DNA of 64,000 nt, taken from contig NZ_JQKW01000012.1 of NCBI RefSeq assembly GCF_000746255.1, positions 24,001 to 88,000 of the forward strand, in the 5' to 3' direction. Positions within the stretch are counted from its first letter, which is position 1. Every line of letters begins with the position of its first letter. Made by a program: the position numbers and the translations under genes. Positions 1 through 64,000 of this stretch are shown in pieces. The stretch comes from Thermodesulfobacterium hydrogeniphilum (GTDB lineage: Bacteria; Desulfobacterota; Thermodesulfobacteria; Thermodesulfobacteriales; Thermodesulfobacteriaceae). The notes below the pieces were generated by a model. The model searched no databases. It was not told the DNA's origin and saw only the letters and a list, made by a program, of their open reading frames with translations.

Positions 1-163
1 TACATAATAATATATTATTATTTTATACTTTGTCAAGATTTTATAAAATCAATTATTTAATAAACATAAAATCTTTCTCCTTTGAATGTAACATTTTAAA
101 ATTGTAACCACATCAAACATAAAAGGCTTGATTTTTTTTATAATTGGTTTACATTCAAAAAAT

Positions 164-547
164 ATGGAAGAAATGGATAAAATTGTCAGTCTTAAAGATT
201 GGATTGATTCCTTTTGGAATTTTCAAGAGGAAGATTTAAAATATTTTAAAGGCCTTATTACAAAAAAAAATCCCTTTGATCCAGAAGAGATTTTGGTTAA
301 TATAAAAGAGAGAATTAATGCAAGGAAAGTTTTTTATCAAATTTATAAATATTTACCTCGTAAGGACCTACCTTTAAATGAACTGGAATGGGCAGAACAA
401 AAATTAGCAGAAATCCTTGTTAGAGAAGAATTGATTACAGATCTGATTAACAAAACCTTAGAGGTTTTGACCTTTCTTATAGATCAGGACCAGGATAAAT
501 CTCTTAATATTTCAGAAATATTTCCTAATTCTTTTATTTTACATTAA
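164..547 (+). CDS. Hypothetical protein upstream of kdsD
   Basis: I do not recognise this protein of about 127 residues. It is strongly charged and probably all-helical, with no signal peptide, membrane segment or metal-binding motif. The reading frame can open earlier at a TTG (128), but that adds a short hydrophobic stretch with no ribosome binding site, so the ATG at 164 (or 173) is preferred. It ends 12 bp before kdsD on the same strand, so the two are probably cotranscribed. The 160 bp before it are A+T-rich and show nothing I can name. Confidence 0.55.
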   Translation: MEEMDKIVSLKDWIDSFWNFQEEDLKYFKGLITKKNPFDPEEILVNIKERINARKVFYQIYKYLPRKDLPLNELEWAEQKLAEILVREELITDLINKTLEVLTFLIDQDQDKSLNISEIFPNSFILH

Positions 548-559
548 TAATCTAAAATT

Positions 560-1546
560 ATGCTTAAAGATCAGGAAATTTTAAACAGAGCTAAAGAGAT
601 TTTGAACACAGAAAAAGAGGGTCTGGAAGAGATAATAAAAAATTTAGATAATTCTTTTGTAAAAGCAGTAAGATTAATTTTAAATACTAAAGGCAGAGTT
701 GTAGTTACAGGGGTTGGTAAAAGCGGGCTTATTGGTAGAAAAATTTCTGCTACTCTTTCTTCTACAGGAACTCCATCTTTTTTTCTGCATCCAGTAGAGG
801 CTTTACATGGTGATCTTGGAATGGTTATTCCTGATGATGTGGTTCTTGCTATTTCCTATTCAGGGAATACCCTGGAGGTATGCGAAATTGTTGCTATCTT
901 AAAGAAAAGAAACATAAAAATCATAGGATTAACAGGAAATTTAGAAAGTAATCTGGCTAAGCTTTCAGATATAGTGATTAATTCTAAAATTCCTAAGGAA
1001 GCTTGTCCTTTTAATCTTGCTCCTACTACAAGCACCACAGCAGCCCTTGCTTTAGGAGATGCTTTAGCTATTTGTCTTTTTGAATTGAAAGGTCTGGGAT
1101 CTGAAGATTTCAGAAGAAATCATCCTGGTGGATCCTTGGGAGAAAGATTAAAGGTAAAAGTTAAAGAAATTATGCTTAAAGATGATAAAATACCTGTGGT
1201 TCAGGAAGGCACTTTTTTAAAAGATGCTATTATAGAAATTGATAGAAAAAAATTGGGGTGTGTTTTAATTGTTAATAATTATGGAAATCTATCAGGAATA
1301 ATTACTGATGGAGATTTAAGAAGAATTCTGTTAAAGTTTCAAAAAATTGATGATTTAAAAGTGGAAGAGGTAATGACTCAAAATCCCAAAATAATAGAGG
1401 AAAACCGTTTGGCTTCAGAAGCTTTAGAATTGATGGAAAAACATCTTATCACGGTTCTTCCTGTAGTAAATTTTGATAATAAATTAGTAGGAATTCTTCA
1501 TTTACATGACATTTTAGGAAAAGGAACCTTTAAATTTACTGTCTAA
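560..1546 (+). CDS. kdsD: D-arabinose 5-phosphate isomerase, SIS plus two CBS domains
   Basis: Interconverts ribulose 5-phosphate and arabinose 5-phosphate, the first step to KDO of the lipopolysaccharide core. It has the full 328-residue family length: an SIS sugar-isomerase domain (about residues 35-170) with the VGKSG loop, the EALHGDLGM segment and the SYSGNT motif, followed by two CBS domains (about 205-260 and 270-328) that probably bind a nucleotide regulator. The ATG lies just after the upstream small gene. The 3' end overlaps the convergent tmk-fusion gene by 33 bp. KdsD, together with LpxD at 30.9 kb, shows that the organism makes lipopolysaccharide. Confidence 0.93.
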   Translation: MLKDQEILNRAKEILNTEKEGLEEIIKNLDNSFVKAVRLILNTKGRVVVTGVGKSGLIGRKISATLSSTGTPSFFLHPVEALHGDLGMVIPDDVVLAISYSGNTLEVCEIVAILKKRNIKIIGLTGNLESNLAKLSDIVINSKIPKEACPFNLAPTTSTTAALALGDALAICLFELKGLGSEDFRRNHPGGSLGERLKVKVKEIMLKDDKIPVVQEGTFLKDAIIEIDRKKLGCVLIVNNYGNLSGIITDGDLRRILLKFQKIDDLKVEEVMTQNPKIIEENRLASEALELMEKHLITVLPVVNFDNKLVGILHLHDILGKGTFKFTV

Positions 1547-2683
1547 ATAACTTAGCAATTTATTCAAATTTTCCTCAATAGACAACTCTGCTTTAAGAAC
1601 TACATGACTGAACCATGGTAAATAGGCTTTATAAATTTTGGAGACCTTTTCTAAAAACTCTTTTCTTTCAAAAATACTGAGCTCTTCTTTACGATTGTTT
1701 ATTCTTTCAAAAGCCAAATCTAAAGGCAGGTCCAAAAATACTATTAAATCTGGAAGAGGCGCTATGGTTTCATTTTCTATTATTAAATCTTTTAAAGATA
1801 GCCCTTGTGCACCTTGATAGGCTATAGTAGAAAGGTAATATCTATCAAGAATAATCCATTTACCTTTATTTAAAGCAGGAATTAAAATATTTTCCACATG
1901 CCATTTGCGATCTTTTAAAAAATACTCATTAATTTCTGAAACTGAAATGTTCCCATTTTTCAATAATTCTCTGAGTTTTTTACCATAAGGTCCAAAAGTA
2001 GGCTCTGCTGATAAAATACAATCTATACCTTTTTCTTTTAAAATTTTAGCTAAAGCTTTGCTAAATGTTGTTTTACCTGCTCCGTCTATTCCCTCTATTA
2101 CAATAAGTTTCCCTTTTCTAACAAATTCAAGTTTTAGCCGTTCTTTGAGCAAATTTCTATTTTCTTTGGTTAGTTTGCATAAAAAAACTGGTTCATAGTT
2201 TCTAACCTTTTTAAGAAATGGGTGATCTGCAAGACCTACAGTTGCTATTAAATAATTTTGAGAATTTAGTAAACTTTCTATAAATTTACAGAATTTATTA
2301 GAAAAAGCTTCCATTTTTCCAATCTCATCAATAATAAAAAAACTTTTAGGATCTTTTAATTTTTCAAAAAAATCACTTATTATATTTTCAAGATCATTTA
2401 AAAAGACTACATATTTTCCTACACAGGGTTTATTTTTAAATTCTGAAGGATTCAAAAGATTTTTCTTTTTAGCTAAAAGGTATTCCTTTTTGGAATCAAG
2501 AAGTTTTATTTTAAAACCTTGTCTCTTTTCTTTTTTTCTAATTTCCAGAGTAATAAATCCATAAAAATTAAAGGGTATTTTATGGTTTTTTAAGAAGTTA
2601 TACAAAAACTCAGTAAGAGTGGTTTTACCAACTCCTGGTAACCCAGTTATTAAAAATTTTGTCCGAGGGCTATTAAGAAACAT
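1514..2683 (-). CDS. tmk: Fusion of THEP1-like NTPase and thymidylate kinase
   Basis: 389 residues with two P-loop domains. Residues about 8-185 resemble the THEP1/NTPase_1 family: Walker A GLPGVGKT at 14-21, a GFITLEIR-type segment and the hallmark DEIGKME at 119-125. Residues about 190-389 are dTMP kinase: P-loop EGIDGAGKTT at 197-206, AEPTFGPYG, and DRYYLSTIAYQG at 280-291. The kinase makes dTDP for DNA synthesis; the NTPase partner's role is unknown. Tmk is normally about 200 residues and free-standing, so the fusion is unusual, but both active sites look intact. The start ATG at 2683 overlaps the last base of the upstream smr stop codon, so it is probably translationally coupled to smr. 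Confidence 0.9.
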   Translation of the reverse strand: MFLNSPRTKFLITGLPGVGKTTLTEFLYNFLKNHKIPFNFYGFITLEIRKKEKRQGFKIKLLDSKKEYLLAKKKNLLNPSEFKNKPCVGKYVVFLNDLENIISDFFEKLKDPKSFFIIDEIGKMEAFSNKFCKFIESLLNSQNYLIATVGLADHPFLKKVRNYEPVFLCKLTKENRNLLKERLKLEFVRKGKLIVIEGIDGAGKTTFSKALAKILKEKGIDCILSAEPTFGPYGKKLRELLKNGNISVSEINEYFLKDRKWHVENILIPALNKGKWIILDRYYLSTIAYQGAQGLSLKDLIIENETIAPLPDLIVFLDLPLDLAFERINNRKEELSIFERKEFLEKVSKIYKAYLPWFSHVVLKAELSIEENLNKLLSYLDSKFKGSFS

Positions 2684-3288
2684 TATCTTTTGATAGGTTT
2701 AGAGGATAAAAGAACATAAGTTGCTCCCATACCACCATCACAAGGTCTGGCTGAGCAATAAGCTAAAATGTATTTTCTAAAAGGACCTTTTTCAAGCCAT
2801 TCTTTTACTTTGTTTTTTAAAACTGGTTCTTTTTTTGAAGAAAGACCTCGTCCATGAATAATAAGAACACATTTATCTCCATTTAAAATAGCTCTTTTCA
2901 TAAACTCTTCAAAAGCAAATTTGGCTTCATCTACAAACATACCTCTAAGATTAAGGGTTCTCTGGACTGAAAATTTTCCTTCTCTCAGGTTTTTTATAAT
3001 TTGCCTGCTTATACCAGAAGCCTTGCCTTCTATATATTCAGAGGTTAACCAAACTTTAACTTCTATTTTTTCTGGAGGCCAATCTTTTCTTTTTTGCCAA
3101 AAAGCTTTTTTTGGAGTAAACCTCCAGAAGAAATTTTTTTCTTTCAAAGGCTGAGATTTTTCAATTACTTCTAACCAATCTCTTTCTTTGCATACTCTTG
3201 GCTTTTCAGAAAAACCAAACTCTTTCTTTTTAAAAGAATTTAAGGGGATACTTAAGTATCCCCTTAATTTTTCAAAAGGACGATACAT
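2683..3288 (-). CDS. Smr-domain protein
   Basis: 201 residues. The C-terminal half (about 110-195) is an Smr domain with the LRGM and HGRG motifs and a C-terminal GGMGATYVLL segment, as in stand-alone SmrA/SmrB (YfcN-type) proteins and the MutS2 C-terminus. The family are nucleic-acid endonucleases; SmrB cleaves mRNA at collided ribosomes in E. coli. The N-terminal half is basic and linker-like. The start codon lies 4 bp after the lipoprotein stop and has no good ribosome binding site. A 28-bp perfect palindrome falls inside the first codons, so expression is probably held low relative to the lipoprotein gene. Confidence 0.85.
   Translation of the reverse strand: MYRPFEKLRGYLSIPLNSFKKKEFGFSEKPRVCKERDWLEVIEKSQPLKEKNFFWRFTPKKAFWQKRKDWPPEKIEVKVWLTSEYIEGKASGISRQIIKNLREGKFSVQRTLNLRGMFVDEAKFAFEEFMKRAILNGDKCVLIIHGRGLSSKKEPVLKNKVKEWLEKGPFRKYILAYCSARPCDGGMGATYVLLSSKPIKR
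3240..3267 (-). terminator. 28-bp perfect palindrome, probable attenuator between lipoprotein gene and smr
   Basis: A perfect inverted repeat centred at 3253/3254, with arms TTAAGGGGATACTT and AAGTATCCCCTTAA. It lies 25 bp beyond the lipoprotein stop codon but inside codons 8-17 of smr. On the minus strand the hairpin is followed by a T-rich stretch. I infer a leaky terminator or translational block separating an abundant lipoprotein mRNA from the smr-tmk genes. On the plus strand it is followed by TTTTT. Confidence 0.55.
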
Positions 3289-3291
3289 TTT

Positions 3292-3645
3292 TTATTTTTT
3301 TAACCCTTTCTCAAAGATTCTTTCACATTTTTCAGCAGCTGCTTCGGCTTTTTGAGCAGCTTCCTCTGCTTTATTAGCAGCTTCTATAGCTCTTTGAGAA
3401 GCCTCCATAGCCTGTTGAGAAGCTTCCATAGCTTCACTTTTATCTATTTTACATTGATTTAATTGGGTTTTCAAAGCCTCCACTTCTGCTTTTAAGGCAT
3501 TGATTTCATTCTGAACTTTTGTAACATCATCAACAGTTGCCCATTTAGGAGCAGTTTTTTCAGGAGCTTTAACCGGACAGGTGCAACCAAAAGCCAATAG
3601 CCCTGCTACGCTAATCCCTGCTAATTTTAATAATAATCTTTTCAT
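3292..3645 (-). CDS. Small alanine-rich coiled-coil lipoprotein (Lpp/OprI-like)
   Basis: 117 residues from the ATG at 3645, preceded by the strong ribosome binding site GGGAGGTG; an in-frame start further out is not needed. A lipoprotein signal peptide ends in the lipobox LLAFGC. The mature protein is a heptad-like coiled coil, with an Ala-rich C-terminal third repeating QQAMEAS/RAIEAA/KAEEAA units, and it ends in Lys-Lys. This is the general plan of outer-membrane murein lipoproteins such as Lpp and OprI, where the C-terminal Lys is attached to peptidoglycan by an L,D-transpeptidase; one such enzyme is encoded at 9614-10465. Covalent attachment here is inference. Confidence 0.75.
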   Translation of the reverse strand: MKRLLLKLAGISVAGLLAFGCTCPVKAPEKTAPKWATVDDVTKVQNEINALKAEVEALKTQLNQCKIDKSEAMEASQQAMEASQRAIEAANKAEEAAQKAEAAAEKCERIFEKGLKK

Positions 3646-3728
3646 AACACACCTCCCTTTTATATTATTAAGCAATATTACATATTATTATATCATTTTT
3701 AAAAATTTTAAACCTAATTTTAAAATTT

Positions 3729-5159
3729 TTAACCCTTTATACAACCCATTGGAAGAAGTTTAGCTACCTTTTTAGTCAACCCTGCTTTACAGGAAGATTC
3801 TATTACCTCATTTATATCTTTATAGGCTTCAGGAGCTTCTTCTGCTAATCCTCTTTTGGACTTCCCCATTATAATTATTCCCCTTTTTCTCAGGTCTTCT
3901 ATTATTTTATTAGCTCTAAAGGACTTTAGAGCCTGATGTCTGCTTAGTGTTCTTCCTGCTCCATGACAAGCCGAACCAAAAGACTTTTTTTCACATTCCT
4001 TAGTCCCTACTAAAATATAAGAAGCTGTTCCCATAGATCCACCTATAATCACAGGTTGACCAACTTTTCTATAGGCTATTGGCAACTTTTTTCTTCCTGG
4101 TCCCCAGGCTCTGGTAGCTCCTTTTCTATGCACATAAAGTTTTAAAATTTTCCCATTTACTTCATGCTCTTCAACTTTGCAAGTGTTATGACTTACATCA
4201 TAAAGAACTTTTAAATGAATTCTTGGAAAGAATTTTTTAAATACCAATCTTACTAAATGAGTTATAACCTGTCTGTTAGCCAAAGCACAATTAATCCCGC
4301 ATATCATAGCTTTGAAATATTTTTGTCCCTCTGGGGAATTAATAGGAGCACAAACTAATTCTTTTTCTTTAATAGGAATACCATATTTTTTAGCTGCTTT
4401 AGCTAAAACTGGTAAATAATCTGTAGCAATTTGATGCCCGAGGGCACGAGATCCACAGTGAAAAGTTACTACTACCTGATTTTCAAAAAGACCAAAAGCT
4501 TCAGCCACATCTTTATCATATATTTCTGCTACATATTGAATTTCTAAATAGTGGTTTCCTGAACCAAGAGTTCCCACCTGTCTATATTGTCTTTTTTTAG
4601 CTTCCATTGAGACATAATCAGGATCACCTCCAGGCATACAGCCCTTTTCTTCAATATACTCTAAATCTTCCCATTCTCCATATCCCTTTTCTACAGCCCA
4701 TTTAGCTCCTCCCACCAAAACTTCATCTAACTTAGAAGGAGAAAGCTTTATCTCCCCTTCAGATCCTACTCCTGTAGGAACAGTTTCAAACAGTTCTTTT
4801 ACCAGTTTTTCTAAAAGGGGTTTTACTTCTTCTTTTATTAAAGGTGTGGTTAAAGTTCTTACACCACAGGAAATATCATAACCCACTCCACCTACAGAAA
4901 TTATGCCTCCTGCATCCGGATCAAAAGCTGCTACTCCTCCTATAGGGAATCCATATCCCCAATGAGCATCAGGCATAGCAATGGAAGCTTTTACAATACC
5001 TGGAAGACTGGCAACATTACTCACCTGCTCATAAACTTTCTCATCCATTTCCTCTATTAATTTTTTACTGGCAAAAATTAAACCAGGAACCCTCATATCT
5101 CCTTTTTGCGGAATTTTCCATTCATAATCAGAAATTTTTTTTAATTTTTTTAATTCCAT
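3729..5159 (-). CDS. rtcB: RtcB RNA ligase
   Basis: 476 residues, full length for RtcB, the GTP- and Mn-dependent ligase joining 2',3'-cyclic phosphate (or 3'-phosphate) RNA ends to 5'-OH ends. Visible signatures include DAHWGYGFPIGGVAAF, the metal-ligand segment GYDISCGVR, GSGNHYLE, HCGSRALGHQ and the guanylated-His region CHGAGR near the C-terminus. The start ATG at 5159 follows a CAGGAG ribosome binding site. No archease gene or RtcR regulator is adjacent; it stands alone, divergent from hslVU. The role in bacteria is RNA repair. Confidence 0.95.
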   Translation of the reverse strand: MELKKLKKISDYEWKIPQKGDMRVPGLIFASKKLIEEMDEKVYEQVSNVASLPGIVKASIAMPDAHWGYGFPIGGVAAFDPDAGGIISVGGVGYDISCGVRTLTTPLIKEEVKPLLEKLVKELFETVPTGVGSEGEIKLSPSKLDEVLVGGAKWAVEKGYGEWEDLEYIEEKGCMPGGDPDYVSMEAKKRQYRQVGTLGSGNHYLEIQYVAEIYDKDVAEAFGLFENQVVVTFHCGSRALGHQIATDYLPVLAKAAKKYGIPIKEKELVCAPINSPEGQKYFKAMICGINCALANRQVITHLVRLVFKKFFPRIHLKVLYDVSHNTCKVEEHEVNGKILKLYVHRKGATRAWGPGRKKLPIAYRKVGQPVIIGGSMGTASYILVGTKECEKKSFGSACHGAGRTLSRHQALKSFRANKIIEDLRKRGIIIMGKSKRGLAEEAPEAYKDINEVIESSCKAGLTKKVAKLLPMGCIKG

Positions 5160-5253
5160 AGAATTTTCTCCTGTTTTTTAAATTTTTTCTAATTTTATTA
5201 TGTTAAAAATTTATTTCTTAAAATCAAGGGCTTTTTTATTTCTTATTTTGTGG

Positions 5254-5266
5254 TATAAATTGTAAT
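5254..5266 (+). promoter_or_regulatory. Probable hslVU promoter -10, leaderless start
   Basis: TATAAA at 5254-5259 lies only 7 nt before the hslV ATG at 5267, so transcription would begin at or next to the start codon. No ribosome binding site is present. I see no clear -35 box. Confidence 0.5.
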
Positions 5267-5794
5267 ATGTTTAAAGGAACCACAGTTATAGCTGTTAAAA
5301 AGGATAATAAAATTGCTATGGCAGGTGATGGTCAGGTTACTTTGGGAAATACTGTTTTAAAACATAAAGCGAGGAAAATTAGAAGGCTTTATAAAGGCCA
5401 AGTTTTAGTGGGTTTTGCAGGTTCTACAGCAGATGCTCTCACTCTTTTTGAAAGACTGGAAAAAAAATTAGAAACCTATAGTGGTCAACTTCTTAGAGCT
5501 GCAGTAGAACTTGCTAAGGACTGGAGAACAGATAAAATCCTTAGACGCTTGGAAGCTTTTCTTATTGCTTGTGATAAAAATCATATTTTACTTATTTCTG
5601 GTGCTGGAGATGTAGTAGAACCTGATGAAGAGGTAATAGCTATTGGATCTGGTGGTCCTATGGCTTTAGCAGCTGCCAAAGCTATGCTCAGATTTTCCAA
5701 TCTTTCTGCTAAAGAAATTGCAGAAAATGCTATTAAAATCGCTGGAGAAATCTGTATTTATACCAATTCTGAAATTATTGTAGAGGAGCTATGA
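5267..5794 (+). CDS. hslV: HslV peptidase subunit of the HslUV protease
   Basis: 175 residues, the usual length. HslV is the proteasome-like N-terminal-threonine hydrolase of the ATP-dependent HslUV (ClpQY) protease. The TTVIAV motif places the catalytic Thr at residue 5 after a 4-residue propeptide; the family block [11 protein letters not shown] follows, and [13 protein letters not shown] lies near the C-terminus. It overlaps hslU by 4 bp (ATGA), so the two are coupled. The ATG sits directly after a -10-like box, which suggests a leaderless mRNA. Confidence 0.96.
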
Positions 5795-7119
5795 GTATTA
5801 ATAAAGAATTAACTCCAAGAGAGATCGTAAAGGAACTTGATCGTTATATTGTAGGACAGGCTAAAGCTAAAAAGGCTGTAGCTATTGCTATGAGAAATCG
5901 CTGGAGAAGACAGCAATTAAAAGGTCCTTTAAAAGAAGAAATTTATCCTAAAAATATCTTGATGATAGGTCCTACTGGGGTTGGTAAAACTGAAATTGCA
6001 AGAAGATTGGCTAAACTTTCTAATTCCCCTTTTCTAAAAGTTGAAGCTACTAAATTTACAGAAGTAGGTTATGTAGGTAGAGATGTAGAATCCATGATAA
6101 GAGATTTGGTTCATATTGCGGTTCAAATGGTGAGAGAGGAGGAAGAAAAAAAAGTTTTAGAAAAAGCAAGGCAAATTGCAGAAGAGAGAATAGTTGATCT
6201 TCTTATTCCTGCTACTTCTTCTAAAGTTGAATATGATCCTTTGACCAAAGAAAAATTTTTAAAAATGCTTAGAGAAGGTAAATTAGATGAAAGATATATA
6301 GAAATAGAGATAGAAGCCAGTCAAAAGCCCCCTACTATAGAGATTCTTGCTGCTTCAGGATTAGAAGAAATTGAAATGCAACTCAGAGATATGTTATCCA
6401 CCTTTCTTCCATTTAAAACTAAAAGAAAAAGAGTAAAAGTAAAAGAAGCTCTGGAAATTTTAACCAAGGAAGAAGCTTCTAAACTTATAGATATGGATAA
6501 AGTTATAAAAGAAGCTATTCATAGAACAGAGACAAGCGGAATTATATTTATTGATGAGATAGATAAAATTGCCAGTAGAGTCGATGCTCACGGACCTGAT
6601 GTTTCCAGAGAAGGAGTGCAGAGGGATCTTCTTCCTATTGTAGAAGGAACTACTGTTAATACTCGTTATGGTATGGTAAAAACAGATTATATTCTCTTTA
6701 TAGGAAGCGGAGCTTTTCATATTGCTAAACCTTCTGATCTTATCCCAGAACTTCAAGGAAGATTTCCTATCAGAGTGGAGCTTGATCCTTTAACTAAGGA
6801 AGATTTTGTTAAAATTCTTACAGAGCCAGAAAATGCTATTATTAAACAATATCAAGCACTTTTAGCTACAGAAAGCATTACTCTTGAGTTCACCCCAGAA
6901 GCTATAGAAGAACTGGCTCAAATTGCTTTTGAGATAAATCAAAGAATGGAAAATATAGGAGCAAGAAGGCTCTATACTGTAGTTGAAAAAGTCTTAGAAG
7001 ATATCTCTTTTGAAGCACCTGATATCGCTCCAACTAAAATTGTTATTACATCTGAATATGTAAGAGAAAGATTGGAAAATATTGTTTCTGATGAAGAAAT
7101 TGTAAAATTTATTTTATAG
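5791..7119 (+). CDS. hslU: HslU ATPase subunit of the HslUV protease
   Basis: 442 residues, an AAA+ unfoldase that feeds substrates to HslV. Walker A GPTGVGKT (about residue 60), the [14 protein letters not shown] block typical of HslU, Walker [12 protein letters not shown], and the C-terminal sensor region with NIGARRL are all visible; the insertion (I) domain lies between about residues 110 and 240. It starts inside the hslV stop codon. Its 3' end overlaps the convergent rimO gene by 11 bp. Confidence 0.96.
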
Positions 7120-8374
7120 GCTTTACATAAAGATCATAAACTCCTGTTTTTTTAATTTTAGTCTTAATCAAATCTCCAGGATATACTTTATAAGTTTTAG
7201 AATTCTCTATGTAAGAAATTCCATCTATTTCAGGAGCTTGAATTTTAGCTATGCCAAAAAGTCTTCCTTTTATATCTTCTCCCAAAACCAGAACCTCTTC
7301 TTCCTGTCCTTTTCTTCTTTGTAATCTTTTCTTGGAAATTTCTTTTTGAAGTTTCATAATTATTTTTCTACGCTTTATTTTCTCTTTGTAAGGAACCTTA
7401 GGAAACATTTTTTCTGCAGGTGTTCCTTCTTCTGCATAAAAAATAAAAACTCCTAAATGATCAAATTCAATTTCTTTCAAGAACTCATATAAAAACTCAA
7501 ATTCTTTTTCTCCTTCTCCTGGAAATCCTACAATTACAGTAGTTCTTATAGCTGAAAAAGGATTAATATCTCTTATATAACTGATAATTTCTTTTATATA
7601 GTCTGAATTAGAAGGTCTTTTCATTTTTTTTAAAATATCAGGATGGGCATGTTGAATAGGTAAATCAAAATAAGGAACTACCTTAGGATTGGCTAAAATA
7701 TCTTTTATAAACTTTTTATTTATTCCAGAAGGATATAAATAAAGTAATCTGATTCTAAAATCATAGGGTAAATTTGATATTTTGTCTATTAATTTTAAAA
7801 GTCCTTTTTTTTCTCCCAAATCTTTACCATAAGAAGTTATATCCTGAGCGACCAAAATAAGTTCTTTTATACCTTTTTTTAAAAGATTTTCTGTTTCTTT
7901 TATAAGTAAATCCACCGGTTTACTTCTGAAAGCTCCTCTAATTTTGGGAATGGTGCAATAAGAACATTTCCTATTGCATCCTTCTGCAATTTTTAAATAG
8001 GCATAAAAAGGACTTTCTGTAAGAATTCTATTTAGAGGTTCCTTTTCAGTAAATTTTTGATAAGGCTCTATACCATAAAATTCATCTACCTCTGGAAGTA
8101 ATTTTTTTAAAGTTTCTTTACCATATCTTGCAGTTAAACAGCCAGAAACTATTAGTTTTTGATTTTCTTTTTTAATTTCTCCCAGTTCAAAAATATGATC
8201 TAAAGCCTCTTCAACTGCTGGTCTGATAAAAGCACAGGTATTGATCCAGATAATATCTGCTTCTTCTGGATCAAGCACTATTTTATAATTTTTTTGTCCT
8301 AAAATATAAAGAAGTTTTTCAAAGTCTACTTTATTTTTGGGACAACCCAAGCTAACAGGATAAATTTTAGGCAT
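7109..8374 (-). CDS. rimO: Ribosomal protein S12 methylthiotransferase RimO
   Basis: 421 residues. RimO is a radical-SAM enzyme that adds a methylthio group to a conserved Asp of ribosomal protein S12. The N-terminal UPF0004 domain begins with [11 protein letters not shown] and carries further Cys (NTCAF, SGCL) for the second 4Fe-4S cluster. The radical-SAM motif CNRKCSYC is followed by TIPKIRG, typical of RimO rather than MiaB, and a TRAM-like domain forms the C-terminus. It begins 1 bp after panD ends, as the last gene of the run L,D-transpeptidase-panC-panD-rimO. Confidence 0.94.
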
Positions 8375-8375
8375 A

Positions 8376-8741
8376 TTAAGAATAAGAAATAGATTTTATT
8401 TCTTTGATTTCATTAGATTCATTTAAATAAACCAGAGTAGTCTGAAAGTTTTTTAACTCTTCTTCTAAAACCCAGGAGAAAGCCACAATAATGATTTTAT
8501 CACCTATTTCTCCTTTTCTTGCAGCTGCTCCATTAAGAATGACTTCTCCTTTTTTACCCTCTATAAGATAAGTTTCAAATCGCTCTCCATTATTTACATT
8601 ATAAATCCAAACAGCTTCAAAAGGCTTTAAATTGGCTTTTGCCATAATTTCTTTATCCAAGGTTAAACTACCTTCATAAAAAAGATTTTTATCAGTAATA
8701 TTAGCCAGATGCACCTTGCTTTTTAATAATTTAATATACAT
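8376..8741 (-). CDS. panD: Aspartate 1-decarboxylase
   Basis: 121 residues. PanD makes beta-alanine from aspartate for pantothenate synthesis using a pyruvoyl group formed by self-cleavage between Gly24 and Ser25. The YEGSL motif at residues 22-26 puts the Ser exactly at position 25. The LNGAAAR segment and GDKIIIVAF are also typical. It lies 17 bp downstream of panC, so the two enzymes that make and use beta-alanine are cotranscribed. Confidence 0.95.
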   Translation of the reverse strand: MYIKLLKSKVHLANITDKNLFYEGSLTLDKEIMAKANLKPFEAVWIYNVNNGERFETYLIEGKKGEVILNGAAARKGEIGDKIIIVAFSWVLEEELKNFQTTLVYLNESNEIKEIKSISYS

Positions 8742-8758
8742 ATCTTCTTTAACCCCCT

Positions 8759-9604
8759 TTAAGGGTTTATTATTTTATTATCTATTAGTCTTGCTTTTCC
8801 AACATATACTGCTAAGGCACAAAGAACAGGTTTATCAATTATTTTTACAGGCTCCAAGGTTTGAGGATCTACTAATTCAATATACTGAACTTTAGTAAAA
8901 GGGAAACCATGGATAAAATTTTCTAATTGCTTTTTTATTTTTTGTGGATTTTTTTCTCCCTCTTTTACTAATTTTTCAGCCAATAATAAAGCTTTATAAA
9001 GACACAGAGCAGAATTTCTTTCCAATGAGGAAAGATAAGTATTTCTGGAACTCATAGCAAGACCATCTTTTTCTCTTACCGTAGGATGTCCCACTATTTC
9101 TACATCTAAATTTAGATCTTTCACCATTTGTTTTATAACCTGAAGTTGTTGATAATCCTTTTCTCCAAAAATTGCTATATCAGGTTTAACAATATTAAAA
9201 AGTTTTAAAACTACAGTAGTAACTCCTTTGAAATGTCCTGGTCTAAAAGCTCCGCATAAATTTTGAGTTAATTTGGTAACCTCAACATAGGTTTGAAAAT
9301 CTGGTGAATACATTTCTTCAGCTGAAGGAGCAAAAACAACATCTGTTTCTTCTTTTTCCAGAAGAGAAAGATCTCTTTCCAAATCTCTGGGATAATCTCT
9401 AAAATCCTCTTTTGGTCCAAATTGTAAAGGATTAACAAAAATACTAACTACTAATTTATCTCCCAATTCTCTTGCTTTTCTGACAAGTGCTAAATGCCCC
9501 TCATGTAAAAAACCCATGGTAGGAACAAAAGCAATTTTTTGCCCCTCTTTTTTCCATTTACTGCTAATTTTTTTCATTTGAGATATAGTTTTAATTAATT
9601 CCAT
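8759..9604 (-). CDS. panC: Pantothenate synthetase
   Basis: 281 residues. PanC condenses pantoate and beta-alanine using ATP. Motifs: VPTMGFLHEGHLALV (the HIGH-type nucleotide-binding site), the pantoate-binding block FVNPLQFGPKEDF, FGEKDYQQLQ, and the KMSKS-like AMSSRNTYLS. It starts 9 bp after the L,D-transpeptidase stop and is followed by panD. No panB is present in the window. Confidence 0.95.
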   Translation of the reverse strand: MELIKTISQMKKISSKWKKEGQKIAFVPTMGFLHEGHLALVRKARELGDKLVVSIFVNPLQFGPKEDFRDYPRDLERDLSLLEKEETDVVFAPSAEEMYSPDFQTYVEVTKLTQNLCGAFRPGHFKGVTTVVLKLFNIVKPDIAIFGEKDYQQLQVIKQMVKDLNLDVEIVGHPTVREKDGLAMSSRNTYLSSLERNSALCLYKALLLAEKLVKEGEKNPQKIKKQLENFIHGFPFTKVQYIELVDPQTLEPVKIIDKPVLCALAVYVGKARLIDNKIINP

Positions 9605-9613
9605 AAGCCTTAT

Positions 9614-10465
9614 CTAAAATTCCAAATTTTTATAAGGATTTAATATATTTGCCAAATTTTCTAATAACAATTTTTTTAATTTTTTTTCTTTCTGTATATT
9701 TTTAAATTTCCCCAAACCATTAGTTTTCAAACGTTCTATTAAATAACCTTTATACCAAGTTTCAACAGTAAGATATTTTATTCCTTTATAATACTCAGTT
9801 ATATAAAAATTAATAAAGGTAAAATTATTCAACTTTAAATATAACTCACCTTGCCAAAATTCCAAAGGTTTTATTTTAACAGGATAAGCTAATTTTTTTA
9901 AAATTTCAAATAAAGATTTTTTAGAATTTATAATAATAACTTTTTCTTTTATGTAAATCTGATTTAAAAGTTTTAACAGATCTTTATTATTTAAAGCTAT
10001 GCATCCTTTTGTCCAGTTATAATTTTTATAAATATAAGAATTTCTTTTTTCTAAACGATAAGCTCCTCCACCATGGATTCCTATTCCATTTCCAAGAGAT
10101 GTATTTAAAATTTTGTTTTTTCTTAATTTATCTAATAAATTAGAAAAAGTTTCTTTATTAAAAATTCCTTTATAATAAGCCAGAGAAAGATCATTTAGAT
10201 TGGGATAATTAAGAGCTAAAAAGTATTTATATTGTTTGGAAGGTCTTATTTTAATAATTTTATAAATCCCTTCAGGAGTTAAAAAGTCTCCTCTTTTTTC
10301 TTTGGGAAGCAGACTTTCAAGACCCATACCTACTTTATAAGAGGCTATTAATTGATTGTTTTTATAAATTTTTAAAATTTTTTCAGCTTTATCAATTAAA
10401 AGAAAATCTCCAGCCCGGCAGATTGAAATTTTTAAAATTATAATCAAAAAAATTATTTTTTTCAT
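9614..10465 (-). CDS. L,D-transpeptidase (YkuD/ErfK family), exported
   Basis: 283 residues. A signal peptide (about residues 1-18, MKKIIFLIIILKISICRA) exports it. The YkuD domain spans about residues 20-180, with the catalytic signature formed by IHGGG and, later, NWTKGCIALNN, whose Cys is the nucleophile. Enzymes of this family cross-link peptidoglycan or attach lipoproteins to it. The C-terminal 100 residues are not recognised; they are rich in Lys, Tyr and Asn and may bind the wall. It heads the panC-panD-rimO run. The Lpp-like protein at 3292-3645 is a possible substrate (inference). Confidence 0.85.
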   Translation of the reverse strand: MKKIIFLIIILKISICRAGDFLLIDKAEKILKIYKNNQLIASYKVGMGLESLLPKEKRGDFLTPEGIYKIIKIRPSKQYKYFLALNYPNLNDLSLAYYKGIFNKETFSNLLDKLRKNKILNTSLGNGIGIHGGGAYRLEKRNSYIYKNYNWTKGCIALNNKDLLKLLNQIYIKEKVIIINSKKSLFEILKKLAYPVKIKPLEFWQGELYLKLNNFTFINFYITEYYKGIKYLTVETWYKGYLIERLKTNGLGKFKNIQKEKKLKKLLLENLANILNPYKNLEF

Positions 10466-10472
10466 TTTTACC

Positions 10473-10503
10473 TTGACTTTTAGATTAAATTTTATATTAT
10501 AAA
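10473..10503 (+). promoter_or_regulatory. Promoter of yjbQ, leaderless spacing
   Basis: TTGACT at 10473-10478 with TATTAT at 10495-10500 (16-nt spacer) or TATAAA at 10498-10503. The yjbQ ATG is at 10509, 5-8 nt after the -10 box, with no ribosome binding site, so the transcript probably begins at or next to the start codon. Confidence 0.55.
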
Positions 10504-10508
10504 TCTGT

Positions 10509-10895
10509 ATGGAAGTAATTACAATAAAAACAAATAAAAAAACAGAACTTATAGATATTACTCAGGAAGTTGCTAAGGTTCTTCCTCCAGAAGATGGTAT
10601 TTGTATAATTTATGTGCCACATACTACAGCTGGTATAATAGTAAATGAAGGAGCTGATCCTGCAGTCAAATATGATATTTTAAAAGTGTTTGATTTAATA
10701 GCCCCTGAAAATCTGGATTATCAGCACTTAGAAGGAAATTCCCCAGGACATGTAAAATCAAGTCTTACAGGCCCTTCAATAGTATTAATTGTTGAAAAAG
10801 GAAAACCTGTTTTAGGAACTTGGCAAAAGATCTTCTTTGCAGAATATGATGGTCCCAGAACAAGAAAGGTTTATGTAAAATTTATTAAAGGATAA
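10509..10895 (+). CDS. YjbQ/UPF0047 family protein
   Basis: 128 residues covering the whole UPF0047 fold. Family features are visible: HTTAGIIVNEGADP in the middle, the HLEGNSPGHVKSSLTG stretch, and a C-terminal EYDGPRTRKVYV. Members show weak thiamine-phosphate synthase activity in E. coli, but their physiological role is not established. It is followed after 3 bp by a TPR lipoprotein gene; I see no functional link between the two. Confidence 0.88.
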   Translation: MEVITIKTNKKTELIDITQEVAKVLPPEDGICIIYVPHTTAGIIVNEGADPAVKYDILKVFDLIAPENLDYQHLEGNSPGHVKSSLTGPSIVLIVEKGKPVLGTWQKIFFAEYDGPRTRKVYVKFIKG

Positions 10896-10898
10896 ATT

Positions 10899-11663
10899 AT
10901 GAGATACAAAATTTTAGTGTATTTATTAATAAGCTTTTTTCTGTATAGTTGTGCTTCAGAAAAAAGATACAATATAGAAAAAACAAAATCTCACAAAGAA
11001 ATAGCTGAGATCTATATTCAAGAGAATAAATATACAGAAGCTTTGGAAGAATTAAAATTAGCTAAACAGACTGATAAATGTGATCCAGAAATATATAATC
11101 TTCTTGGTGTAGTTTACATGGGAAAATATGAATTTAATAAAGCTGAAGAAAATTTAAAAGAAGCTATAAGGTTAGATCCTAATTTTTCAGAAGCTTATAA
11201 TAATTTAGGTTCATTGATGATGCTTCAAAAAAGATACATAGAAGCCATAAAATATTTTAAAAAAGCCTTACAAAACCCATATTATACAAATGCTTATATT
11301 GCTAAAACTAACTTAGGATGGGCTTATTATCAATTAGGTGAAAAAAAGAAAGCTATTAATGTTCTTTTAGATGCTATGAGAGAAAATCCTCGTTATCCAA
11401 GAGTTTTAAACTATTTAGGACTCATTTATTTTAAGGAGGGGGATTTAAAATCAGCTAAATTTTATTTTAAACAGTCTTTAAAATTAGATAAAATTTCTGG
11501 GGAGGCAAGATATTATTTAGGAGAAATTTACTTTAGAGAAGGTAATTCTGAATTTGCTAAAGAGATCTGGCAATCTATAATTTATTTAGCTCCAGAATCT
11601 GAATGGGCTAATAAAGCTACAGAAAAGATCTATTTTTTAGAAAAAATGTCTTCTAATTCATAA
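10899..11663 (+). CDS. TPR-repeat lipoprotein, PilF/PilW-like
   Basis: 254 residues. A lipoprotein signal peptide ends at LYSCASEK (Cys about residue 18). The rest is a run of five to six tetratricopeptide repeats (for example PEIYNLLGVVYMGKYEFNKAEE, 35-residue spacing), the plan of PilF/PilW, the outer-membrane pilotin for type IV pilus secretin assembly. No pilus gene lies nearby, so the specific role is uncertain; other TPR scaffolds look similar. A good terminator follows directly. Confidence 0.7.
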   Translation: MRYKILVYLLISFFLYSCASEKRYNIEKTKSHKEIAEIYIQENKYTEALEELKLAKQTDKCDPEIYNLLGVVYMGKYEFNKAEENLKEAIRLDPNFSEAYNNLGSLMMLQKRYIEAIKYFKKALQNPYYTNAYIAKTNLGWAYYQLGEKKKAINVLLDAMRENPRYPRVLNYLGLIYFKEGDLKSAKFYFKQSLKLDKISGEARYYLGEIYFREGNSEFAKEIWQSIIYLAPESEWANKATEKIYFLEKMSSNS

Positions 11664-11690
11664 AAGGAAGCTTTTAAAGTTTCCTTTTAT
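11660..11690. terminator. Bidirectional intrinsic terminator
   Basis: Inverted repeat ATAAAAGGAA / TTCCTTTTAT (10-bp arms, 11-nt loop) between the convergent TPR-lipoprotein and leuA genes. It is followed on the plus strand by GTTATTTTT. It can serve both transcripts. Confidence 0.7.
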
Positions 11691-11691
11691 G

Positions 11692-13332
11692 TTATTTTTC
11701 TCTTAAAGATAAGATTTGATTTTTTAAATATTCTCCTTTTTCTTCAAAAGCTTCCAAGCGATTCAAGGCCTTTAAAAAGGCTTTAATGCTTGCAATTACA
11801 ATATCTCCATCTCTTCCAAGTCCTGCTGTTCTAAAACCTTTTTCATTTTCAATAATAACTCCACATACGCCCTCTGCTGAGGTTCCACCAGTAAGTGCAC
11901 TTATGTTAAACTCAATTAGCTTAAGATGTTTCTTATTAGTATCTTTTTTAAAAGTATAACCTAAAGCTTCTGCAGTAGCTTTGTAAGCTGCATCTATAGG
12001 TCCAACTCCTAAACCTACAGAAACTTTTTTACCTTCTTTTTTATCCTCTATTTCAACTTGAGCTATGGGTTTTAAAGATCCACTACATACACTGATAACT
12101 TGAGAAGAAATTAAATAATATCTATATTTTTTTTCTAAGAATATATCAAGAAGGATTCCCTCAACATACTCTTCATCTATTTTCTTAAGCACATCTTTAA
12201 TTTCTGTTCTAAATTTTTCAAAAACTAAATTTAAAACCTGATCATCAAACTGCCATCCTCTACTTTTTAATTTAAAACCAATAGCATGTCTTCCAGAGTG
12301 TTTACCGAGAACAATAGCAGAACCTGTCCAACCCACCTCTGCTGGATCAATTATTTCATAAGTTGTTCTTTCACAAATAACTCCATGTTGATGAATTCCT
12401 GATTCATGAGCAAAGGCATTAGCTCCAACTATAGCTTTATTTGGCTGAACAATCATACCAGTATATTTAGAAACTAATTGGCTGATAGGAACTATTTTTC
12501 TGGTATTTATATCTACTTGTAAAGGATAACCCAGTTTTTTTTCAAAAAAATCCTTTCTGGTTTTAAGAGTCATTATAATTTCTTCCAAAGCTGCATTTCC
12601 AGCTCTTTCTCCTATTCCATTAATAGTTCCTTCAATTTGAGTTGCACCTGCTAAAATTGCAGAAAGAGAATTAGCAACTGCTAATCCTAAATCATTATGG
12701 CAATGAACTGAGAGACGCAAATTGCCAGCTTTTAAATCTTCTTCGTATCCAGCTTCTATTAATTTATCAATAAGAAATTTTATTAAATCATAATATTCTT
12801 GAGGAACAGTATAACCTACAGTGTCAGGAATATTGATAGTTCTTGCTCCAGCTTTAACAGCTTCTAAGACTACCTGAGTTAAATATTCCCAATCACTACG
12901 GGTAGCATCTTCTGCTGAAAATTCCACATCAGGACAAAGAGAACAAGCATATTTCACAGCTTCTCTGGCGAGCTCTAATACCTGTTCTCTATTTTTTTTC
13001 AATTTATAGGTTAAATGAATATCTGAAGTTGCAATAAAGGTATGAATTCTTGGAGATTCAGCTTCTTTTAAGGCTTCATAAGCTACCTCTATATCCTTTT
13101 TATTAGCCCTTGCTAAAGCAGCTATAGTTGCTCCTTTTACTTTCTTAGCCAAGGTTTTTACTGCTTCAAAATCACCAGGAGAGGTTACAGGAAAACCAGC
13201 CTCAATAACATCTATTCCAAGTTCAACCAAAGCTTTACCAATTTCCACTTTTTGTTTTAAATCTAAGGAAACTCCTGGAGATTGTTCTCCATCTCTTAAG
13301 GTGGTATCAAAAAATACTATTTTAGGATTCAA
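11692..13332 (-). CDS. leuA: 2-Isopropylmalate synthase
   Basis: 546 residues. LeuA condenses acetyl-CoA with 2-oxoisovalerate, the first committed step of leucine synthesis. The N-terminal TIM barrel shows DTTLRDGEQSPGVS, the HCHNDLGLAVAN metal-binding motif, GERAGNAALEE and HESGIHQHG. The C-terminal 130 residues form the LeuA allosteric (leucine-binding) domain. The start is a TTG, supported by a GGAGG ribosome binding site 8 nt before it. Alternatives are citramalate synthase or homocitrate synthase, but the motif set and length fit LeuA type 1 best. No other leu gene is in the window. Confidence 0.88.
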   Translation of the reverse strand: MNPKIVFFDTTLRDGEQSPGVSLDLKQKVEIGKALVELGIDVIEAGFPVTSPGDFEAVKTLAKKVKGATIAALARANKKDIEVAYEALKEAESPRIHTFIATSDIHLTYKLKKNREQVLELAREAVKYACSLCPDVEFSAEDATRSDWEYLTQVVLEAVKAGARTINIPDTVGYTVPQEYYDLIKFLIDKLIEAGYEEDLKAGNLRLSVHCHNDLGLAVANSLSAILAGATQIEGTINGIGERAGNAALEEIIMTLKTRKDFFEKKLGYPLQVDINTRKIVPISQLVSKYTGMIVQPNKAIVGANAFAHESGIHQHGVICERTTYEIIDPAEVGWTGSAIVLGKHSGRHAIGFKLKSRGWQFDDQVLNLVFEKFRTEIKDVLKKIDEEYVEGILLDIFLEKKYRYYLISSQVISVCSGSLKPIAQVEIEDKKEGKKVSVGLGVGPIDAAYKATAEALGYTFKKDTNKKHLKLIEFNISALTGGTSAEGVCGVIIENEKGFRTAGLGRDGDIVIASIKAFLKALNRLEAFEEKGEYLKNQILSLREK

Positions 13333-13540
13333 TTTTTTACCTCCTTTTTTTCAAGCTTTTAAAAAATTTTATCCTATTTTTAATTTTTGCCAATCTTTAA
13401 ATTTTTCTGAAATTTTCTTAATAAGATTTTTTTAAATTTTACTAAAAATAAAAGATATAAAATGTATAAAATATATATAAAAATAAGCTAATAAAAATTA
13501 ATATTTGAATTTTTTCACAAAATCAGTTAAAATTAAAATT

Positions 13541-14776
13541 ATGATAAAAAAAGAAAAACTATTGGAAGTTGCTTTAAATTCTCTTAGGGATGCTATTGTT
13601 ATTTTCAATGAATCTGGAGAAATTGTGTTTTATAACACAAAAGCTAAAAAATTGTTGGATTTACAAAAAAATAAAATATGGGGAAAAGATCCTTTTTGGG
13701 TACAATTGTATAAAAATTACAAAGATGTGAATGAAATTCTTTCTGAATCTAAAATCATAGAGAAAGATGGAAAGAATAAATATATAGAGATTTTTTGTAA
13801 AAAATTAAACAAACTAAATAGTGAAATATACATTTTGATTGTTCTGAAAGATGTTACCGAACAAAAAAATCTTTTAAAAGAACTGGAGATAAGTGAAAAA
13901 AGATTTAAAGATATAATGTATAAATCAGAAGATCCTATTTTATTAATTGATGAATTTTATACCATAATAGAATCTAATGATAGTACAGCTAAATTGTTTG
14001 GGTATAATTCCAGAGAAGAATTACTACAAAAAAGACCTCATCCTTCAGAACTCAGTCCACCTGTTCAATTTGATGGAAGAGATTCCTATGAAAAAGCCAA
14101 TGAGATGATCCGTATAGCTTTTGAAAAGGGATATAACAGATTTGAGTGGATTCATCGTAAAAAAACAGGAGAAGATTTTTATGTAGAAGTTTCTTTAACT
14201 CCTATTATTTATCAAGGTAAAAAATTGTTATATTGCGTTTATCGTGATTTATCTAAGGAAAAAGAATTATATCATCTTTCTATCACTGATCCTCTAACAC
14301 ATATTTATAATCGACGCTATTTTATAGAAAGATTAAAAGAAGAAATAGATAAGGTGGAGAGAAAAAAGAGTAAATTTTCTTTAATAATGTTTGATATTGA
14401 TCATTTCAAATCTGTAAATGATAAATTTGGACATAATGTAGGAGACTTAATTTTAAAAACACTGGTAGACATGGTAAAACAGAGAATTAGAAAAACAGAT
14501 ATTTTTGCTCGTTGGGGTGGAGAAGAATTTATAATTCTTTTACCTGATACTTTTATTCATCAAGCTATTCACCTGGCAGAAGATTTGAGAGAAAGAATCG
14601 AGCTTTATAAATTTCCAATAGTAGAACATATTACTGTTAGTTTTGGTGTAGCAGGGTATTGCGAAGAAGATGATATAGAAACATTGATAGATAGAGTTGA
14701 TGCCATGCTTTATAAAGCTAAATCCGAGGGTAGAAACCGAGTTTGTTGGACCAAAGAATGTCAAGAGGAAATTTAG
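13541..14776 (+). CDS. PAS-PAS-GGDEF diguanylate cyclase
   Basis: About 411 residues from the ATG at 13541; an upstream TTG (13505) would add 12 residues but has no support. Two PAS domains (about residues 5-110 and 120-240) precede a GGDEF domain. The active site is intact as GGEEF, and the inhibitory I-site RxxD (RKTD) lies exactly five residues before it, so the enzyme should make cyclic di-GMP and be product-inhibited. There is no membrane segment, so the signal is cytoplasmic. A c-di-GMP receptor candidate, the PilZ-PyrE fusion, is encoded at 38831-39799. The next gene starts 19 bp before this one ends. Confidence 0.9.
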   Translation: MIKKEKLLEVALNSLRDAIVIFNESGEIVFYNTKAKKLLDLQKNKIWGKDPFWVQLYKNYKDVNEILSESKIIEKDGKNKYIEIFCKKLNKLNSEIYILIVLKDVTEQKNLLKELEISEKRFKDIMYKSEDPILLIDEFYTIIESNDSTAKLFGYNSREELLQKRPHPSELSPPVQFDGRDSYEKANEMIRIAFEKGYNRFEWIHRKKTGEDFYVEVSLTPIIYQGKKLLYCVYRDLSKEKELYHLSITDPLTHIYNRRYFIERLKEEIDKVERKKSKFSLIMFDIDHFKSVNDKFGHNVGDLILKTLVDMVKQRIRKTDIFARWGGEEFIILLPDTFIHQAIHLAEDLRERIELYKFPIVEHITVSFGVAGYCEEDDIETLIDRVDAMLYKAKSEGRNRVCWTKECQEEI

Positions 14777-15729
14777 ATTTTATTGGATGCGGTGCTTTAA
14801 ATTGGGATATTTTTTTTGAAGTGGAAGATCTTCAAACTATAAAGTTCCAAGATATTGATATTATTCCTGGAAGAGAAACATCTCTTGAGAGAGATCAGTT
14901 TTTAAAATTCTTAGATTTTTTAGAAAAAAATGGAAAATTTCTTTTTGCCTGTGGAGGAGGATCTTCTGCTAATACTATTTATGCCTTGTCTTTATGGGGG
15001 TTTAAAACAGCTTTCATAGGAGCTGTAGGAGAGGATAATTTTGGTAAAAATATTTTAGAAGAATTTGAAAAAGTAAATTTAAATACAGAAAATATTTTAA
15101 AAAAAGGGGAAACAAGTCTTGCTCTTATTTTACTTGATAAAAACAAAGATAGATTTATAGCAGTAAGTCCCGGAAACAGCGAAAAATTTTTATTAGATAA
15201 TATTCCAAAAAGACCTATAAAAAGTTTTTTTCATTTTTCTTCTTTTGCAAGTAAAGCCGGACAAAAATTTCAAAAAATTATTTTAAATAAATATAATCTA
15301 AGGATTTCTTTTGATCCTGGAGAAATTTATGTTAATCTTGGTAAAGATTTTTTAATTCCATGGCTAAAAGCCACTCAGTATTTATTTATAACTGAATATG
15401 AACTTCAAAAACTAAGGATTTCCTTAGATAACTTATATGAACTGGGTATAGAAAAAATTTTTTTAAAAAAAGGAAAAAAAGGAGCAGCTTTTTACTCTAA
15501 AAATAAAAGTTTAAAATTACCTGTATATAAAGTAGAAAAAATTATAGATAATACAGGTGCAGGAGATTATTTTAATGCTGGTATTTTGGCAGGTATAAAA
15601 ATGAGATTGGAAGATGAAAAAGTTCTAAAATTAGGACTGTATTCAGCAGCTTTAAGTCTTAGAGATTATGGAAGAAAGGGTTGCTTAAATCAAAAGGAGT
15701 TTCAAAATTATATAAATTTGTTAAAATAA
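14758..15729 (+). CDS. PfkB-family carbohydrate kinase
   Basis: 323 residues from the ATG at 14758, which overlaps the end of the diguanylate cyclase gene. PfkB signature 1 is visible as CGGGSSANTIYALSLWG and AFIGAVGEDNFG; signature 2 as DNTGAGDYFNAGILAG, whose Asp is the catalytic base. The substrate cannot be read from sequence; the family includes ribokinase, fructokinase, adenosine and nucleoside kinases. It lies in a same-strand run with tldD and purF. Confidence 0.85.
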   Translation: MSRGNLDFIGCGALNWDIFFEVEDLQTIKFQDIDIIPGRETSLERDQFLKFLDFLEKNGKFLFACGGGSSANTIYALSLWGFKTAFIGAVGEDNFGKNILEEFEKVNLNTENILKKGETSLALILLDKNKDRFIAVSPGNSEKFLLDNIPKRPIKSFFHFSSFASKAGQKFQKIILNKYNLRISFDPGEIYVNLGKDFLIPWLKATQYLFITEYELQKLRISLDNLYELGIEKIFLKKGKKGAAFYSKNKSLKLPVYKVEKIIDNTGAGDYFNAGILAGIKMRLEDEKVLKLGLYSAALSLRDYGRKGCLNQKEFQNYINLLK

Positions 15730-15757
15730 GATTAACTTAATTCTGGATTAATAATTT

Positions 15758-17146
15758 ATGGACTTAAAAAAAGAACTTCCTAAAAATTTAGAAAAGTTAT
15801 TAAAAATCCTTTCTGAGGATTCTTTATTTTCAGATATTTATTTAGAATATACTCAAACTTTACGTTTGGTTTTGGAACCAGAGAGAATAGATGAGATAAA
15901 TTGGGGAGAAGAGAAAGGGATAGCTTTAAGGAAAATCACATCGGATTTTCAAAATATCTTTTCTTTTTCAAATAATTTTGATGAAACCTATTTAGAGGAT
16001 CTTGCTAAAGGAGTTATTAAAAAGACAGCTTTAGAAAATACATTTTTTCAAACAAAATCTATAAAAATTTCTGAGGTTTCTACATTTTTTAAAATTTCTG
16101 AAATTTTAAAATCAAGGATTAATTTTTTAGAAAATTTAAAAAAAAGAATAAAAAATTTAAAAGAAATTAAACATTATAAAATTGGTTTAACAGAGATAAA
16201 AAAAGAGATAATAATTTTAAATTCAGAGGAAACATGGGTAGAAGAAATAAGACCTTATTTTAGAGTTGGAGTAATAGTAGTTGCAGAAAAAGAGGGAAGA
16301 TTGGAGAGAGGTTATGAAGTAGCTGGAAGAACCTTAGCTTTTGAAAAAGCCAAAGAACTTCCCGAGTTTTTAAATCTTTCTGAAAAAGCAAGTGAGCTTG
16401 CCCTTAAAATGCTTTCAGCTAAAAAAGCTCCTGCAGGGGTTATGCCTGTTATTCTTTCAGGTGAAGCAGGAGGAACTATGATTCATGAGGCTGTAGGTCA
16501 TGGATTAGAAGCAGATCATGCTGAAGAAGGATTATCTGTATATTCTGGGAAAATAGGAGAAAAAGTAGCAAGTGAGCTTATCACAGTAATTGATGATGCT
16601 ACTTTGGAAACTTTATATGGATATTATAAATATGATGATGAAGGAATACCTTCTCAACCTGTAGTTTTAATAGAAAAAGGAATTCTTAAAAATTTTCTTT
16701 ATGATAAGTTTTTTTCTCTTAAGTATGGAAAAAAATCTAATGGACATGGAAGAAGGCAAAGTTATAGGTATATTCCCCTCCCAAGAATGGGTAATACTTA
16801 TATAGATAGAGGTTTTTGTAAACCAGAAGATATTTTAAAAAGTATAGATAAAGGTCTTCTGGTTAAAAAAATGGGAGGAGGAGAGGTTAATCCTTTAACA
16901 GGAGATTTTGTTTTTGAGGTTAGAGAGGGATATTATATAGATAAAGGAGAAATAGCCTATCCTATAAAAGGAGCTACTTTAGTAGGTAATGGTCCAAAGG
17001 TTTTAGAAATAATTGATATGGTAGGAAATGACCTGCATTTTGAGCCTGGTATATGTGGAAAAGATGGACAAGGGGTTCCAGTTTCAGATGCCCAACCCAC
17101 TCTTAGAATACCTGAAATTACAGTAGGTGGAGTCTTAGAAAGTTAA
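15758..17146 (+). CDS. tldD: TldD metalloprotease subunit
   Basis: 462 residues, the usual TldD length. TldD is the zinc-bearing half of the TldD/TldE (PmbA) heterodimeric protease that degrades unfolded peptides and matures some RiPPs. The HExxxH zinc motif appears as HEAVGHGLEADH, and the third-ligand region GEVNPLTGDF and the C-terminal VSDAQPTLRIPEITVGG are characteristic. The partner TldE is not adjacent. It lies 11 bp upstream of purF. Confidence 0.93.
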   Translation: MDLKKELPKNLEKLLKILSEDSLFSDIYLEYTQTLRLVLEPERIDEINWGEEKGIALRKITSDFQNIFSFSNNFDETYLEDLAKGVIKKTALENTFFQTKSIKISEVSTFFKISEILKSRINFLENLKKRIKNLKEIKHYKIGLTEIKKEIIILNSEETWVEEIRPYFRVGVIVVAEKEGRLERGYEVAGRTLAFEKAKELPEFLNLSEKASELALKMLSAKKAPAGVMPVILSGEAGGTMIHEAVGHGLEADHAEEGLSVYSGKIGEKVASELITVIDDATLETLYGYYKYDDEGIPSQPVVLIEKGILKNFLYDKFFSLKYGKKSNGHGRRQSYRYIPLPRMGNTYIDRGFCKPEDILKSIDKGLLVKKMGGGEVNPLTGDFVFEVREGYYIDKGEIAYPIKGATLVGNGPKVLEIIDMVGNDLHFEPGICGKDGQGVPVSDAQPTLRIPEITVGGVLES

Positions 17147-17157
17147 GGAGGAGTAAA

Positions 17158-18534
17158 ATGTGTGGACTTTTTGGAATTTTTGGAGTAAAAGAAGCTGCTA
17201 ATTATACTTACTTTGGACTTTATTCTTTACAGCATAGGGGTCAAGAAAGTGCAGGTATAGCAGTTTATAATGGGAAAAAAATTAAAGAATGGAAAAATAT
17301 AGGTTTAGTAAACGAAGTTTTTAATGAGGAAATTTTAAAAAATCTCCCTGGAGAAATTGCTATAGGACATGTTAGATACTCTACTACTGGGTCTGCTATT
17401 CTTCAAAATGTTCAGCCTTTTTGTATTAATTTTGCTAAAAAAACTATGGCTATTGTTCATAATGGAAATCTGGTTAATGCTTATTCTATCCGCTGTAATT
17501 TGGAAGAAGAAGGGCATATTTTTCAGACTACTATGGATAGTGAGGTAATTGTTCATCTTATAGTTAGAAATCTCAAAAAAGGATTAGTTGAAGCTATTGC
17601 AGAAACCATGAAGCAAATAAAAGGTGCTTATTCTGTTCTTCTTCTATATGATGATATATTAATAGCTTTTAGAGATCCATGGGGATTTAGACCTTTGGCT
17701 TTGGGTATGCTCAATGGAGGCTATGTGCTGGCTTCTGAAACCTGTGCTTTTGATCTCATTGGAGTTCAGTATTTAAGAGATATTGAACCAGGAGAAATTT
17801 TAGTAATAAATAAAGATGGTCTGACTTCTTATTATCCCTTTAAAAAGGAAAAAATTAATAAAAGCTTCTGTATTTTTGAGTTTATCTATTTTGCAAGACC
17901 TGATAGCTATATTTTTCAAAAAAGTGTATATCCTGTTCGCAAAAATTTAGGAAAAAATCTTTATAAAGAATGTCCTTTGGAAGCAGATTTTGTTATGCCT
18001 TTCCCAGATTCTGGAAATTACGCGGCTATAGGTTATTCTCAAGCAAGTGGGTTACCTTTAGAACTTTGTATGATAAGGAATCACTATGTAGGAAGAACTT
18101 TTATTCAACCTTCTCAAAGATTAAGAGATATTTCAGTAAAAATGAAGCTTAATCCTGTTAAAGAAATTATTAAGGGAAAAGAAGTTATTGTTATAGATGA
18201 TTCTTTAGTAAGAGGCACTACCAGCAGAAATAGACTTAAAAGTATAAAAGAAGCTGGTGCTAAGAAAATTCATTTTCTTCTTTCCTGTCCACCTCTTAAA
18301 TTCCCCTGTTTCTTTGGTATAGATTTTCCTTCTTCTTCAGAGCTTATTGCGGCTAAACATTCTGTAGAAGAAATCAGAAAATATCTGGATATAAATACAC
18401 TTTATTATTTAAGTATTGAAGGACTTCTTGATGCAATAGGAGATTTAAGGAATAAAGTGTGTTTAGCCTGCTTTACAGGAGAATATCCAGTAGAGGTAGA
18501 TTTTAGCTTTAGAAAAAACATTGCTGAGGTGTAA
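17158..18534 (+). CDS. purF: Amidophosphoribosyltransferase
   Basis: 458 residues. PurF makes 5-phosphoribosylamine from PRPP and glutamine, the first step of purine synthesis. The N-terminal nucleophile is Cys2 (MCGLFGIFG), with no propeptide; the glutaminase continues through HRGQESAGIA and GHVRYSTTG. The PRPP-binding loop is VIVIDDSLVRGTT. The C-terminal region carries Cys residues (KVCLACFTGEYP, FSCPPLKFPCFFG) suited to a 4Fe-4S cluster as in the Bacillus-type enzyme. A strong AAGGAGGAG ribosome binding site precedes the ATG. Its 3' end overlaps the remnant of a DUF488 gene on the other strand. Confidence 0.95.
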   Translation: MCGLFGIFGVKEAANYTYFGLYSLQHRGQESAGIAVYNGKKIKEWKNIGLVNEVFNEEILKNLPGEIAIGHVRYSTTGSAILQNVQPFCINFAKKTMAIVHNGNLVNAYSIRCNLEEEGHIFQTTMDSEVIVHLIVRNLKKGLVEAIAETMKQIKGAYSVLLLYDDILIAFRDPWGFRPLALGMLNGGYVLASETCAFDLIGVQYLRDIEPGEILVINKDGLTSYYPFKKEKINKSFCIFEFIYFARPDSYIFQKSVYPVRKNLGKNLYKECPLEADFVMPFPDSGNYAAIGYSQASGLPLELCMIRNHYVGRTFIQPSQRLRDISVKMKLNPVKEIIKGKEVIVIDDSLVRGTTSRNRLKSIKEAGAKKIHFLLSCPPLKFPCFFGIDFPSSSELIAAKHSVEEIRKYLDINTLYYLSIEGLLDAIGDLRNKVCLACFTGEYPVEVDFSFRKNIAEV

Positions 18535-18827
18535 TGCTGATTTAACACCAAGGGCTTTATAACCCGTCCGATAGAGAGATTTGTTAAGAAAAATTTTTTT
18601 AAGAAATTCAGCTATTAAACGTCTATGGCAACGGTCTGGATTATCTTTACTACACAAAAGGCACGTTTCATCAAAATTAATTTGTAATTCTTTATTAAAA
18701 TTTTTCTCGTATTTATTCCATGTTATTTTTTTCTATAATTTTTGATAAGCTCTCCAGAAATAAGTTCTTTTATAAAGAAATCCAAATCTTTAGCTTTTGC
18801 AAAATTACTTGGCTGGGAATATAGATT
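18463..18827 (-). pseudogene. Decayed DUF488 family gene, 3' part
   Basis: The C-terminal portion reads CLLCSKDNPDRCHRRLIAEFL, which matches the DUF488 hallmark (LLCAE-x-P-x-RCHR-x-LIAE). Upstream, NLYSQPSNFAKAKDLDFF and KELISGELIKNYRK continue the fold but in another frame; the two halves meet at an A6 run near 18726, so a one-base slip breaks the gene. The N-terminal third (DVRSxPxSR region) is missing, and a TAA precedes the fragment. The tail also runs antisense into purF. Confidence 0.7.
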
Positions 18828-18839
18828 TTATTATAATTT

Positions 18840-19355
18840 TTAGCAATTTTCTTCAATCCAGAAATACAAATCTCTTAAAAACTGGTCTAAAGTTTTATTC
18901 ATACGAAACACAAGTTCTTCAAAATTCTGGACATCAAAATGATGTTCTATATAAAAGGTTTTTACATTATTTTCAAGTTTTACTATAGCTTTAAATCTAA
19001 TTTCTCCTTTCTTTTCATTTTTGAAATAAGGTTCAAAGGAGAGAATATAAATACTTAAATCTTTTCCCTGGTTTTGATAAATAGAAGGAAAACTGTTTAT
19101 AAGTGCCTGTTTAATTATACAAGAAAAGGAACAAGCCCATTTATTTAAGGCAAAATAATGCATTCCTTTAGCATCTCTGTAAACCATTTTTTCGGTATTT
19201 AAATAATCAGCTACTTTGATTTCAGAAAGTCTTATGTTACAGGAAAGATTATAAGTAGATCCAATTTCCAAAAGATGCATAGTTTCATAAGGAGTGGTTT
19301 TTAAAGTACAGGCAGAAAGCATAAAAATAATAATTAACCAAAAAAATTTTTTCAT
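18840..19355 (-). CDS. ABC-transport auxiliary lipoprotein (PqiC/DUF330-like)
   Basis: 171 residues. A lipoprotein signal peptide ends in the lipobox LSAC (Cys16). The following pattern (L-x-ExxxTYxxSCNIRLSEIKVADYLN, then VYRDAKGMHYFALNKWACSF) is that of the outer-membrane auxiliary lipoproteins (PqiC, Mla-associated) that cap MCE-type lipid transporters. It is the last gene of the mla run and its start overlaps the mlaD stop by 4 bp. I infer it is the outer-membrane partner of the MlaD protein. Confidence 0.8.
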   Translation of the reverse strand: MKKFFWLIIIFMLSACTLKTTPYETMHLLEIGSTYNLSCNIRLSEIKVADYLNTEKMVYRDAKGMHYFALNKWACSFSCIIKQALINSFPSIYQNQGKDLSIYILSFEPYFKNEKKGEIRFKAIVKLENNVKTFYIEHHFDVQNFEELVFRMNKTLDQFLRDLYFWIEENC

Positions 19356-20251
19356 TTTCTTTCCTCCAGAGGATGGGGCTTGCTTTCTTTGATATTAATT
19401 AAAGAATAAGGCTCGGTGCTAAGTTTATGAGAAAGATCTCTTAATTCTTGAGAAGTTTCTTTAAGCTTTTCTAAAAGTGAGTTCAGTCTTGGCAAAGTTT
19501 CATAATTAGCATTTTGTGTTAAAATTTTTAATTGAGAGATTAATTTTTCTAAAGCTTTAGCTACTTTTTGATATTTTTCTACGGTAACATTTATTTTTTC
19601 TACATCTAAGGTTTCGATTTTATTTTGAGTTACTTTAACCAACTTTTTTCCTTCAGTAATAAACTTTTGGGTCTCAATAACTGCCTGATTTAATTCAGCC
19701 AATAACTTATCAGCTTTAAATATAAGCTGGTCTATTTTTTTTGTATTTTTGGGACTTAAAATTTCCTGAATTCTTAAAAGAACTCTATTAGCATTTTCTA
19801 TAACTTCTGGAAGAGAACTTGTTATTTTTTGTAATTGAGAAGGTTTCATGGGTATAATTGTAAGTTTCTCTTTTTTATCATAACCAAGTTTAAAGCCTGT
19901 TTTTTTCTCAATATTTATATAAGAAAGGCCTGTTATACCTTGAATTCCAAGAGTAGCTACCATTCCATCAATAACTTTAAGTTTTTTATCAATAAGAACT
20001 TTTATTTTTACAGTATTTTGATCTTTAGGATCTATGCTGATTTTTTCTACTTTTCCTACCTGAACACCTTTATAATAAACTCCTGCTCCTTCTTTGAGTC
20101 CTGAGATAGACTCCGTGGTTATAATAAGATATTTTTTATATTCACCCTTCTCTCCAAATTTAGTGAAAATATATATGGTTAGAACAGAAACCACTACCAT
20201 CAATAAAATAAAAAGACCTACTAAAATATAGTTTACTCTTCCCTCAAGCAT
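19352..20251 (-). CDS. mlaD: MlaD-type MCE substrate-binding protein
   Basis: 299 residues. One N-terminal membrane segment (about 8-30) anchors it in the inner membrane. The MCE domain follows (about 38-120), recognisable by GLKEGAGVYYKGVQVGKV and ATLGIQGITGLSYINIEKK. The C-terminal 150 residues are a long helical coiled coil that could span the periplasm, with the lipoprotein encoded next. It overlaps mlaF by 8 bp. It is longer than E. coli MlaD (about 180 residues), more like the needle-forming MCE proteins. Confidence 0.9.
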   Translation of the reverse strand: MLEGRVNYILVGLFILLMVVVSVLTIYIFTKFGEKGEYKKYLIITTESISGLKEGAGVYYKGVQVGKVEKISIDPKDQNTVKIKVLIDKKLKVIDGMVATLGIQGITGLSYINIEKKTGFKLGYDKKEKLTIIPMKPSQLQKITSSLPEVIENANRVLLRIQEILSPKNTKKIDQLIFKADKLLAELNQAVIETQKFITEGKKLVKVTQNKIETLDVEKINVTVEKYQKVAKALEKLISQLKILTQNANYETLPRLNSLLEKLKETSQELRDLSHKLSTEPYSLINIKESKPHPLEERK

Positions 20252-21008
20252 TTAGAAATTCTCCTCTACTTGTTGAAATTAATTGTTGAATCCATTCATC
20301 CCTGGCTTTAGAAAGTTCCTTAGGATGTCCGTAAAAAGCTATTTCTCCTTTGGAAAGAACCAGCAGTTTATCTGCAATTCTTAAAGAAGATAAATCATGT
20401 GTTACCATAAGGACTGTAATCCCCATAAGATCTCTTAAAGTTTTTATAGTATGATCAAATTCTTCAGCACTAATAGGATCAAGACCTGAGGTTGGTTCAT
20501 CAAGAATAAGTAATTCTGGATCAAGAGCAAGCGCTCTGGCAAGAGCAGCCTTTTTCTTCATTCCTCCTGATAATTCTTCAGGATACATATAAAAAACTTC
20601 CTCATCCAAGCCTGCAAGCTTTAGCTTTAAAAAAGCATTTTCTTTAATAAGCTCATTATAAATTTTTCTTCTTTTTATTACGGGATACATTATATTTTCT
20701 CCCACTGTCATAGAGGCAAAAAGAGCTGAAAATTGGAAAACTACCCCCATTCTATCTCTCATCTCCTGCTCTTCTTGAGGTGTAAGATGAGAAGTATCCT
20801 TTCCTTTAAAGTAGATTTTACCAGAGGCTGGCTTTAATAAAAGCAAAATAAGCTTAATAACTGTAGTTTTTCCTGAACCACTTCCTCCAACTAAAGCTAC
20901 AATTTCTCCTGGTTCAATTTTAAAAGTAAGATTTTTATGAATAACTTTAGTTCCATATTTAGAAACTACATTTTTAAACTCAATTATAGGTGTCATAGCT
21001 TTATCCAC
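20244..21008 (-). CDS. mlaF: MlaF-type ABC transporter ATPase
   Basis: 254 residues. Complete ABC ATPase of the phospholipid (Mla) importer/exporter family: Walker A GGSGSGKTT, Q-loop VFQFSALF, signature LSGGMKKKAALARA, Walker B LLILDEPTSGLDPIS and the switch His in VTHDLSSL. The LSGGMKKKAA form is typical of MlaF/Ttg2A. It overlaps the mlaE end by 16 bp, so translation should depend on reading of mlaE. Confidence 0.93.
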   Translation of the reverse strand: MDKAMTPIIEFKNVVSKYGTKVIHKNLTFKIEPGEIVALVGGSGSGKTTVIKLILLLLKPASGKIYFKGKDTSHLTPQEEQEMRDRMGVVFQFSALFASMTVGENIMYPVIKRRKIYNELIKENAFLKLKLAGLDEEVFYMYPEELSGGMKKKAALARALALDPELLILDEPTSGLDPISAEEFDHTIKTLRDLMGITVLMVTHDLSSLRIADKLLVLSKGEIAFYGHPKELSKARDEWIQQLISTSRGEFLNA

Positions 21009-22036
21009 ATAAAAATTATAGAAAAAATGGCATCTATTAAAATTATTCCTGCTATACTTGAAACTACACTTTTCATAACACTATAGCCAAGACTTTCTGG
21101 TCTTTTTTCTGTCATAAAACCATAGAAAGTTCCTATGATAGCAATGTAAAATCCAAAAAAAGGAGTTTTTATCATTCCTGCCAAAAAATGTTTATTAGCC
21201 ACTATTTCAGAAAGTCTAAAAAAGAAATCTCTAATATTTATATCAAGAATAATATCTGAAACAAGAGCACCTCCTAAAAGCATGGTTAAGGCAGAAAAAA
21301 GAGTTAAAAAAGGAGTAAAGAAAGTGGCAGAAATAAGACGTGGTAGGGTCAGAAGAACTACAGGAGAAAGCCCTAATACCTTTAAAGCATCAACTTCTTC
21401 GCTTACTTTTCTTAATCCTATATTAGCAGTATAACCGCTACTTACTCTACCGGCAAGTATTATGCCGGTAATAAGAGGGGCAAGTTCTCTAAAAGTTGAA
21501 ATTCCAATTAAATTAACAATATAAATATTAGCTCCAAAAGTTTTTAATTGTACTGCACTTTGATATCCGATTACTATTCCTATTAAAAAAGAAAGCAAAC
21601 CCAATATTCCAAGGCTACCAAGCCCTGAACTTTGTAAGTCTTTAAAAAAAGAGGACCATTCAAACTGTCTAAAATTTCTAAAACTATCTATAAGAATAAG
21701 TCCAAGGTATTCGCAAAAGTAGATAAAACTTAGAAAGCGTTGATAAATAAAATCTAAGGAGAACTTTTTAACTTCTCTTTTTTTATCTTCAGGATAAATC
21801 TTCCAAAGGCTTTCAAGAAACTTAAGGTGCTTTTCTGAAGCTTTAACTTGAGCTAAAGTAAGATGATTTATTTTTAAAAGTTTTATAATATAAGTTGCTC
21901 CAAAGGTATCTAATTTATTAATTTGGGTAAGATCTATAGATTTTACCTGTGAATATAAAGGAAGATTTTTAACTTCTTCAAAAGTAAGGTTACCTTTTAA
22001 AACTAAATCTATAACTTTATCTCCTTTTTGTTTGCT
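20993..22036 (-). CDS. mlaE: MlaE-type permease with N-terminal STAS domain, start codon lost
   Basis: The open frame runs 347 codons from just after a TAA (22039-22037). Residues about 5-100 form a STAS domain (LVLKGNLTFEE, then VKSIDLTQINKLDTFGATYI); the rest is the MlaE permease with about five membrane segments, GRVSSGYTANIG and the EVDALKVLG motif. STAS-MlaE fusions of about 370 residues are known. The oddity is that no ATG, GTG or TTG occurs in frame until the TTG at 21604, which would delete the STAS domain and the first helices. The few missing N-terminal residues appear replaced by the end of a dead VapBC module. Either the gene is 5'-truncated, or it uses an ATA/ATT start after the AAGGAG at 22021-22026, or a single A was lost in the A5 run there. 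An assembly error is also possible. Confidence 0.75.
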   Translation of the reverse strand, partial: SKQKGDKVIDLVLKGNLTFEEVKNLPLYSQVKSIDLTQINKLDTFGATYIIKLLKINHLTLAQVKASEKHLKFLESLWKIYPEDKKREVKKFSLDFIYQRFLSFIYFCEYLGLILIDSFRNFRQFEWSSFFKDLQSSGLGSLGILGLLSFLIGIVIGYQSAVQLKTFGANIYIVNLIGISTFRELAPLITGIILAGRVSSGYTANIGLRKVSEEVDALKVLGLSPVVLLTLPRLISATFFTPFLTLFSALTMLLGGALVSDIILDINIRDFFFRLSEIVANKHFLAGMIKTPFFGFYIAIIGTFYGFMTEKRPESLGYSVMKSVVSSIAGIILIDAIFSIIFMWIKL

Positions 22037-22044
22037 TTAACTAC

Positions 22045-22395
22045 TTTTAAAAATTTACACAATTGGGTGGACACCCTCTCATAAAATAATTTCATTAGTG
22101 TAATGGCACTTAATCCAATATTTTTTCTTTTAATTTATCAAAAAACTTTTTAGTAGTTTTATTGCCTTTCAAATATTTTATAGTTTATATCTGTATCACA
22201 TATAATCTCTACATTCTCCGTGCTTTCTCTCTCAATTTTTTTTGTAATATTTTTTTCAAAAACAAAAGATTCCTTCAAACTTTAGTTTTTTTTAGATTTT
22301 TGTGCTTCTCGTATTTTAACAAAAGGTAATTGTTTAAAAAAATTTATTAAGGCTCTTTCTTCTCTATTGTTCTCAACTTTTAAAATAACACGCAT
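22045..22395 (-). pseudogene. Decayed VapBC-type toxin-antitoxin module
   Basis: An ATG at 22395 with an AAGGA ribosome binding site opens a 37-residue frame (MRVILKVENNREERALINFF...) that resembles the N-terminus of small VapB-like antitoxins, then stops at 22282. The same frame resumes after the stop and reaches IICDTDINYKIFE, the first strand and catalytic Asp of a PIN-domain toxin. The PIN continues in shifted frames (KGNKTTKKFFDKLKEKI, then GLSAITLMKLFYER, matching the SxITxxELxYG motif). At least two stops or frameshifts make it nonfunctional. Its 3' end runs directly into mlaE at about 22040. Confidence 0.65.
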
Positions 22396-22472
22396 AAGAT
22401 TTTCCTTGATTTCTTAAAATCTCTTATCTAAAAATCTAACCTGAAAATTTAGAAAATGTCAAGATTTTATTT

Positions 22473-22557
22473 TCCTAACGATATGCTTCAACCGCCCCGC
22501 GAAGCGAGAGAACGTAGCGACCGAGCGGAGCGGGGTCGGCTGCAAGCGATGTTAGCC
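22473..22557 (-). repeat. attC site of cassette C (85 bp)
   Basis: On the minus strand the site opens with GGCTAAC (22557-22551, R''-like) and closes with GTTAGGA (22479-22473, R'-like). Inside, TGCAGCCGACCCCGC and GCGGGGCGGTTGAAGC form an imperfect palindrome with extrahelical-type mismatches, and a variable G+C-rich centre. It lies just after the methyltransferase stop at 22569. The 77 bp to the left are plain A+T-rich DNA. Confidence 0.75.
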
Positions 22558-22568
22558 GTGCATCTTCT

Positions 22569-23210
22569 CTATCCTCGGTCAGTAAGACATCCACTTCTAA
22601 CCTGATGAGGGTCCTGCCTAATTCGAATAGGCTTTCTGAAGTTTGCGGTGTAATTCTTTTTCTTGCCGTAGTTCTTGACGAATTCAAACCCCTGTTTTTC
22701 AGCCAACGAACGGACAACCGGTAGAGGTAAGAAGTCGGGATCTCCTGGTTGTTCGGTAATGGAGAGAAGACCTGATGGTCGGAGAATTTTGTAGATGCCC
22801 TGAAGGCACGCTTCTGGATCTGACACCTCACCTAAAACGGCGACGAGAAAAACAACATCGAACTCATTCTCACCAAAGGGAAGATTGATAGCATCTCCAA
22901 GAGTAAATCCTACATTATGCAATCCTGCTGCTTCAAGTTTCCGACGGGCTTTTTCAAGCATCTCTTGCTGTATATCGAACAATTCTAGATGTCCCTGTGG
23001 AATACGGCGTGCAACTTCAACGCTGAAATAACCCGAACCCGCACCTATCTCAAGCACTTTTAAATTTTCTTTGAGATGAAGCCTATCAGCCAGCTTCTGG
23101 GGAGAAAGAATAAGTCTCCGTAAAGGAAAATCCAACCAGAAGGATATTTGAGATGGATAAATCCCCTTACCGAAAAAACGCCTTAGGATCCCTTTCTCTG
23201 CTGATCTCAT
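22569..23210 (-). CDS. SAM-dependent class I methyltransferase (cassette C)
   Basis: 213 residues from the ATG at 23210 (AGAGG ribosome binding site 7 nt upstream). The SAM site is LEIGAGSGYFSVEVA, followed by ELFDIQQEMLEKAR (motif post I), GDAINLPFGENEFDVVFLV, and LRPSGLLSITE. It is UbiE-like in plan; the substrate is unknown. The expected end is near KNYTANFRKP; the 20 residues beyond it look like read-through into the attC flank. The frame is also continuous upstream into the protease gene with no stop between, so a run-on fusion is possible. Base composition is far richer in G+C than the window, as in foreign DNA. Confidence 0.8.
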   Translation of the reverse strand: MRSAEKGILRRFFGKGIYPSQISFWLDFPLRRLILSPQKLADRLHLKENLKVLEIGAGSGYFSVEVARRIPQGHLELFDIQQEMLEKARRKLEAAGLHNVGFTLGDAINLPFGENEFDVVFLVAVLGEVSDPEACLQGIYKILRPSGLLSITEQPGDPDFLPLPVVRSLAEKQGFEFVKNYGKKKNYTANFRKPIRIRQDPHQVRSGCLTDRG

Positions 23211-24044
23211 TTGGTAGCCTCTTCTATTCTGGGTCAAAGTTTTCGGTCCAAAAATGAGTGTTACTACCATTGATAAGATAATAATCAAAATCAGACTATA
23301 TAGCCTGCCTTGCTTTGTCAATGGAATGAAATTCCCACTGAAATTGCACATGAAATGGAAGAGGATAGCGGACAAGGTGCTGCGGTTGGTGTTGTTGTAA
23401 ATCCAAGTGAATAGAATTGAAAGAAAGATTGGGCTAAAAATAAACGTCCAGAAATCCGATGTGCCAAATTTTAACACGTCGTGCTGCTATTGTCCTTTCA
23501 TGAAGAAAAGAGGAAGATGCCACAATGCCCATACCACGCCCAAGATAACGCTTGAGAAAAAGGCATTATATCTCGCCTGTAGCCCATCCAGAGCATAACC
23601 ACGCCAGTCCAGTTCTTCCGGTAATGGGCTATAGAGCAGGATAAAAACGGCAAAAGGAAGAATTCTCCAGGGTTCAGACAGCAGATTTCTGGCTGTTTCA
23701 AACTCTGGCCACGGGGAGCCGGTAAGGACGCTTAACAGAAGGGCAAGAGTATTCAGCACAGGAAATGTGAGCCAGATAACCAGATGCCATTTTTTACCAA
23801 TCCGCCTGATGTCAAATACACGCTGCCAGTAATCTCGCCATTCTTCTTTATCGTGAGTGTGAGAGATTAGGATGATTTCCGCAATTGCAGGGCCGAACAA
23901 TCCAAGGGCACCGAGAATTATTGCTGGGAATGTAAAAACATTCCAGCCTATCAATATAACCCACATCCAGAAAAACCATGAAATACCAAGAGCAAGGGCA
24001 AAAAACCGCCATGGATTTGCAGCTTTTGAGATTCCTTGTCTCAT
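23211..24044 (-). pseudogene. CPBP intramembrane protease split by an in-frame amber stop (cassette C)
   Basis: The ATG at 24044 follows AGAGGTGAG. The first 185 codons give several membrane segments, motif 1 EELDWRGYALDG and motif 2 WALWHLPLFF, then a TAG at 23489-23487. Exactly in the same frame the gene resumes (QHDVLKFGTSDFW) and supplies motif 3, LFHFMCN (HxxxN), and the last two helices, ending about FGPKTLT. Restoring one CAG/TAG change would give a complete CPBP (Abi/CAAX-type) protease. Without motif 3 the short product should be inactive. The frame then continues into the methyltransferase. Suppression or a sequencing error would also explain the stop. Confidence 0.75.
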
Positions 24045-24118
24045 TATACTCACCTCTCTACCAGCCACTCCTCAGCAGGGCGCCATCTACAAGTAGGTGC
24101 ATGTCTTTCGCTTCGCGC

Positions 24119-24179
24119 GGCTAATGCCCAAACTCAGCGGCCGACGGTATCGCCGGTCCGCTGAAGAGAGTTGTTAGAA
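24119..24179 (-). repeat. attC site of cassette B (61 bp)
   Basis: Minus strand: TTCTAAC (24179-24173) ... ATTAGCC (24125-24119) as outer core sites, with the inner pair TCAGCGGACCGGCG / CGTCGGCCGCTGA around a short ATAC centre. It aligns closely with the site at 25276-25335 (both contain CTAACAA, CAGCGGAC and GCCGCTGAGTTT). R' is one base from the GTTRRRY consensus. It sits 53 bp after the 343-aa gene. Confidence 0.8.
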
Positions 24180-24232
24180 ACATAATTATTCAATAATTAG
24201 TTATCAAAAACGTCAAGATGATTAGTTAAAAG

Positions 24233-25264
24233 TTAAAACTTAAGCGATTTAATTTTCTTAATCATATCCATAAATTTATGAACTTTGTTGATTAAAGCTC
24301 TAAGTGTACAATCCCATTCAATATTTATTTGACCATTTTTTATGTGACCTACATTTTGAATTTGAAATTGTGCAACAATCTTTTTGAACAATGACGGTTT
24401 TAGAAGATCATTAATAATTTCTTCTTGTGATGACATTATGGTTGATGGTTGACTAATTTTATGCCCTAATAGCTGGGCTACATCTATAGCTTGTTCTAAT
24501 TCTTTCTTTTTACTAATATTATACTTAATCTTATAAGCTAGTAAAAACTCATCTACTGGCGGAAAAAAATATCTGTCAATCAAATTATCTTTAATAAAAG
24601 TTTTTTTATCACACTGATTTTGAATAAAATTCTTTATGCTTTGCTTTGGAATATGATTGACATCTATTATTAATCCACCCCAATTATAAATAAATTGCTT
24701 AAAAATTCTCAACTGTTCAGAAAAATAATAAGGTGATATACTCATAGCCATAGCACCGTCATTGGTTATAGAAAATATTGCATTATTTAAAATAAAAAAA
24801 GGTCTATAAAAATCTTTAATAAGACTATGAGCTTCTTCTTTTAAAAAGAGATTTAATAATTCTTTACATTCAACATATTCAGGCAACTGCATTAATTCAT
24901 TGCATAGTTTATTAAAATTACTATGTTCCTCAAAGTCATAATTTTTGTCAGTTTTTTTAAGATAAAAGATGGGATTGTATATCAAAAAACTTAAATTTTT
25001 ATTATCTGCTTTAAAACTGGCACCAATATCTAATAAAGGCAATAAGATATCTTTTAGTTCTGATTCGGCACTTAAAAAACTAGAATAAACTGGCATTACA
25101 AGCAAGTAATGATTTAATTCTTCATTGAAGGCAATCGCACTAAATTTGTATCTTAAACCAGACGAACCTGTCAGAGTTACAAGATATCTAATTCGAGTAA
25201 AACCTAATTCTTTTAAAATATCTGTTATAAATTTATCATATGAAATATCAAGTGGTATTAACAT
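24233..25264 (-). CDS. Orphan 343-aa protein (cassette B)
   Basis: I do not recognise this protein. It starts at the ATG at 25264 with an AAGGA ribosome binding site, only about 15 nt after the attC recombination point, which is the usual compact 5' end of a cassette gene. It has no signal peptide or clear membrane segment. It is a soluble alpha/beta-looking protein with hydrophobic strands (HYLLVMPVYSSF, NLSFLIYNPIFYL, GGLIIDVNHIP) and a Lys-rich helical C-terminus. Composition is A+T-rich like the chromosome. The size and separate cassette suggest an accessory function, but none can be assigned. Confidence 0.7.
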   Translation of the reverse strand: MLIPLDISYDKFITDILKELGFTRIRYLVTLTGSSGLRYKFSAIAFNEELNHYLLVMPVYSSFLSAESELKDILLPLLDIGASFKADNKNLSFLIYNPIFYLKKTDKNYDFEEHSNFNKLCNELMQLPEYVECKELLNLFLKEEAHSLIKDFYRPFFILNNAIFSITNDGAMAMSISPYYFSEQLRIFKQFIYNWGGLIIDVNHIPKQSIKNFIQNQCDKKTFIKDNLIDRYFFPPVDEFLLAYKIKYNISKKKELEQAIDVAQLLGHKISQPSTIMSSQEEIINDLLKPSLFKKIVAQFQIQNVGHIKNGQINIEWDCTLRALINKVHKFMDMIKKIKSLKF

Positions 25265-25275
25265 TTGTTTGTCCT

Positions 25276-25335
25276 TTTTAACGTCTAAACTCAGCGGCGG
25301 CGTATAACGCCGTCCGCTGGAGAGGTTTGTTAGTT
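25276..25335 (-). repeat. attC site of cassette A (60 bp)
   Basis: Minus strand: AACTAAC (25335-25329, R'') ... GTTAAAA (25282-25276, R'). The centre is CAGCGGACGGCG / CGCCGCCGCTG with a TTATA loop and one unpaired base on one arm, as expected of a folded attC hairpin. It starts 4 bp after the stop of the 401-aa gene and ends just before the ribosome binding site of the next. Confidence 0.82.
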
Positions 25336-25338
25336 GTT

Positions 25339-26544
25339 TTATTTTTGAATAAGATCTAATAACTTATCAAATCTGCGTTGAATATGTTCATTTATCATGG
25401 ATCTTTTAATATCTTTGTCTTTTTCTAATTTCTGAAAATCTTCTCTAATAATATCTGCCGCATCTGATATTAATTCTTCAATAATAGGAGTAGCTGTATC
25501 ACTATAAAAAACATGTCTTATAGTACCCCATGAAGTTACTCCCCCTGGTTCTCCTAAGTACGCTAATACAAGCCATTTAAGAATTAAATATCTAATTTCT
25601 TTAGGTATAAATAATAACCCTCCAACTTCCTTTAAGGACCTAAGTAATGTTCCATGGTGAGGATAAGAAGTCCATCTATACCCAACTTGTTGCATTCTTT
25701 TAAAGAATGACAGAAAGAAGTCTTTTAAATAAGCGCGTTTTAAATAGGGAAAAATACCAGCTACATAAGCTATTCTCATAATTGTTAGGGATATTCCCTT
25801 CTTTTTAATTTTTTCTTGTATAAATTGAGCAATATTAAGTTTAACTGAATTTTGAGTACGTTCAGATAAAAATTTTAAAAAAGTAAAGGCATTTTGTCTT
25901 ACTAATTCTGGATGTTTTTCATTTAATGCTACCGATATTAAAAATTTTAAAATTTCTTCTTGTCTAGGTTGAGGCGCTCGTTCATAGTCTTCTAATAAAC
26001 TTGCAGATGGGATAGCTGGTTCAGGTTGTTCAATTAAGTTTTTTACATCCGTTACTCGAATTAAGTCAATAGGATCCTTTTCCAATACAACGTTGATACA
26101 TGTTTGAAATATATACACACAATCTTCAATTCCGGCTTCATATTCGTTATCTTCATGTTCTAAATCTCTTCTTATTTCATAACAACGACACAACCTTCTC
26201 CACTCTGGACGAGTTAATATTCCTATGCGATATGCTAAATCTATAATTTTAGATGTTGGATATCGCTCAATATCTTCTTTAGAGGTTATAGGTGGTAACT
26301 TGTATTGTTTCGCTGCTTCAGCCGCAATATCTATGCCAGCGATTATAATTTTTTCTCTTAAATCGTGAATGGCTGCATTAAATATCCTTTGACATGCACT
26401 GCTTGGATCTACATGTATTAATCTTCTAACCCTTTGTATTAAATTTTTAGACTTCCACGCTGGTCTGATCTTGTCTAACAATGAAGGAACTTCTGAACTT
26501 TCTACTAATTCTACTGCAGGAGCGGGCACGATATCAGAAGACAT
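25339..26544 (-). CDS. 401-aa protein with HEPN-like RX4H motif (cassette A)
   Basis: Start chosen at the ATG at 26544 because GGAGG lies 5-6 nt before it; an outer TTG (26580) has no such support. Residues about 45-160 form a helical domain with RRDLEH at 125-130 followed by an acidic EDNEYEAG and a helix rich in hydrophobics, the pattern of HEPN domains whose RX4-6H motif is the RNase active site in many toxins and defence proteins. Residues about 200-390 are helical and HEAT-like (LVRQNAFTFLKFLSE). The first cassette next to attI is usually the best expressed. The family assignment is pattern-based; the function is unknown. Confidence 0.6.
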   Translation of the reverse strand: MSSDIVPAPAVELVESSEVPSLLDKIRPAWKSKNLIQRVRRLIHVDPSSACQRIFNAAIHDLREKIIIAGIDIAAEAAKQYKLPPITSKEDIERYPTSKIIDLAYRIGILTRPEWRRLCRCYEIRRDLEHEDNEYEAGIEDCVYIFQTCINVVLEKDPIDLIRVTDVKNLIEQPEPAIPSASLLEDYERAPQPRQEEILKFLISVALNEKHPELVRQNAFTFLKFLSERTQNSVKLNIAQFIQEKIKKKGISLTIMRIAYVAGIFPYLKRAYLKDFFLSFFKRMQQVGYRWTSYPHHGTLLRSLKEVGGLLFIPKEIRYLILKWLVLAYLGEPGGVTSWGTIRHVFYSDTATPIIEELISDAADIIREDFQKLEKDKDIKRSMINEHIQRRFDKLLDLIQK

Positions 26545-26621
26545 TTTATCCTCCATCTCAAAACTAACATATATTTTCAACTGATGAGCTGTTTTTAAAT
26601 TGTAAGATTTAATAAAAATTA

Positions 26622-26650
26622 CTTGTATAATTAAATTTTTAAGATGTCAA
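26622..26650 (-). promoter_or_regulatory. Candidate cassette promoter (Pc-like)
   Basis: A perfect TTGACA on the minus strand (26650-26645) with TATACA 15 nt on (26629-26624) or TACAAG at 17 nt. It points into cassette A, about 80 bp upstream of its ATG, where integron Pc promoters are expected. The remainder of 26545-26860 is A+T-rich with no gene; attI cannot be pinpointed by eye. Confidence 0.4.
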
Positions 26651-26860
26651 ATTTTAAAAATAATAATTATTTTTAAATTAACTTAAATAAATTTTAAAAT
26701 TTATATTTATTTTTAAAAATCAAGTGATTTTTAATAATTCCTTTAATTTGTGTTGTTTTTTATTTAGTCATAAATTTAATTCTCAAAAAGAAATCACTTA
26801 CAATAGTAATATTAGTTAACTGAAATATGTGGAAAAAACTTAGAAAGTTTCTTATAAAGT

Positions 26861-27048
26861 GTGGAAAAAAGAAAAACTAGTCCTTATACAATTTCATTGC
26901 TACTCATCTCTTAAAAGCCGGATACGATATAAGAACTATTCAAGAGCTTCTGGGACACAAAAGCGTGAAAACCACCATGATTTATACTCATATAGTGGAA
27001 AAGCGCGTCACCGGAGAGATAAGTCCTTTTGATCAACAGAGAGACTAA
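26861..27048 (+). pseudogene. intI: Integron integrase (IntI) C-terminal fragment
   Basis: From 26899 one frame reads [21 protein letters not shown], then [21 protein letters not shown] before the TAA at 27046. This is the end of a tyrosine recombinase, with the LLGH box and the nucleophile Tyr in MIYTHI. The [14 protein letters not shown] and terminal SPFD features favour IntI over XerC/D. Just upstream, in another frame, KTSPYT matches the SPHT that precedes LRHSF; the HxxR region between is lost by deletion and frameshift. About 270 N-terminal residues are absent. It reads divergently from the cassettes. Confidence 0.8.
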
Positions 27049-27101
27049 ACAATTTCCATAAAAATTGAAATAAAACTAATTGCATGGTAAAATGATTGCA
27101 A

Positions 27102-28571
27102 ATGAAAGCATATAAAAATTTGCAGGAATTTATTGAGGTTCTGGAAAAAGAGGGTGAGCTCTGTAGAATAAGCACTGAAGTTTCAGCAGAGCTTGAGATT
27201 ACAGAAATTACAGACAGAGTCTGCAAACTTCAAGGGCCTGCTCTTTTTTTTGAAAAGGTAAAAGGGCACAAAATCCCTGTAGTAACCAATCTTTTTGGAA
27301 GCTATAAAAGAATTTTTCTTACTTTTGGAGTAAAGAGCCTTGATGAGCTTGCCTCTGAGCTTATAGAGTTTATGGAGATAAAGCAGGCAGAGGGCTTTCT
27401 TGAAAAGCTAAAACTTGTTCCCAAACTTTTAAAAGCTAAAAATGTCTTTCCTAAGCTGGTTGAAAAAGCTCCTTGTCAGGAGATAGTCTGGAAAGGTGAG
27501 AAGGTAGATCTTTATAAATTTCCAATTTTAAAATGCTGGCCTAAGGATGGAGGGCCTTTTATTACTCTTCCCTGCGTAATTACTAAAGATCCTGAAACCG
27601 GTGTAAGAAATATAGGAATGTATAGAATGCAGGTTTTTAGTAAAAATACTACAGGAATGCACTGGCAGATTCACAAAGTAGGGGCAAAGCACTATAGAAA
27701 AGCTGAAAAACTCGGGCAAAAACTTCCTGTAGCGGTAGCTATAGGACCTGATCCTGCGGTTATTTACTCTGCAACCGCCCCTTTACCTGAAGATATTGAT
27801 GAACTTTTACTTGCAGGTTTTTTAAGGGGAAAGCCAGTTGAGCTTGTAAAATGTTTAACTGTTCCTCTTGAAGTCCCTGCTGAAAGTCAGATTGTTTTAG
27901 AAGGTTATGTAGAACCTTATGAAAGAGCTTTAGAAGGACCTTTTGGAGATCACACTGGTTATTATACTCCTCCTGATTATTATCCTGTTTTTAAAGTTAC
28001 TTGTATTACCATGCGAAAGGATGCTATTTATCCAGCAACTATTGTAGGAAAACCCCCTCAGGAAGACTGCTTTCTTGGAAAGGTTACAGAAAGGCTTTTT
28101 TTACCTCTTATTAAGAAAATTTTACCTGAAGTGATAGATATAAATCTTCCTTGGGAAGGGGTTTTTCACAATTTAGCTTTTGTTTCCATAGATAAGAGGT
28201 ATCCTGGGCATGCCTTTAAAGTGGCTTCTGCTCTTTGGGGACTTGGGCAGATGATGTTTACCAAAATAATAGTAGTATTTGATAAAGAGGTTGATGTTCA
28301 GAATATAAGCGAGGCTTTATTTTATATGAGTGGAAATGTGGATCCAGAGCGAGATATAATGGTAGTAAAAGGTCCTGTTGATGCTTTAGATCATGCAAGC
28401 CCTAAGCCTGCTTTTGGCTCTAAAATGTGCATTGACGCTACAAGAAAATGGAAAGAAGAAGGATATCAGAGAGAATGGCCTGAGGAAGCAGTGATGAGTC
28501 CAGAGGTTAAGTCTAAAATTGATAAAATCTGGAAAAAACTTAAAATAGAAGAGCTTTTAAAAAGGAGGTAA
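27102..28571 (+). CDS. ubiD: UbiD-family prenylated-FMN decarboxylase (menaquinone pathway)
   Basis: 489 residues from the ATG at 27102 (the TTG six bases earlier is less likely). UbiD-type decarboxylases use prenylated FMN to remove carboxylate from aromatic rings; this one resembles the menaquinone (futalosine) group. Family blocks are seen: GPALFFEKVKGHKIPVVTNLFGS, IGMYRMQVF, the active-site EGPFGDHTGYY, PQEDCFLGKVTERLF and ALDHASPKPAFGSKM. It begins a plus-strand run with yfcE, proS and lpxD. A UbiX partner is not in the window. Confidence 0.9.
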   Translation: MKAYKNLQEFIEVLEKEGELCRISTEVSAELEITEITDRVCKLQGPALFFEKVKGHKIPVVTNLFGSYKRIFLTFGVKSLDELASELIEFMEIKQAEGFLEKLKLVPKLLKAKNVFPKLVEKAPCQEIVWKGEKVDLYKFPILKCWPKDGGPFITLPCVITKDPETGVRNIGMYRMQVFSKNTTGMHWQIHKVGAKHYRKAEKLGQKLPVAVAIGPDPAVIYSATAPLPEDIDELLLAGFLRGKPVELVKCLTVPLEVPAESQIVLEGYVEPYERALEGPFGDHTGYYTPPDYYPVFKVTCITMRKDAIYPATIVGKPPQEDCFLGKVTERLFLPLIKKILPEVIDINLPWEGVFHNLAFVSIDKRYPGHAFKVASALWGLGQMMFTKIIVVFDKEVDVQNISEALFYMSGNVDPERDIMVVKGPVDALDHASPKPAFGSKMCIDATRKWKEEGYQREWPEEAVMSPEVKSKIDKIWKKLKIEELLKRR

Positions 28572-28578
28572 AAATTTT

Positions 28579-29067
28579 ATGAAAGTGGCTATAATGAGCG
28601 ACAGCCATGATTCTATTCCTAATTTGGAAAAAGCTATAGAGTTAGCTTTAACCAAAGGGGCTGAAGTGCTTTTTCATTGTGGAGACCTAATTTCTCCTTT
28701 TATGATACCTGTGTTAGCAAAATTTGGAAAAGAGACACATTTGATTTTAGGAAATAACCGTGGAGATGTGTATTTAATGATGGAACATTTAAAGAAATAT
28801 CCTCACATAAAGTTTCATGGAGAACAGGCATTTTTGGATATTAAAAATTATAAAATTGCTATGGTGCATTATCCTAAAATAGCTTATGCCTTTGCAGTAA
28901 CCGGGGAATATGATTTTGTTTTTTGTGGACATACTCATGTTTATGAGATAAAAGAGATTGGTAAAACCTTAGTAATAAATCCTGGAGAAATTTTAGGAAA
29001 AGAAGGTGCTCCAAGCTTTGTAATTTTGGATTTAAAGACTAAAGAACATGAAAGGATAGTTTTTTAA
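28579..29067 (+). CDS. YfcE/MJ0936-type metallophosphoesterase
   Basis: 162 residues, a minimal calcineurin-like phosphoesterase. All metal motifs are present: SDSHD (DxH), GDLIS, GNNRGD and FCGHTHVYE. Members hydrolyse phosphodiesters such as bis-pNPP in vitro; the cellular substrate is not known. A GGAGG ribosome binding site lies 11 bp before the ATG. It ends 14 bp before proS. Confidence 0.88.
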
Positions 29068-29081
29068 ATAGGAGGTTTTTT

Positions 29082-30776
29082 ATGCGCTGGAGTAAAGCTT
29101 TTATTCCTACTTTAAGAGAGGATCCTGCTGAAGCAGAAACCATCAGCCATAAGCTTTTACTTAGAGCTGGAATGATTAGAAAACTTGCTTCAGGAATTTA
29201 TAACTTTTTACCTCTTGGATTAAAAGCTTTGAGGAAGATAGAAAATGTAGTTAGAACTGAAATGAATAAAGCTGGTGCTCAGGAAGTTCTTATGCCTATT
29301 GTTCAACCTGCTGAGCTATGGCAAGAAACCGGGCGCTGGGATGCTTATGGGAAAGAACTGTTGCGTTTTAAAGATAGAAAAGATCATGATTTTTGTCTTG
29401 GTCCTACTCATGAAGAAGTGATCACTGATATGGTAAGAAGAGATGTCAAATCTTATAAAGATCTGCCTTTGATTCTGTATCAAATCGCTACCAAATTCAG
29501 AGATGAGATACGTCCAAGGTTTGGTATTATGAGAGCAAGAGAGTTTATTATGAAAGATGCTTATAGCTTTGATGCAGATTGGGAGGGACTTGATAATAGT
29601 TATAATCTTATGTATGAAACATATGTGAGTATTTTTACCAAATGTGGTCTCAGATTCAAAGCAGTTGAGGCTCATACAGGAGCCATTGGAGGGGATGTTT
29701 CTCATGAATTCATGGTGCTTGCTGAAACCGGAGAGGATGTGCTTGCTTTTTGTGAAAAGTGTGGATATGCTTCCAATGTAGAACTTACTCCTGCAATTTC
29801 AGGAGAAAAATACCCTTCTGAGCCGGAAAAACCTCTTGAAAAAGTTTATACTCCCGGAGTTAAAACTGCTCAGGAAGTAGCTGATTTTTTGGGACTTCCT
29901 GTTTCCAAAATCACTAAGACTTTAATCTATATTCTGGATGAAAAAGAGGCTGTTGCTGTATGTATAAGAGGAGACCATGAAGTAAATGAAGTAAAACTTG
30001 AAAAACTTTTTCCAGAAAAATCAATAAGAATGGCACGAGAAGATGAAATAAAAAGAATTGTAGGGGCAAGCCCTGGATTTATCGGACCTAAAGGACTTAA
30101 ATTAAAGATAGTTGTTGATAAGGCTCTGGAGGGTTATCCAAATTTTGTTATAGGAGCAAATGAAGACGAGTATCATTATATTAATGCTAATATGGGACGT
30201 GATTTTATACCTGACATAGTAGTAGATATAAGAAAAGCCTGTCCAGGAGATCTTTGTCCTAAGTGCGGAACCCCTTTAAGTTTTATCCGTGGCATAGAAG
30301 TAGGACATATTTTTAAGCTTGGAACCAAATACAGTCTTCCAATGAAAGCTATGTTTTTAGATAAAGATGGAAAAATGAAGCCTTTTATAATGGGATGTTA
30401 TGGAATAGGAGTAAGTCGTATTCTTGCTGCTACTATTGAGCAGAATCATGATGAAAACGGAATTATTTTTCCCTGGCAGATTGCCCCTTATCAAATAGGT
30501 GTGGTTTATTTAAAAGATAAAATTAAAGAAGAAGCAGAAAAAATCTATCAGCAGCTTTCTAAAAATTGGGATGTGATTTTAGATGATAGAGACGAAAGAC
30601 CAGGAGTAAAATTTAAAGATTTAGATCTTGTTGGAATACCTTTACAAATTATCTTAGGCAAAACCTTTGAAAAAACAGGAGAGGTTGAAGTAAAAATTAG
30701 GAAAACAGAAGAAAGAAAGCATATGAAACCTGATGAATTGGAGGAGTTTGTAAAGGAGTTTGAAAACAAAGCATAA
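29082..30776 (+). CDS. proS: Prolyl-tRNA synthetase, bacterial type with INS editing domain
   Basis: 564 residues. Charges tRNA-Pro with proline. Class II motifs: motif 2 in [21 protein letters not shown] and motif 3 [13 protein letters not shown]. Between about residues 220 and 400 lies the INS (YbaK-like) domain that removes mischarged Ala-tRNA-Pro. The C-terminal anticodon-binding domain follows. The GGAGG ribosome binding site precedes the ATG. A tRNA-Pro(GGG) gene is at 58380-58453. Confidence 0.96.
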
Positions 30777-30889
30777 ATTTTTACAGGCTTTTTGAAATCA
30801 TTTATAACTAAAATTAAAAAATTTGAAAAATTACTCTCCAGAAAATAGAAACAATCAATAAAGTGAAGCCGATTTTTGGGGTTTAAAAT

Positions 30890-31915
30890 ATGAAAAAAAT
30901 CAAAATTTCAGAACTTGCAAAGATAATAAAAGGGAATCTTATAGGAGAGGATTTTGAAATAGAAGGAATAAATGCTATTCCTTTAGCTAAGGAAAAAGAG
31001 CTTATTTTTGTGGATTCACTAAAAAGGGTAGCCGAAGCTCAGAAAGCAAAAGCAAAAGCTATTCTTTGTCCTGAAGGTTTTGCAATCCACTTTCCTGACA
31101 AATCGGTTATAGAAGTAAAAGATGTAAGAGTAGCTTTTGCCAGAATTTCTGAAATTTTCAAAAAAGAAATAGAACCTCTCTGGGGTATAAGTTCTCAGGC
31201 TTTTATAGAAGAGGGGGTAAAGATAGAAGAACCCTGTGCTATTTATCCGTGGGTTTATATCCAGAAAGGAGCAGTTATTAAAAAAGAGGCTGTGCTTTTC
31301 CCTGGAGTTTTTATAGGAGCTCATGCTGAAATAGGAGAAAACACAATTATTTTCCCAAACGCAGTGATTTATCCTTATACCAAGATTGGGAAAAACTGTA
31401 TTGTCCATGCAGGGGTAGTTATAGGAGCAGATGGCTTTGGTTTTGCTCAAGAGCCTTATGAAGATGGCTACCAAAATATTAAAATTTACCACTTCGGAAG
31501 TGTGAAAATTGAGGATGAGGTAGAAATCGGAGCAAATTCTACCATTGACAGAGCTGTTTTTGGAGAAACCATTATAGGAGAAGGCACAAAAATTGACAAT
31601 CTGGTGCAAGTTGGTCATAATGTAAAAGTAGGAAAGCAAAATATTCTTGTTTCTCATACTGCTATAGGAGGAAGTGCGGTTTTAGAGGATTATGTTATGC
31701 TTGCTGGTCAAGTAGGGATTGCTCCTTATTCTCAAATAGGGAAGGGTGCTAAAGTTGCAGCTAAATCTGGAGTAGTAGGAAAAATACCAGCAGGAGCAGA
31801 AGTAGCAGGAATCCCTGCTATTAAAGCCAGTATCTGGAGGAAAGCAGCTGTTATATTTGCCAAACTTCCAGAAATTTATAGAGAATTTAAAAAATTTTTG
31901 AAAAATCAAACTTAA
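30890..31915 (+). CDS. lpxD: UDP-3-O-acyl-glucosamine N-acyltransferase
   Basis: 341 residues. LpxD adds the second acyl chain in lipid A synthesis. An N-terminal uridine-binding domain (about 1-100) is followed by left-handed beta-helix hexapeptide repeats ([IV]GxxxxI) and the catalytic-His segment VQVGHNVKVG, with GGSAVLEDYVMLAGQVG typical of LpxD. A short C-terminal helix ends it. It lies 5 bp before the P-type ATPase gene. The preceding 110 bp hold no gene. Confidence 0.94.
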   Translation: MKKIKISELAKIIKGNLIGEDFEIEGINAIPLAKEKELIFVDSLKRVAEAQKAKAKAILCPEGFAIHFPDKSVIEVKDVRVAFARISEIFKKEIEPLWGISSQAFIEEGVKIEEPCAIYPWVYIQKGAVIKKEAVLFPGVFIGAHAEIGENTIIFPNAVIYPYTKIGKNCIVHAGVVIGADGFGFAQEPYEDGYQNIKIYHFGSVKIEDEVEIGANSTIDRAVFGETIIGEGTKIDNLVQVGHNVKVGKQNILVSHTAIGGSAVLEDYVMLAGQVGIAPYSQIGKGAKVAAKSGVVGKIPAGAEVAGIPAIKASIWRKAAVIFAKLPEIYREFKKFLKNQT

Positions 31916-31920
31916 CTTAG

Positions 31921-34503
31921 ATGAATTATTATCAAAAAAATGTAGAAGAAACTTTAAAATTTCTAAAAACTTCATATAATGGGCTTTCTGAGGAAGAAGT
32001 TAAGAAGAGGCTCAGTCTTTATGGGTATAATATCTTAAAAGAGAAAAAGAAAAAAACTTCTCTTCAAATTTTTTTATCCCAGTTTAAAGATTTTCTTATT
32101 TTAATTCTTATTATAGCTGCCATTATATCTGGTTTTATAGGAGAAATTACAGATACCATTACCATAGTTGTTATTCTTTTGCTCAATGCAGTTATTGGTT
32201 TTATTCAGGAATACAGAGCTGAAAAAGCTATGGAGGCTCTTAAAAAACTTGCTTCTCCATATACTACAGTTATTAGAGAAGGAAAAGTTAAAAATATTTC
32301 TTCTGAAGAACTTGTGCCAGGAGATATAGTAATTCTTGAAGCAGGTAAAATTGTTCCTGCAGATTTAAGATTAATAGAAACTTATGATCTAAAAATTGAT
32401 GAATCACCTCTTACAGGAGAATCTGTCCCTGTTTTAAAACACACAAGACCCATTCCAGAAGATAACCTTCCCATTGGTGACAGGAAAAATATGGCTTTTA
32501 AAGGCACTTTAGTGGTTTATGGTAGAGGAAAAGGAGTGGTTGTTGCTACAGGAATGGAAACTGAGCTTGGTAAAATTGCTCAGATGGTTCAGGAAGAGGA
32601 AAGTAAAACCCCTCTTCAAAAAAGACTCGCAGACTTCGGGAAAAAGCTTGGTATTGCAACTATAATTATTTGCGTAGTTATTTTTCTTTTAGGAATAATA
32701 AGAGGAGAGGAACCTTTATTAATGCTTCTTACTGCGGTTGCCCTGGCAGTAGCCGCTGTTCCTGAAGCTCTCCCTGCAGTAGTTACCATAACCCTTGCTC
32801 TTGGTGCTAAAAAAATGGTTAAGCAAAATGCTTTGGTCAGAAATTTACCAGCTGTTGAAACCCTTGGATCTGTAACCTATATATGCACAGATAAAACAGG
32901 AACTCTTACTCAAAATAAAATGACTGTAAGAAAAATCTTTTCCTCTGGAAAAGATTCAGAAAAAATTTTTCTTAATATAGCTCTAAATAATGATGTAGAA
33001 ATAACTAAGGATAATCAATTTACAGGAGATCCAACAGAAATAGCTCTTTATCTATACGCTAAAAAACAGGGTTTTGATAAAAAAGAAATTGAAAAAATTT
33101 TTCCAAGAATCGCTGAAATACCCTTTAATTCTGTTAGAAAATGTATGACTACAGTACATAAAGCAGAAAAAGAATTTTTAGTTTTTACTAAAGGTGCTTT
33201 AGAAGTTCTTCTTGAAAAATCAACCTTTGTTGAAATAGAAGATGATATAAAACCTCTAACTGAAGAACTTAAAAAAGAAATTCTAAAGGAGGCAGAAAAA
33301 TTTGCTTTAGAAGGCATGAGAATTTTAGCCTTTTCTTATAAAAAGATCAAAAATTTTTCTGATCCTAAGGATCTAGAAAAGGATTTAACTTTTCTTGGTT
33401 TTTGCGGAATGATGGATCCTCCAAGAGAAGGAGTTAAAGAGGCTATAAAACTTTGTAAAACAGCTGGTATAAAAGTTGTAATGATTACAGGAGATCATCC
33501 TTTAACAGCTCTTACTATAGGCAAAGAGCTTGGAATTGTGGAAGAAGGAGATAATCTTTCTGAAATTTTAATAACAGGAAGGGAATTAGAAGAATTAAGC
33601 TTAGAGGAATTTGAAAAAAGAGTGGAAAATATAAAAGTTTACGCCAGAGTTGCACCTGAGCAAAAACTCAAAATTGTTAAAGCTCTTCAAGATAGAGAAC
33701 AGTTTGTAGCTATGACAGGAGATGGAGTAAATGATGCACCTGCTTTAAAAAAGGCAGATATTGGTGTTGCTATGGGAAGTGGAACAGATGTAGCAAAAGA
33801 AGCCTCAGATCTTATTCTTCTTGATGATAATTTTGCAACTATTGTAAAAGCTGTAAAAGAAGGAAGAAGAATTTATGATAATATTAGAAAATTTATTAAA
33901 TACACCATGACCAGCAATTCAGGTGAAATCTGGACAGTAGGGGTTGCACCCTTTATAGAACTTCCTATTCCTCTTTTACCTGTGCATATTTTGTGGATAA
34001 ATCTTATAACAGATGGATTGCCAGGTTTAACCCTTTCAGTAGAACCTCCTGAAAAGGATATAATGCAAAGATCTCCACGACATCCTAAGGAAAGTATTTT
34101 TGCCCGTGGTTTAGGAATTCATATTATCTGGGTAGGATTACTTATGGGAGCTGTTTCTTTATTTAGTCAGGCTATTTCTTTAAAATATAATATGCATTGG
34201 CAAACTATGGTTTTTACTGTTTTATGCCTAAGTCAGTTAGGCCATGTGTTAGCCATAAGATCTGAAAAAGAATCCCTTTTTAAATTAGGCTTATTTTCCA
34301 ATATCCCTTTGTTGTTATCTGTTGTTTTTAGTATTCTTTTACAGCTTGCTATTATATATTATCCTTTTTTTAATAAAATTTTTCATACCCACGCTTTAAA
34401 TTTACAGGAATTAACTCTTGCTTTTGTTCTTTCTTCTATAGTTCTTATAGCAGTTGAAATAGAAAAAGCTTTTAAAAGGAGATTAAAAAGAAGTTTTTAT
34501 TAA
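31921..34503 (+). CDS. P2-type cation-transporting ATPase (Ca2+-ATPase-like)
   Basis: 860 residues with about ten membrane segments. The phosphorylated Asp lies in [13 protein letters not shown], the actuator loop has LTGESVPV (TGES), the nucleotide domain has KGALE, and the hinge is [18 protein letters not shown]. The membrane motif [13 protein letters not shown] matches SERCA/PMR1-type calcium pumps rather than heavy-metal P1B pumps, and no N-terminal metal-binding Cys are present. It probably extrudes Ca2+ (or Mn2+) from the cytoplasm. The gene's 3' end overlaps the convergent nfi gene by 21 bp. Confidence 0.92.
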
Positions 34504-35157
34504 AATTTCTTTTCTAATTTTTTGTAAAATATTATGGGCAAGTCTGGTAGGCTCAGGAATACGATAAATAGAAGTTTTTAAAACAAGTTTTATAGCTGTT
34601 TCTAAACTTATTTTATGTCCTACAGAAACATAAATAGGTTTTACCTTATCTCTTGTTCTTAAAACTGCACCAATTATTTTATTTTTATAAGTTAGATAAG
34701 AATAGCTACCTCGTTTTATTTCTACAGGATTATAATCTCCACAGAGTTTAGTTTTAGCAACTCCTACGGTTATAGCATCTGTTTCTACGCCAAAATGAGA
34801 GGCGATTCCACAGCCTCTGGGATGGGCTATTCCCTGACCATCTATGAAAATCACATCAGGCTTTATTTTAAGATTTTCATAAAGTTTTTTCATTAAAGGT
34901 AATTCTCTAAAAGCAAGAAAAGTGGGAATATAAGGAAAGTCTATTAATCCTTCCAGAGTTTCACAATGGATTGGTTTTAGAGTATTTATATCAATTATTG
35001 CTATACATGCCCAGGCTCTGGTAGGAGTTTCTTTGGGTTTTTCAAAGGTAACATCTATACCACCAATAGTTTTTATTTCTTTATCAAAAAGATCTTTTTC
35101 TATAACTCTTTTAGCACATTCGTGCTGAATTTTTTCAAGTCTTTTTAAAGTGCACAA
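34483..35157 (-). CDS. nfi: Endonuclease V (deoxyinosine repair)
   Basis: 224 residues. Nfi nicks DNA one base 3' of deoxyinosine arising from adenine deamination, a frequent lesion at high temperature. Signatures: GGIDVTFEK with the first catalytic Asp, [20 protein letters not shown] with the second, and GVAKTKLCG. The start appears to be a TTG at 35157, 10 bp after the preceding gene; no ATG exists before the first conserved block. Last gene of the long minus-strand run. Confidence 0.93.
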
Positions 35158-35167
35158 TTGTAAAAAA

Positions 35168-35926
35168 CTAAGGCAGGGTTTCTACAGAAGAAAATCTGGG
35201 TTCATGCAAAGGAATTACTATGTCTACCATATTTTTAAATTTAATAATTTGATCATAAGCTAAATAAGGGTCTATATTGGTTCCAGGTGGTATAGCTTCC
35301 ATTCCCATAGCCTTAATTTTAGCAGGGGGATCAAAGTTTTCCATAATTACACAGAAACCACTAATTCCTAACAATCCCTTTTCAGTATTGATTAAAACAC
35401 TCATTCCTCCTTTAGTGTGTGCAGGGGTGTGAACCATAGTTATACCAGGGACAACTTCAAAAGTTTTTTCCTTAATATGAACCATTTGTCCTGCTTGATC
35501 TACTTCTTCTATAAATTCTGCCATATATCTATAATCTAAAGGATGAGGATTATAAGCAGTTTGAAATTCAAGTTCATGAGCATAAAAAGTGGCATTTATA
35601 CATTTAAAATCATTTTCGCAATGATCATTGTGTAAATGAGTATGAATAACTATATCTATATCTTTGGGAGAAAGACCATATTTAGCCAAGCCCTCTTCAA
35701 AGGTATAAATTTTTCCTCCTATGGCATTTTCTCTAAATTCAGATTTTATAACTTCTAAAAGGCCTGTATCTATAAGAATATTCTTATCAGCTCCTTCTAC
35801 AAGCCAGCAATATATAGGAATTACATATTCTTTTCCATAATCATGCTGATAGGTCATCATACCTTTATCAAAAACCTTAGTGCCCACTACAATAGGATGA
35901 ATTCTATAAAAAGGCCCTTTTGCCAT
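35168..35926 (-). CDS. Metallo-beta-lactamase-fold hydrolase, N-acyl-homoserine lactonase-like
   Basis: 252 residues. The metal site is [12 protein letters not shown] (HxHxDH) with later HTPAHTKGG and a C-terminal PLHEPRF. The N-terminal lead-in (KNILIDTGL) and the [11 protein letters not shown] segment are those of the AiiA/AttM lactonase family. Real substrates may be other lactones or esters; no quorum-sensing gene is visible. A GGAGG ribosome binding site precedes the ATG. It lies 68 bp downstream of phoR. Confidence 0.85.
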
Positions 35927-35994
35927 ATTTTACCTCCCAAATAGAAACTATAAAAATATTTTACTTAAGAATTATTTAAAGTCAAATCTTTTAT

Positions 35995-37080
35995 TTAGTC
36001 AAGAATCAACTTTACTTTTGTGCCTTTTCCCACCTCACTTTCTATTATCATATTCCAGCCATGAGCTTTTACAAAATGTTTGACTATAGCCAGTCCTAAA
36101 CCTGTGCCACCAAGTTCCCTTGATCTTGCTTTATCAACCCTGTAAAATCTTTCTCCAAGTCTTGGAATATGTTCCTTGGGAATGCCTATTCCTGTATCTT
36201 CTACTGTAATTATAGAGGGAGAGGAAGTATATTTAATAGTTATCCCCCCTTTTTCTGTGAATTTTATACTATTATCTACAAGATTAATTAGAATTTGAAT
36301 AAGTTTATCCCTATCAGCTTTGATAATAGGTATTTTTTTGCTATAAATTTCTTTTTTTAAATATAAATTTTTCTTTTTGGCTTTATTTTCTAAAGTAGTT
36401 ATTACAGTATCTACTACTTCAAAAAGATTTACTTCAGTCTTATTGATTTGTAATTCCCCAAGCTCTATAGCAGAAAGAATTAATAGATCTTCAACCAAAG
36501 AGTTTAATCTTTCGCTGTGTTTTTTTATAATTTCTAAAAATTTTTTAGCATTTTCTTTATCATCCAGCGCACCCTCGAGTAAGGTTTCTGCAAAGCCTTT
36601 GATAGCAGTAATTGGAGTTTTAATCTCATGAGAAACAGCAGCTACAAAATCTGTTTTAATTTGTTCCAATCTTTTTAGTTTGGTAATATTAAACAAACTA
36701 AGTAAAATTCCCAATTCAAATTTTTCATTAGAAATTTGAATAAAGAAAGGCTTAGCAGTTACAGAAAGAATTCTTTTTTCAGGTTCTTTTATTTCTATCT
36801 CATCTCTTATTTCTTGTGATTTTTTCAAAGCTTCTTCTATAATGGAAAATAATTTTTCATGATAAATAAAGTCCTGTAATTTTTTATTTTCAAAATTTTC
36901 CCCTTTTAAACCAAAAAATTTTTTAAACTGTTTATTTAAAAAAAATATCTCATAATTTCTGTTTATTAAAAGTATAGCCTCTCTAACATTATCTAAAATA
37001 TTATAAATAGTTTCATATTTTTTTATAAGTAAATCTATTAGATCGGGGTCTGTAATTTTATAGAATTTATTAAGATCCAT
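35995..37080 (-). CDS. phoR: PhoR-like sensor histidine kinase, soluble
   Basis: 361 residues. One PAS domain (about 20-135), HisKA with phosphorylated His in SHEIKTPITAIKGF, then HATPase with the N box DNSIKF, G1 DTGIGI and G2 GTGLGLAIV. There is no membrane segment, although classical PhoR has one or two; this kinase should sense a cytoplasmic or membrane-peripheral signal. It directly follows phoB (no gap) and pstS, which supports a role in phosphate starvation sensing; without that context it could be any PAS kinase. Confidence 0.88.
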   Translation of the reverse strand: MDLNKFYKITDPDLIDLLIKKYETIYNILDNVREAILLINRNYEIFFLNKQFKKFFGLKGENFENKKLQDFIYHEKLFSIIEEALKKSQEIRDEIEIKEPEKRILSVTAKPFFIQISNEKFELGILLSLFNITKLKRLEQIKTDFVAAVSHEIKTPITAIKGFAETLLEGALDDKENAKKFLEIIKKHSERLNSLVEDLLILSAIELGELQINKTEVNLFEVVDTVITTLENKAKKKNLYLKKEIYSKKIPIIKADRDKLIQILINLVDNSIKFTEKGGITIKYTSSPSIITVEDTGIGIPKEHIPRLGERFYRVDKARSRELGGTGLGLAIVKHFVKAHGWNMIIESEVGKGTKVKLILD

Positions 37081-37785
37081 TTATTTTATATTATCTGGAA
37101 TATAATATCCTATTCCTCTTTTAGTTTTAATATATTTTGGCTTAGAAGGATCTTTTTCTATTTGAGCTCTTAGTCGTTTAATATGAACATCTATGGTTCT
37201 GGGATTAATATATACGTCTGATCCCCAAATAGCTTCAATAAGTTGTTCTCTGGTATAAACTCTTCCTTTATTTTCTGCTAAATAAAGAAGTATTTTAAAC
37301 TCTGTAGCACTAAGCTCTATGGGCTTATCCTTTAAAGTTACTAAATATTTATCTTTGTTTATCTTTAAATTACCTATTTGAATAATTTTTTCTGTATTTG
37401 GGGAGATTGGCTTGGTTCTTCTTAGAACTGCTTTTATTCTGGCAATAAGTTCCCTGGGACTAAAAGGCTTGGTAATATAATCATCAGCTCCTAATTCAAG
37501 CCCTAAAATCTTATCTGCTTCTAAGGTTTTAGCTGTGAGTATAATAATAGGAAGATGAGCTGTTTTAGGATCTTCTTTTAATTTCTTGCAGAGTTCAAAT
37601 CCACCTATACCAGGAAGCATAATATCTAAAATAATAAGATCGTATTTATTAGAACGGATTTTATTTAATCCTTCTTCACCATTATAGCTATAGTCAACTA
37701 TAAAATTTTCTTTTTTTAAATTATAGGCAACTAACTCTACAATATCTTTTTCATCTTCTATTATTAAAATTTTAACAGATTCCAT
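37081..37785 (-). CDS. phoB: PhoB-like response regulator
   Basis: 234 residues. Receiver domain with phosphorylation Asp in LIILDIMLPGIGG and the KPFSPRELIARI switch region, then an OmpR/PhoB winged-helix DNA-binding domain (about 135-230) with IDVHIKRLRAQIE and the C-terminal RGIGYYI hairpin. It starts 1 bp after pstS ends and is abutted by phoR. Regulation of pstS and itself is the expected role. Confidence 0.92.
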   Translation of the reverse strand: MESVKILIIEDEKDIVELVAYNLKKENFIVDYSYNGEEGLNKIRSNKYDLIILDIMLPGIGGFELCKKLKEDPKTAHLPIIILTAKTLEADKILGLELGADDYITKPFSPRELIARIKAVLRRTKPISPNTEKIIQIGNLKINKDKYLVTLKDKPIELSATEFKILLYLAENKGRVYTREQLIEAIWGSDVYINPRTIDVHIKRLRAQIEKDPSKPKYIKTKRGIGYYIPDNIK

Positions 37786-37786
37786 T

Positions 37787-38818
37787 TTAATAGATTTGAT
37801 TTTGTTTCCAGTAATTTCTAATTTTTTCTTTTACTTCCTCAGGTAAAGGAACATAGGTAAGCTTTTTAGCTATTTTATCTCCATGTTTAAAAGCCCAATC
37901 AAAAAATTTCACTACATCTTTATTAATTTTTAAATTATCTTTAGCCAGAAGAATATAAGTTGCACCTGTTATAGGCCAGGCTTTTTCTCCAGGAGCATTG
38001 GTAAGCCAAGCATAAAAATGTTTTTTAGGATCTAAATCCACGGTTTTAGCTGCTTCCTTTATAGTTTTTTCTTCAGGAGCAACAATATTTCCTTTGGAAT
38101 TTTTAAGTCCTATACAAGTTAATTTATTCTGAAAAGCATAAGCATACTCTACATAACCTATAGTATAAGGGGTTCTTTTTATATAATTAGAAACCCCCTC
38201 ATTTCCTTTTGCTCCTATACCTGTTTTCCATTTTACTGAGGTTCCAAATCCTATTTCTTTTTTCCAAGCAGGACATACCTGACTTAAATAATGAGTAAAT
38301 ATAGCCGTGGTTCCTGAGCCATCGGATCTATAAACAGGAGTAATATTCTTATCAGGAAGTTTTATATCTGGATTTAATTTTTTTATTTCTGGATCATTCC
38401 ATTTAGTAATTTTACCTAAGAAGATTTTACACAAAGTTTCTCCATCAAGAACCAAAGAATTTCTTTTTAGTTCTGGAAGATTTATTACAGGAACTACAGC
38501 TCCTATTACAGTAGGAAATTGCAATAATTTGTTTTTTTCTATTTCTTGAGGAGTAAGAGGTTTATCACTTGCTCCAAAATCAACAGTTCTTTCTATAATC
38601 TGCCTAATTCCTCCTCCAGAACCTATGGATTGATAATTTATCTTTATTCCAGTAAGTTTATAATATTTATCTGCCCAGTTGGCATACAAAGGATAAGGGA
38701 AACTTGCCCCTGCTCCATTTAAGAACTTCTTGTGGCTTGCTTCTTCTTTTTTTTCTTTACATGCTGTTAATCCTAAGCTTATAATTAAACAAAACAATAA
38801 TAAAATTATTTTTTTCAT
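37787..38818 (-). CDS. pstS: Phosphate-binding lipoprotein PstS
   Basis: 343 residues. A lipoprotein signal peptide ends at LTACKEK (Cys20). The PstS fold begins with LNGAGASFPYPLYANWADKY, with phosphate-binding SIGSGGGIRQI, DFGASDKPLT, and YRSDGSGTT. It is the periplasmic receptor of the high-affinity Pst ABC importer; pstCAB are not here. The ribosome binding site AGAGGTG lies 8 nt upstream. Only 12 bp separate it from the PilZ-PyrE gene. Confidence 0.95.
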   Translation of the reverse strand: MKKIILLLFCLIISLGLTACKEKKEEASHKKFLNGAGASFPYPLYANWADKYYKLTGIKINYQSIGSGGGIRQIIERTVDFGASDKPLTPQEIEKNKLLQFPTVIGAVVPVINLPELKRNSLVLDGETLCKIFLGKITKWNDPEIKKLNPDIKLPDKNITPVYRSDGSGTTAIFTHYLSQVCPAWKKEIGFGTSVKWKTGIGAKGNEGVSNYIKRTPYTIGYVEYAYAFQNKLTCIGLKNSKGNIVAPEEKTIKEAAKTVDLDPKKHFYAWLTNAPGEKAWPITGATYILLAKDNLKINKDVVKFFDWAFKHGDKIAKKLTYVPLPEEVKEKIRNYWKQNQIY

Positions 38819-38830
38819 AACTACACCTCT

Positions 38831-39799
38831 TTAGTTTTTGTGTATTTGTTTATATCTTTCTATTATTTCTTTCAAAGTAAAAAAGGCTTGAAATTCATAT
38901 CCTTTGCTTTTTATATTTTCTTTTCCACCTTCTTCTCTATCAATCAAAGCTAAAATTTTCATTATTTTTAATCCTTCTTTTTCAGCAGCCTCTATAGCTT
39001 TTATTACAGACTTTCCTGTAGTTACCACATCTTCTACAATTACTGTGATCATTCCCTTTTTAACATTCCCTTCTATTTGTCTGTGTGTTCCATACTTTTT
39101 AGGTTCTTTTCTTATAAGAAAACCTTCTAAAGGATGTTCTTCTTCAGCTGCTTTTGCTAAAATTCCACATACTATAGGGTCTGCTCCTATACTCATTCCA
39201 GCTACAGCATCCACTTTTAAATATTTTATCTCTTCCCAGAAAAGTGATCCTATTAAATCAAAAGTTTTGGAATAAAGAGTCACCTTTCTACAATCTAAAT
39301 AATAAGGACTTTCCTTACCACTTGATAAAATGAAAGGTTTATCAGGGCTGTATAAGAATGCTCTTTTTATAATATAATCAATTAATTCAGATTTTATAGC
39401 AGAAATATTAAGAAGTTTTAGACTTTTTATTAAGGGATAAGCTTCCCCTAAAAATCTATGAAGCTCTTTCTCTGCTTCTATTTCATCACTCATGTTATAA
39501 AATATGAGATTTTTAAGATGTTTAAAACTTTCAGTAGAAATATAAGTGAATTTTAAACCAAAACCTTTCTCTGGTTCTATTCTAACTACTTTACCTTTGA
39601 GAAAAATTTTTATACTTGGAACTATACCTTCTAAAAAGAAAATAATTGGAATTTCTGTATTAATTTCAGGAATTATAGAGCTTTCAATAAAAACTCCTCC
39701 ATAGCTAATATCTTTAATTTCACCTTTATAACTTTTTTCTTTCCATATAAACTCTACTATAGCTGAAATAGGTATACGAGTAAATTTTCTGGTAGGCAT
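38831..39799 (-). CDS. pyrE: PilZ domain fused to orotate phosphoribosyltransferase
   Basis: 322 residues. Residues 1-100 form a PilZ domain with both c-di-GMP-binding motifs intact: RxxxR as RKFTR (4-8) and [D/N]xSxxG as DISYGG (30-35), plus the closing FGLKF. Residues about 130-322 are PyrE: SSGKESPYYLDCRK, AVAGMSIGADPI, the flexible catalytic loop region KKYGTHRQIEG and the PRPP site VIVEDVVTTGKS (253-264). PyrE joins orotate and PRPP to give OMP in pyrimidine synthesis. The fusion implies that c-di-GMP could tune the enzyme, which I have not seen described. It precedes pstS-phoBR in a run. Confidence 0.9.
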   Translation of the reverse strand: MPTRKFTRIPISAIVEFIWKEKSYKGEIKDISYGGVFIESSIIPEINTEIPIIFFLEGIVPSIKIFLKGKVVRIEPEKGFGLKFTYISTESFKHLKNLIFYNMSDEIEAEKELHRFLGEAYPLIKSLKLLNISAIKSELIDYIIKRAFLYSPDKPFILSSGKESPYYLDCRKVTLYSKTFDLIGSLFWEEIKYLKVDAVAGMSIGADPIVCGILAKAAEEEHPLEGFLIRKEPKKYGTHRQIEGNVKKGMITVIVEDVVTTGKSVIKAIEAAEKEGLKIMKILALIDREEGGKENIKSKGYEFQAFFTLKEIIERYKQIHKN

Positions 39800-39838
39800 T
39801 GCAATACATTATATATGAAGACAAAACATTAGCAAGGT

Positions 39839-40120
39839 TTAAAATTTAAACCATCCCCATCTTCTTCTACAGCCTTTACAAACACAACCCTTAGTAGATT
39901 TACCAATTAGTTCTACTTCTATATTTTTAGCAATACTTGAACTTACCACAATTTTACCTATACCATTTTTTAATAAAAAATTTCTTCCCCAAATCCTCAA
40001 TATTTCAAAAGTATCCCCTTTTCGCAACCCCATTGCTTCTATTTTCCTTAAAATAATATCTTCCCCTATAAAATCTTTAATTTTTATTTTGTCTCCACAT
40101 TTACTATCAGATAAAAGCAT
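39839..40120 (-). CDS. feoA: FeoA-family protein with Cys-rich tail
   Basis: 93 residues. An SH3-like FeoA domain (EAMGLRKGDTFEILR, then FLLKNGIGKIVV) is followed by a short basic tail with three Cys, CVCKGCRRRW. FeoA assists the FeoB ferrous iron transporter. No feoB is present in the window. It starts 2 bp after the fur stop, so iron regulation of this gene is likely. The tail may bind metal or an Fe-S cluster (inference). Confidence 0.82.
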   Translation of the reverse strand: MLLSDSKCGDKIKIKDFIGEDIILRKIEAMGLRKGDTFEILRIWGRNFLLKNGIGKIVVSSSIAKNIEVELIGKSTKGCVCKGCRRRWGWFKF

Positions 40121-40122
40121 AT

Positions 40123-40572
40123 TTAAACCATCCCTCCTTTTCTACATTCTAAACATGTTCCAAAAATTTCAAGATGATAACTTAATAAATGAAACTCCTT
40201 TTTTTTGGCATGTTCCTGAATTAATTCTATTAATTTAGGGTCTATTATTTCTTCTACTTTTTTACATTTTATACAGATGAAATGTAAATGAGGTAGTTTA
40301 TTTATTACCACTTCATAATAAGCCCTGCCCTCTTGTTTATAGACTTCTTGAATATAACCAGCTTCTATTAATAAAGGTAGAGTTCTATAAATTGAAGCTT
40401 TAGAGATTTTACTTCCCTTTTTTTTAAGTTCCATATGTAGTTCATCTACATCAAAATGGTCCTTATACTTTAAAATTTCTATTAAAATTTCTTCTCTTTC
40501 TGGAGTATATTTTAATCCTTTACTTTTTATAAAAGCTCTAAAATTTTCTAAAATTTCAGAAATATCTATCAT
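40123..40572 (-). CDS. fur: Fur-family metalloregulator
   Basis: 149 residues from the ATG at 40572. An outer TTG (40602) is rejected because it would fall inside the likely -10 box. Winged-helix DNA-binding domain with KYTPEREEIL and ISKASIYRTLPLL, then the dimerisation domain with metal-binding HLHFICIKC and a second pair CLEC. The feature set fits Fur/PerR/Zur; feoA next to it favours an iron-responsive Fur. Confidence 0.88.
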   Translation of the reverse strand: MIDISEILENFRAFIKSKGLKYTPEREEILIEILKYKDHFDVDELHMELKKKGSKISKASIYRTLPLLIEAGYIQEVYKQEGRAYYEVVINKLPHLHFICIKCKKVEEIIDPKLIELIQEHAKKKEFHLLSYHLEIFGTCLECRKGGMV

Positions 40573-40600
40573 TACTTTATCTCTATTGAGATCTAATTTC

Positions 40601-40629
40601 AATTTTGATAGAAAATTTTATTTTGTCAA
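40601..40629 (-). promoter_or_regulatory. fur-feoA promoter with possible autoregulatory operator
   Basis: TTGACA (minus, 40629-40624), 17-nt spacer, CAAAAT (40606-40601). The stretch 40604-40628 reads as an imperfect inverted repeat (TTGA...AAAA/TTTT...TCAA), which could be a Fur operator overlying the promoter. It sets the fur start downstream at 40572. Confidence 0.4.
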
Positions 40630-40692
40630 GCTCTATTTAATTTTTATCAAAAGCATTGATTTTTTTAAAAATAACTTTTTAATGTAAGTAAT

Positions 40693-42027
40693 ATGAATAA
40701 CCTAAAAAATTATATTAAAAACAGGTATTTTTTCTTATTTTTATTTTCTTTTGTCTTTTTTATCTTAGGCAATTGGTTTTTTAGTTTAACTTCTCCAGAC
40801 GAAGGAAAAAATGCTTTCCCTGTTTTACATATGCTTCAAACTAAAAATTTTCTTATTCCTTATTATAATTGTCAACCAAGATTTGAAAAACCTCCTATGC
40901 TTTATTGGCTTAGTGTAATTACTTCTTCTATTTTTGGATTAAATGAATTCAGTTTGAGAATAATTTCTGGAATTTCAGCAACTGGCATATTATTTTTTAC
41001 CTATTTAATAGCTAAAAAATATTTTTCAGAAAAAAAGGCTTTAATCTCAGCTTTAATTCTTGTGACTATTCCTCATATATGGGTAGAAGCAAGAGCTTTT
41101 ACTCCTGAGATGCTTTTAAATTTTTTTTCTGTAGGAGCTGTTTATTTATTCCTTAGTGAAAAAATTATCTGGGGCTGGATTTTTTTAGCTTTAGCTGTCC
41201 TTACTAAAGGACCAGTAGGTTTTATCTTACCTTTAATAGTTGTATTAGGATTCAAAATTTGCGAAAAAGATTTGAAATTGTCAAAATTGTTTAATATTAA
41301 AGGAATTTTATTATTTTTATTGATTTCAACTTCTTGGTATCTGTATATGCTTATCTATTTTGGATATGCTTATTTTTATAAATTTTTCCTTTATGAGAAT
41401 ATTTATAGATATTTTGGTCAAAAGTCTATTCATTCTTATCCTTTTTATTATTACTTTATTGTTCTTTTATTAGCTACATTTTTTTATATTCCTACCTATG
41501 TAAAACTTGTTTTTAAAATTAAACAAAATTTAAACAATTTTATAAATAATTATTCAAAAATATTACTTCATCCTTTATTCCCTTTTGTCTTTTGGTTTGT
41601 TTTTGTTTTTATATTTTATACTCTTGCTAAGAATAAACTTCACCATTATATTCTGTTTTGCTACCCACCTTTAGCAGTTATTTTAGCTAACTATTTGTCT
41701 GAAAAATATTTTAAAACTGTCTTAATTTTTTCTTGTTTCTTACTTATTTTTAGTTTGATATCCTTTTGCTCTTATGAAAAAAAGCGTTTTGTTTATAAAG
41801 TAAAACCATTTATTATAAATCCTTCAAGAAGTATAAAATTTTATAATACAGAGATATCTTGTTTAACCTTTTATGCTAAAAGGTGTATTTTTAAATATAA
41901 AGATAAAGAACCCATGCCTGATTTGATAATTACCAAAAAGAAATTTGAAAAAAATTTTTCAAATTGCAAAAAATTGATAGAAGCTTCTGAGTTTGGTAGA
42001 TCTTACATTTTATTACAATGTAGATAA
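40693..42027 (+). CDS. ArnT/PMT-like membrane glycosyltransferase
   Basis: 444 residues with about ten membrane segments. The first periplasmic loop carries the catalytic SPDEG (acidic residues of GT-C enzymes), then RFEKPPMLYWL, typical of the ArnT/GT39-83 group. These enzymes transfer a sugar from a polyprenyl phosphate to lipid A or protein. It is shorter than E. coli ArnT (550 residues), lacking most of the soluble C-terminal domain. Substrate unknown. It stands alone between fur (divergent) and emrA. Confidence 0.8.
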   Translation: MNNLKNYIKNRYFFLFLFSFVFFILGNWFFSLTSPDEGKNAFPVLHMLQTKNFLIPYYNCQPRFEKPPMLYWLSVITSSIFGLNEFSLRIISGISATGILFFTYLIAKKYFSEKKALISALILVTIPHIWVEARAFTPEMLLNFFSVGAVYLFLSEKIIWGWIFLALAVLTKGPVGFILPLIVVLGFKICEKDLKLSKLFNIKGILLFLLISTSWYLYMLIYFGYAYFYKFFLYENIYRYFGQKSIHSYPFYYYFIVLLLATFFYIPTYVKLVFKIKQNLNNFINNYSKILLHPLFPFVFWFVFVFIFYTLAKNKLHHYILFCYPPLAVILANYLSEKYFKTVLIFSCFLLIFSLISFCSYEKKRFVYKVKPFIINPSRSIKFYNTEISCLTFYAKRCIFKYKDKEPMPDLIITKKKFEKNFSNCKKLIEASEFGRSYILLQCR

Positions 42028-42151
42028 TTTTATCTTTTACTTCTTGAGTATAAAAATTTGTATTGACATCAGACTTTAAAATGATAAAATTTAAATCCAA
42101 AATGGAAGTAAGCACTTACATAAATTAAGTTCCTTTATAAAAGGAGAAAAT

Positions 42152-43288
42152 ATGCAAAATAATAAAAAAAGATTAGGCTTTTTAATACTTACTTTTTTAG
42201 CTATAATTTTTATTTCTTGTCTTATTTATTTTATTTGGCATAGGTACCATTATGCTGTCTCAGATGCAGTTTTTGTCCAGGCAGATAATTTCACTTATGT
42301 AAGTTTTCCTAAGGTAAATGGAAAACTTATTAAACTCTATAAAAAAGAAGGAGATCCTGTAAAAAAAGGAGAAATCCTTGCAAAAATAGAAAACAAGGAC
42401 TATGCCTTAAAAGTAGCACAATTAGAAAATTCTATTAAAGAATTAAACAACCAAATAAATTCTCTTACATATCAAATTGCAAAACTTGAAAAAGAGATAC
42501 CTTTAAAAGTAAATCAACTGAAAGAAGAAAAAGAAAAATTAAAAGCTCAGGAAAAAGCTCAGTATTATACTATAGAACAATTAAAAATCCGTTTAGGACA
42601 GATTAAAAGGGATAGAAAAAGATATGAAACGCTTTTTAAAGATGGCTTAATTTCCACTCATGATTTGGAAAACATTCAAACCCAGGAAAAAGAACTGAAA
42701 CATCAAATTTCTGCAGCTAAAGCTCAACTTTTAGCTATAAAAAAACAGCAAGAAGAAGTAGATAAAAACATTGCCATCACTTTAAATGAATATAAAACTG
42801 TTTTAGCATATAAATCATTTTTAACCTCTTTAAGAGCTAAAAGACTGGCTATTATTAAACAAAAAGAAGAAGCAGAGGTTTATTATCGTTATACCAAGCT
42901 TTACAGCCCTATTGATGGATTAATTGCTAAAAAATTCCATTCAGAAGGAGATGTTTTAAATCCAGGTGAACCTGTTTATGCTATAGTTGATCCTAAATCT
43001 TTTTATATCCAGGTCTGGTTAGAAGAGACTAAACTAAGAGGGGTTAAAAAAGGATGCCCTGCTAAAATCTGGCTTGATGCCTATCCTGATGAAGAGTTCG
43101 AAGGCGTGGTAGAAAATGTTTTGCCTGCTTCTGCTGCTACTTTTGCTCTTGTTCCAAGAGATATTTCCGCAGGAGAATTTACTAAACTTGCCCAGAGAAT
43201 GCTTGTAAGAATTAAAATTATCAAAGGAAAAAGAGAATTGCTTAAAGTTGGTCTTGGTGGTGAGGTAGAAATTAAAAGATGTCTATAG
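42152..43288 (+). CDS. emrA: EmrA/HlyD-type membrane fusion protein
   Basis: 378 residues. One N-terminal membrane helix (about 8-28), a biotinyl-lipoyl-like half (FPKVNGKLIKLYKKEGDPVKKGE), a long coiled-coil hairpin (about 80-230, Lys/Glu/Gln rich), the second lipoyl half (YRYTKLYSPIDGLI) and a beta-barrel domain. It links the EmrB pump to an outer-membrane channel. AAGGAG precedes the ATG. The last 10 bp overlap emrB. No tolC-like gene is adjacent. Confidence 0.88.
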   Translation: MQNNKKRLGFLILTFLAIIFISCLIYFIWHRYHYAVSDAVFVQADNFTYVSFPKVNGKLIKLYKKEGDPVKKGEILAKIENKDYALKVAQLENSIKELNNQINSLTYQIAKLEKEIPLKVNQLKEEKEKLKAQEKAQYYTIEQLKIRLGQIKRDRKRYETLFKDGLISTHDLENIQTQEKELKHQISAAKAQLLAIKKQQEEVDKNIAITLNEYKTVLAYKSFLTSLRAKRLAIIKQKEEAEVYYRYTKLYSPIDGLIAKKFHSEGDVLNPGEPVYAIVDPKSFYIQVWLEETKLRGVKKGCPAKIWLDAYPDEEFEGVVENVLPASAATFALVPRDISAGEFTKLAQRMLVRIKIIKGKRELLKVGLGGEVEIKRCL

Positions 43289-44877
43289 ATAATAAATCTA
43301 TAGCTCCTGTTCATACTCTTATTTCTTCTAAAGAAAGAATTTTTATTACTATTTCTGTAATGATTGGTGCTTTTATGGCGGTTCTTGATACTACCATTAT
43401 TGATGTTGTTCTTCCTAAAATGATGGGACCTCTTTCTACAGATTTATATGGAATTCAATGGGTAATTACCAGTTATATGATAGCAGCTGCTACTGCTCTT
43501 CTCTTTGTGGAAAATTTTGCTAAATATTTGGGTTATTCCTATACCTTTACTGTAGGAATGATAATTTTTACTATAGCAAGCTTTTTTTGTGGAAATGCTC
43601 ATACCTTAGCAGAAATGATCACTTTTAGAAGTATTCAGGGAATAGGAGAGGCCTTTATTATGGCTTGTGCCCAAACTATACTCATGCTGGTCTATCCCCC
43701 AGAAAGAAAAGGATTAGCCTTAGGTATTTATGGATTAGGAGTAAGTTTTGCTCCTGCTCTTGGTCCAACCCTTGGTGGCTTTCTTACTGAACATTTAAAC
43801 TGGAGATGGGTCTTTTTTGTAAATGTCCCTATAGGAATCTTAAATGTTTTAAACTCTTTTATAATTTTACCTAAATTTCTTGGAAAGCACAAAATCTTCC
43901 AATTTAATTTTATAAGTTATATTTTTATTGCCTTTGCTACTATTTCTCTTTTAATTATGCTTTCTAAAGGACAACAATATGGCTGGTTTCAATCTTTATT
44001 TATTATAAAATGTCTTTTTATTAGCTTGGCTTCTTTTTGTTTATTTTTTGCCAGTGAACTCTATTTTTTTTATAAAGGCAAACATACCCTTATAGAATGG
44101 AAAATTTTCAAATTTCCTGAATATACTTGGAGTATGGGATTTTATTTTTTTATTCTTGGATTTGGGATTTATCAAATTTTTTATTTGCTTCCTCTTTATT
44201 ATGAAAATTTAAAAGGTCTTACCACATTTCAAACAGGCCTTCATATGTTACCTCCAGCTGCTTTGATAGGAACTTTCAGTATTATTTCAGGAGCTTTATC
44301 TGATAGAATTCCTCCGGGATTTATTTTGTTTTTTAATTGGATTTTGTTTCTTATTATATCCTTTTTTATATTTCCTAAACTCAATTATTATCTTCCTGCT
44401 TACAAAGCAGTTCTTTTAACCTTACCTTTGGGAATATGCATTGGAACTTTTTTTGCTCCTTTAACTAACTTGGCTATGAGAAAACTTGGTCCTCTTACAG
44501 GATTAGGAGTGGCTCTGATGCATTACATAAGATTTATAGGTGGCTCTTTTGGAACAGCTCTTGCCACCAATCATTTAGAGCGCCATACCACTATAAATTT
44601 TACCAGAATAACCGAGCTTCAAAATTGGTATTATGTAAAGCATTTTATTGAATCTAAAATACCTCTTATATCTAAATTTTTCCCTCCTGAACTCGCAGAA
44701 AAAAAGGCTAAAGTCTTACTTTATCATGCTCAGTATGTCCAAGCTCAAAGCTGGGCTTTTCAAGATACCTTTAGAGCTACAGGCTTTTGGGGATTAATAG
44801 GTGGTTGTTTTTTAATAATTTTGTTTTTGTCCAAACTAAGATCCTTTTTAAGATTGTTTTATTTAAAGTATAAATAA
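43279..44877 (+). CDS. emrB: EmrB-type DHA2 multidrug efflux transporter
   Basis: 532 residues, 14 predicted membrane segments (DHA2 family of the major facilitator superfamily). Motif A/D1-like FMAVLDTTIIDVVLPKM, the GIQWVITSYMIAAA loop, motif C GLGVSFAPALGPTLGG, and WRWVFFVNVPIG are characteristic of EmrB. It overlaps emrA, so the two form a tripartite efflux pump for hydrophobic drugs or proton uncouplers. Confidence 0.92.
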   Translation: MSIDNKSIAPVHTLISSKERIFITISVMIGAFMAVLDTTIIDVVLPKMMGPLSTDLYGIQWVITSYMIAAATALLFVENFAKYLGYSYTFTVGMIIFTIASFFCGNAHTLAEMITFRSIQGIGEAFIMACAQTILMLVYPPERKGLALGIYGLGVSFAPALGPTLGGFLTEHLNWRWVFFVNVPIGILNVLNSFIILPKFLGKHKIFQFNFISYIFIAFATISLLIMLSKGQQYGWFQSLFIIKCLFISLASFCLFFASELYFFYKGKHTLIEWKIFKFPEYTWSMGFYFFILGFGIYQIFYLLPLYYENLKGLTTFQTGLHMLPPAALIGTFSIISGALSDRIPPGFILFFNWILFLIISFFIFPKLNYYLPAYKAVLLTLPLGICIGTFFAPLTNLAMRKLGPLTGLGVALMHYIRFIGGSFGTALATNHLERHTTINFTRITELQNWYYVKHFIESKIPLISKFFPPELAEKKAKVLLYHAQYVQAQSWAFQDTFRATGFWGLIGGCFLIILFLSKLRSFLRLFYLKYK

Positions 44878-44886
44878 CATCTGAAT

Positions 44887-45723
44887 CTATTCACAATTTG
44901 GTTGGTCAATTCTACAGGCTCCACCTTCTTCAAAAGGAAATAAAATTTCAGAAGAATTAGGTATAAATGATGCTTTTCTCCTGATTTTAGTTTTTAACCA
45001 GTCTTTAATTTCTTTTTCTCCATTTATTACAAAAATTTTATTATTGTTAACTTTGTATATTAAAATTGGTATACTATCAAATTTTAAGATTTTTATTAAA
45101 GGATAAACCTTTTTAACCTCGTAAGTATTTATTTTGATTTGATTTTCTTTAGCATATTTTATAACAGCTTTACAATGAGGACAATTTTTTTGATATATAA
45201 TAACAGGATATTTTAGGTTTAAAGAAATTAAAGGCATATTTACCAAATAAGTAGATATTAAAAGGGATATAAAGCCTGTAATTCCAACTAACCCTATAGT
45301 TTTATGTTTAGAAGATAAAAAATCCAAGAAAAATAATAAAAAGATAAAACCTGCTACAGTTAAACAAAAATGGCAAAATTCTTTTACATACCATGCTTGA
45401 AAACCTATAAAATATCCCTCTACAATTACACAAATTGACAGAATTAAACTTCTTAAAATCAATAATCTTTGATTTTTCAATAAAGAAAAAATAAATATAC
45501 TTGAAAATATAAAAATTCCTAAGTAATTTAAAGTGTTATGTATGTCAAATATATGAACAACTGTGCAACCTTCTGTTTTACAAATAGAAGTACCTTTAAG
45601 ATTTAGATAGATTTCTGTTAAAGTTAAAATTATACCAGCTAAACTAACAATAAGAATAATATAATTGATGACACTTCTTGATATTTTTTGGGAGGTATTT
45701 GATTTTATTCGCATATTTTCCAT
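44887..45723 (-). CDS. VKOR-family quinone-linked thiol oxidase with thioredoxin-like domain
   Basis: 278 residues from the ATG at 45723 (MENMRIKS); outer TTG starts add a hydrophobic leader without support. Four to five membrane segments make the vitamin K epoxide reductase domain: the periplasmic Cys pair ICKTEGC, and the quinone-site CHFC. A thioredoxin-like C-terminal domain has CPHC, and the tail carries two further Cys (CRIDQPNC). Such fusions form disulfides in exported proteins, replacing DsbB/DsbA. It lies convergent to emrB with a 9-bp gap. Confidence 0.88.
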   Translation of the reverse strand: MENMRIKSNTSQKISRSVINYIILIVSLAGIILTLTEIYLNLKGTSICKTEGCTVVHIFDIHNTLNYLGIFIFSSIFIFSLLKNQRLLILRSLILSICVIVEGYFIGFQAWYVKEFCHFCLTVAGFIFLLFFLDFLSSKHKTIGLVGITGFISLLISTYLVNMPLISLNLKYPVIIYQKNCPHCKAVIKYAKENQIKINTYEVKKVYPLIKILKFDSIPILIYKVNNNKIFVINGEKEIKDWLKTKIRRKASFIPNSSEILFPFEEGGACRIDQPNCE

Positions 45724-45765
45724 GAATTTTAATAATAAAACACCTGAATAAAATATCAATACCAA

Positions 45766-45790
45766 TTTTTACCACTTACGAAGTGGTAAA
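45766..45790 (-). terminator. thiC terminator, repeated 21-bp hairpin (copy 1)
   Basis: TTACCACTTACGAAGTGGTAA (9-bp stem, 3-nt loop) at 45769-45789, 6 bp after the thiC stop; on the minus strand it ends in TAAAAATT. An identical 21-mer occurs at 63564-63584. Confidence 0.7.
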
Positions 45791-45795
45791 ATAGG

Positions 45796-47100
45796 TTAGT
45801 GTTGATTTCCTTTTAGAAATTTAAAGGCTTCTTCAAAAATTTTTATAGCACAGTAAGGTCCACACATGCTGCAAGCTTTGCTTTTAGAGATCCCTCCTTC
45901 TATTCTATAGCGTCTGGCTTTTTCTGGATCTATAGATAATTCAATTTGTTCTTCCCAATCAAGTTTTGCTCTGGCTTTAGCCATTTTTAGATCCCATTCC
46001 CAAGCACTTTTTATCCCTTTAACTAAATCACCTATATGAGCAGCTATTTTAGAAGCTATGGTTCCCTCTCTTACATCATCTATAGTAGGTAAACGCAAAT
46101 GCTCTGCAGGTGTTAGATAGCATAAAAAATCTGCTCCAGCAGAAGCTGCTATAGCCCCTCCTATAGCTCCTACCAAATGATCATATCCAGGAGCTATATC
46201 TGTAGGAAGTGGTCCTAATACATAAAATGGTGCACCATGACAGAGTTTTTTCTGCAATTTTACATTAGTCTCTATTTGATCTAAAGGCACATGGCCAGGT
46301 CCTTCTATCATTACCTGCACCCCTTTATCCCAGGCTCTTAAAGTTAATTCTCCTAAAAGAATTAATTCCTGAATTTGTGCTTCATCTGTAGCATCAGCTA
46401 TACAGCCAGGTCTTAGACCATCTCCTAAGGATAAGGTCACATCGTAAGTGCGGGCAATTTCTAAAAGTTCATCATAATGTTCATATAAAGGATTTTCTTT
46501 ATTATTATAGATAATCCATTCTGCTAAGAATGAACCTCCTCTTGAAACAACCCCCAATATTCTTTCTTTATTTTTTAACCTTTGTAAGGATTCTTTAGTT
46601 ACTCCACAGTGAACTGTCATAAAATCAATACCATCTTCTGCCTGTTTTTCTATAACTTTAAAAATTTCTGAAACAGTCATTTCTACAATGGATTTATGAT
46701 GTTTTTCTACAGCTTCTATAGCAGCTTGATAAATAGGAACTGTTCCTAAAGGAACAGGGCAGTTTTCTCTTATAACCTTTCTTATCTCATCTAAATTTCC
46801 TCCTGTAGAAAGATCCATTATAGTATCTGCTCCATATTTTAAAGCTACTTGTAATTTTTCCAATTCCTCTTCTACATTGGGACGATCCTTAGAGGTCCCT
46901 ATGTTAACATTTATTTTAGTTTTTAATCCCTTTCCTATAGCACAAAATTTTTTCACAAAGCCTTTTTTATTTCTACAGATTACTATTTCACCCTTGGTTA
47001 ATTCTTCTCGGATATATTCTTCACTAACGTCTTCATTTTGAGCACAAATTTTCATTTCTTCTGTAACTTCTCCATTTTGAGCAAGTTCTTTAAGGGTCAT
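45796..47100 (-). CDS. thiC: Phosphomethylpyrimidine synthase ThiC
   Basis: 434 residues, the short form of ThiC. This radical-SAM enzyme turns aminoimidazole ribotide into the pyrimidine (HMP-P) of thiamine. Visible: NVNIGTSKDRPNVEEE, ADTIMDLSTGGNLDEIR, VHCGVT, EGPGHVPLDQIE, and the C-terminal cluster motif CSMCGPYC. A GGAGG ribosome binding site precedes the ATG. I see no TPP riboswitch in the 90 bp upstream. Confidence 0.95.
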   Translation of the reverse strand: MTLKELAQNGEVTEEMKICAQNEDVSEEYIREELTKGEIVICRNKKGFVKKFCAIGKGLKTKINVNIGTSKDRPNVEEELEKLQVALKYGADTIMDLSTGGNLDEIRKVIRENCPVPLGTVPIYQAAIEAVEKHHKSIVEMTVSEIFKVIEKQAEDGIDFMTVHCGVTKESLQRLKNKERILGVVSRGGSFLAEWIIYNNKENPLYEHYDELLEIARTYDVTLSLGDGLRPGCIADATDEAQIQELILLGELTLRAWDKGVQVMIEGPGHVPLDQIETNVKLQKKLCHGAPFYVLGPLPTDIAPGYDHLVGAIGGAIAASAGADFLCYLTPAEHLRLPTIDDVREGTIASKIAAHIGDLVKGIKSAWEWDLKMAKARAKLDWEEQIELSIDPEKARRYRIEGGISKSKACSMCGPYCAIKIFEEAFKFLKGNQH

Positions 47101-47192
47101 AAAATTTTCATCCTCCTTTAATCTATATTTTTAGTAAAAATTTAATATAAAAACTAAAAAACTTGACAAGAAAAGAAAAAATTCACTACCGA

Positions 47193-47756
47193 TTATTCCG
47201 AAGTTTCAAGACATATTTTATCTATCCCATGAAGCTCTTTAAAATAAACAGAAACATATTCATGAAAACCAATGTTTTTTACTCTAATTCCCACATAATT
47301 GGGCTCTATTGGGAACTCTCTTCCTCCTCTATCAACCAAAACTGCAAGCTCAATCTTTTTTGGTCTTCCTATGTCTATTAAAGCATCGAGAGCTGCTCTT
47401 ACAGTTCTCCCTGTGTAAATTACATCATCTACTAAAATAATTATTCTATCTTCTATGGAAAAAGATATCTCTGTTCTTTTAACTTCTGGATAATTAGTAA
47501 TTCTGGTCCAATCATCTCTGTAAAGTGTTATATCAAGATACCCTATAGGAACTTCAACTCCTGTTTTTTCAAAAAGTAAATTTTTTAATCTATTAGCAAA
47601 AGGAGCTCCTCCTGTCTGAATTCCTATTAAAGTCACTTTCTCCAAAAAGGGATGATTTTTTAAAATCTGATCCGCTACTTTTTCTATAAGTTTTTGAATT
47701 CTTTTGGGTCCTGCTATTACTTTTTTGACTTTTTGGGGTAAAATTTGCTTATCCAT
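47193..47756 (-). CDS. pyrR: PyrR, pyrimidine operon attenuator / uracil phosphoribosyltransferase
   Basis: 187 residues. A PRT-fold protein with the PRPP site IILVDDVIYTGRTVRAALDAL, GIQTGGAPFA and the PyrR-specific DITLYRDD and LVDRGGREFPI. In Bacillus it binds pyr mRNA in response to UMP; it also has UPRT activity. No pyr operon or attenuator structure is next to it. It lies 92 bp upstream of thiC. Confidence 0.93.
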   Translation of the reverse strand: MDKQILPQKVKKVIAGPKRIQKLIEKVADQILKNHPFLEKVTLIGIQTGGAPFANRLKNLLFEKTGVEVPIGYLDITLYRDDWTRITNYPEVKRTEISFSIEDRIIILVDDVIYTGRTVRAALDALIDIGRPKKIELAVLVDRGGREFPIEPNYVGIRVKNIGFHEYVSVYFKELHGIDKICLETSE

Positions 47757-47803
47757 ATTAGAATGATAAACCTATTTATCAAAATTTGCAAGGGGTTAAA
47801 TCC

Positions 47804-48211
47804 ATGAGAAACCAGATAAACTATAGAGTTATTTATGGTGATACAGATTGTGGTCAGGTTATGTATTATGCTAATTATTTTAGACTTTTTGAAATTGGAA
47901 GAACAGAATTAATTCGCTCTGCTGGGATTACTTATAAAGATATTGAAGAAAAATATAATATCATTTTGCCAGTGGTAGAAGCCTTTGCTAAATATAAAGC
48001 CTCTGCTAAATATGATGATCTTTTAACCATTGAAACTTTTATAAAAGAGCTAAAAACTCATAAAATTACTTTTGAATATCAAATTTTAAAAGAAGGAAGG
48101 CTTTTAGTAGAAGGATATACTGTACATGTGCCTATTAATAGAGAAGGTAAAATAGTTAAATTTCCAGAAGAAATTTATAAGATACTTAAAACTTTAGAAA
48201 AGAAAGGATAA
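47804..48211 (+). CDS. YbgC/FadM-type acyl-CoA thioesterase
   Basis: 135 residues from the ATG at 47804, which has AAGGGG 10 nt upstream; a TTG at 47786 is less likely. Hotdog fold with the 4HBT catalytic pattern VIYGDTDCGQVMYYANYFRLFEIGR (Asp in DTD, Asn/Tyr following), as in YbgC, which hydrolyses short acyl-CoAs and acts with the Tol-Pal proteins in proteobacteria. Four bp before ychF; no tol genes here. Confidence 0.88.
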   Translation: MRNQINYRVIYGDTDCGQVMYYANYFRLFEIGRTELIRSAGITYKDIEEKYNIILPVVEAFAKYKASAKYDDLLTIETFIKELKTHKITFEYQILKEGRLLVEGYTVHVPINREGKIVKFPEEIYKILKTLEKKG

Positions 48212-48215
48212 AGTT

Positions 48216-49328
48216 ATGAGAATGAACATAGGGATTGTAGGATTGCCAAATGTAGGAAAATCAACTATTTTTAATGCTTTAACTCAAACTGCCAAAGCAG
48301 AGGTAGCTAATTACCCCTTTTGTACAATTGATCCTAATGTAGGTATAGTAAATGTGCCTGATGATAGAGTTTATAAGATAGCAGAATTAGAAAGAAGCAA
48401 AAAAGTTACTCCTGCTACTATAGAATTTGTTGATATAGCAGGTTTAGTAAAAGGAGCCAGCAAAGGAGAAGGTTTGGGTAATCAGTTTCTTTCCCATATA
48501 AGACAGGTTGCAGCTATTGCTCATGTAATCAGGTGTTTTGAAGATCCAAATATAGTTCATGTAGAGGGTTCTATTAATCCTGTGAGAGATGCAGAGATTA
48601 TAGAAATAGAACTTATAATGGCTGATCTTCAAACTGTAGAAAAAAGATTAGAAAGAACATTTAAAATTGCTAAATCTGGAAATAAAGAAGCTAAAAAAGA
48701 ATTGGAAACTCTTGAAAAAGCCAAAGCTATTTTAGAAAATCTTCAATCTATCAGAATAAATTTAGATAAGTTTACCAAAGATGAGGTTAAATTTTTAGAA
48801 AAAACGCTTTTCCTTTTAACTTTAAAACCTCTTATGTACATTGCTAATGTTTCAGAAGATGATCTTCCTGATGGGAAAGATAATCCTTATGTAAAAGCTT
48901 TAAAGAATAAAGCTGAGAAAGAAGGTTCTCCTGTGGTGGTTCTTTGCGGAAAAATTGAGGAAGAAATAATAGAACTTCCAAAAGAAGAGAGAAAAGAGTT
49001 TTTAGAAGCTCTGGGATTGGATGAACCAGGATTAAATAAAATGATAAAAGTGGGATATAAATTATTAGATCTTATTACCTTTTTTACAGCTGGTCCAAAA
49101 GAAGCCAGAGCCTGGACCATTAAAAAAGGAACCAAAGCTCAACAGGCTGCAGGTGAGATACATTCAGATATAGAAAAAGGTTTTATTGCAGCAGAAGTTA
49201 TATCTTATAAAAAATACATAGAAATTGGCTCTTTTCAAAAAGCAAAAGAGTTGGGAGCTGTAAGACTGGAAGGCCGAGACTATATAGTCCAAGATGGAGA
49301 TATTATTTATTTTAGGTTCAATATTTAA
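48216..49328 (+). CDS. ychF: YchF/OLA1-type ATPase
   Basis: 370 residues. Obg-family P-loop protein: G1 GLPNVGKST, NYPFCTIDPNVG, G3 DIAGLVKGASKGEGLGNQFL, and a C-terminal TGS domain (TKAQQAAGEIHSDIEKGFI). The G4 region has NVSE rather than NKxD, the basis of its ATP preference. YchF associates with ribosomes and affects stress responses and translation initiation. The start ATG has AAGGAT upstream. Confidence 0.94.
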   Translation: MRMNIGIVGLPNVGKSTIFNALTQTAKAEVANYPFCTIDPNVGIVNVPDDRVYKIAELERSKKVTPATIEFVDIAGLVKGASKGEGLGNQFLSHIRQVAAIAHVIRCFEDPNIVHVEGSINPVRDAEIIEIELIMADLQTVEKRLERTFKIAKSGNKEAKKELETLEKAKAILENLQSIRINLDKFTKDEVKFLEKTLFLLTLKPLMYIANVSEDDLPDGKDNPYVKALKNKAEKEGSPVVVLCGKIEEEIIELPKEERKEFLEALGLDEPGLNKMIKVGYKLLDLITFFTAGPKEARAWTIKKGTKAQQAAGEIHSDIEKGFIAAEVISYKKYIEIGSFQKAKELGAVRLEGRDYIVQDGDIIYFRFNI

Positions 49329-49448
49329 ATCTTGTTAAAAACTTTTAATTTTGTATTGACTTTTAATCTTTAAAATTTATTATATTTATTTAGAAAGTTT
49401 AATTTTTTTGGATTGTTCAAATTTAGGCAATCTAAAGAGGTAAAAATC

Positions 49449-51395
49449 ATGTTGAAAGAACTCTTTCAACTTTTCACTCCTTATGAATGGATTCTTTCAA
49501 ATAGATCAGCAGGATATGCTATGGGGAATGCATTTTTAGCAAATTCAAGAAAGTATCATGGTTTACTTATTGCAGGAAAAAATCAAGGTATAAGAATCCA
49601 TCTGGTAAGTACTGTAGAAGAAAAATGTACCTTTCTCTCAGGTTTGGAATATTTTCTTGATACTAATTTTTATAGAGATACCACCTATCCTGAAGGTTAT
49701 AAATTAATTAAAGAATTTTTTTATGGACCATATCCTCGTTTTTTCTTTGCTTGTCCTGTAACAAAAGATTTTTTTTTAGAAAAATTTATTCAGATGGATG
49801 AAAACAAAAATATAAGTTTGATAGGTTATAAAAATATCAGTTCCTACCCCTTTAGACTTGAGTTAAAGCCCAAATTTACTTTTAGAAACCATCATAATGT
49901 TCAATTTGAAAAAGACTGGAAAAGTTTACCTGTTGAAATAGATTTTTTTGAAAATGGAATATTTCTTTCCAAAGAGGATACCGGTCTTTTTCTTTATTTT
50001 TCAAAAGGGAATATAACTAAAGAAGAACTTTTTTATTACCAGGTATATTATCCCTTAGAAGATATGAGAGGTTATGAACCCTGGGAAGATCTTTATGCCC
50101 CTTTTAAAATTAAAGTTGATCTTTCTCCAGGAGAAATTTTTTATTTGATTTTTAGTGATACTTCTATTAAAGATTTTGAAAATCAAGTAAAAAAAATTAA
50201 AAATAGATACAAAAAATATCCTCAGCTTGATTTAAAAGAAAAAAAAGCTTTTACTTACAATGAATATCTTGAAATTTTAGAACTAATATTAGAAGAATTT
50301 ATAATAAAGGATGATGTTATAGCGGGATTTCCATGGTTTTATAGCTGGGGAAGAGACACTTTTATAGGACTTCCTGCTTTGTTTTATTTAAAAAATGGTT
50401 TTGAAATTTGTTGTAAAATTTTCAAAAATTATAAAAAACGCATGAAAAACGGATTAATTCCAAATGTAGTGGGAAGTACTTCTGGAACTAATTATCATTC
50501 TGTAGACGGTTCCCTATGGTTTGGTTTAAGAATTTTTCAATTTTTAGAATTTTTCAAAGATAAAATTATAGAAGAACAAAAAAAGGATTTGCTCTCTGTT
50601 ATAGAGGATATTATTTCTAATTATTTAGAAAATCCCTCTCTACCTTTTAGAGTTGATCCAGAAGATGGATTTATAGATATACCTGATAATATTAATCTAT
50701 CTTTAACCTGGATGGATGCTATGGTAAACGGAGTGCCGGTTACTCCTCGTTATGGTAAACCAATAGAAATTTCTGCCCTCTGGTATAACCTTTTGAAATA
50801 TACTTCCAAATATTTAGAAAACGATTTTCTTAGAGAATATAAAATAAAAAGTTTACTTGCTAAATTAAAAAAAGGATTTAGTAGATATTTTAATGGAGAA
50901 TTATGGGCTGATCGTCTTTATAAAAATGAGCCTGTTTTTGAAATAAGACCCAATTATATAATTGCTCTTTCTTTACCTTTTGATATTTGTGATAGAAATG
51001 CTATGCTAAAAGGTGTAGAACTTGCTAAAAATGAACTTTTAACCTCCTATGGTTTAAGGTCTCTTTCTCCAAGACATCCCAATTTTAGGAAGAAATATTT
51101 TGGAAGCCAAGAAATGAGGGATTTAGCTTATCATAATGGAACAGTATGGGTTTGGCTTATTTATCCCTATGCAGAGGTCCTTAAAAAGATACATAAAAGA
51201 AAAACCAAGGTATTAAAAGATGAACTCACCCAGCTTGTAAAGCCTTTTAGAGAAAGAATTATGACTGGAAAGATGGCAAGCATTCCTGAACTTTACGATG
51301 GAGATAATCCCTTTTATCCTAAAGGAACTCATGCTCAGTTTTGGTCAGCTTCTGCGGTATTTCTTATAGAAAAGTTTTTGCAAAAATTAAAATAA
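49449..51395 (+). CDS. Glycogen debranching enzyme, GH133 amylo-alpha-1,6-glucosidase
   Basis: 648 residues from the ATG at 49449 (AGAGG 8 nt upstream); an outer TTG adds 12 unsupported residues. An N-terminal GDE_N domain (about 1-210, starting with EWILSNRSAGYAMGN, with YHGLLIA) and a C-terminal (alpha/alpha)6 barrel containing FPWFYSWGRDTFIGLPALF, with the conserved Asp, and AHNGT-like YHNGTVWVWLIYPY. It removes alpha-1,6 branches of glycogen. First gene of the glucan cluster. Confidence 0.9.
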   Translation: MLKELFQLFTPYEWILSNRSAGYAMGNAFLANSRKYHGLLIAGKNQGIRIHLVSTVEEKCTFLSGLEYFLDTNFYRDTTYPEGYKLIKEFFYGPYPRFFFACPVTKDFFLEKFIQMDENKNISLIGYKNISSYPFRLELKPKFTFRNHHNVQFEKDWKSLPVEIDFFENGIFLSKEDTGLFLYFSKGNITKEELFYYQVYYPLEDMRGYEPWEDLYAPFKIKVDLSPGEIFYLIFSDTSIKDFENQVKKIKNRYKKYPQLDLKEKKAFTYNEYLEILELILEEFIIKDDVIAGFPWFYSWGRDTFIGLPALFYLKNGFEICCKIFKNYKKRMKNGLIPNVVGSTSGTNYHSVDGSLWFGLRIFQFLEFFKDKIIEEQKKDLLSVIEDIISNYLENPSLPFRVDPEDGFIDIPDNINLSLTWMDAMVNGVPVTPRYGKPIEISALWYNLLKYTSKYLENDFLREYKIKSLLAKLKKGFSRYFNGELWADRLYKNEPVFEIRPNYIIALSLPFDICDRNAMLKGVELAKNELLTSYGLRSLSPRHPNFRKKYFGSQEMRDLAYHNGTVWVWLIYPYAEVLKKIHKRKTKVLKDELTQLVKPFRERIMTGKMASIPELYDGDNPFYPKGTHAQFWSASAVFLIEKFLQKLK

Positions 51396-51422
51396 AAAGT
51401 TTTTAAAAAAGGAGTTTTAAAT

Positions 51423-52715
51423 ATGAGAGTACTAATGCTTACTTGGGAATATCCACCTTTTATTGTAGGTGGCCTTGGAATAGCTTGTTATGGTTTATTT
51501 AAAGCTTTAGCAGAAAAAGGAGTGAAAATTTATATGATAATGCCTACCAAAGAGAAAGTTTTTTTTGAAATCTCTTCTCCTTGGGAGGCAGACTATCCTG
51601 TTGCTAAAAAATGGGATAAAAAACAGATTAAACCTGTGCCTTTAAAGTTTTATCAATTTCATTATTTAGTTTCTGAAGGAGCTTATGCTACTCTTGTTAC
51701 AAAACATTTAGAAAAAATTCAAGAATTTCCAGTTTTTACACATAAGAAAGTTAAAAAAATACCTGATGAAATTTTAAAAAGACTGGATTTTATAATGAAC
51801 CAAGGGAATGATTTATTAGCTAAGGTGAAATTTTATACTAAGCATGTATTAGAGGTTAGCCAAAATCTGGATTTTGATTTAATTCATACTCATGACTGGC
51901 TTACTTATCCTGCTGGTTTGATTTTAAAAGATTTAACAAGTCGTCCCTTAATAAGTCATATTCATGCAACTGAATTTGATAGAGCAATAGGTTATGGACA
52001 TCCCATTATACATGAAATAGAATATTTAGGCTTAAATTATGCAGATAAAGTAATAACTGTATCAAATTATACTGCTGAGGTTATAAAGAAACATTATAAA
52101 GTTCCTTCAGAAAAGATTAAAGTTATTTATAACGCTTTTACTACTTTTACAGAAATACCTAAGAAATATAAAAAATTCAAAGAACCTGTAGTTTTGTTTT
52201 TAGGAAGACTTACTCCTCAAAAAGGACCTAAACTATTTTTAGAGATAGCTAAAAGAATTATTCAACAATATGGAAAAAAGGTAAGATTTTTAATAGCTGG
52301 TGCTGGAGATATGGAAAGAGAACTTATGCTTGAAGCTGCCAGCTTTGGTATCGGAACACAAATTATGTTTACAGGTTTTTTAACAAGGAAAGAAGTAGAA
52401 GAGGCTTTAAGTATAAGTGATATTGTAGTAATGCCTTCTGTTTCTGAGCCTTTTGGTATTGTAGCTTTAGAGGCTATGTATTTTGGTTGTGCTCTTATTA
52501 TATCTAAACAATCTGGTGTTTCTGAAATTATTAAAAATGCGTATAAAGTTGATTTTTGGGATATAGATAAAATGGTAAATTATGTGGTGGATTTATTAGA
52601 AAATCCTGATAAACTTAAAGAAATGCAATTTAAAGCTGAAGAAGAAGTTAAAACTATTAAGTGGTCTGATAGAGCAGAGGATATTGTTAAAGTATATCAG
52701 GAATTAATTAGTTAA
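51423..52715 (+). CDS. GT4/GT5-type glucosyltransferase (glycogen synthase-like)
   Basis: 430 residues, GT-B fold. N-terminus MRVLMLTWEYPPFIVGGLGIACYGL has the GGLG donor/acceptor loop of glycogen synthases; THDWLTYPAG follows. The C-terminal half has FLGRLTPQKGP and the EX7E motif in SEPFGIVALEA. Context (GH133, GH57, GT35) makes alpha-glucan synthesis the likely role, but GT4 sucrose- or trehalose-type synthases look similar. An AAGGAG site precedes the ATG. It is 2 bp before the GH57 gene. Confidence 0.82.
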   Translation: MRVLMLTWEYPPFIVGGLGIACYGLFKALAEKGVKIYMIMPTKEKVFFEISSPWEADYPVAKKWDKKQIKPVPLKFYQFHYLVSEGAYATLVTKHLEKIQEFPVFTHKKVKKIPDEILKRLDFIMNQGNDLLAKVKFYTKHVLEVSQNLDFDLIHTHDWLTYPAGLILKDLTSRPLISHIHATEFDRAIGYGHPIIHEIEYLGLNYADKVITVSNYTAEVIKKHYKVPSEKIKVIYNAFTTFTEIPKKYKKFKEPVVLFLGRLTPQKGPKLFLEIAKRIIQQYGKKVRFLIAGAGDMERELMLEAASFGIGTQIMFTGFLTRKEVEEALSISDIVVMPSVSEPFGIVALEAMYFGCALIISKQSGVSEIIKNAYKVDFWDIDKMVNYVVDLLENPDKLKEMQFKAEEEVKTIKWSDRAEDIVKVYQELIS

Positions 52716-52717
52716 AC

Positions 52718-53920
52718 ATGCTTTATATAATATTTTATTTTCAAGTTCATCAACCCTTTCGGATCAATAAATATAAAGTTTTTGATATTAATGAATCAGT
52801 AGCCTATTTTGATGAAGAATTAAATAGATTTGTTTTCAATAAAGTTTCTGAAAAATGTTATCTTCCGGCAAATGCTTTATTTAAAGAACTAATAGAAACT
52901 TTTGAAGGGCAGTTTAAGATTTCCTATAGTATTACAGGAACATTTATAGAGCAAGCCAAAGCCTATCGTCCTGATGTATATGATTCTTTTTTAGATCTTG
53001 TTAAAACAGGTGGAGTGGAATTGCTTAATGAAACTTATTATCATTCCCTGGCTTCTATTTTTGATCTGGAAGAATTTATAGAACAGGTAGAAGAGCATGC
53101 TGAACTTATAAAAAAAGAGTTTGGTTTTATACCTACAGTATTTAGAAATACAGAATTGATTTATTTTGATAAGCTTTCAGATCTTCTTTTATCAAATTTT
53201 CCGCAAATTGATACTATTTTAATTGAGGGTGCTGATAAAATTCTAAGAGGAGATTCTCCCTTGTATGCCCGAATCTCTTATAACCATGGTCATCTTCTTC
53301 TTTTAAAGCATTACAAACTTTCAGATGATATTGCTTTCAGATTTAGTGATAGAAATTGGGAAGAATATCCTTTAACTGCTGAAAGGTATGTTTCTTGGAT
53401 AAAAGATCTCACTTTAATGGAGAAAGAGGGAAGAAATCTTTATTTAAATCTATTTATGGATTATGAAACTTTCGGAGAACATCAGTGGAAGGAAAGTGGA
53501 ATTTTTGATTTTATAAAGCGTGTAATAGAATTACTTTTAAAAGAAAAAAATATCAAATTTTTATGGCCCTCAGAAGTTAAAAGTACTTTAAATTATAAAC
53601 CCAAAACTTTATCTGTTCCTAATCCCACATCTTGGGCTGATACAGAACGGGATTTGTCAGCTTGGCTTTCCAATCCTTTACAATGGAATGCTATGAAAAC
53701 CTGTTATGAGCTACTTAAAAAAGCCAAAGAAAAGGGAAGAAAAGATTTAATTACATTACTCAAAAAACTTACTACTTCAGATCATTTTTATTACATGTGT
53801 ATTAAATATTTTCAGGATGGAGATGTACATAAATATTTTTCTCCTTATGATTCTCCTGAAGAAGTTTATAGATACTATATAGCTATTTTAACAGATATAG
53901 AAGAAAGACTGGAGGAGTGA
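52718..53920 (+). CDS. GH57 family alpha-amylase
   Basis: 400 residues, single GH57 catalytic barrel. Conserved regions: 1, YFQVHQPFR; 2, GGVELLNETYYHS; 3, FRNTELIY with the nucleophile Glu; 4, MDYETFGEHQ with the acid/base Asp; 5 in the C-terminal helical part (PNPTSWADTERDLSAWLSN). The GH57 family is concentrated in thermophiles. It cleaves alpha-1,4 links in glycogen or maltodextrin; no signal peptide, so it acts in the cytoplasm. Confidence 0.9.
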   Translation: MLYIIFYFQVHQPFRINKYKVFDINESVAYFDEELNRFVFNKVSEKCYLPANALFKELIETFEGQFKISYSITGTFIEQAKAYRPDVYDSFLDLVKTGGVELLNETYYHSLASIFDLEEFIEQVEEHAELIKKEFGFIPTVFRNTELIYFDKLSDLLLSNFPQIDTILIEGADKILRGDSPLYARISYNHGHLLLLKHYKLSDDIAFRFSDRNWEEYPLTAERYVSWIKDLTLMEKEGRNLYLNLFMDYETFGEHQWKESGIFDFIKRVIELLLKEKNIKFLWPSEVKSTLNYKPKTLSVPNPTSWADTERDLSAWLSNPLQWNAMKTCYELLKKAKEKGRKDLITLLKKLTTSDHFYYMCIKYFQDGDVHKYFSPYDSPEEVYRYYIAILTDIEERLEE

Positions 53921-53923
53921 GTT

Positions 53924-56482
53924 ATGAAATTTAAAAAATTTTTTGTTTACCCTAAGATACCACAAAATCTTCAAAAGCTTTTGTATATTTCTAATAATTT
54001 ATGGTTTAGTTGGAACTACGAAGCACTATCTTTATTTTACAAAATAGATCATGAAGCTTTTAGAAGGGTAAAATACAATACCAGAAAATTTTTAAATCTT
54101 CTTCCTAAGGTTACTATAGAGCAATTAGCAAATGATGAAAAATTTTTAATGGATTTAGAAGACCTTTGGGAAAGTTTTGAAGAATATAAAAAATATAAAC
54201 ATCCTATAATAGAAGAAGCTGGGATTAAAGAAGATGATGTAATAGCTTACTTTTGCACAGAATTCGGATTTCATCCATCTCTTCCTATTTATGCAGGAGG
54301 GTTAGGAATTTTAGCAGGTGATATGATTATTGGAGCTTCAGATCTTGGTTTACCCCTGATTGGGATAGGGTTATTATATAAACACGGTTATTTGCGTCAA
54401 AAAATTGACTACTCTATAAAAACTCAGGTTGAAGAATCTGATGAAATAGATGTATTTTTAAATCTTCTTCAAGAGATTAAAGATGAAAATAATAAACCTC
54501 TCATTATAACTCTTAATATATTAGATGAACCCATAAAAATAAAAATATGGGCTTTAGAAGTAGGAAGAACTAAATGTTATTTATTAGATACTGATCTTCC
54601 AGAAAATCCACCTAAATTTAGAGACATCTTACGTTTTCTTTATCCTGGAGATATAGAAAAGAGAATACTCCAAGAAATTATTTTAGGTATGGGAGGTTAT
54701 TATGCTTTAAAAGCTCTTGGAATAAAACCCAAGATTTATCATTTAAATGAAGGTCATTCTGCATTTGTAATCTGGGCTCGTTTAAAAGATTTGATAAAAG
54801 AAGAAGGTTTATCCTTAGAAGAAGCTAAAATGATAATTAAAGAAACCACAGTTTTTACTACCCATACTCCTGTAATTTCTGGAAATGAACATTTTCCTAC
54901 TGATTTGGTAAAAAAATATTTTTGCGCAGAATTAGAAGAACTTTTTGATTTAGATCTTAGAAAAAATATTTTTGATGAAGGACTTATACCCAAGGAAACA
55001 GATATATTTTGGCTTCCTGCTTTAGCTATAAGAAATTCTGCTTATGTAAATGCTGTTTCTAAGCTTCATCAAACTACTACTAAAAAAATGTGGGCTCCTA
55101 TTTTTGAAAAATTGGTTTTAGAAGAAATTCCCATTGATTATGTTACCAATGGAGTTCATTGGAGATGGTTAAGTGAGCCTTTTTATTTTCTTTTAAAAAA
55201 ATACTTAGGCTCCCATTTCATTTATATGACCCCGGAAGATCCCCGTTGGGAGGATATTTTTAAAATACCTGATGAGGAAATCTGGGATGCCCATAAAAGG
55301 AACAAATATAAACTTGTTACTTTTCTCAAAAAATATATGGAAGAGGAGTTTTTAAAAATCGGAGTCTCTCTTGATAAAATGAAGTCTTTAAAGGCTCCCA
55401 AAGCTCATAATTTAATTATAACCTGCGCCAGGCGTATTACAGGATATAAAAGGAATACTCTTATTCTCTATAATAAAGAAAAAATTGCGGAAATTTTAAG
55501 AAATACTGATACAGTCTTGCTTTTTGCTGGTAAAGCCCATCCTAAGGATTTGGAAGGAAAAAAAATAATTCAAGAAATTTTAGAATTTAGAGAGCAGTAT
55601 AAACTATATGATAAAGTTTTATTTCTTGAGAATTATGATCTTCATTTAGCCAGATATTTACTTTGGGGTTCAGATGTTTGGCTAAATACTCCTTTTAGAC
55701 CTATGGAAGCTTCTGGAACTTCAGGTATGAAAGCTTGTATGAATGGTGTTTTACATCTTAGTGTTTTGGACGGTTGGTGGCCAGAAGGATATAATGGAAC
55801 TAATGGATGGGCTATTTATCCTAAGGAAGGACTACCCCCTTATAATATTTATGAAGTTAACCAAATTTATACACTTTTAGAAAATGAAATCCAACCTTTA
55901 TTTTATGAAAGAGATGAAGAGGATATCCCAAGAGGCTGGGTAAAAATGATGAAACAAGCCATTTATACAGCCTGTAGATTTTTTTCCATGAATAGAGTCC
56001 TTATAGAATACTTACAGAAATTTTATCTTCCATCTCTAAATAATTCTAAATTACTTACAGAAAATAATTACGCTCTGCTTCATAAAATAACTGAAGAAGC
56101 TAAAAACATTTTAGAAAAATGGGAAGAAATTGAAATTTATGGTGTTTATGACAATTTAGTTTCTGCAGAAGTTTATGAAGAAGAGAATTTAGAAATAACT
56201 TTAGAAGCTAATTTAGCTGGTTTATCTCCTGATCTTGTAGAAGCTCAGGTGGTATTTTTAGATGAAATTTATTGCGTGGTTGCTCTTGGAATAGAAGAAG
56301 AGGTTCAAACTCATGTTAAGGTTTTTCCTCTTGAATTTAAAGAGTTTAAAGACAATAAGGCTATATTTAGCGGAAAATTCCCTCTTTATGGTTCGGGTTT
56401 AAAGCAATATAGTGTAAGATTAGTGCCCAAAAATCATTTTATTAGAAAAGCTTATCCTGATTTAATAAAGTGGAAAAATTAA
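53924..56482 (+). CDS. glgP: Alpha-glucan (glycogen) phosphorylase, GT35
   Basis: 852 residues, of the shorter Thermus/archaeal-type phosphorylases with an N-terminal DUF3417-like region (LWFSWNYEALSLFYKID). The pyridoxal-phosphate Lys lies in EASGTSGMKACMNG; other blocks are YFCTEFGFHPSLPIYAGGLGILAGD, HLNEGHSAF and TTHTPVISGNEHFP. It releases glucose 1-phosphate from glucan ends. It follows the GH57 gene by 3 bp; with the debranching enzyme these genes can both store and mobilise glycogen. Confidence 0.93.
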   Translation: MKFKKFFVYPKIPQNLQKLLYISNNLWFSWNYEALSLFYKIDHEAFRRVKYNTRKFLNLLPKVTIEQLANDEKFLMDLEDLWESFEEYKKYKHPIIEEAGIKEDDVIAYFCTEFGFHPSLPIYAGGLGILAGDMIIGASDLGLPLIGIGLLYKHGYLRQKIDYSIKTQVEESDEIDVFLNLLQEIKDENNKPLIITLNILDEPIKIKIWALEVGRTKCYLLDTDLPENPPKFRDILRFLYPGDIEKRILQEIILGMGGYYALKALGIKPKIYHLNEGHSAFVIWARLKDLIKEEGLSLEEAKMIIKETTVFTTHTPVISGNEHFPTDLVKKYFCAELEELFDLDLRKNIFDEGLIPKETDIFWLPALAIRNSAYVNAVSKLHQTTTKKMWAPIFEKLVLEEIPIDYVTNGVHWRWLSEPFYFLLKKYLGSHFIYMTPEDPRWEDIFKIPDEEIWDAHKRNKYKLVTFLKKYMEEEFLKIGVSLDKMKSLKAPKAHNLIITCARRITGYKRNTLILYNKEKIAEILRNTDTVLLFAGKAHPKDLEGKKIIQEILEFREQYKLYDKVLFLENYDLHLARYLLWGSDVWLNTPFRPMEASGTSGMKACMNGVLHLSVLDGWWPEGYNGTNGWAIYPKEGLPPYNIYEVNQIYTLLENEIQPLFYERDEEDIPRGWVKMMKQAIYTACRFFSMNRVLIEYLQKFYLPSLNNSKLLTENNYALLHKITEEAKNILEKWEEIEIYGVYDNLVSAEVYEEENLEITLEANLAGLSPDLVEAQVVFLDEIYCVVALGIEEEVQTHVKVFPLEFKEFKDNKAIFSGKFPLYGSGLKQYSVRLVPKNHFIRKAYPDLIKWKN

Positions 56483-56532
56483 AATCCTGTCTTATATTTT
56501 AAGATGTAAGATTTTATTAAAGGAGTCAAACT

Positions 56533-57102
56533 ATGGATACTTTAATCTATATTTTGATAATTTTGTCTATTGTATTGGTTGGTGTTGCTATTTTCTGGTT
56601 TATAAAATTAAATCAAACAGTTAATAAAATAAATGAAAAACTGGATAATTTAAATCCAATTTTAGAAAATCTAAAAAATACAACCCAAACTGCTAATGAA
56701 AGTTTTAGTATTTTGAATAATACTTTAAATAATACCAATGATCTTATTATAAACTTAAGGATTCTTCCTAAAATAATAGAAGAATTAGGAGATACTGTAA
56801 AAGATTTTAACAAATTTTTAAAAAGTCAAATAGAAGTCGTAACAGATGAAGTAAAAGATATGTCCTTAGAAACTAAAGAAACTATAAATAATGTTAAAGC
56901 TATAACAAATAAAGCTAAAGAAGCTGTAGATTCTTTAGATCCTTTGATAAAATCTGTGAGTGATTTGGGAAATACTACCAAACTTTTTGTAGATTCCTTA
57001 AATAATCAAGTGAAAAATTTTTATATAGAAATAGTGTCTATAACAGAAGGATTAAGGACTTTTAGAGAAAATATAAAGAAAATCTTAGCATTTAAAAAAT
57101 AA
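56533..57102 (+). CDS. DUF948-like membrane-anchored coiled-coil protein
   Basis: 189 residues. An N-terminal membrane helix (about 3-25, IYILIILSIVLVGVAIFWFI) is followed by a long Asn-rich coiled coil with repeated NLxxTTxxxN patterns reminiscent of methyl-accepting and DUF948 proteins. No function is established. It lies just before a YtxH protein gene, a pairing also seen in Firmicutes general-stress clusters. The AAAGGAG site supports the start. Confidence 0.75.
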   Translation: MDTLIYILIILSIVLVGVAIFWFIKLNQTVNKINEKLDNLNPILENLKNTTQTANESFSILNNTLNNTNDLIINLRILPKIIEELGDTVKDFNKFLKSQIEVVTDEVKDMSLETKETINNVKAITNKAKEAVDSLDPLIKSVSDLGNTTKLFVDSLNNQVKNFYIEIVSITEGLRTFRENIKKILAFKK

Positions 57103-57120
57103 TTTTAAGGGGGTGTTAAT

Positions 57121-57444
57121 ATGGAAGGAAATGCAACAAAGGTATGTGTAGCATTTTTAGCTGGTGTGATTGTGGGAGGTATAGCAGGTTTACTTTTAGC
57201 TCCTACAAGTGGTCCTGAGATTAGGAAAAAGATTAAAAATGAATTGGAAGAAACAGTAGAAAAAGTAAAAGCTGAAGCTGAAACACTTAAAGCAAAAGCT
57301 GATGAGTTAAGTGTTAAAGCAAAAGAGATTCTTGAGGCTAAAAAAGAAGAGGTAAAAGAAGTTTTGGAAAAAAGTAAAGAAACCGTTAAAGAAAAAAAAG
57401 AAGAATTAGCTTCTAAACTTCTTAAAAAAGAGGAAGAGGTTTAA
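57121..57444 (+). CDS. YtxH-domain (gas-vesicle/stress-like) small protein
   Basis: 107 residues. YtxH signature at the N-terminus: a glycine-rich membrane helix (FLAGVIVGGIAGLLLAPTSG) and PEIRKKIK, then a highly charged Lys/Glu/Ala helix. GGGGG-type ribosome binding site. Function unknown; related proteins are general-stress proteins. Its stop codon abuts the nadK stop on the other strand with no spacer. Confidence 0.8.
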   Translation: MEGNATKVCVAFLAGVIVGGIAGLLLAPTSGPEIRKKIKNELEETVEKVKAEAETLKAKADELSVKAKEILEAKKEEVKEVLEKSKETVKEKKEELASKLLKKEEEV

Positions 57445-58251
57445 TTACCAATGAAATTTGTTTTTTAAAATTTGAAAATAATTTCTTTTAATAGAAGGGA
57501 TTATTTTCAAAGTTTTTTCAGCTTTCTGAAAACGAAGAGGTTTATTTTCTTTTATGATTAAATTGGTTTGACCATCAATTAAAAGATGGACCTCTTCGTT
57601 TTTAGATTGTTTCTTTTTTTCTAAAATTATTTCTAAGTTATAATGATCAGGAATTATAAAAGGCTTCATATTTATTTTAAAGGAACATATAGGTGTGCAT
57701 ATAAAGACTTTAGACTCTGGATGAACTATAGGACCTCCTGCAGATAAATTATAGGCAGTAGAACCTGTGGGAGTGGAGATAATTAAGCCATCTCCATAAA
57801 TAGTTGTAACTTCTATATTTTCAATTTTAAGAGTGAGGTATATTATTTTCCCAAGAGTGCCTTTCATAATAGCTCCTTCATTTAAAGCAACAAAACTTTG
57901 ATTTTCATAGATTATTTTTAGAAGGCTCCTTTCTTCAAATTTTATTTTATTATTTTTTAAAGCATTCAAGGTTTCAGGGAGTTCATTTATATAAGTTTCT
58001 GTAAGAAAACCAAAATTTCCCATATTAACACCAAGAATAGGAAGGTCATATTTATAAGCATAGGGAACTGCTCTAAGGAATGTGCCATCTCCACCAAGAA
58101 CTAAAATAGCAGTAATATCTTTTAAATCTTCAGGGCTTAAAGTAGAAGCCTCTTCTATATGGATTAAAGAGATTTTTTTTTGCTCCTGAAGTTCTTTAAG
58201 AACAGAAGGGAAGGATATGAGTTCTTTTTTTATAAATAGAAATCTAAGCAT
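57445..58251 (-). CDS. nadK: NAD kinase
   Basis: 268 residues. NadK phosphorylates NAD to NADP. It has the GGDGT motif in LVLGGDGTFLRA, GVNMGNFGFLTE, and the glycine-rich ISTPTGSTAYNLSAGGPIVHP. Ribosome binding site is absent; the promoter places the transcript start at the ATG. A C-terminal KRNYFQILKNKFHW closes the fold. Confidence 0.94.
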   Translation of the reverse strand: MLRFLFIKKELISFPSVLKELQEQKKISLIHIEEASTLSPEDLKDITAILVLGGDGTFLRAVPYAYKYDLPILGVNMGNFGFLTETYINELPETLNALKNNKIKFEERSLLKIIYENQSFVALNEGAIMKGTLGKIIYLTLKIENIEVTTIYGDGLIISTPTGSTAYNLSAGGPIVHPESKVFICTPICSFKINMKPFIIPDHYNLEIILEKKKQSKNEEVHLLIDGQTNLIIKENKPLRFQKAEKTLKIIPSIKRNYFQILKNKFHW

Positions 58252-58257
58252 AAAAAA

Positions 58258-58285
58258 ATTTTACTTTTTTTAAAGAAATATGCAA
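58258..58285 (-). promoter_or_regulatory. nadK promoter, leaderless spacing
   Basis: Minus strand TTGCAT (58285-58280), 16-nt spacer, TAAAAT (58263-58258), then 6 nt to the ATG at 58251. No ribosome binding site fits in that gap. Confidence 0.55.
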
Positions 58286-58315
58286 GGTTTATAAGATTTT
58301 TTTATTTAAAAGCTC

Positions 58316-58343
58316 TTGACAAATGGCAAAGATTTTTTATTAT
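58316..58343 (+). promoter_or_regulatory. tRNA-Pro promoter
   Basis: TTGACA (58316-58321), 16-nt spacer, TATTAT (58338-58343). The mature tRNA 5' end is 37 bp downstream. Confidence 0.6.
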
Positions 58344-58379
58344 TAAAAATATCTAATAGGCTTTTATTGTCTAAATAAT

Positions 58380-58453
58380 CGGGACGTAGCGCAGCTTGGA
58401 AGCGCACCCGCTTGGGGTGTGGGGGGTCGGCGGTTCAAATCCGCCCGTCCCGA
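58380..58453 (+). tRNA. tRNA-Pro(GGG)
   Basis: Cloverleaf of 74 nt: acceptor CGGGACG/CGTCCCG with discriminator A, D arm GCGC...GCGC, anticodon stem CCCGC/GTGGG with a 7-nt loop TTGGGGT (anticodon GGG), T arm GGCGG TTCAAAT CCGCC. CCA is not encoded. Nearly every stem pair is G-C, unlike the A+T-rich flanks, as in thermophiles. A run of T's follows directly as a terminator. Confidence 0.93.
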
Positions 58454-58530
58454 TTTTTTTTATTTGGATATTTTAAAAATTTTTAAAATAGTTTATAATT
58501 ATGCCACCGTAAAAATAAAATAAATAATAA

Positions 58531-58557
58531 CCGGGCACCTTGCCTGGGGGGAGGTGA
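58531..58557 (+). promoter_or_regulatory. Hairpin adjoining the speD ribosome binding site
   Basis: CCGGGCA / TGCCTGG (7-bp stem with one G-T pair, 3-nt loop) at 58531-58547, immediately followed by GGGGGAGGTGA and the ATG. CACCT in the hairpin is complementary to AGGTG of the ribosome binding site, so two alternative folds are possible. It might control translation; I cannot match it to a known riboswitch. Confidence 0.4.
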
Positions 58558-58560
58558 GCT

Positions 58561-59010
58561 ATGAGAACAGAAGCCCTTTGCCAGGTTGAAAAGTTACAAG
58601 TATATCCTACCCAGCAAGGTGCATTAAAACGATGTATCTGGTGGTATCATCTTATTGCTGAATTCTGGGAATGTCCATTTGATACCTTAGCTGAAGCTAA
58701 AACAGTAGAAAAGGCTTTAAAATCTGCTTTAAATTTTAACGGTAAAAAAAGAGATATTCATGCTATTAGTTATCAATTTCAGCCTTTTGGAGTTTCTGCT
58801 CAGGTAAATTCAGGTACAGCACAAATTTATATTCATACTTGGCCTGAAAATGGATATGGTGCTATAGATATTTTGGCAGAAAGTAAAGAAGATGCCTATA
58901 AAATTTTAAAAAAATTGCAAGAAAATTTAAAACCAAAAAATATTTACATAGCTGAAATAGTCAGAGGTATTTCTGAAGACAGAGCTAATGGAGAGGGAGG
59001 AGAAACTTGA
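58561..59010 (+). CDS. SpeD-like protein lacking the pyruvoyl-forming serine
   Basis: 149 residues, one S-adenosylmethionine decarboxylase-like domain (about 24-125) next to speE. The end of the normal ESHLxIHTWPE motif is present as IHTWPENGYGAID (91-103), but the positions aligned with Glu-Ser of the self-cleavage site are Thr86-Ala87, and the catalytic Cys fifteen residues after the His is Glu107. By known SpeD chemistry it should not make the pyruvoyl group. It may have a regulatory or altered role, act with a true SpeD elsewhere, or use another residue (Ser84 is near). An N-terminal extension of about 20 residues is also atypical. Confidence 0.75.
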   Translation: MRTEALCQVEKLQVYPTQQGALKRCIWWYHLIAEFWECPFDTLAEAKTVEKALKSALNFNGKKRDIHAISYQFQPFGVSAQVNSGTAQIYIHTWPENGYGAIDILAESKEDAYKILKKLQENLKPKNIYIAEIVRGISEDRANGEGGET

Positions 59011-59831
59011 CTGGGAATTTCTGGTGGAGGGAAAAGATTTTTAAAGATTTTGGGCATGCTTATAAAGTTGAATTAGTTTTTGAAGAAACTAATTTGCAAA
59101 AGATACAAATATTCAAAAATCCTTCATGGGGTTATTTTTTTGTTTTAGATGGAATTGTTCAGTTTACCGAAAGAGATGAATTTATATATCATGAAACTAT
59201 AACCTATCTTCCAGCAAGTTTACTCCCATCCCCACCTGAAGAAGTTCTTATCATTGGTGGTGGGGATGGTGGTGTTTTAAGAGAACTTCAAAAAATTCCT
59301 TCCATTAAAAAAGTCATTCAGTATGAAGTAGATACTAATGTTTTTGAACTCTGCCAAAAATATTTTCCTAAGATTTCAGGAGATTATTCTGATCCTAAGG
59401 TAAATTTTATTATAAAAGATGGGCTTCTTGGATTAAAAGAATGTCCTTCAGAGAGTTTTGATTTAATTATAGTGGATTGCACAGATCCTGTAGGACCTGC
59501 CAAAACTTTATATACTCTGGAATTTTACCAAGAGGCTAAAAGAGTTCTCAAACCTTATGGTGTTTTTATCCAGCAAGCAAGCCTACCTGTTTATTTTCCT
59601 CATGTTATAAAAGAATCTTATCCATTAATAAAATCTGCTTTTCCTTTAGTTAAAATAATAAGAGCTTATGTCCCCTGCTATGGAGAAGAAATAGCTTTTT
59701 TCTTAGCTACTAAAGAACCTAAGGATTGGTTTAACCCTAAACAGATTTTTAAAGGAAAATATTATTATCCAGGACTTAATCCTTATTATTTTACTCTTCC
59801 TAATACATGGCTAAAACTTATTTCAGAATAA
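59007..59831 (+). CDS. speE: Spermidine synthase / aminopropyltransferase
   Basis: 274 residues. Transfers aminopropyl groups from decarboxylated SAM to putrescine or agmatine. Motifs: FFVLDGIVQFTERDEFIYHE, LIIGGGDGGVLRE, DLIIVDCTDPVGPA with the catalytic Asp pair, and LYTLEFYQEAKRVLKPYGV. The TTG start overlaps the speD stop (TTGA) after GGGAGGAG, so translation is coupled. Substrate choice (putrescine, agmatine or longer amines) cannot be read. Confidence 0.92.
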   Translation: MTGNFWWREKIFKDFGHAYKVELVFEETNLQKIQIFKNPSWGYFFVLDGIVQFTERDEFIYHETITYLPASLLPSPPEEVLIIGGGDGGVLRELQKIPSIKKVIQYEVDTNVFELCQKYFPKISGDYSDPKVNFIIKDGLLGLKECPSESFDLIIVDCTDPVGPAKTLYTLEFYQEAKRVLKPYGVFIQQASLPVYFPHVIKESYPLIKSAFPLVKIIRAYVPCYGEEIAFFLATKEPKDWFNPKQIFKGKYYYPGLNPYYFTLPNTWLKLISE

Positions 59832-59844
59832 AAGGATCTATTTC

Positions 59845-60405
59845 TTGAAAATTACAGGAGGCTTTTTAAAAGGACAAAAGCTTTTTTTACCTCCTCCTAA
59901 AATTTTAGAAATTCGTCCTTTAAGAAGTAGAATTAGAAAAGCTATTTTTGATATTTTGGGACAAACACTTTCTAATTGGAAAGTTCTGGATCTTTTTGCA
60001 GGAACAGGAGCTTTGGGTATAGAAGCACTTTCAAGAGGTGCAGATTTTGCGGTTTTTGTAGATTACAGCTCTCTCAGTATTTCTCTTATTAAAAAAAATC
60101 TTGAAAAATTTAAATTACAAGATAAAGCTCAGGTTTATAAATTAAAACTTCCAGATGGTCTTATTAAACTTTCTAAAAATTATAAAAATTTTTTTAATTT
60201 AGTTTTTATAACTCCCCCTTATAAAAAAAATCTTGCATTAAAAACTTTAGAAACTTTTCCAGAGTTTTTATTAGCTACGGAACCTATAATAATTACAGAA
60301 GAACATACTGATATACAACTTCCAGAAAAAATTAATAATTTAGAACTCCTACAAAAACGAACTTATGGAGAAACTTCTTTATATTTTTACAGCTTTTCTC
60401 AATAA
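59845..60405 (+). CDS. rsmD: RsmD-like 16S rRNA guanine-N2 methyltransferase
   Basis: 186 residues, TTG start after AAAGGAT. RsmD methylates G966 of 16S rRNA. N-terminal RPLRSRIRKAIFDIL corresponds to the RPTxxRVREALFNIL block, and LDLFAGTGALGIEALSRGA is the SAM site. The catalytic motif, normally [D/N]PPY, reads TPPY at 123-126 (FITPPYKKN), a substitution at the key residue. Activity may be altered, or the gene may be a paralogue. Confidence 0.85.
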   Translation: MKITGGFLKGQKLFLPPPKILEIRPLRSRIRKAIFDILGQTLSNWKVLDLFAGTGALGIEALSRGADFAVFVDYSSLSISLIKKNLEKFKLQDKAQVYKLKLPDGLIKLSKNYKNFFNLVFITPPYKKNLALKTLETFPEFLLATEPIIITEEHTDIQLPEKINNLELLQKRTYGETSLYFYSFSQ

Positions 60406-60407
60406 TT

Positions 60408-60656
60408 CTAATTTTCTTTGCGCTTTTGTATAATATTCCACCAGTTTAAATAATTTTGAGCAGCTTTTATCAAATCTCCTCCAGCTTTACGCATTTCTCT
60501 TTTAAAACGGCGTTTTTCTTTGGTACTATCGTAAAATACTGTAAGTAATTTTATTGAAGATTTATCTTTGGCTTTATCAATAAGCTGTTGCAGAGCTTTT
60601 ACAGTATTTCCTATGCACCAGCATTTTTCTCCATCAAGAGAAACTAATAAACGCAT
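60408..60656 (-). CDS. Small basic hypothetical protein
   Basis: 82 residues with a strong AAGGAGGGG ribosome binding site, so it is very probably real. Two Cys near the N-terminus (KCWC), a central strand KLLTVFYDST and a Lys/Arg-rich C-terminus ending in NWWNIIQKRKEN. No family recognised. It lies convergent to rsmD (2-bp gap). Confidence 0.7.
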   Translation of the reverse strand: MRLLVSLDGEKCWCIGNTVKALQQLIDKAKDKSSIKLLTVFYDSTKEKRRFKREMRKAGGDLIKAAQNYLNWWNIIQKRKEN

Positions 60657-60815
60657 TTTTCCCCTCCTTAAAGACAGATCTTATCAGCAAGAGAAAAAAT
60701 CGTGAGAGATATTAAAAATATAATCAAATTTTAAAAAATTCCAAGAGGAAGACAGGATTTTTTTATTATTTTACAAAGGGATGTTTTTTTATAAAAAGGG
60801 TTTAAAATATAAAAT

Positions 60816-61715
60816 ATGGATACAGTAATTATAGATGGAGTTACTTTATATTTAGCTCATCCTGATGAGTTGAATATACCTTTGTATAATAAAGAGGATA
60901 TTATTGAACAAATTTTAGCTTGTTGGTTTGTTTTAGATGAAAAAGATATTCCGCTTACTCCTCGTTTAGTGGGAAAACCAGGGGTAGGAAAAACTACTTT
61001 GGCTTATGCTGCTGCTAAAAGATTAAATAAAGAAGTCTATATTTTCCAGGCTACAGTAGATACCAGACCAGAAGATCTTATTATAACACCTGTGATTTCT
61101 GAAGATAAAAAAATTCGTTATGTAGCAAGTCCTATAGTAACAGCAATGATAAAAGGCGGAGTTGCTATTATAGATGAGGCTAATAGAATGAGTGAAAAAT
61201 CATGGGCATCTTTAGCTCCTCTTCTTGATGCCAGGCGTTATGTGGAATCTATTATTGCTGGAATAAAAATAAAAGCCCATCCAGATTTTAGACTCTGTGT
61301 AACTATGAATGAAGATGCATCTACTTTTGAACTTCCAGAATATATTCAATCCAGACTTCAACCTCAAATATTTATTGATTTCCCAAGCTATGAAGAAGAA
61401 AAAGCTATCTTAAAAACAAATCTACCCTGGTTAGAAGAAGGTCTGCTTGATTATATAGTTAAATTTTTACAAATAACTCATGAGTATGGAGAACCTTATA
61501 GTATAAGAGATGGAGTTAGTATAGGAAGATATGTTCTTAAAAAATTGGCTTTTCTTAAAAATAATTCTTCTAACACCTCTAAAGAGCCTTTAGATCTTCT
61601 TAAAGAGGCTATTTCTTTGATTTTAGGACAACAAGCCTTAGTTTATTTTAAAGAATTTATAGAAAATAAAGGAAAAAGTAAAGCTGGGAAGCCCTTGCTT
61701 TATCCCTTAGATTAA
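60816..61715 (+). CDS. MoxR-type AAA+ ATPase
   Basis: 299 residues. Walker A VGKPGVGKTT, Walker B VAIIDEANRMSEKSWASL, and the polar VTMNEDASTFELPEYIQSR with sensor and Arg-finger positions match MoxR/RavA-type chaperone ATPases. MoxR proteins usually act with VWA-domain partners, but here the partner gene, 3 bp downstream, is the unrecognised 610-aa protein. The ATG follows an A+T-rich TATAAA stretch with no ribosome binding site. Confidence 0.88.
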   Translation: MDTVIIDGVTLYLAHPDELNIPLYNKEDIIEQILACWFVLDEKDIPLTPRLVGKPGVGKTTLAYAAAKRLNKEVYIFQATVDTRPEDLIITPVISEDKKIRYVASPIVTAMIKGGVAIIDEANRMSEKSWASLAPLLDARRYVESIIAGIKIKAHPDFRLCVTMNEDASTFELPEYIQSRLQPQIFIDFPSYEEEKAILKTNLPWLEEGLLDYIVKFLQITHEYGEPYSIRDGVSIGRYVLKKLAFLKNNSSNTSKEPLDLLKEAISLILGQQALVYFKEFIENKGKSKAGKPLLYPLD

Positions 61716-61718
61716 AAT

Positions 61719-63551
61719 ATGCTAAAAATTGAATACACCTTTCAGAATAAAACTTCAATTCTTTATTTTTTACCTTTTTTCCCAGAAAATTTAGAAACAA
61801 CTCAAGCTATTTTAAAAACACTTTCAGAAATAAAACCCCAAGTAGTTGCATTAACTTTACCTTTTTTTGTTAAGGATAAATGGATAGAAGCTGTAAATGG
61901 TCTTCCTGATATTTATGTTTTAACTTTGACATATAAAACCAATGAAATGGAATATCTTTTAATTTCTCCTATCTGTGCTTTGGTAGAAGGAACAAGGTTT
62001 GCTTTATCTAATAATATTATACTTTCTTTTATAGATCTTCCTAAGGAAACCCCTTTTCAAGAAATAATAGAACCACCTCTTCCCCTTTATCTTATAAAAA
62101 ATTGGGGATATAAAAGGTATACTGAAAAAGTTTTTTCTTTTTTACCAAAACATATAACCCAAAGAGAAAAATTTATAGGAGAGAGAGTCTTTGAACTTGT
62201 TTCTAAATATTCTTCTATAGCTATTATCTTACCTTTTTATCAGCTAAAAAGTGTCTTGGAAGCTTTTAAAAATGCTTCAGGTCTTTTATATCTTCCAAAA
62301 GATATTCCCAAGAATATAGAAATATTTTCTTTGCATACTCAGAGTATAAGAGAACTTCTTTCAGAGCCTGCTTATTTTCAGAGTGCTTATGAAAAAAATC
62401 GTAAGAAGTTTTTGGAAAATTCTAAATTTTATTTAGATAGAATTACTCTTTATGAAGAGATTATAGAAAAGGCTCAGGAAAAATATAGAAAGGAAACAGG
62501 AATACAGCTTTCTATTAGAGATTTTAATGTTTTTGGGCAGTTTTTAAGGAATTTTCTTTTAATAAAAGGGCGTTATATACCAGATCTTTTTGATCTTGTT
62601 TTAACAGCAAGAGGTATTGGAGGAGATGAATTTGCTTTCTGGCTTTGGGAAATTGCTACGTATTATGATTTGCAAAATGAAAAGAAATATTATCCAGTTT
62701 TAAAACTTTCTGCTGAGGAATTAAATCTTCCTACTAAAAAATTGAGACTTTTTCGGAAAATAAAGAGTATAAGAAGTTGTTTGAGATTTTTAAAAAGATT
62801 TACTACAAGAGAAGAAAGGCGAAATTTAGTCCAAAGTTTTTCAGGAAAGGTAATATGTTCTTTTCCTCCTGAGGATATAATAGTAGAGACTTTTGGCAAA
62901 AAAGCAATGGAAAAGGGACTAAGAGTTATTACAGAAAATCTCAGAAAAATAGAGCCTTTTACAACCTCTCTTAAAGATGGACTTGATATAAGAGAGACAA
63001 TAAGGAAATGGATTTTTGAAGAGACACCCTATGTAAAAGAAGATCCTCAAACTCATGCCAAAGCAGGTTCTATAGTTATTATTTTTGAAGAGGATCCAAA
63101 TCCTGTGACAGGAAGGGAAAGATACCCTTGGAATTTTACTTGGCATGGAGAACATCATCAGGAATCTGATATGGCTTTTTATGCTACTGATCCTTCTTTA
63201 AATATAGTAGGCCCAGGTATAGCCAAGGCCAAATACGGCGGTTTTATGCTTACCTATCCTCCTATGAGGGTATATGATGTTTGGGAAGATTCTTATTTTG
63301 ATATAGCAGAAAATAAAGCAGAAAGATTACTTTTAGCAGGTATAGATTATAGTTTAGAAAAATATATAGTTTATATAGCCAAAAAGCCTCCCAGTCAATT
63401 GGTTAAACGTTTTGCTAATTTTCAAGGAAAAAAAATTATTTTTATTCCTATAGGATCTTTTTCCAAAACATTATTAGAAAAAATTCGCATTTTTCATGTT
63501 TTGGAAGGACATTATGTAAGATCTTACGCTCATAAGTATATAAATAAATAA
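61719..63551 (+). CDS. Unrecognised 610-aa protein paired with MoxR ATPase
   Basis: I do not recognise a named domain with certainty. The N-terminal 200 residues alternate hydrophobic strands and helices (IKPQVVALTLPFFV, CALVEGTRFALSNN), loosely like TraB/ChaN or DUF5682-type folds known beside MoxR and VWA genes. A helical middle follows. The C-terminal third is conserved-looking, with GREREYPW-like GRERYPWNFTWHGEHHQESD (a His-rich HGEHHQ), FYATDPSLNIVGPG and a YGGFMLTYPP segment. It has no signal peptide or membrane segment. It starts 3 bp after the MoxR gene, so the pair is one operon and probably one machine. A terminator follows. Confidence 0.8.
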   Translation: MLKIEYTFQNKTSILYFLPFFPENLETTQAILKTLSEIKPQVVALTLPFFVKDKWIEAVNGLPDIYVLTLTYKTNEMEYLLISPICALVEGTRFALSNNIILSFIDLPKETPFQEIIEPPLPLYLIKNWGYKRYTEKVFSFLPKHITQREKFIGERVFELVSKYSSIAIILPFYQLKSVLEAFKNASGLLYLPKDIPKNIEIFSLHTQSIRELLSEPAYFQSAYEKNRKKFLENSKFYLDRITLYEEIIEKAQEKYRKETGIQLSIRDFNVFGQFLRNFLLIKGRYIPDLFDLVLTARGIGGDEFAFWLWEIATYYDLQNEKKYYPVLKLSAEELNLPTKKLRLFRKIKSIRSCLRFLKRFTTREERRNLVQSFSGKVICSFPPEDIIVETFGKKAMEKGLRVITENLRKIEPFTTSLKDGLDIRETIRKWIFEETPYVKEDPQTHAKAGSIVIIFEEDPNPVTGRERYPWNFTWHGEHHQESDMAFYATDPSLNIVGPGIAKAKYGGFMLTYPPMRVYDVWEDSYFDIAENKAERLLLAGIDYSLEKYIVYIAKKPPSQLVKRFANFQGKKIIFIPIGSFSKTLLEKIRIFHVLEGHYVRSYAHKYINK

Positions 63552-63560
63552 CAAAATACC

Positions 63561-63590
63561 AAATTACCACTTACGAAGTGGTAATTTTTG
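63561..63590 (+). terminator. Terminator with the repeated 21-bp hairpin (copy 2)
   Basis: TTACCACTTACGAAGTGGTAA at 63564-63584 followed by TTTTT, 12 bp after the 610-aa gene stop. Identical in all 21 positions to the thiC terminator stem at 45769-45789, although flanking bases differ. Confidence 0.75.
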
Positions 63591-63609
63591 GTTTGGTGTA
63601 TTCAAAATA

Positions 63610-63639
63610 TTGACATATATGTCAAAAATATGATATAAT
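63610..63639 (+). promoter_or_regulatory. Strong promoter with operator-like palindrome, leaderless start
   Basis: TTGACA (63610-63615), 18-nt spacer, perfect TATAAT (63634-63639); the ATG follows 6 nt later. TTGACATATATGTCAA (63610-63625) is a 16-bp perfect palindrome covering the -35 box, a likely operator, perhaps for the activator itself. Confidence 0.7.
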
Positions 63640-63645
63640 AGAAAT

Positions 63646-64000
63646 ATGGCTTATCTTTTAGAGACTAAAAATCCTTTAATGCAACAGGTATATAAACTGG
63701 CTAAAAAGGTGGCTCCTTCTTCAAGTACTGTACTTCTATTAGGAGAATCAGGAACAGGGAAAGAGGTTTTAGCTAAGTATATTCATTTTTGTAGTAAAAG
63801 AGAAGGTCCTTTTGTAGCTATCAATTGTGCTGCCATTCCTGAAGAACTTCTGGAAGCAGAACTTTTTGGATATGAAAAAGGTGCTTTTACAGGTGCTATA
63901 AAAAGTAAACCAGGTAAATTTGAGTTGGCTCATAAAGGAACTTTATTCCTTGATGAAATAGGAGACCTTAGTCCAAAATTACAAGCTAAACTTTTGAGAG
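63646..64000 (+). CDS. Sigma-54-dependent transcription activator, partial
   Basis: The gene runs off the window; 118 residues are visible. The AAA+ domain begins almost at the start: Walker A GESGTGKE, the sigma-54 contact loop [13 protein letters not shown] (GAFTGA), and Walker [13 protein letters not shown]. There is no N-terminal receiver or sensor domain, so this is a short-type activator (PspF-like). The ATG directly follows a consensus promoter, indicating a leaderless mRNA. Confidence 0.92.

Follow-up and report, generated by a model that had tools for sequence, protein, structure and literature searches.

We report a PilZ domain fused to orotate phosphoribosyltransferase (OPRT) in Thermodesulfobacterium hydrogeniphilum, encoded within the 64,000-nucleotide stretch of DNA that was analysed as a whole (the window, which lies on contig 11 of a genome of 1.69 Mb). 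The fusion is the only OPRT above cut-off in this genome, and it recurs in related genera. We suggest, with a probability of roughly 0.5, that c-di-GMP tunes the OPRT allosterically and in cis through the fused PilZ domain, a reading in which binding, allostery and physiological role are all predicted.

The fusion gene and its two domains

The gene occupies 38831..39799 on the minus strand, as do all of its features given below, and reads as one open frame from an ATG at 39799 into a protein of 322 aa with full-length homologues in relatives. The fusion of PilZ to OPRT claimed in the original prediction was borne out by the domain searches. The PilZ domain (residues 3-100; 39500..39793) scored 54.4 bits against PF07238 (E 1.7e-14, gathering cut-off 22.5) and is further identified by its modelled barrel and nearest solved folds, while the OPRT/PyrE domain (residues 156-312; 38864..39334) scored 135.2 bits against NCBIfam TIGR00336 (pyrE; equivalog-domain cut-off 106.8) and has an OPRT fold. 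Pfam also reports a phosphoribosyltransferase domain in the protein, and a helical joint covers about residues 100-147. The two c-di-GMP contact motifs and the PRPP site, said at the outset to be intact, were all found: motif 1 (RxxxR) is RKFTR at residues 4-8 (39776..39790), motif 2 ([D/N]xSxxG) is DISYGG at residues 30-35 (39695..39712), and the PRPP-binding motif is VIVEDVVTTGKS at residues 253-264 (39008..39043), where E256, D257, T260, T261, G262 and S264 are invariant. The flexible active-site loop, RKEPKKYGTHRQIEG (residues 230-244; 39068..39112), contains RKEPKKYGT and aligns to solved OPRTs, with R230, K231, E232, K234, Y236, G237, E243 and G244 invariant.

The TIGR00336 search gave a single match over the cut-off, the fusion itself, in the window's genome and in each fusion genome searched; the remaining matches were weak (about 19-32 bits) and represent other phosphoribosyltransferase families. 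As no other OPRT exceeds the cut-off, the OPRT reaction of de novo UMP synthesis has to fall to the fusion, and PyrF for the next step is present in the genome. From its family we infer that this protein alone supplies the genome with OPRT activity (orotate + PRPP -> OMP + PPi). It should be noted that "committed pyrimidine step", as this reaction was first described, is inexact because OPRT comes fifth in the pyrimidine pathway, to which bacteria commit themselves at aspartate transcarbamoylase or carbamoyl-phosphate synthase.

The catalytic-loop residue that is usually His (H105 of the Salmonella enzyme) is Tyr in 21/21 fusions. This is probably not the mark of a dead or altered OPRT, since Tyr occurs naturally in the OPRT of human UMPS, in genome G077 and in Aminicenantes OPRTs. 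Standalone OPRTs with the Tyr (KKYGT and similar) were seen at L156:4470-5027 and at the Aminicenantes loci L098, L104, L108, L127 and L147. We looked in the fusion genes for an internal translation start that could yield a free OPRT, and no start codon was both conserved and accompanied by a Shine-Dalgarno-like sequence; the ATG found at position 140 in most Caldimicrobium-type genes lacks one.

Distribution of the fusion

The fusion was found in 21 sequences including the window, comprising 12 of 13 same-genus relatives together with two further genera of the family (g2 and g6), and the sole same-genus relative without it is a genome that is 70% complete. The homologues are full-length, at about 52-68% identity, and named copies come from Thermodesulfobacterium (T. 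thermophilum, T. hveragerdense, T. geofontis and others) and Caldimicrobium. An assembly join, which the original prediction had named as a way of refuting it, was rejected because the same fusion recurs in 21 assemblies, including the single-contig genomes G004, G010, G013 and G018; we regard such a join, or a gene read through a frameshift, as extremely improbable.

In a phylum sample of 297 genomes from 199 genera, matches over both domains were confined to g1 and g6, genus g2 lying outside this sample. When about 85,000 species genomes were scanned by motif, 16 records among the best 80 matches listed matched over both domains, all of them from this family and all ranked above the OPRT-only matches. 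The scan was built on the OPRT motifs of this clade, hence it could overlook a PilZ-OPRT fusion that arose independently from another kind of OPRT; the contigs scan gave no match with a single protein as query and matches with an alignment. No plasmid record covers 80% of the fusion query. The survey of PilZ-PyrE architectures proposed earlier thus returns the Thermodesulfobacterium/Caldimicrobium clade only, within the 297-genome phylum sample and the best 80 matches of the scan.

Origin of the fusion

The OPRT tree places all 21 fusions on a single branch (support 100/99, one change), which points to one fusion event in the family, and their sister group consists of the standalone OPRTs of two g5 genomes from the same family (96/82). 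Standalone PilZ proteins of 123 aa from sister genera match residues 1-120 of the fusion from end to end at 36-39% identity, stopping at about residue 120, and residues 135 onward align with whole standalone OPRTs. These end-to-end alignments of both halves indicate that two complete genes were joined by about 14 new residues. The standalone PilZ proteins of g4 and g5 (G016, G017, G019, G027) resemble the fused domain including its C-terminal helix; unlike the fusion they are encoded by a separate gene beside radA, away from pyrE, and their motif 2 is mostly DxAxxG.

Two candidate routes to the fusion were tried and rejected. For a relocation of PilZ from the radA locus, the context gives no sign, as the genes upstream of radA in g4/g5 and in the fusion clade are not homologues. 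Genome G172, with a match spanning profile positions 85-320 and one stop, was considered as an unfused pilZ-pyrE ancestor; its upstream gene is a 306-aa ORF without a PilZ match.

A protein search of the window's genome detected no standalone copy of the fused PilZ type. This genome has five other PilZ matches, and two tandem PilZ genes lie outside the window at G000:C5:314332-314978 (loci L032, L033). Further, proteins of about 650 aa resembling chemoreceptors, with a C-terminal PilZ related to the fused one (29-40% identity), occur in two g6 (Caldimicrobium-type) genomes and one g3 genome (L174:992-2929, minus strand; L175:2077-4050, plus strand; L176:3604-5547, minus strand). The nearest unfused OPRT genes, those of g5 (L022:1492-2115 in G025 and L023:1489-2118 in G021), are preceded at a distance of about 75 bp by a tandem HD / HD-GYP gene (HHERLDGKGYP), whose product is predicted to be a c-di-GMP phosphodiesterase. 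This may be a second link between pyrE and c-di-GMP, seen in two close genomes only.

Gene neighbourhood and c-di-GMP enzymes

The fusion gene sits in a compact minus-strand run, fur-feoA-[fusion]-pstS-phoB-phoR, with downstream same-strand gaps of 0-39 nt. Upstream are a Fur-family regulator (40123..40602, minus strand; PF01475), which is kept upstream in several Thermodesulfobacterium genomes, and directly before the fusion, at a gap of 39 nt, FeoA (39839..40120, minus strand; PF04023). Downstream at a gap of 12 nt follows the phosphate-binding protein PstS (37787..38818, minus strand; TIGR00975, 388.7 bits, cut-off 205), then a PhoB-like response regulator (37081..37785, minus strand; TIGR02154, 267.8 bits, below the cut-off of 296.2) and a PhoR/PnpS-like histidine kinase (35995..37080, minus strand; best NCBIfam matches just below cut-off). 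The placement of the gene between feoA and pstS-phoBR was thereby confirmed, with phoB and phoR as "-like" genes. In the window pstS is followed by the phoB/phoR-like genes (35995-38818), and some relatives have ABC permease genes or a phosphoesterase next to the pstS that comes after the fusion.

The context varies over the clade, being fur-feoA/pstS in several Thermodesulfobacterium genomes and TauE-argJ-surE in Caldimicrobium. The fur/feoA/pst neighbourhood is hence not the conserved part and names no pathway partner, and no gene neighbour conserved across the fusion clade was found as a candidate partner.

A PAS-PAS-GGDEF diguanylate cyclase with an RxxD I-site (RKTD-IFARW-GGEEF) is encoded at 13505..14776 on the plus strand. 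The original prediction had stressed that signal and receptor lie in the same window. The cyclase is there as described; its presence carries little weight, because the genome has 18 GGDEF matches, this one included, and a cyclase gene 25 kb away is then no special evidence, so that proximity does not link signal to receptor. Together with 6 EAL matches, these make genes for c-di-GMP turnover abundant in this genome.

Conservation of the c-di-GMP motifs

Among the 21 homologues, five of the 98 columns in the fused PilZ are invariant (R4, R8, G79, F80 and S91), and at random the two motif arginines would both be included with a probability of (5/98)(4/97), about 0.002. Both arginines of RxxxR are thus present in every fusion. 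[D/N]xSxxG is intact in 16/21, including 13/13 of the window's genus, and has its S or last G replaced in the other five, from four g6 genomes and the one g2 genome, hence not every fusion is constrained to bind c-di-GMP. Both parts of the protein are under purifying selection, which is looser on PilZ: dN/dS was 0.07-0.21 for the PilZ part versus 0.03-0.14 for the OPRT part of the same pairs. The mean entropy was 1.48 versus 0.80, the PilZ part evolving faster. PilZ residues outside the motifs (K64, I87, S91, H94 and K96) are conserved as strongly as the motifs.

These data bear on a structural or neutral role, where PilZ would have been retained because it helps the OPRT to fold, to oligomerise or to stay stable in the heat, and c-di-GMP would be irrelevant or a relic. 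The thermophilic hosts, the faster evolution of the PilZ part and the retention of the fusion in the five homologues with a damaged DxSxxG are all in line with such a role. However, the RxxxR is invariant in a poorly ordered arm where a purely structural role would not need it, motif 2 is intact throughout the window's genus, and dN/dS is well under 1; we consider this explanation unlikely, at about one chance in five.

Predicted structure and proposed mechanism

AlphaFold2 with 40 sequences modelled the whole fusion at pLDDT 91.5 and pTM 0.75, a pTM that leaves the domain orientation unfixed in a model of a single chain without ligand. The PilZ barrel is followed by helices 89-102 and 106-120 and then by a continuous helix 122-147 (39359..39436, minus strand), which leads from the PilZ C-terminal helices and becomes the first OPRT helix, residues 121-134 being the new linker. 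The pLDDT was 82-96 in blocks of residues 101-150. Modelled alone, the PilZ part forms a six-strand barrel with a C-terminal helix (pLDDT 89), and the N-terminal arm carrying RxxxR is poorly ordered (mean pLDDT about 54 for residues 1-10). The nearest solved folds to the PilZ model are PA4608/MapZ (Z 9.4-9.6, including the CheR1-MapZ-c-di-GMP complex) and the PilZ of BcsA (Z 9.5), and a profile comparison likewise puts MapZ/PA4608 nearest among the solved PilZ domains (E 1e-5). Compared with solved OPRTs, the OPRT part reached Z 23.3 and rmsd 1.6 over 168 residues for 5hki (M. tuberculosis OPRT).

The combination of a MapZ-type PilZ with an enzyme that has a flexible loop over its active site leads us to infer cis-allosteric tuning. 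The N-terminal PilZ module, judged from motifs and fold, would bind c-di-GMP, which would clamp the RxxxR arm onto the PilZ barrel. The clamped arm could then shift the C-terminal PilZ helices, and this shift might be passed along the unbroken helix 122-147 to helix alpha-1 of the OPRT, whose movement would reach the dimer and the flexible catalytic loop and change turnover. As to the sign of the effect, we lean slightly towards activation or relief of inhibition because of the BcsA precedent and because a sessile cell with high c-di-GMP needs UDP-sugars; MapZ-like inhibition is a close alternative.

A different possibility is that PilZ recruits the OPRT in a c-di-GMP-dependent manner to a partner or site, leaving the intrinsic kinetics unchanged; an envelope polysaccharide machine or the PyrF/PRPP supply might be such a target. 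MapZ-type PilZ, to which the structure matches, acts by binding a partner protein when loaded with c-di-GMP (PMC6370697), and the conservation of the non-motif residues K64, I87, S91, H94 and K96 also speaks for recruitment. No conserved neighbour gene presents itself as the partner, however, and the joint between PilZ and OPRT is predicted to be helical instead of a floppy tether. We find recruitment to be improbable.

The direction of control may also be reversed, so that the catalytic OPRT additionally senses PRPP, orotate or OMP and tunes the output of a PilZ c-di-GMP effector. In PurR and PyrR, a phosphoribosyltransferase fold has a second role as a sensor, and within the same family there are chemoreceptors with PilZ tails to which the fused PilZ is related. 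E. coli that has lost UMP-synthesis genes, pyrE among them, shows lower curli, attachment and biofilm determinants (PMC3281075), and pyrimidine state is in this sense a biofilm input. Against this, the fusion is the only OPRT and catalysis must therefore be primary, and an output partner is not known; we regard the reversal as quite unlikely. Taking both directions together, it is about an even bet that c-di-GMP allosterically controls a core enzyme of nucleotide biosynthesis through a fused receptor domain or, in reverse, that OPRT substrates tune a c-di-GMP effector.

If c-di-GMP controls the enzyme as we propose, the fusion would hard-wire the main lifestyle second messenger of bacteria directly to de novo pyrimidine synthesis, and in thermophilic sulfate reducers and their relatives the decision between sessile and motile life would be coupled to the consumption of PRPP and the supply of pyrimidine (UDP-sugar). 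The link between pyrimidine synthesis and biofilm found in the literature, that of the E. coli UMP-synthesis genes, is indirect. The fusion protein is small, predicted to be soluble, derived from a thermophile and the sole OPRT of its host, and natural variants exist with motif 2 intact (Thermodesulfobacterium) or damaged (several Caldimicrobium), making the claim testable with one purified protein and natural controls.

Comparison with known systems

Proteins in which PilZ is fused to an enzyme or to a housekeeping protein are already known, as in BcsA and PilZ-DnaK; for the pairing of PilZ with OPRT, our literature search found no paper joining the two. MapZ (PA4608) of Pseudomonas aeruginosa is like the fused PilZ in profile, fold and C-terminal helix and regulates an enzyme when bound to c-di-GMP, inhibiting the methyltransferase CheR1 in trans (PMC6370697). 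It is a free adaptor in chemotaxis, whereas the fused PilZ stands in cis on an enzyme of nucleotide synthesis. The cellulose synthase BcsA is likewise an enzyme with a fused PilZ, which controls in cis the gating loop that covers the active site (review PMC12564702). BcsA is, however, a membrane glycosyltransferase with a C-terminal PilZ that serves exopolysaccharide synthesis, and the present fusion belongs to core metabolism. CsdK1 and CsdK2 of Myxococcus xanthus are PilZ-DnaK chaperones, one of them without half of the binding motif (PMC10313047). They share with the fusion a PilZ on a housekeeping protein and a half-motif loss as in some Caldimicrobium, but they are chaperones reported as two dispensable paralogues, whereas the fusion is a metabolic enzyme and the only OPRT. 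Finally, compared with standalone PyrE and with UMP synthase (PyrE-PyrF), the OPRT domain of the fusion is a normal family member; the known OPRT fusions join it to the next enzyme, PyrF, and here it is joined to a second-messenger receptor.
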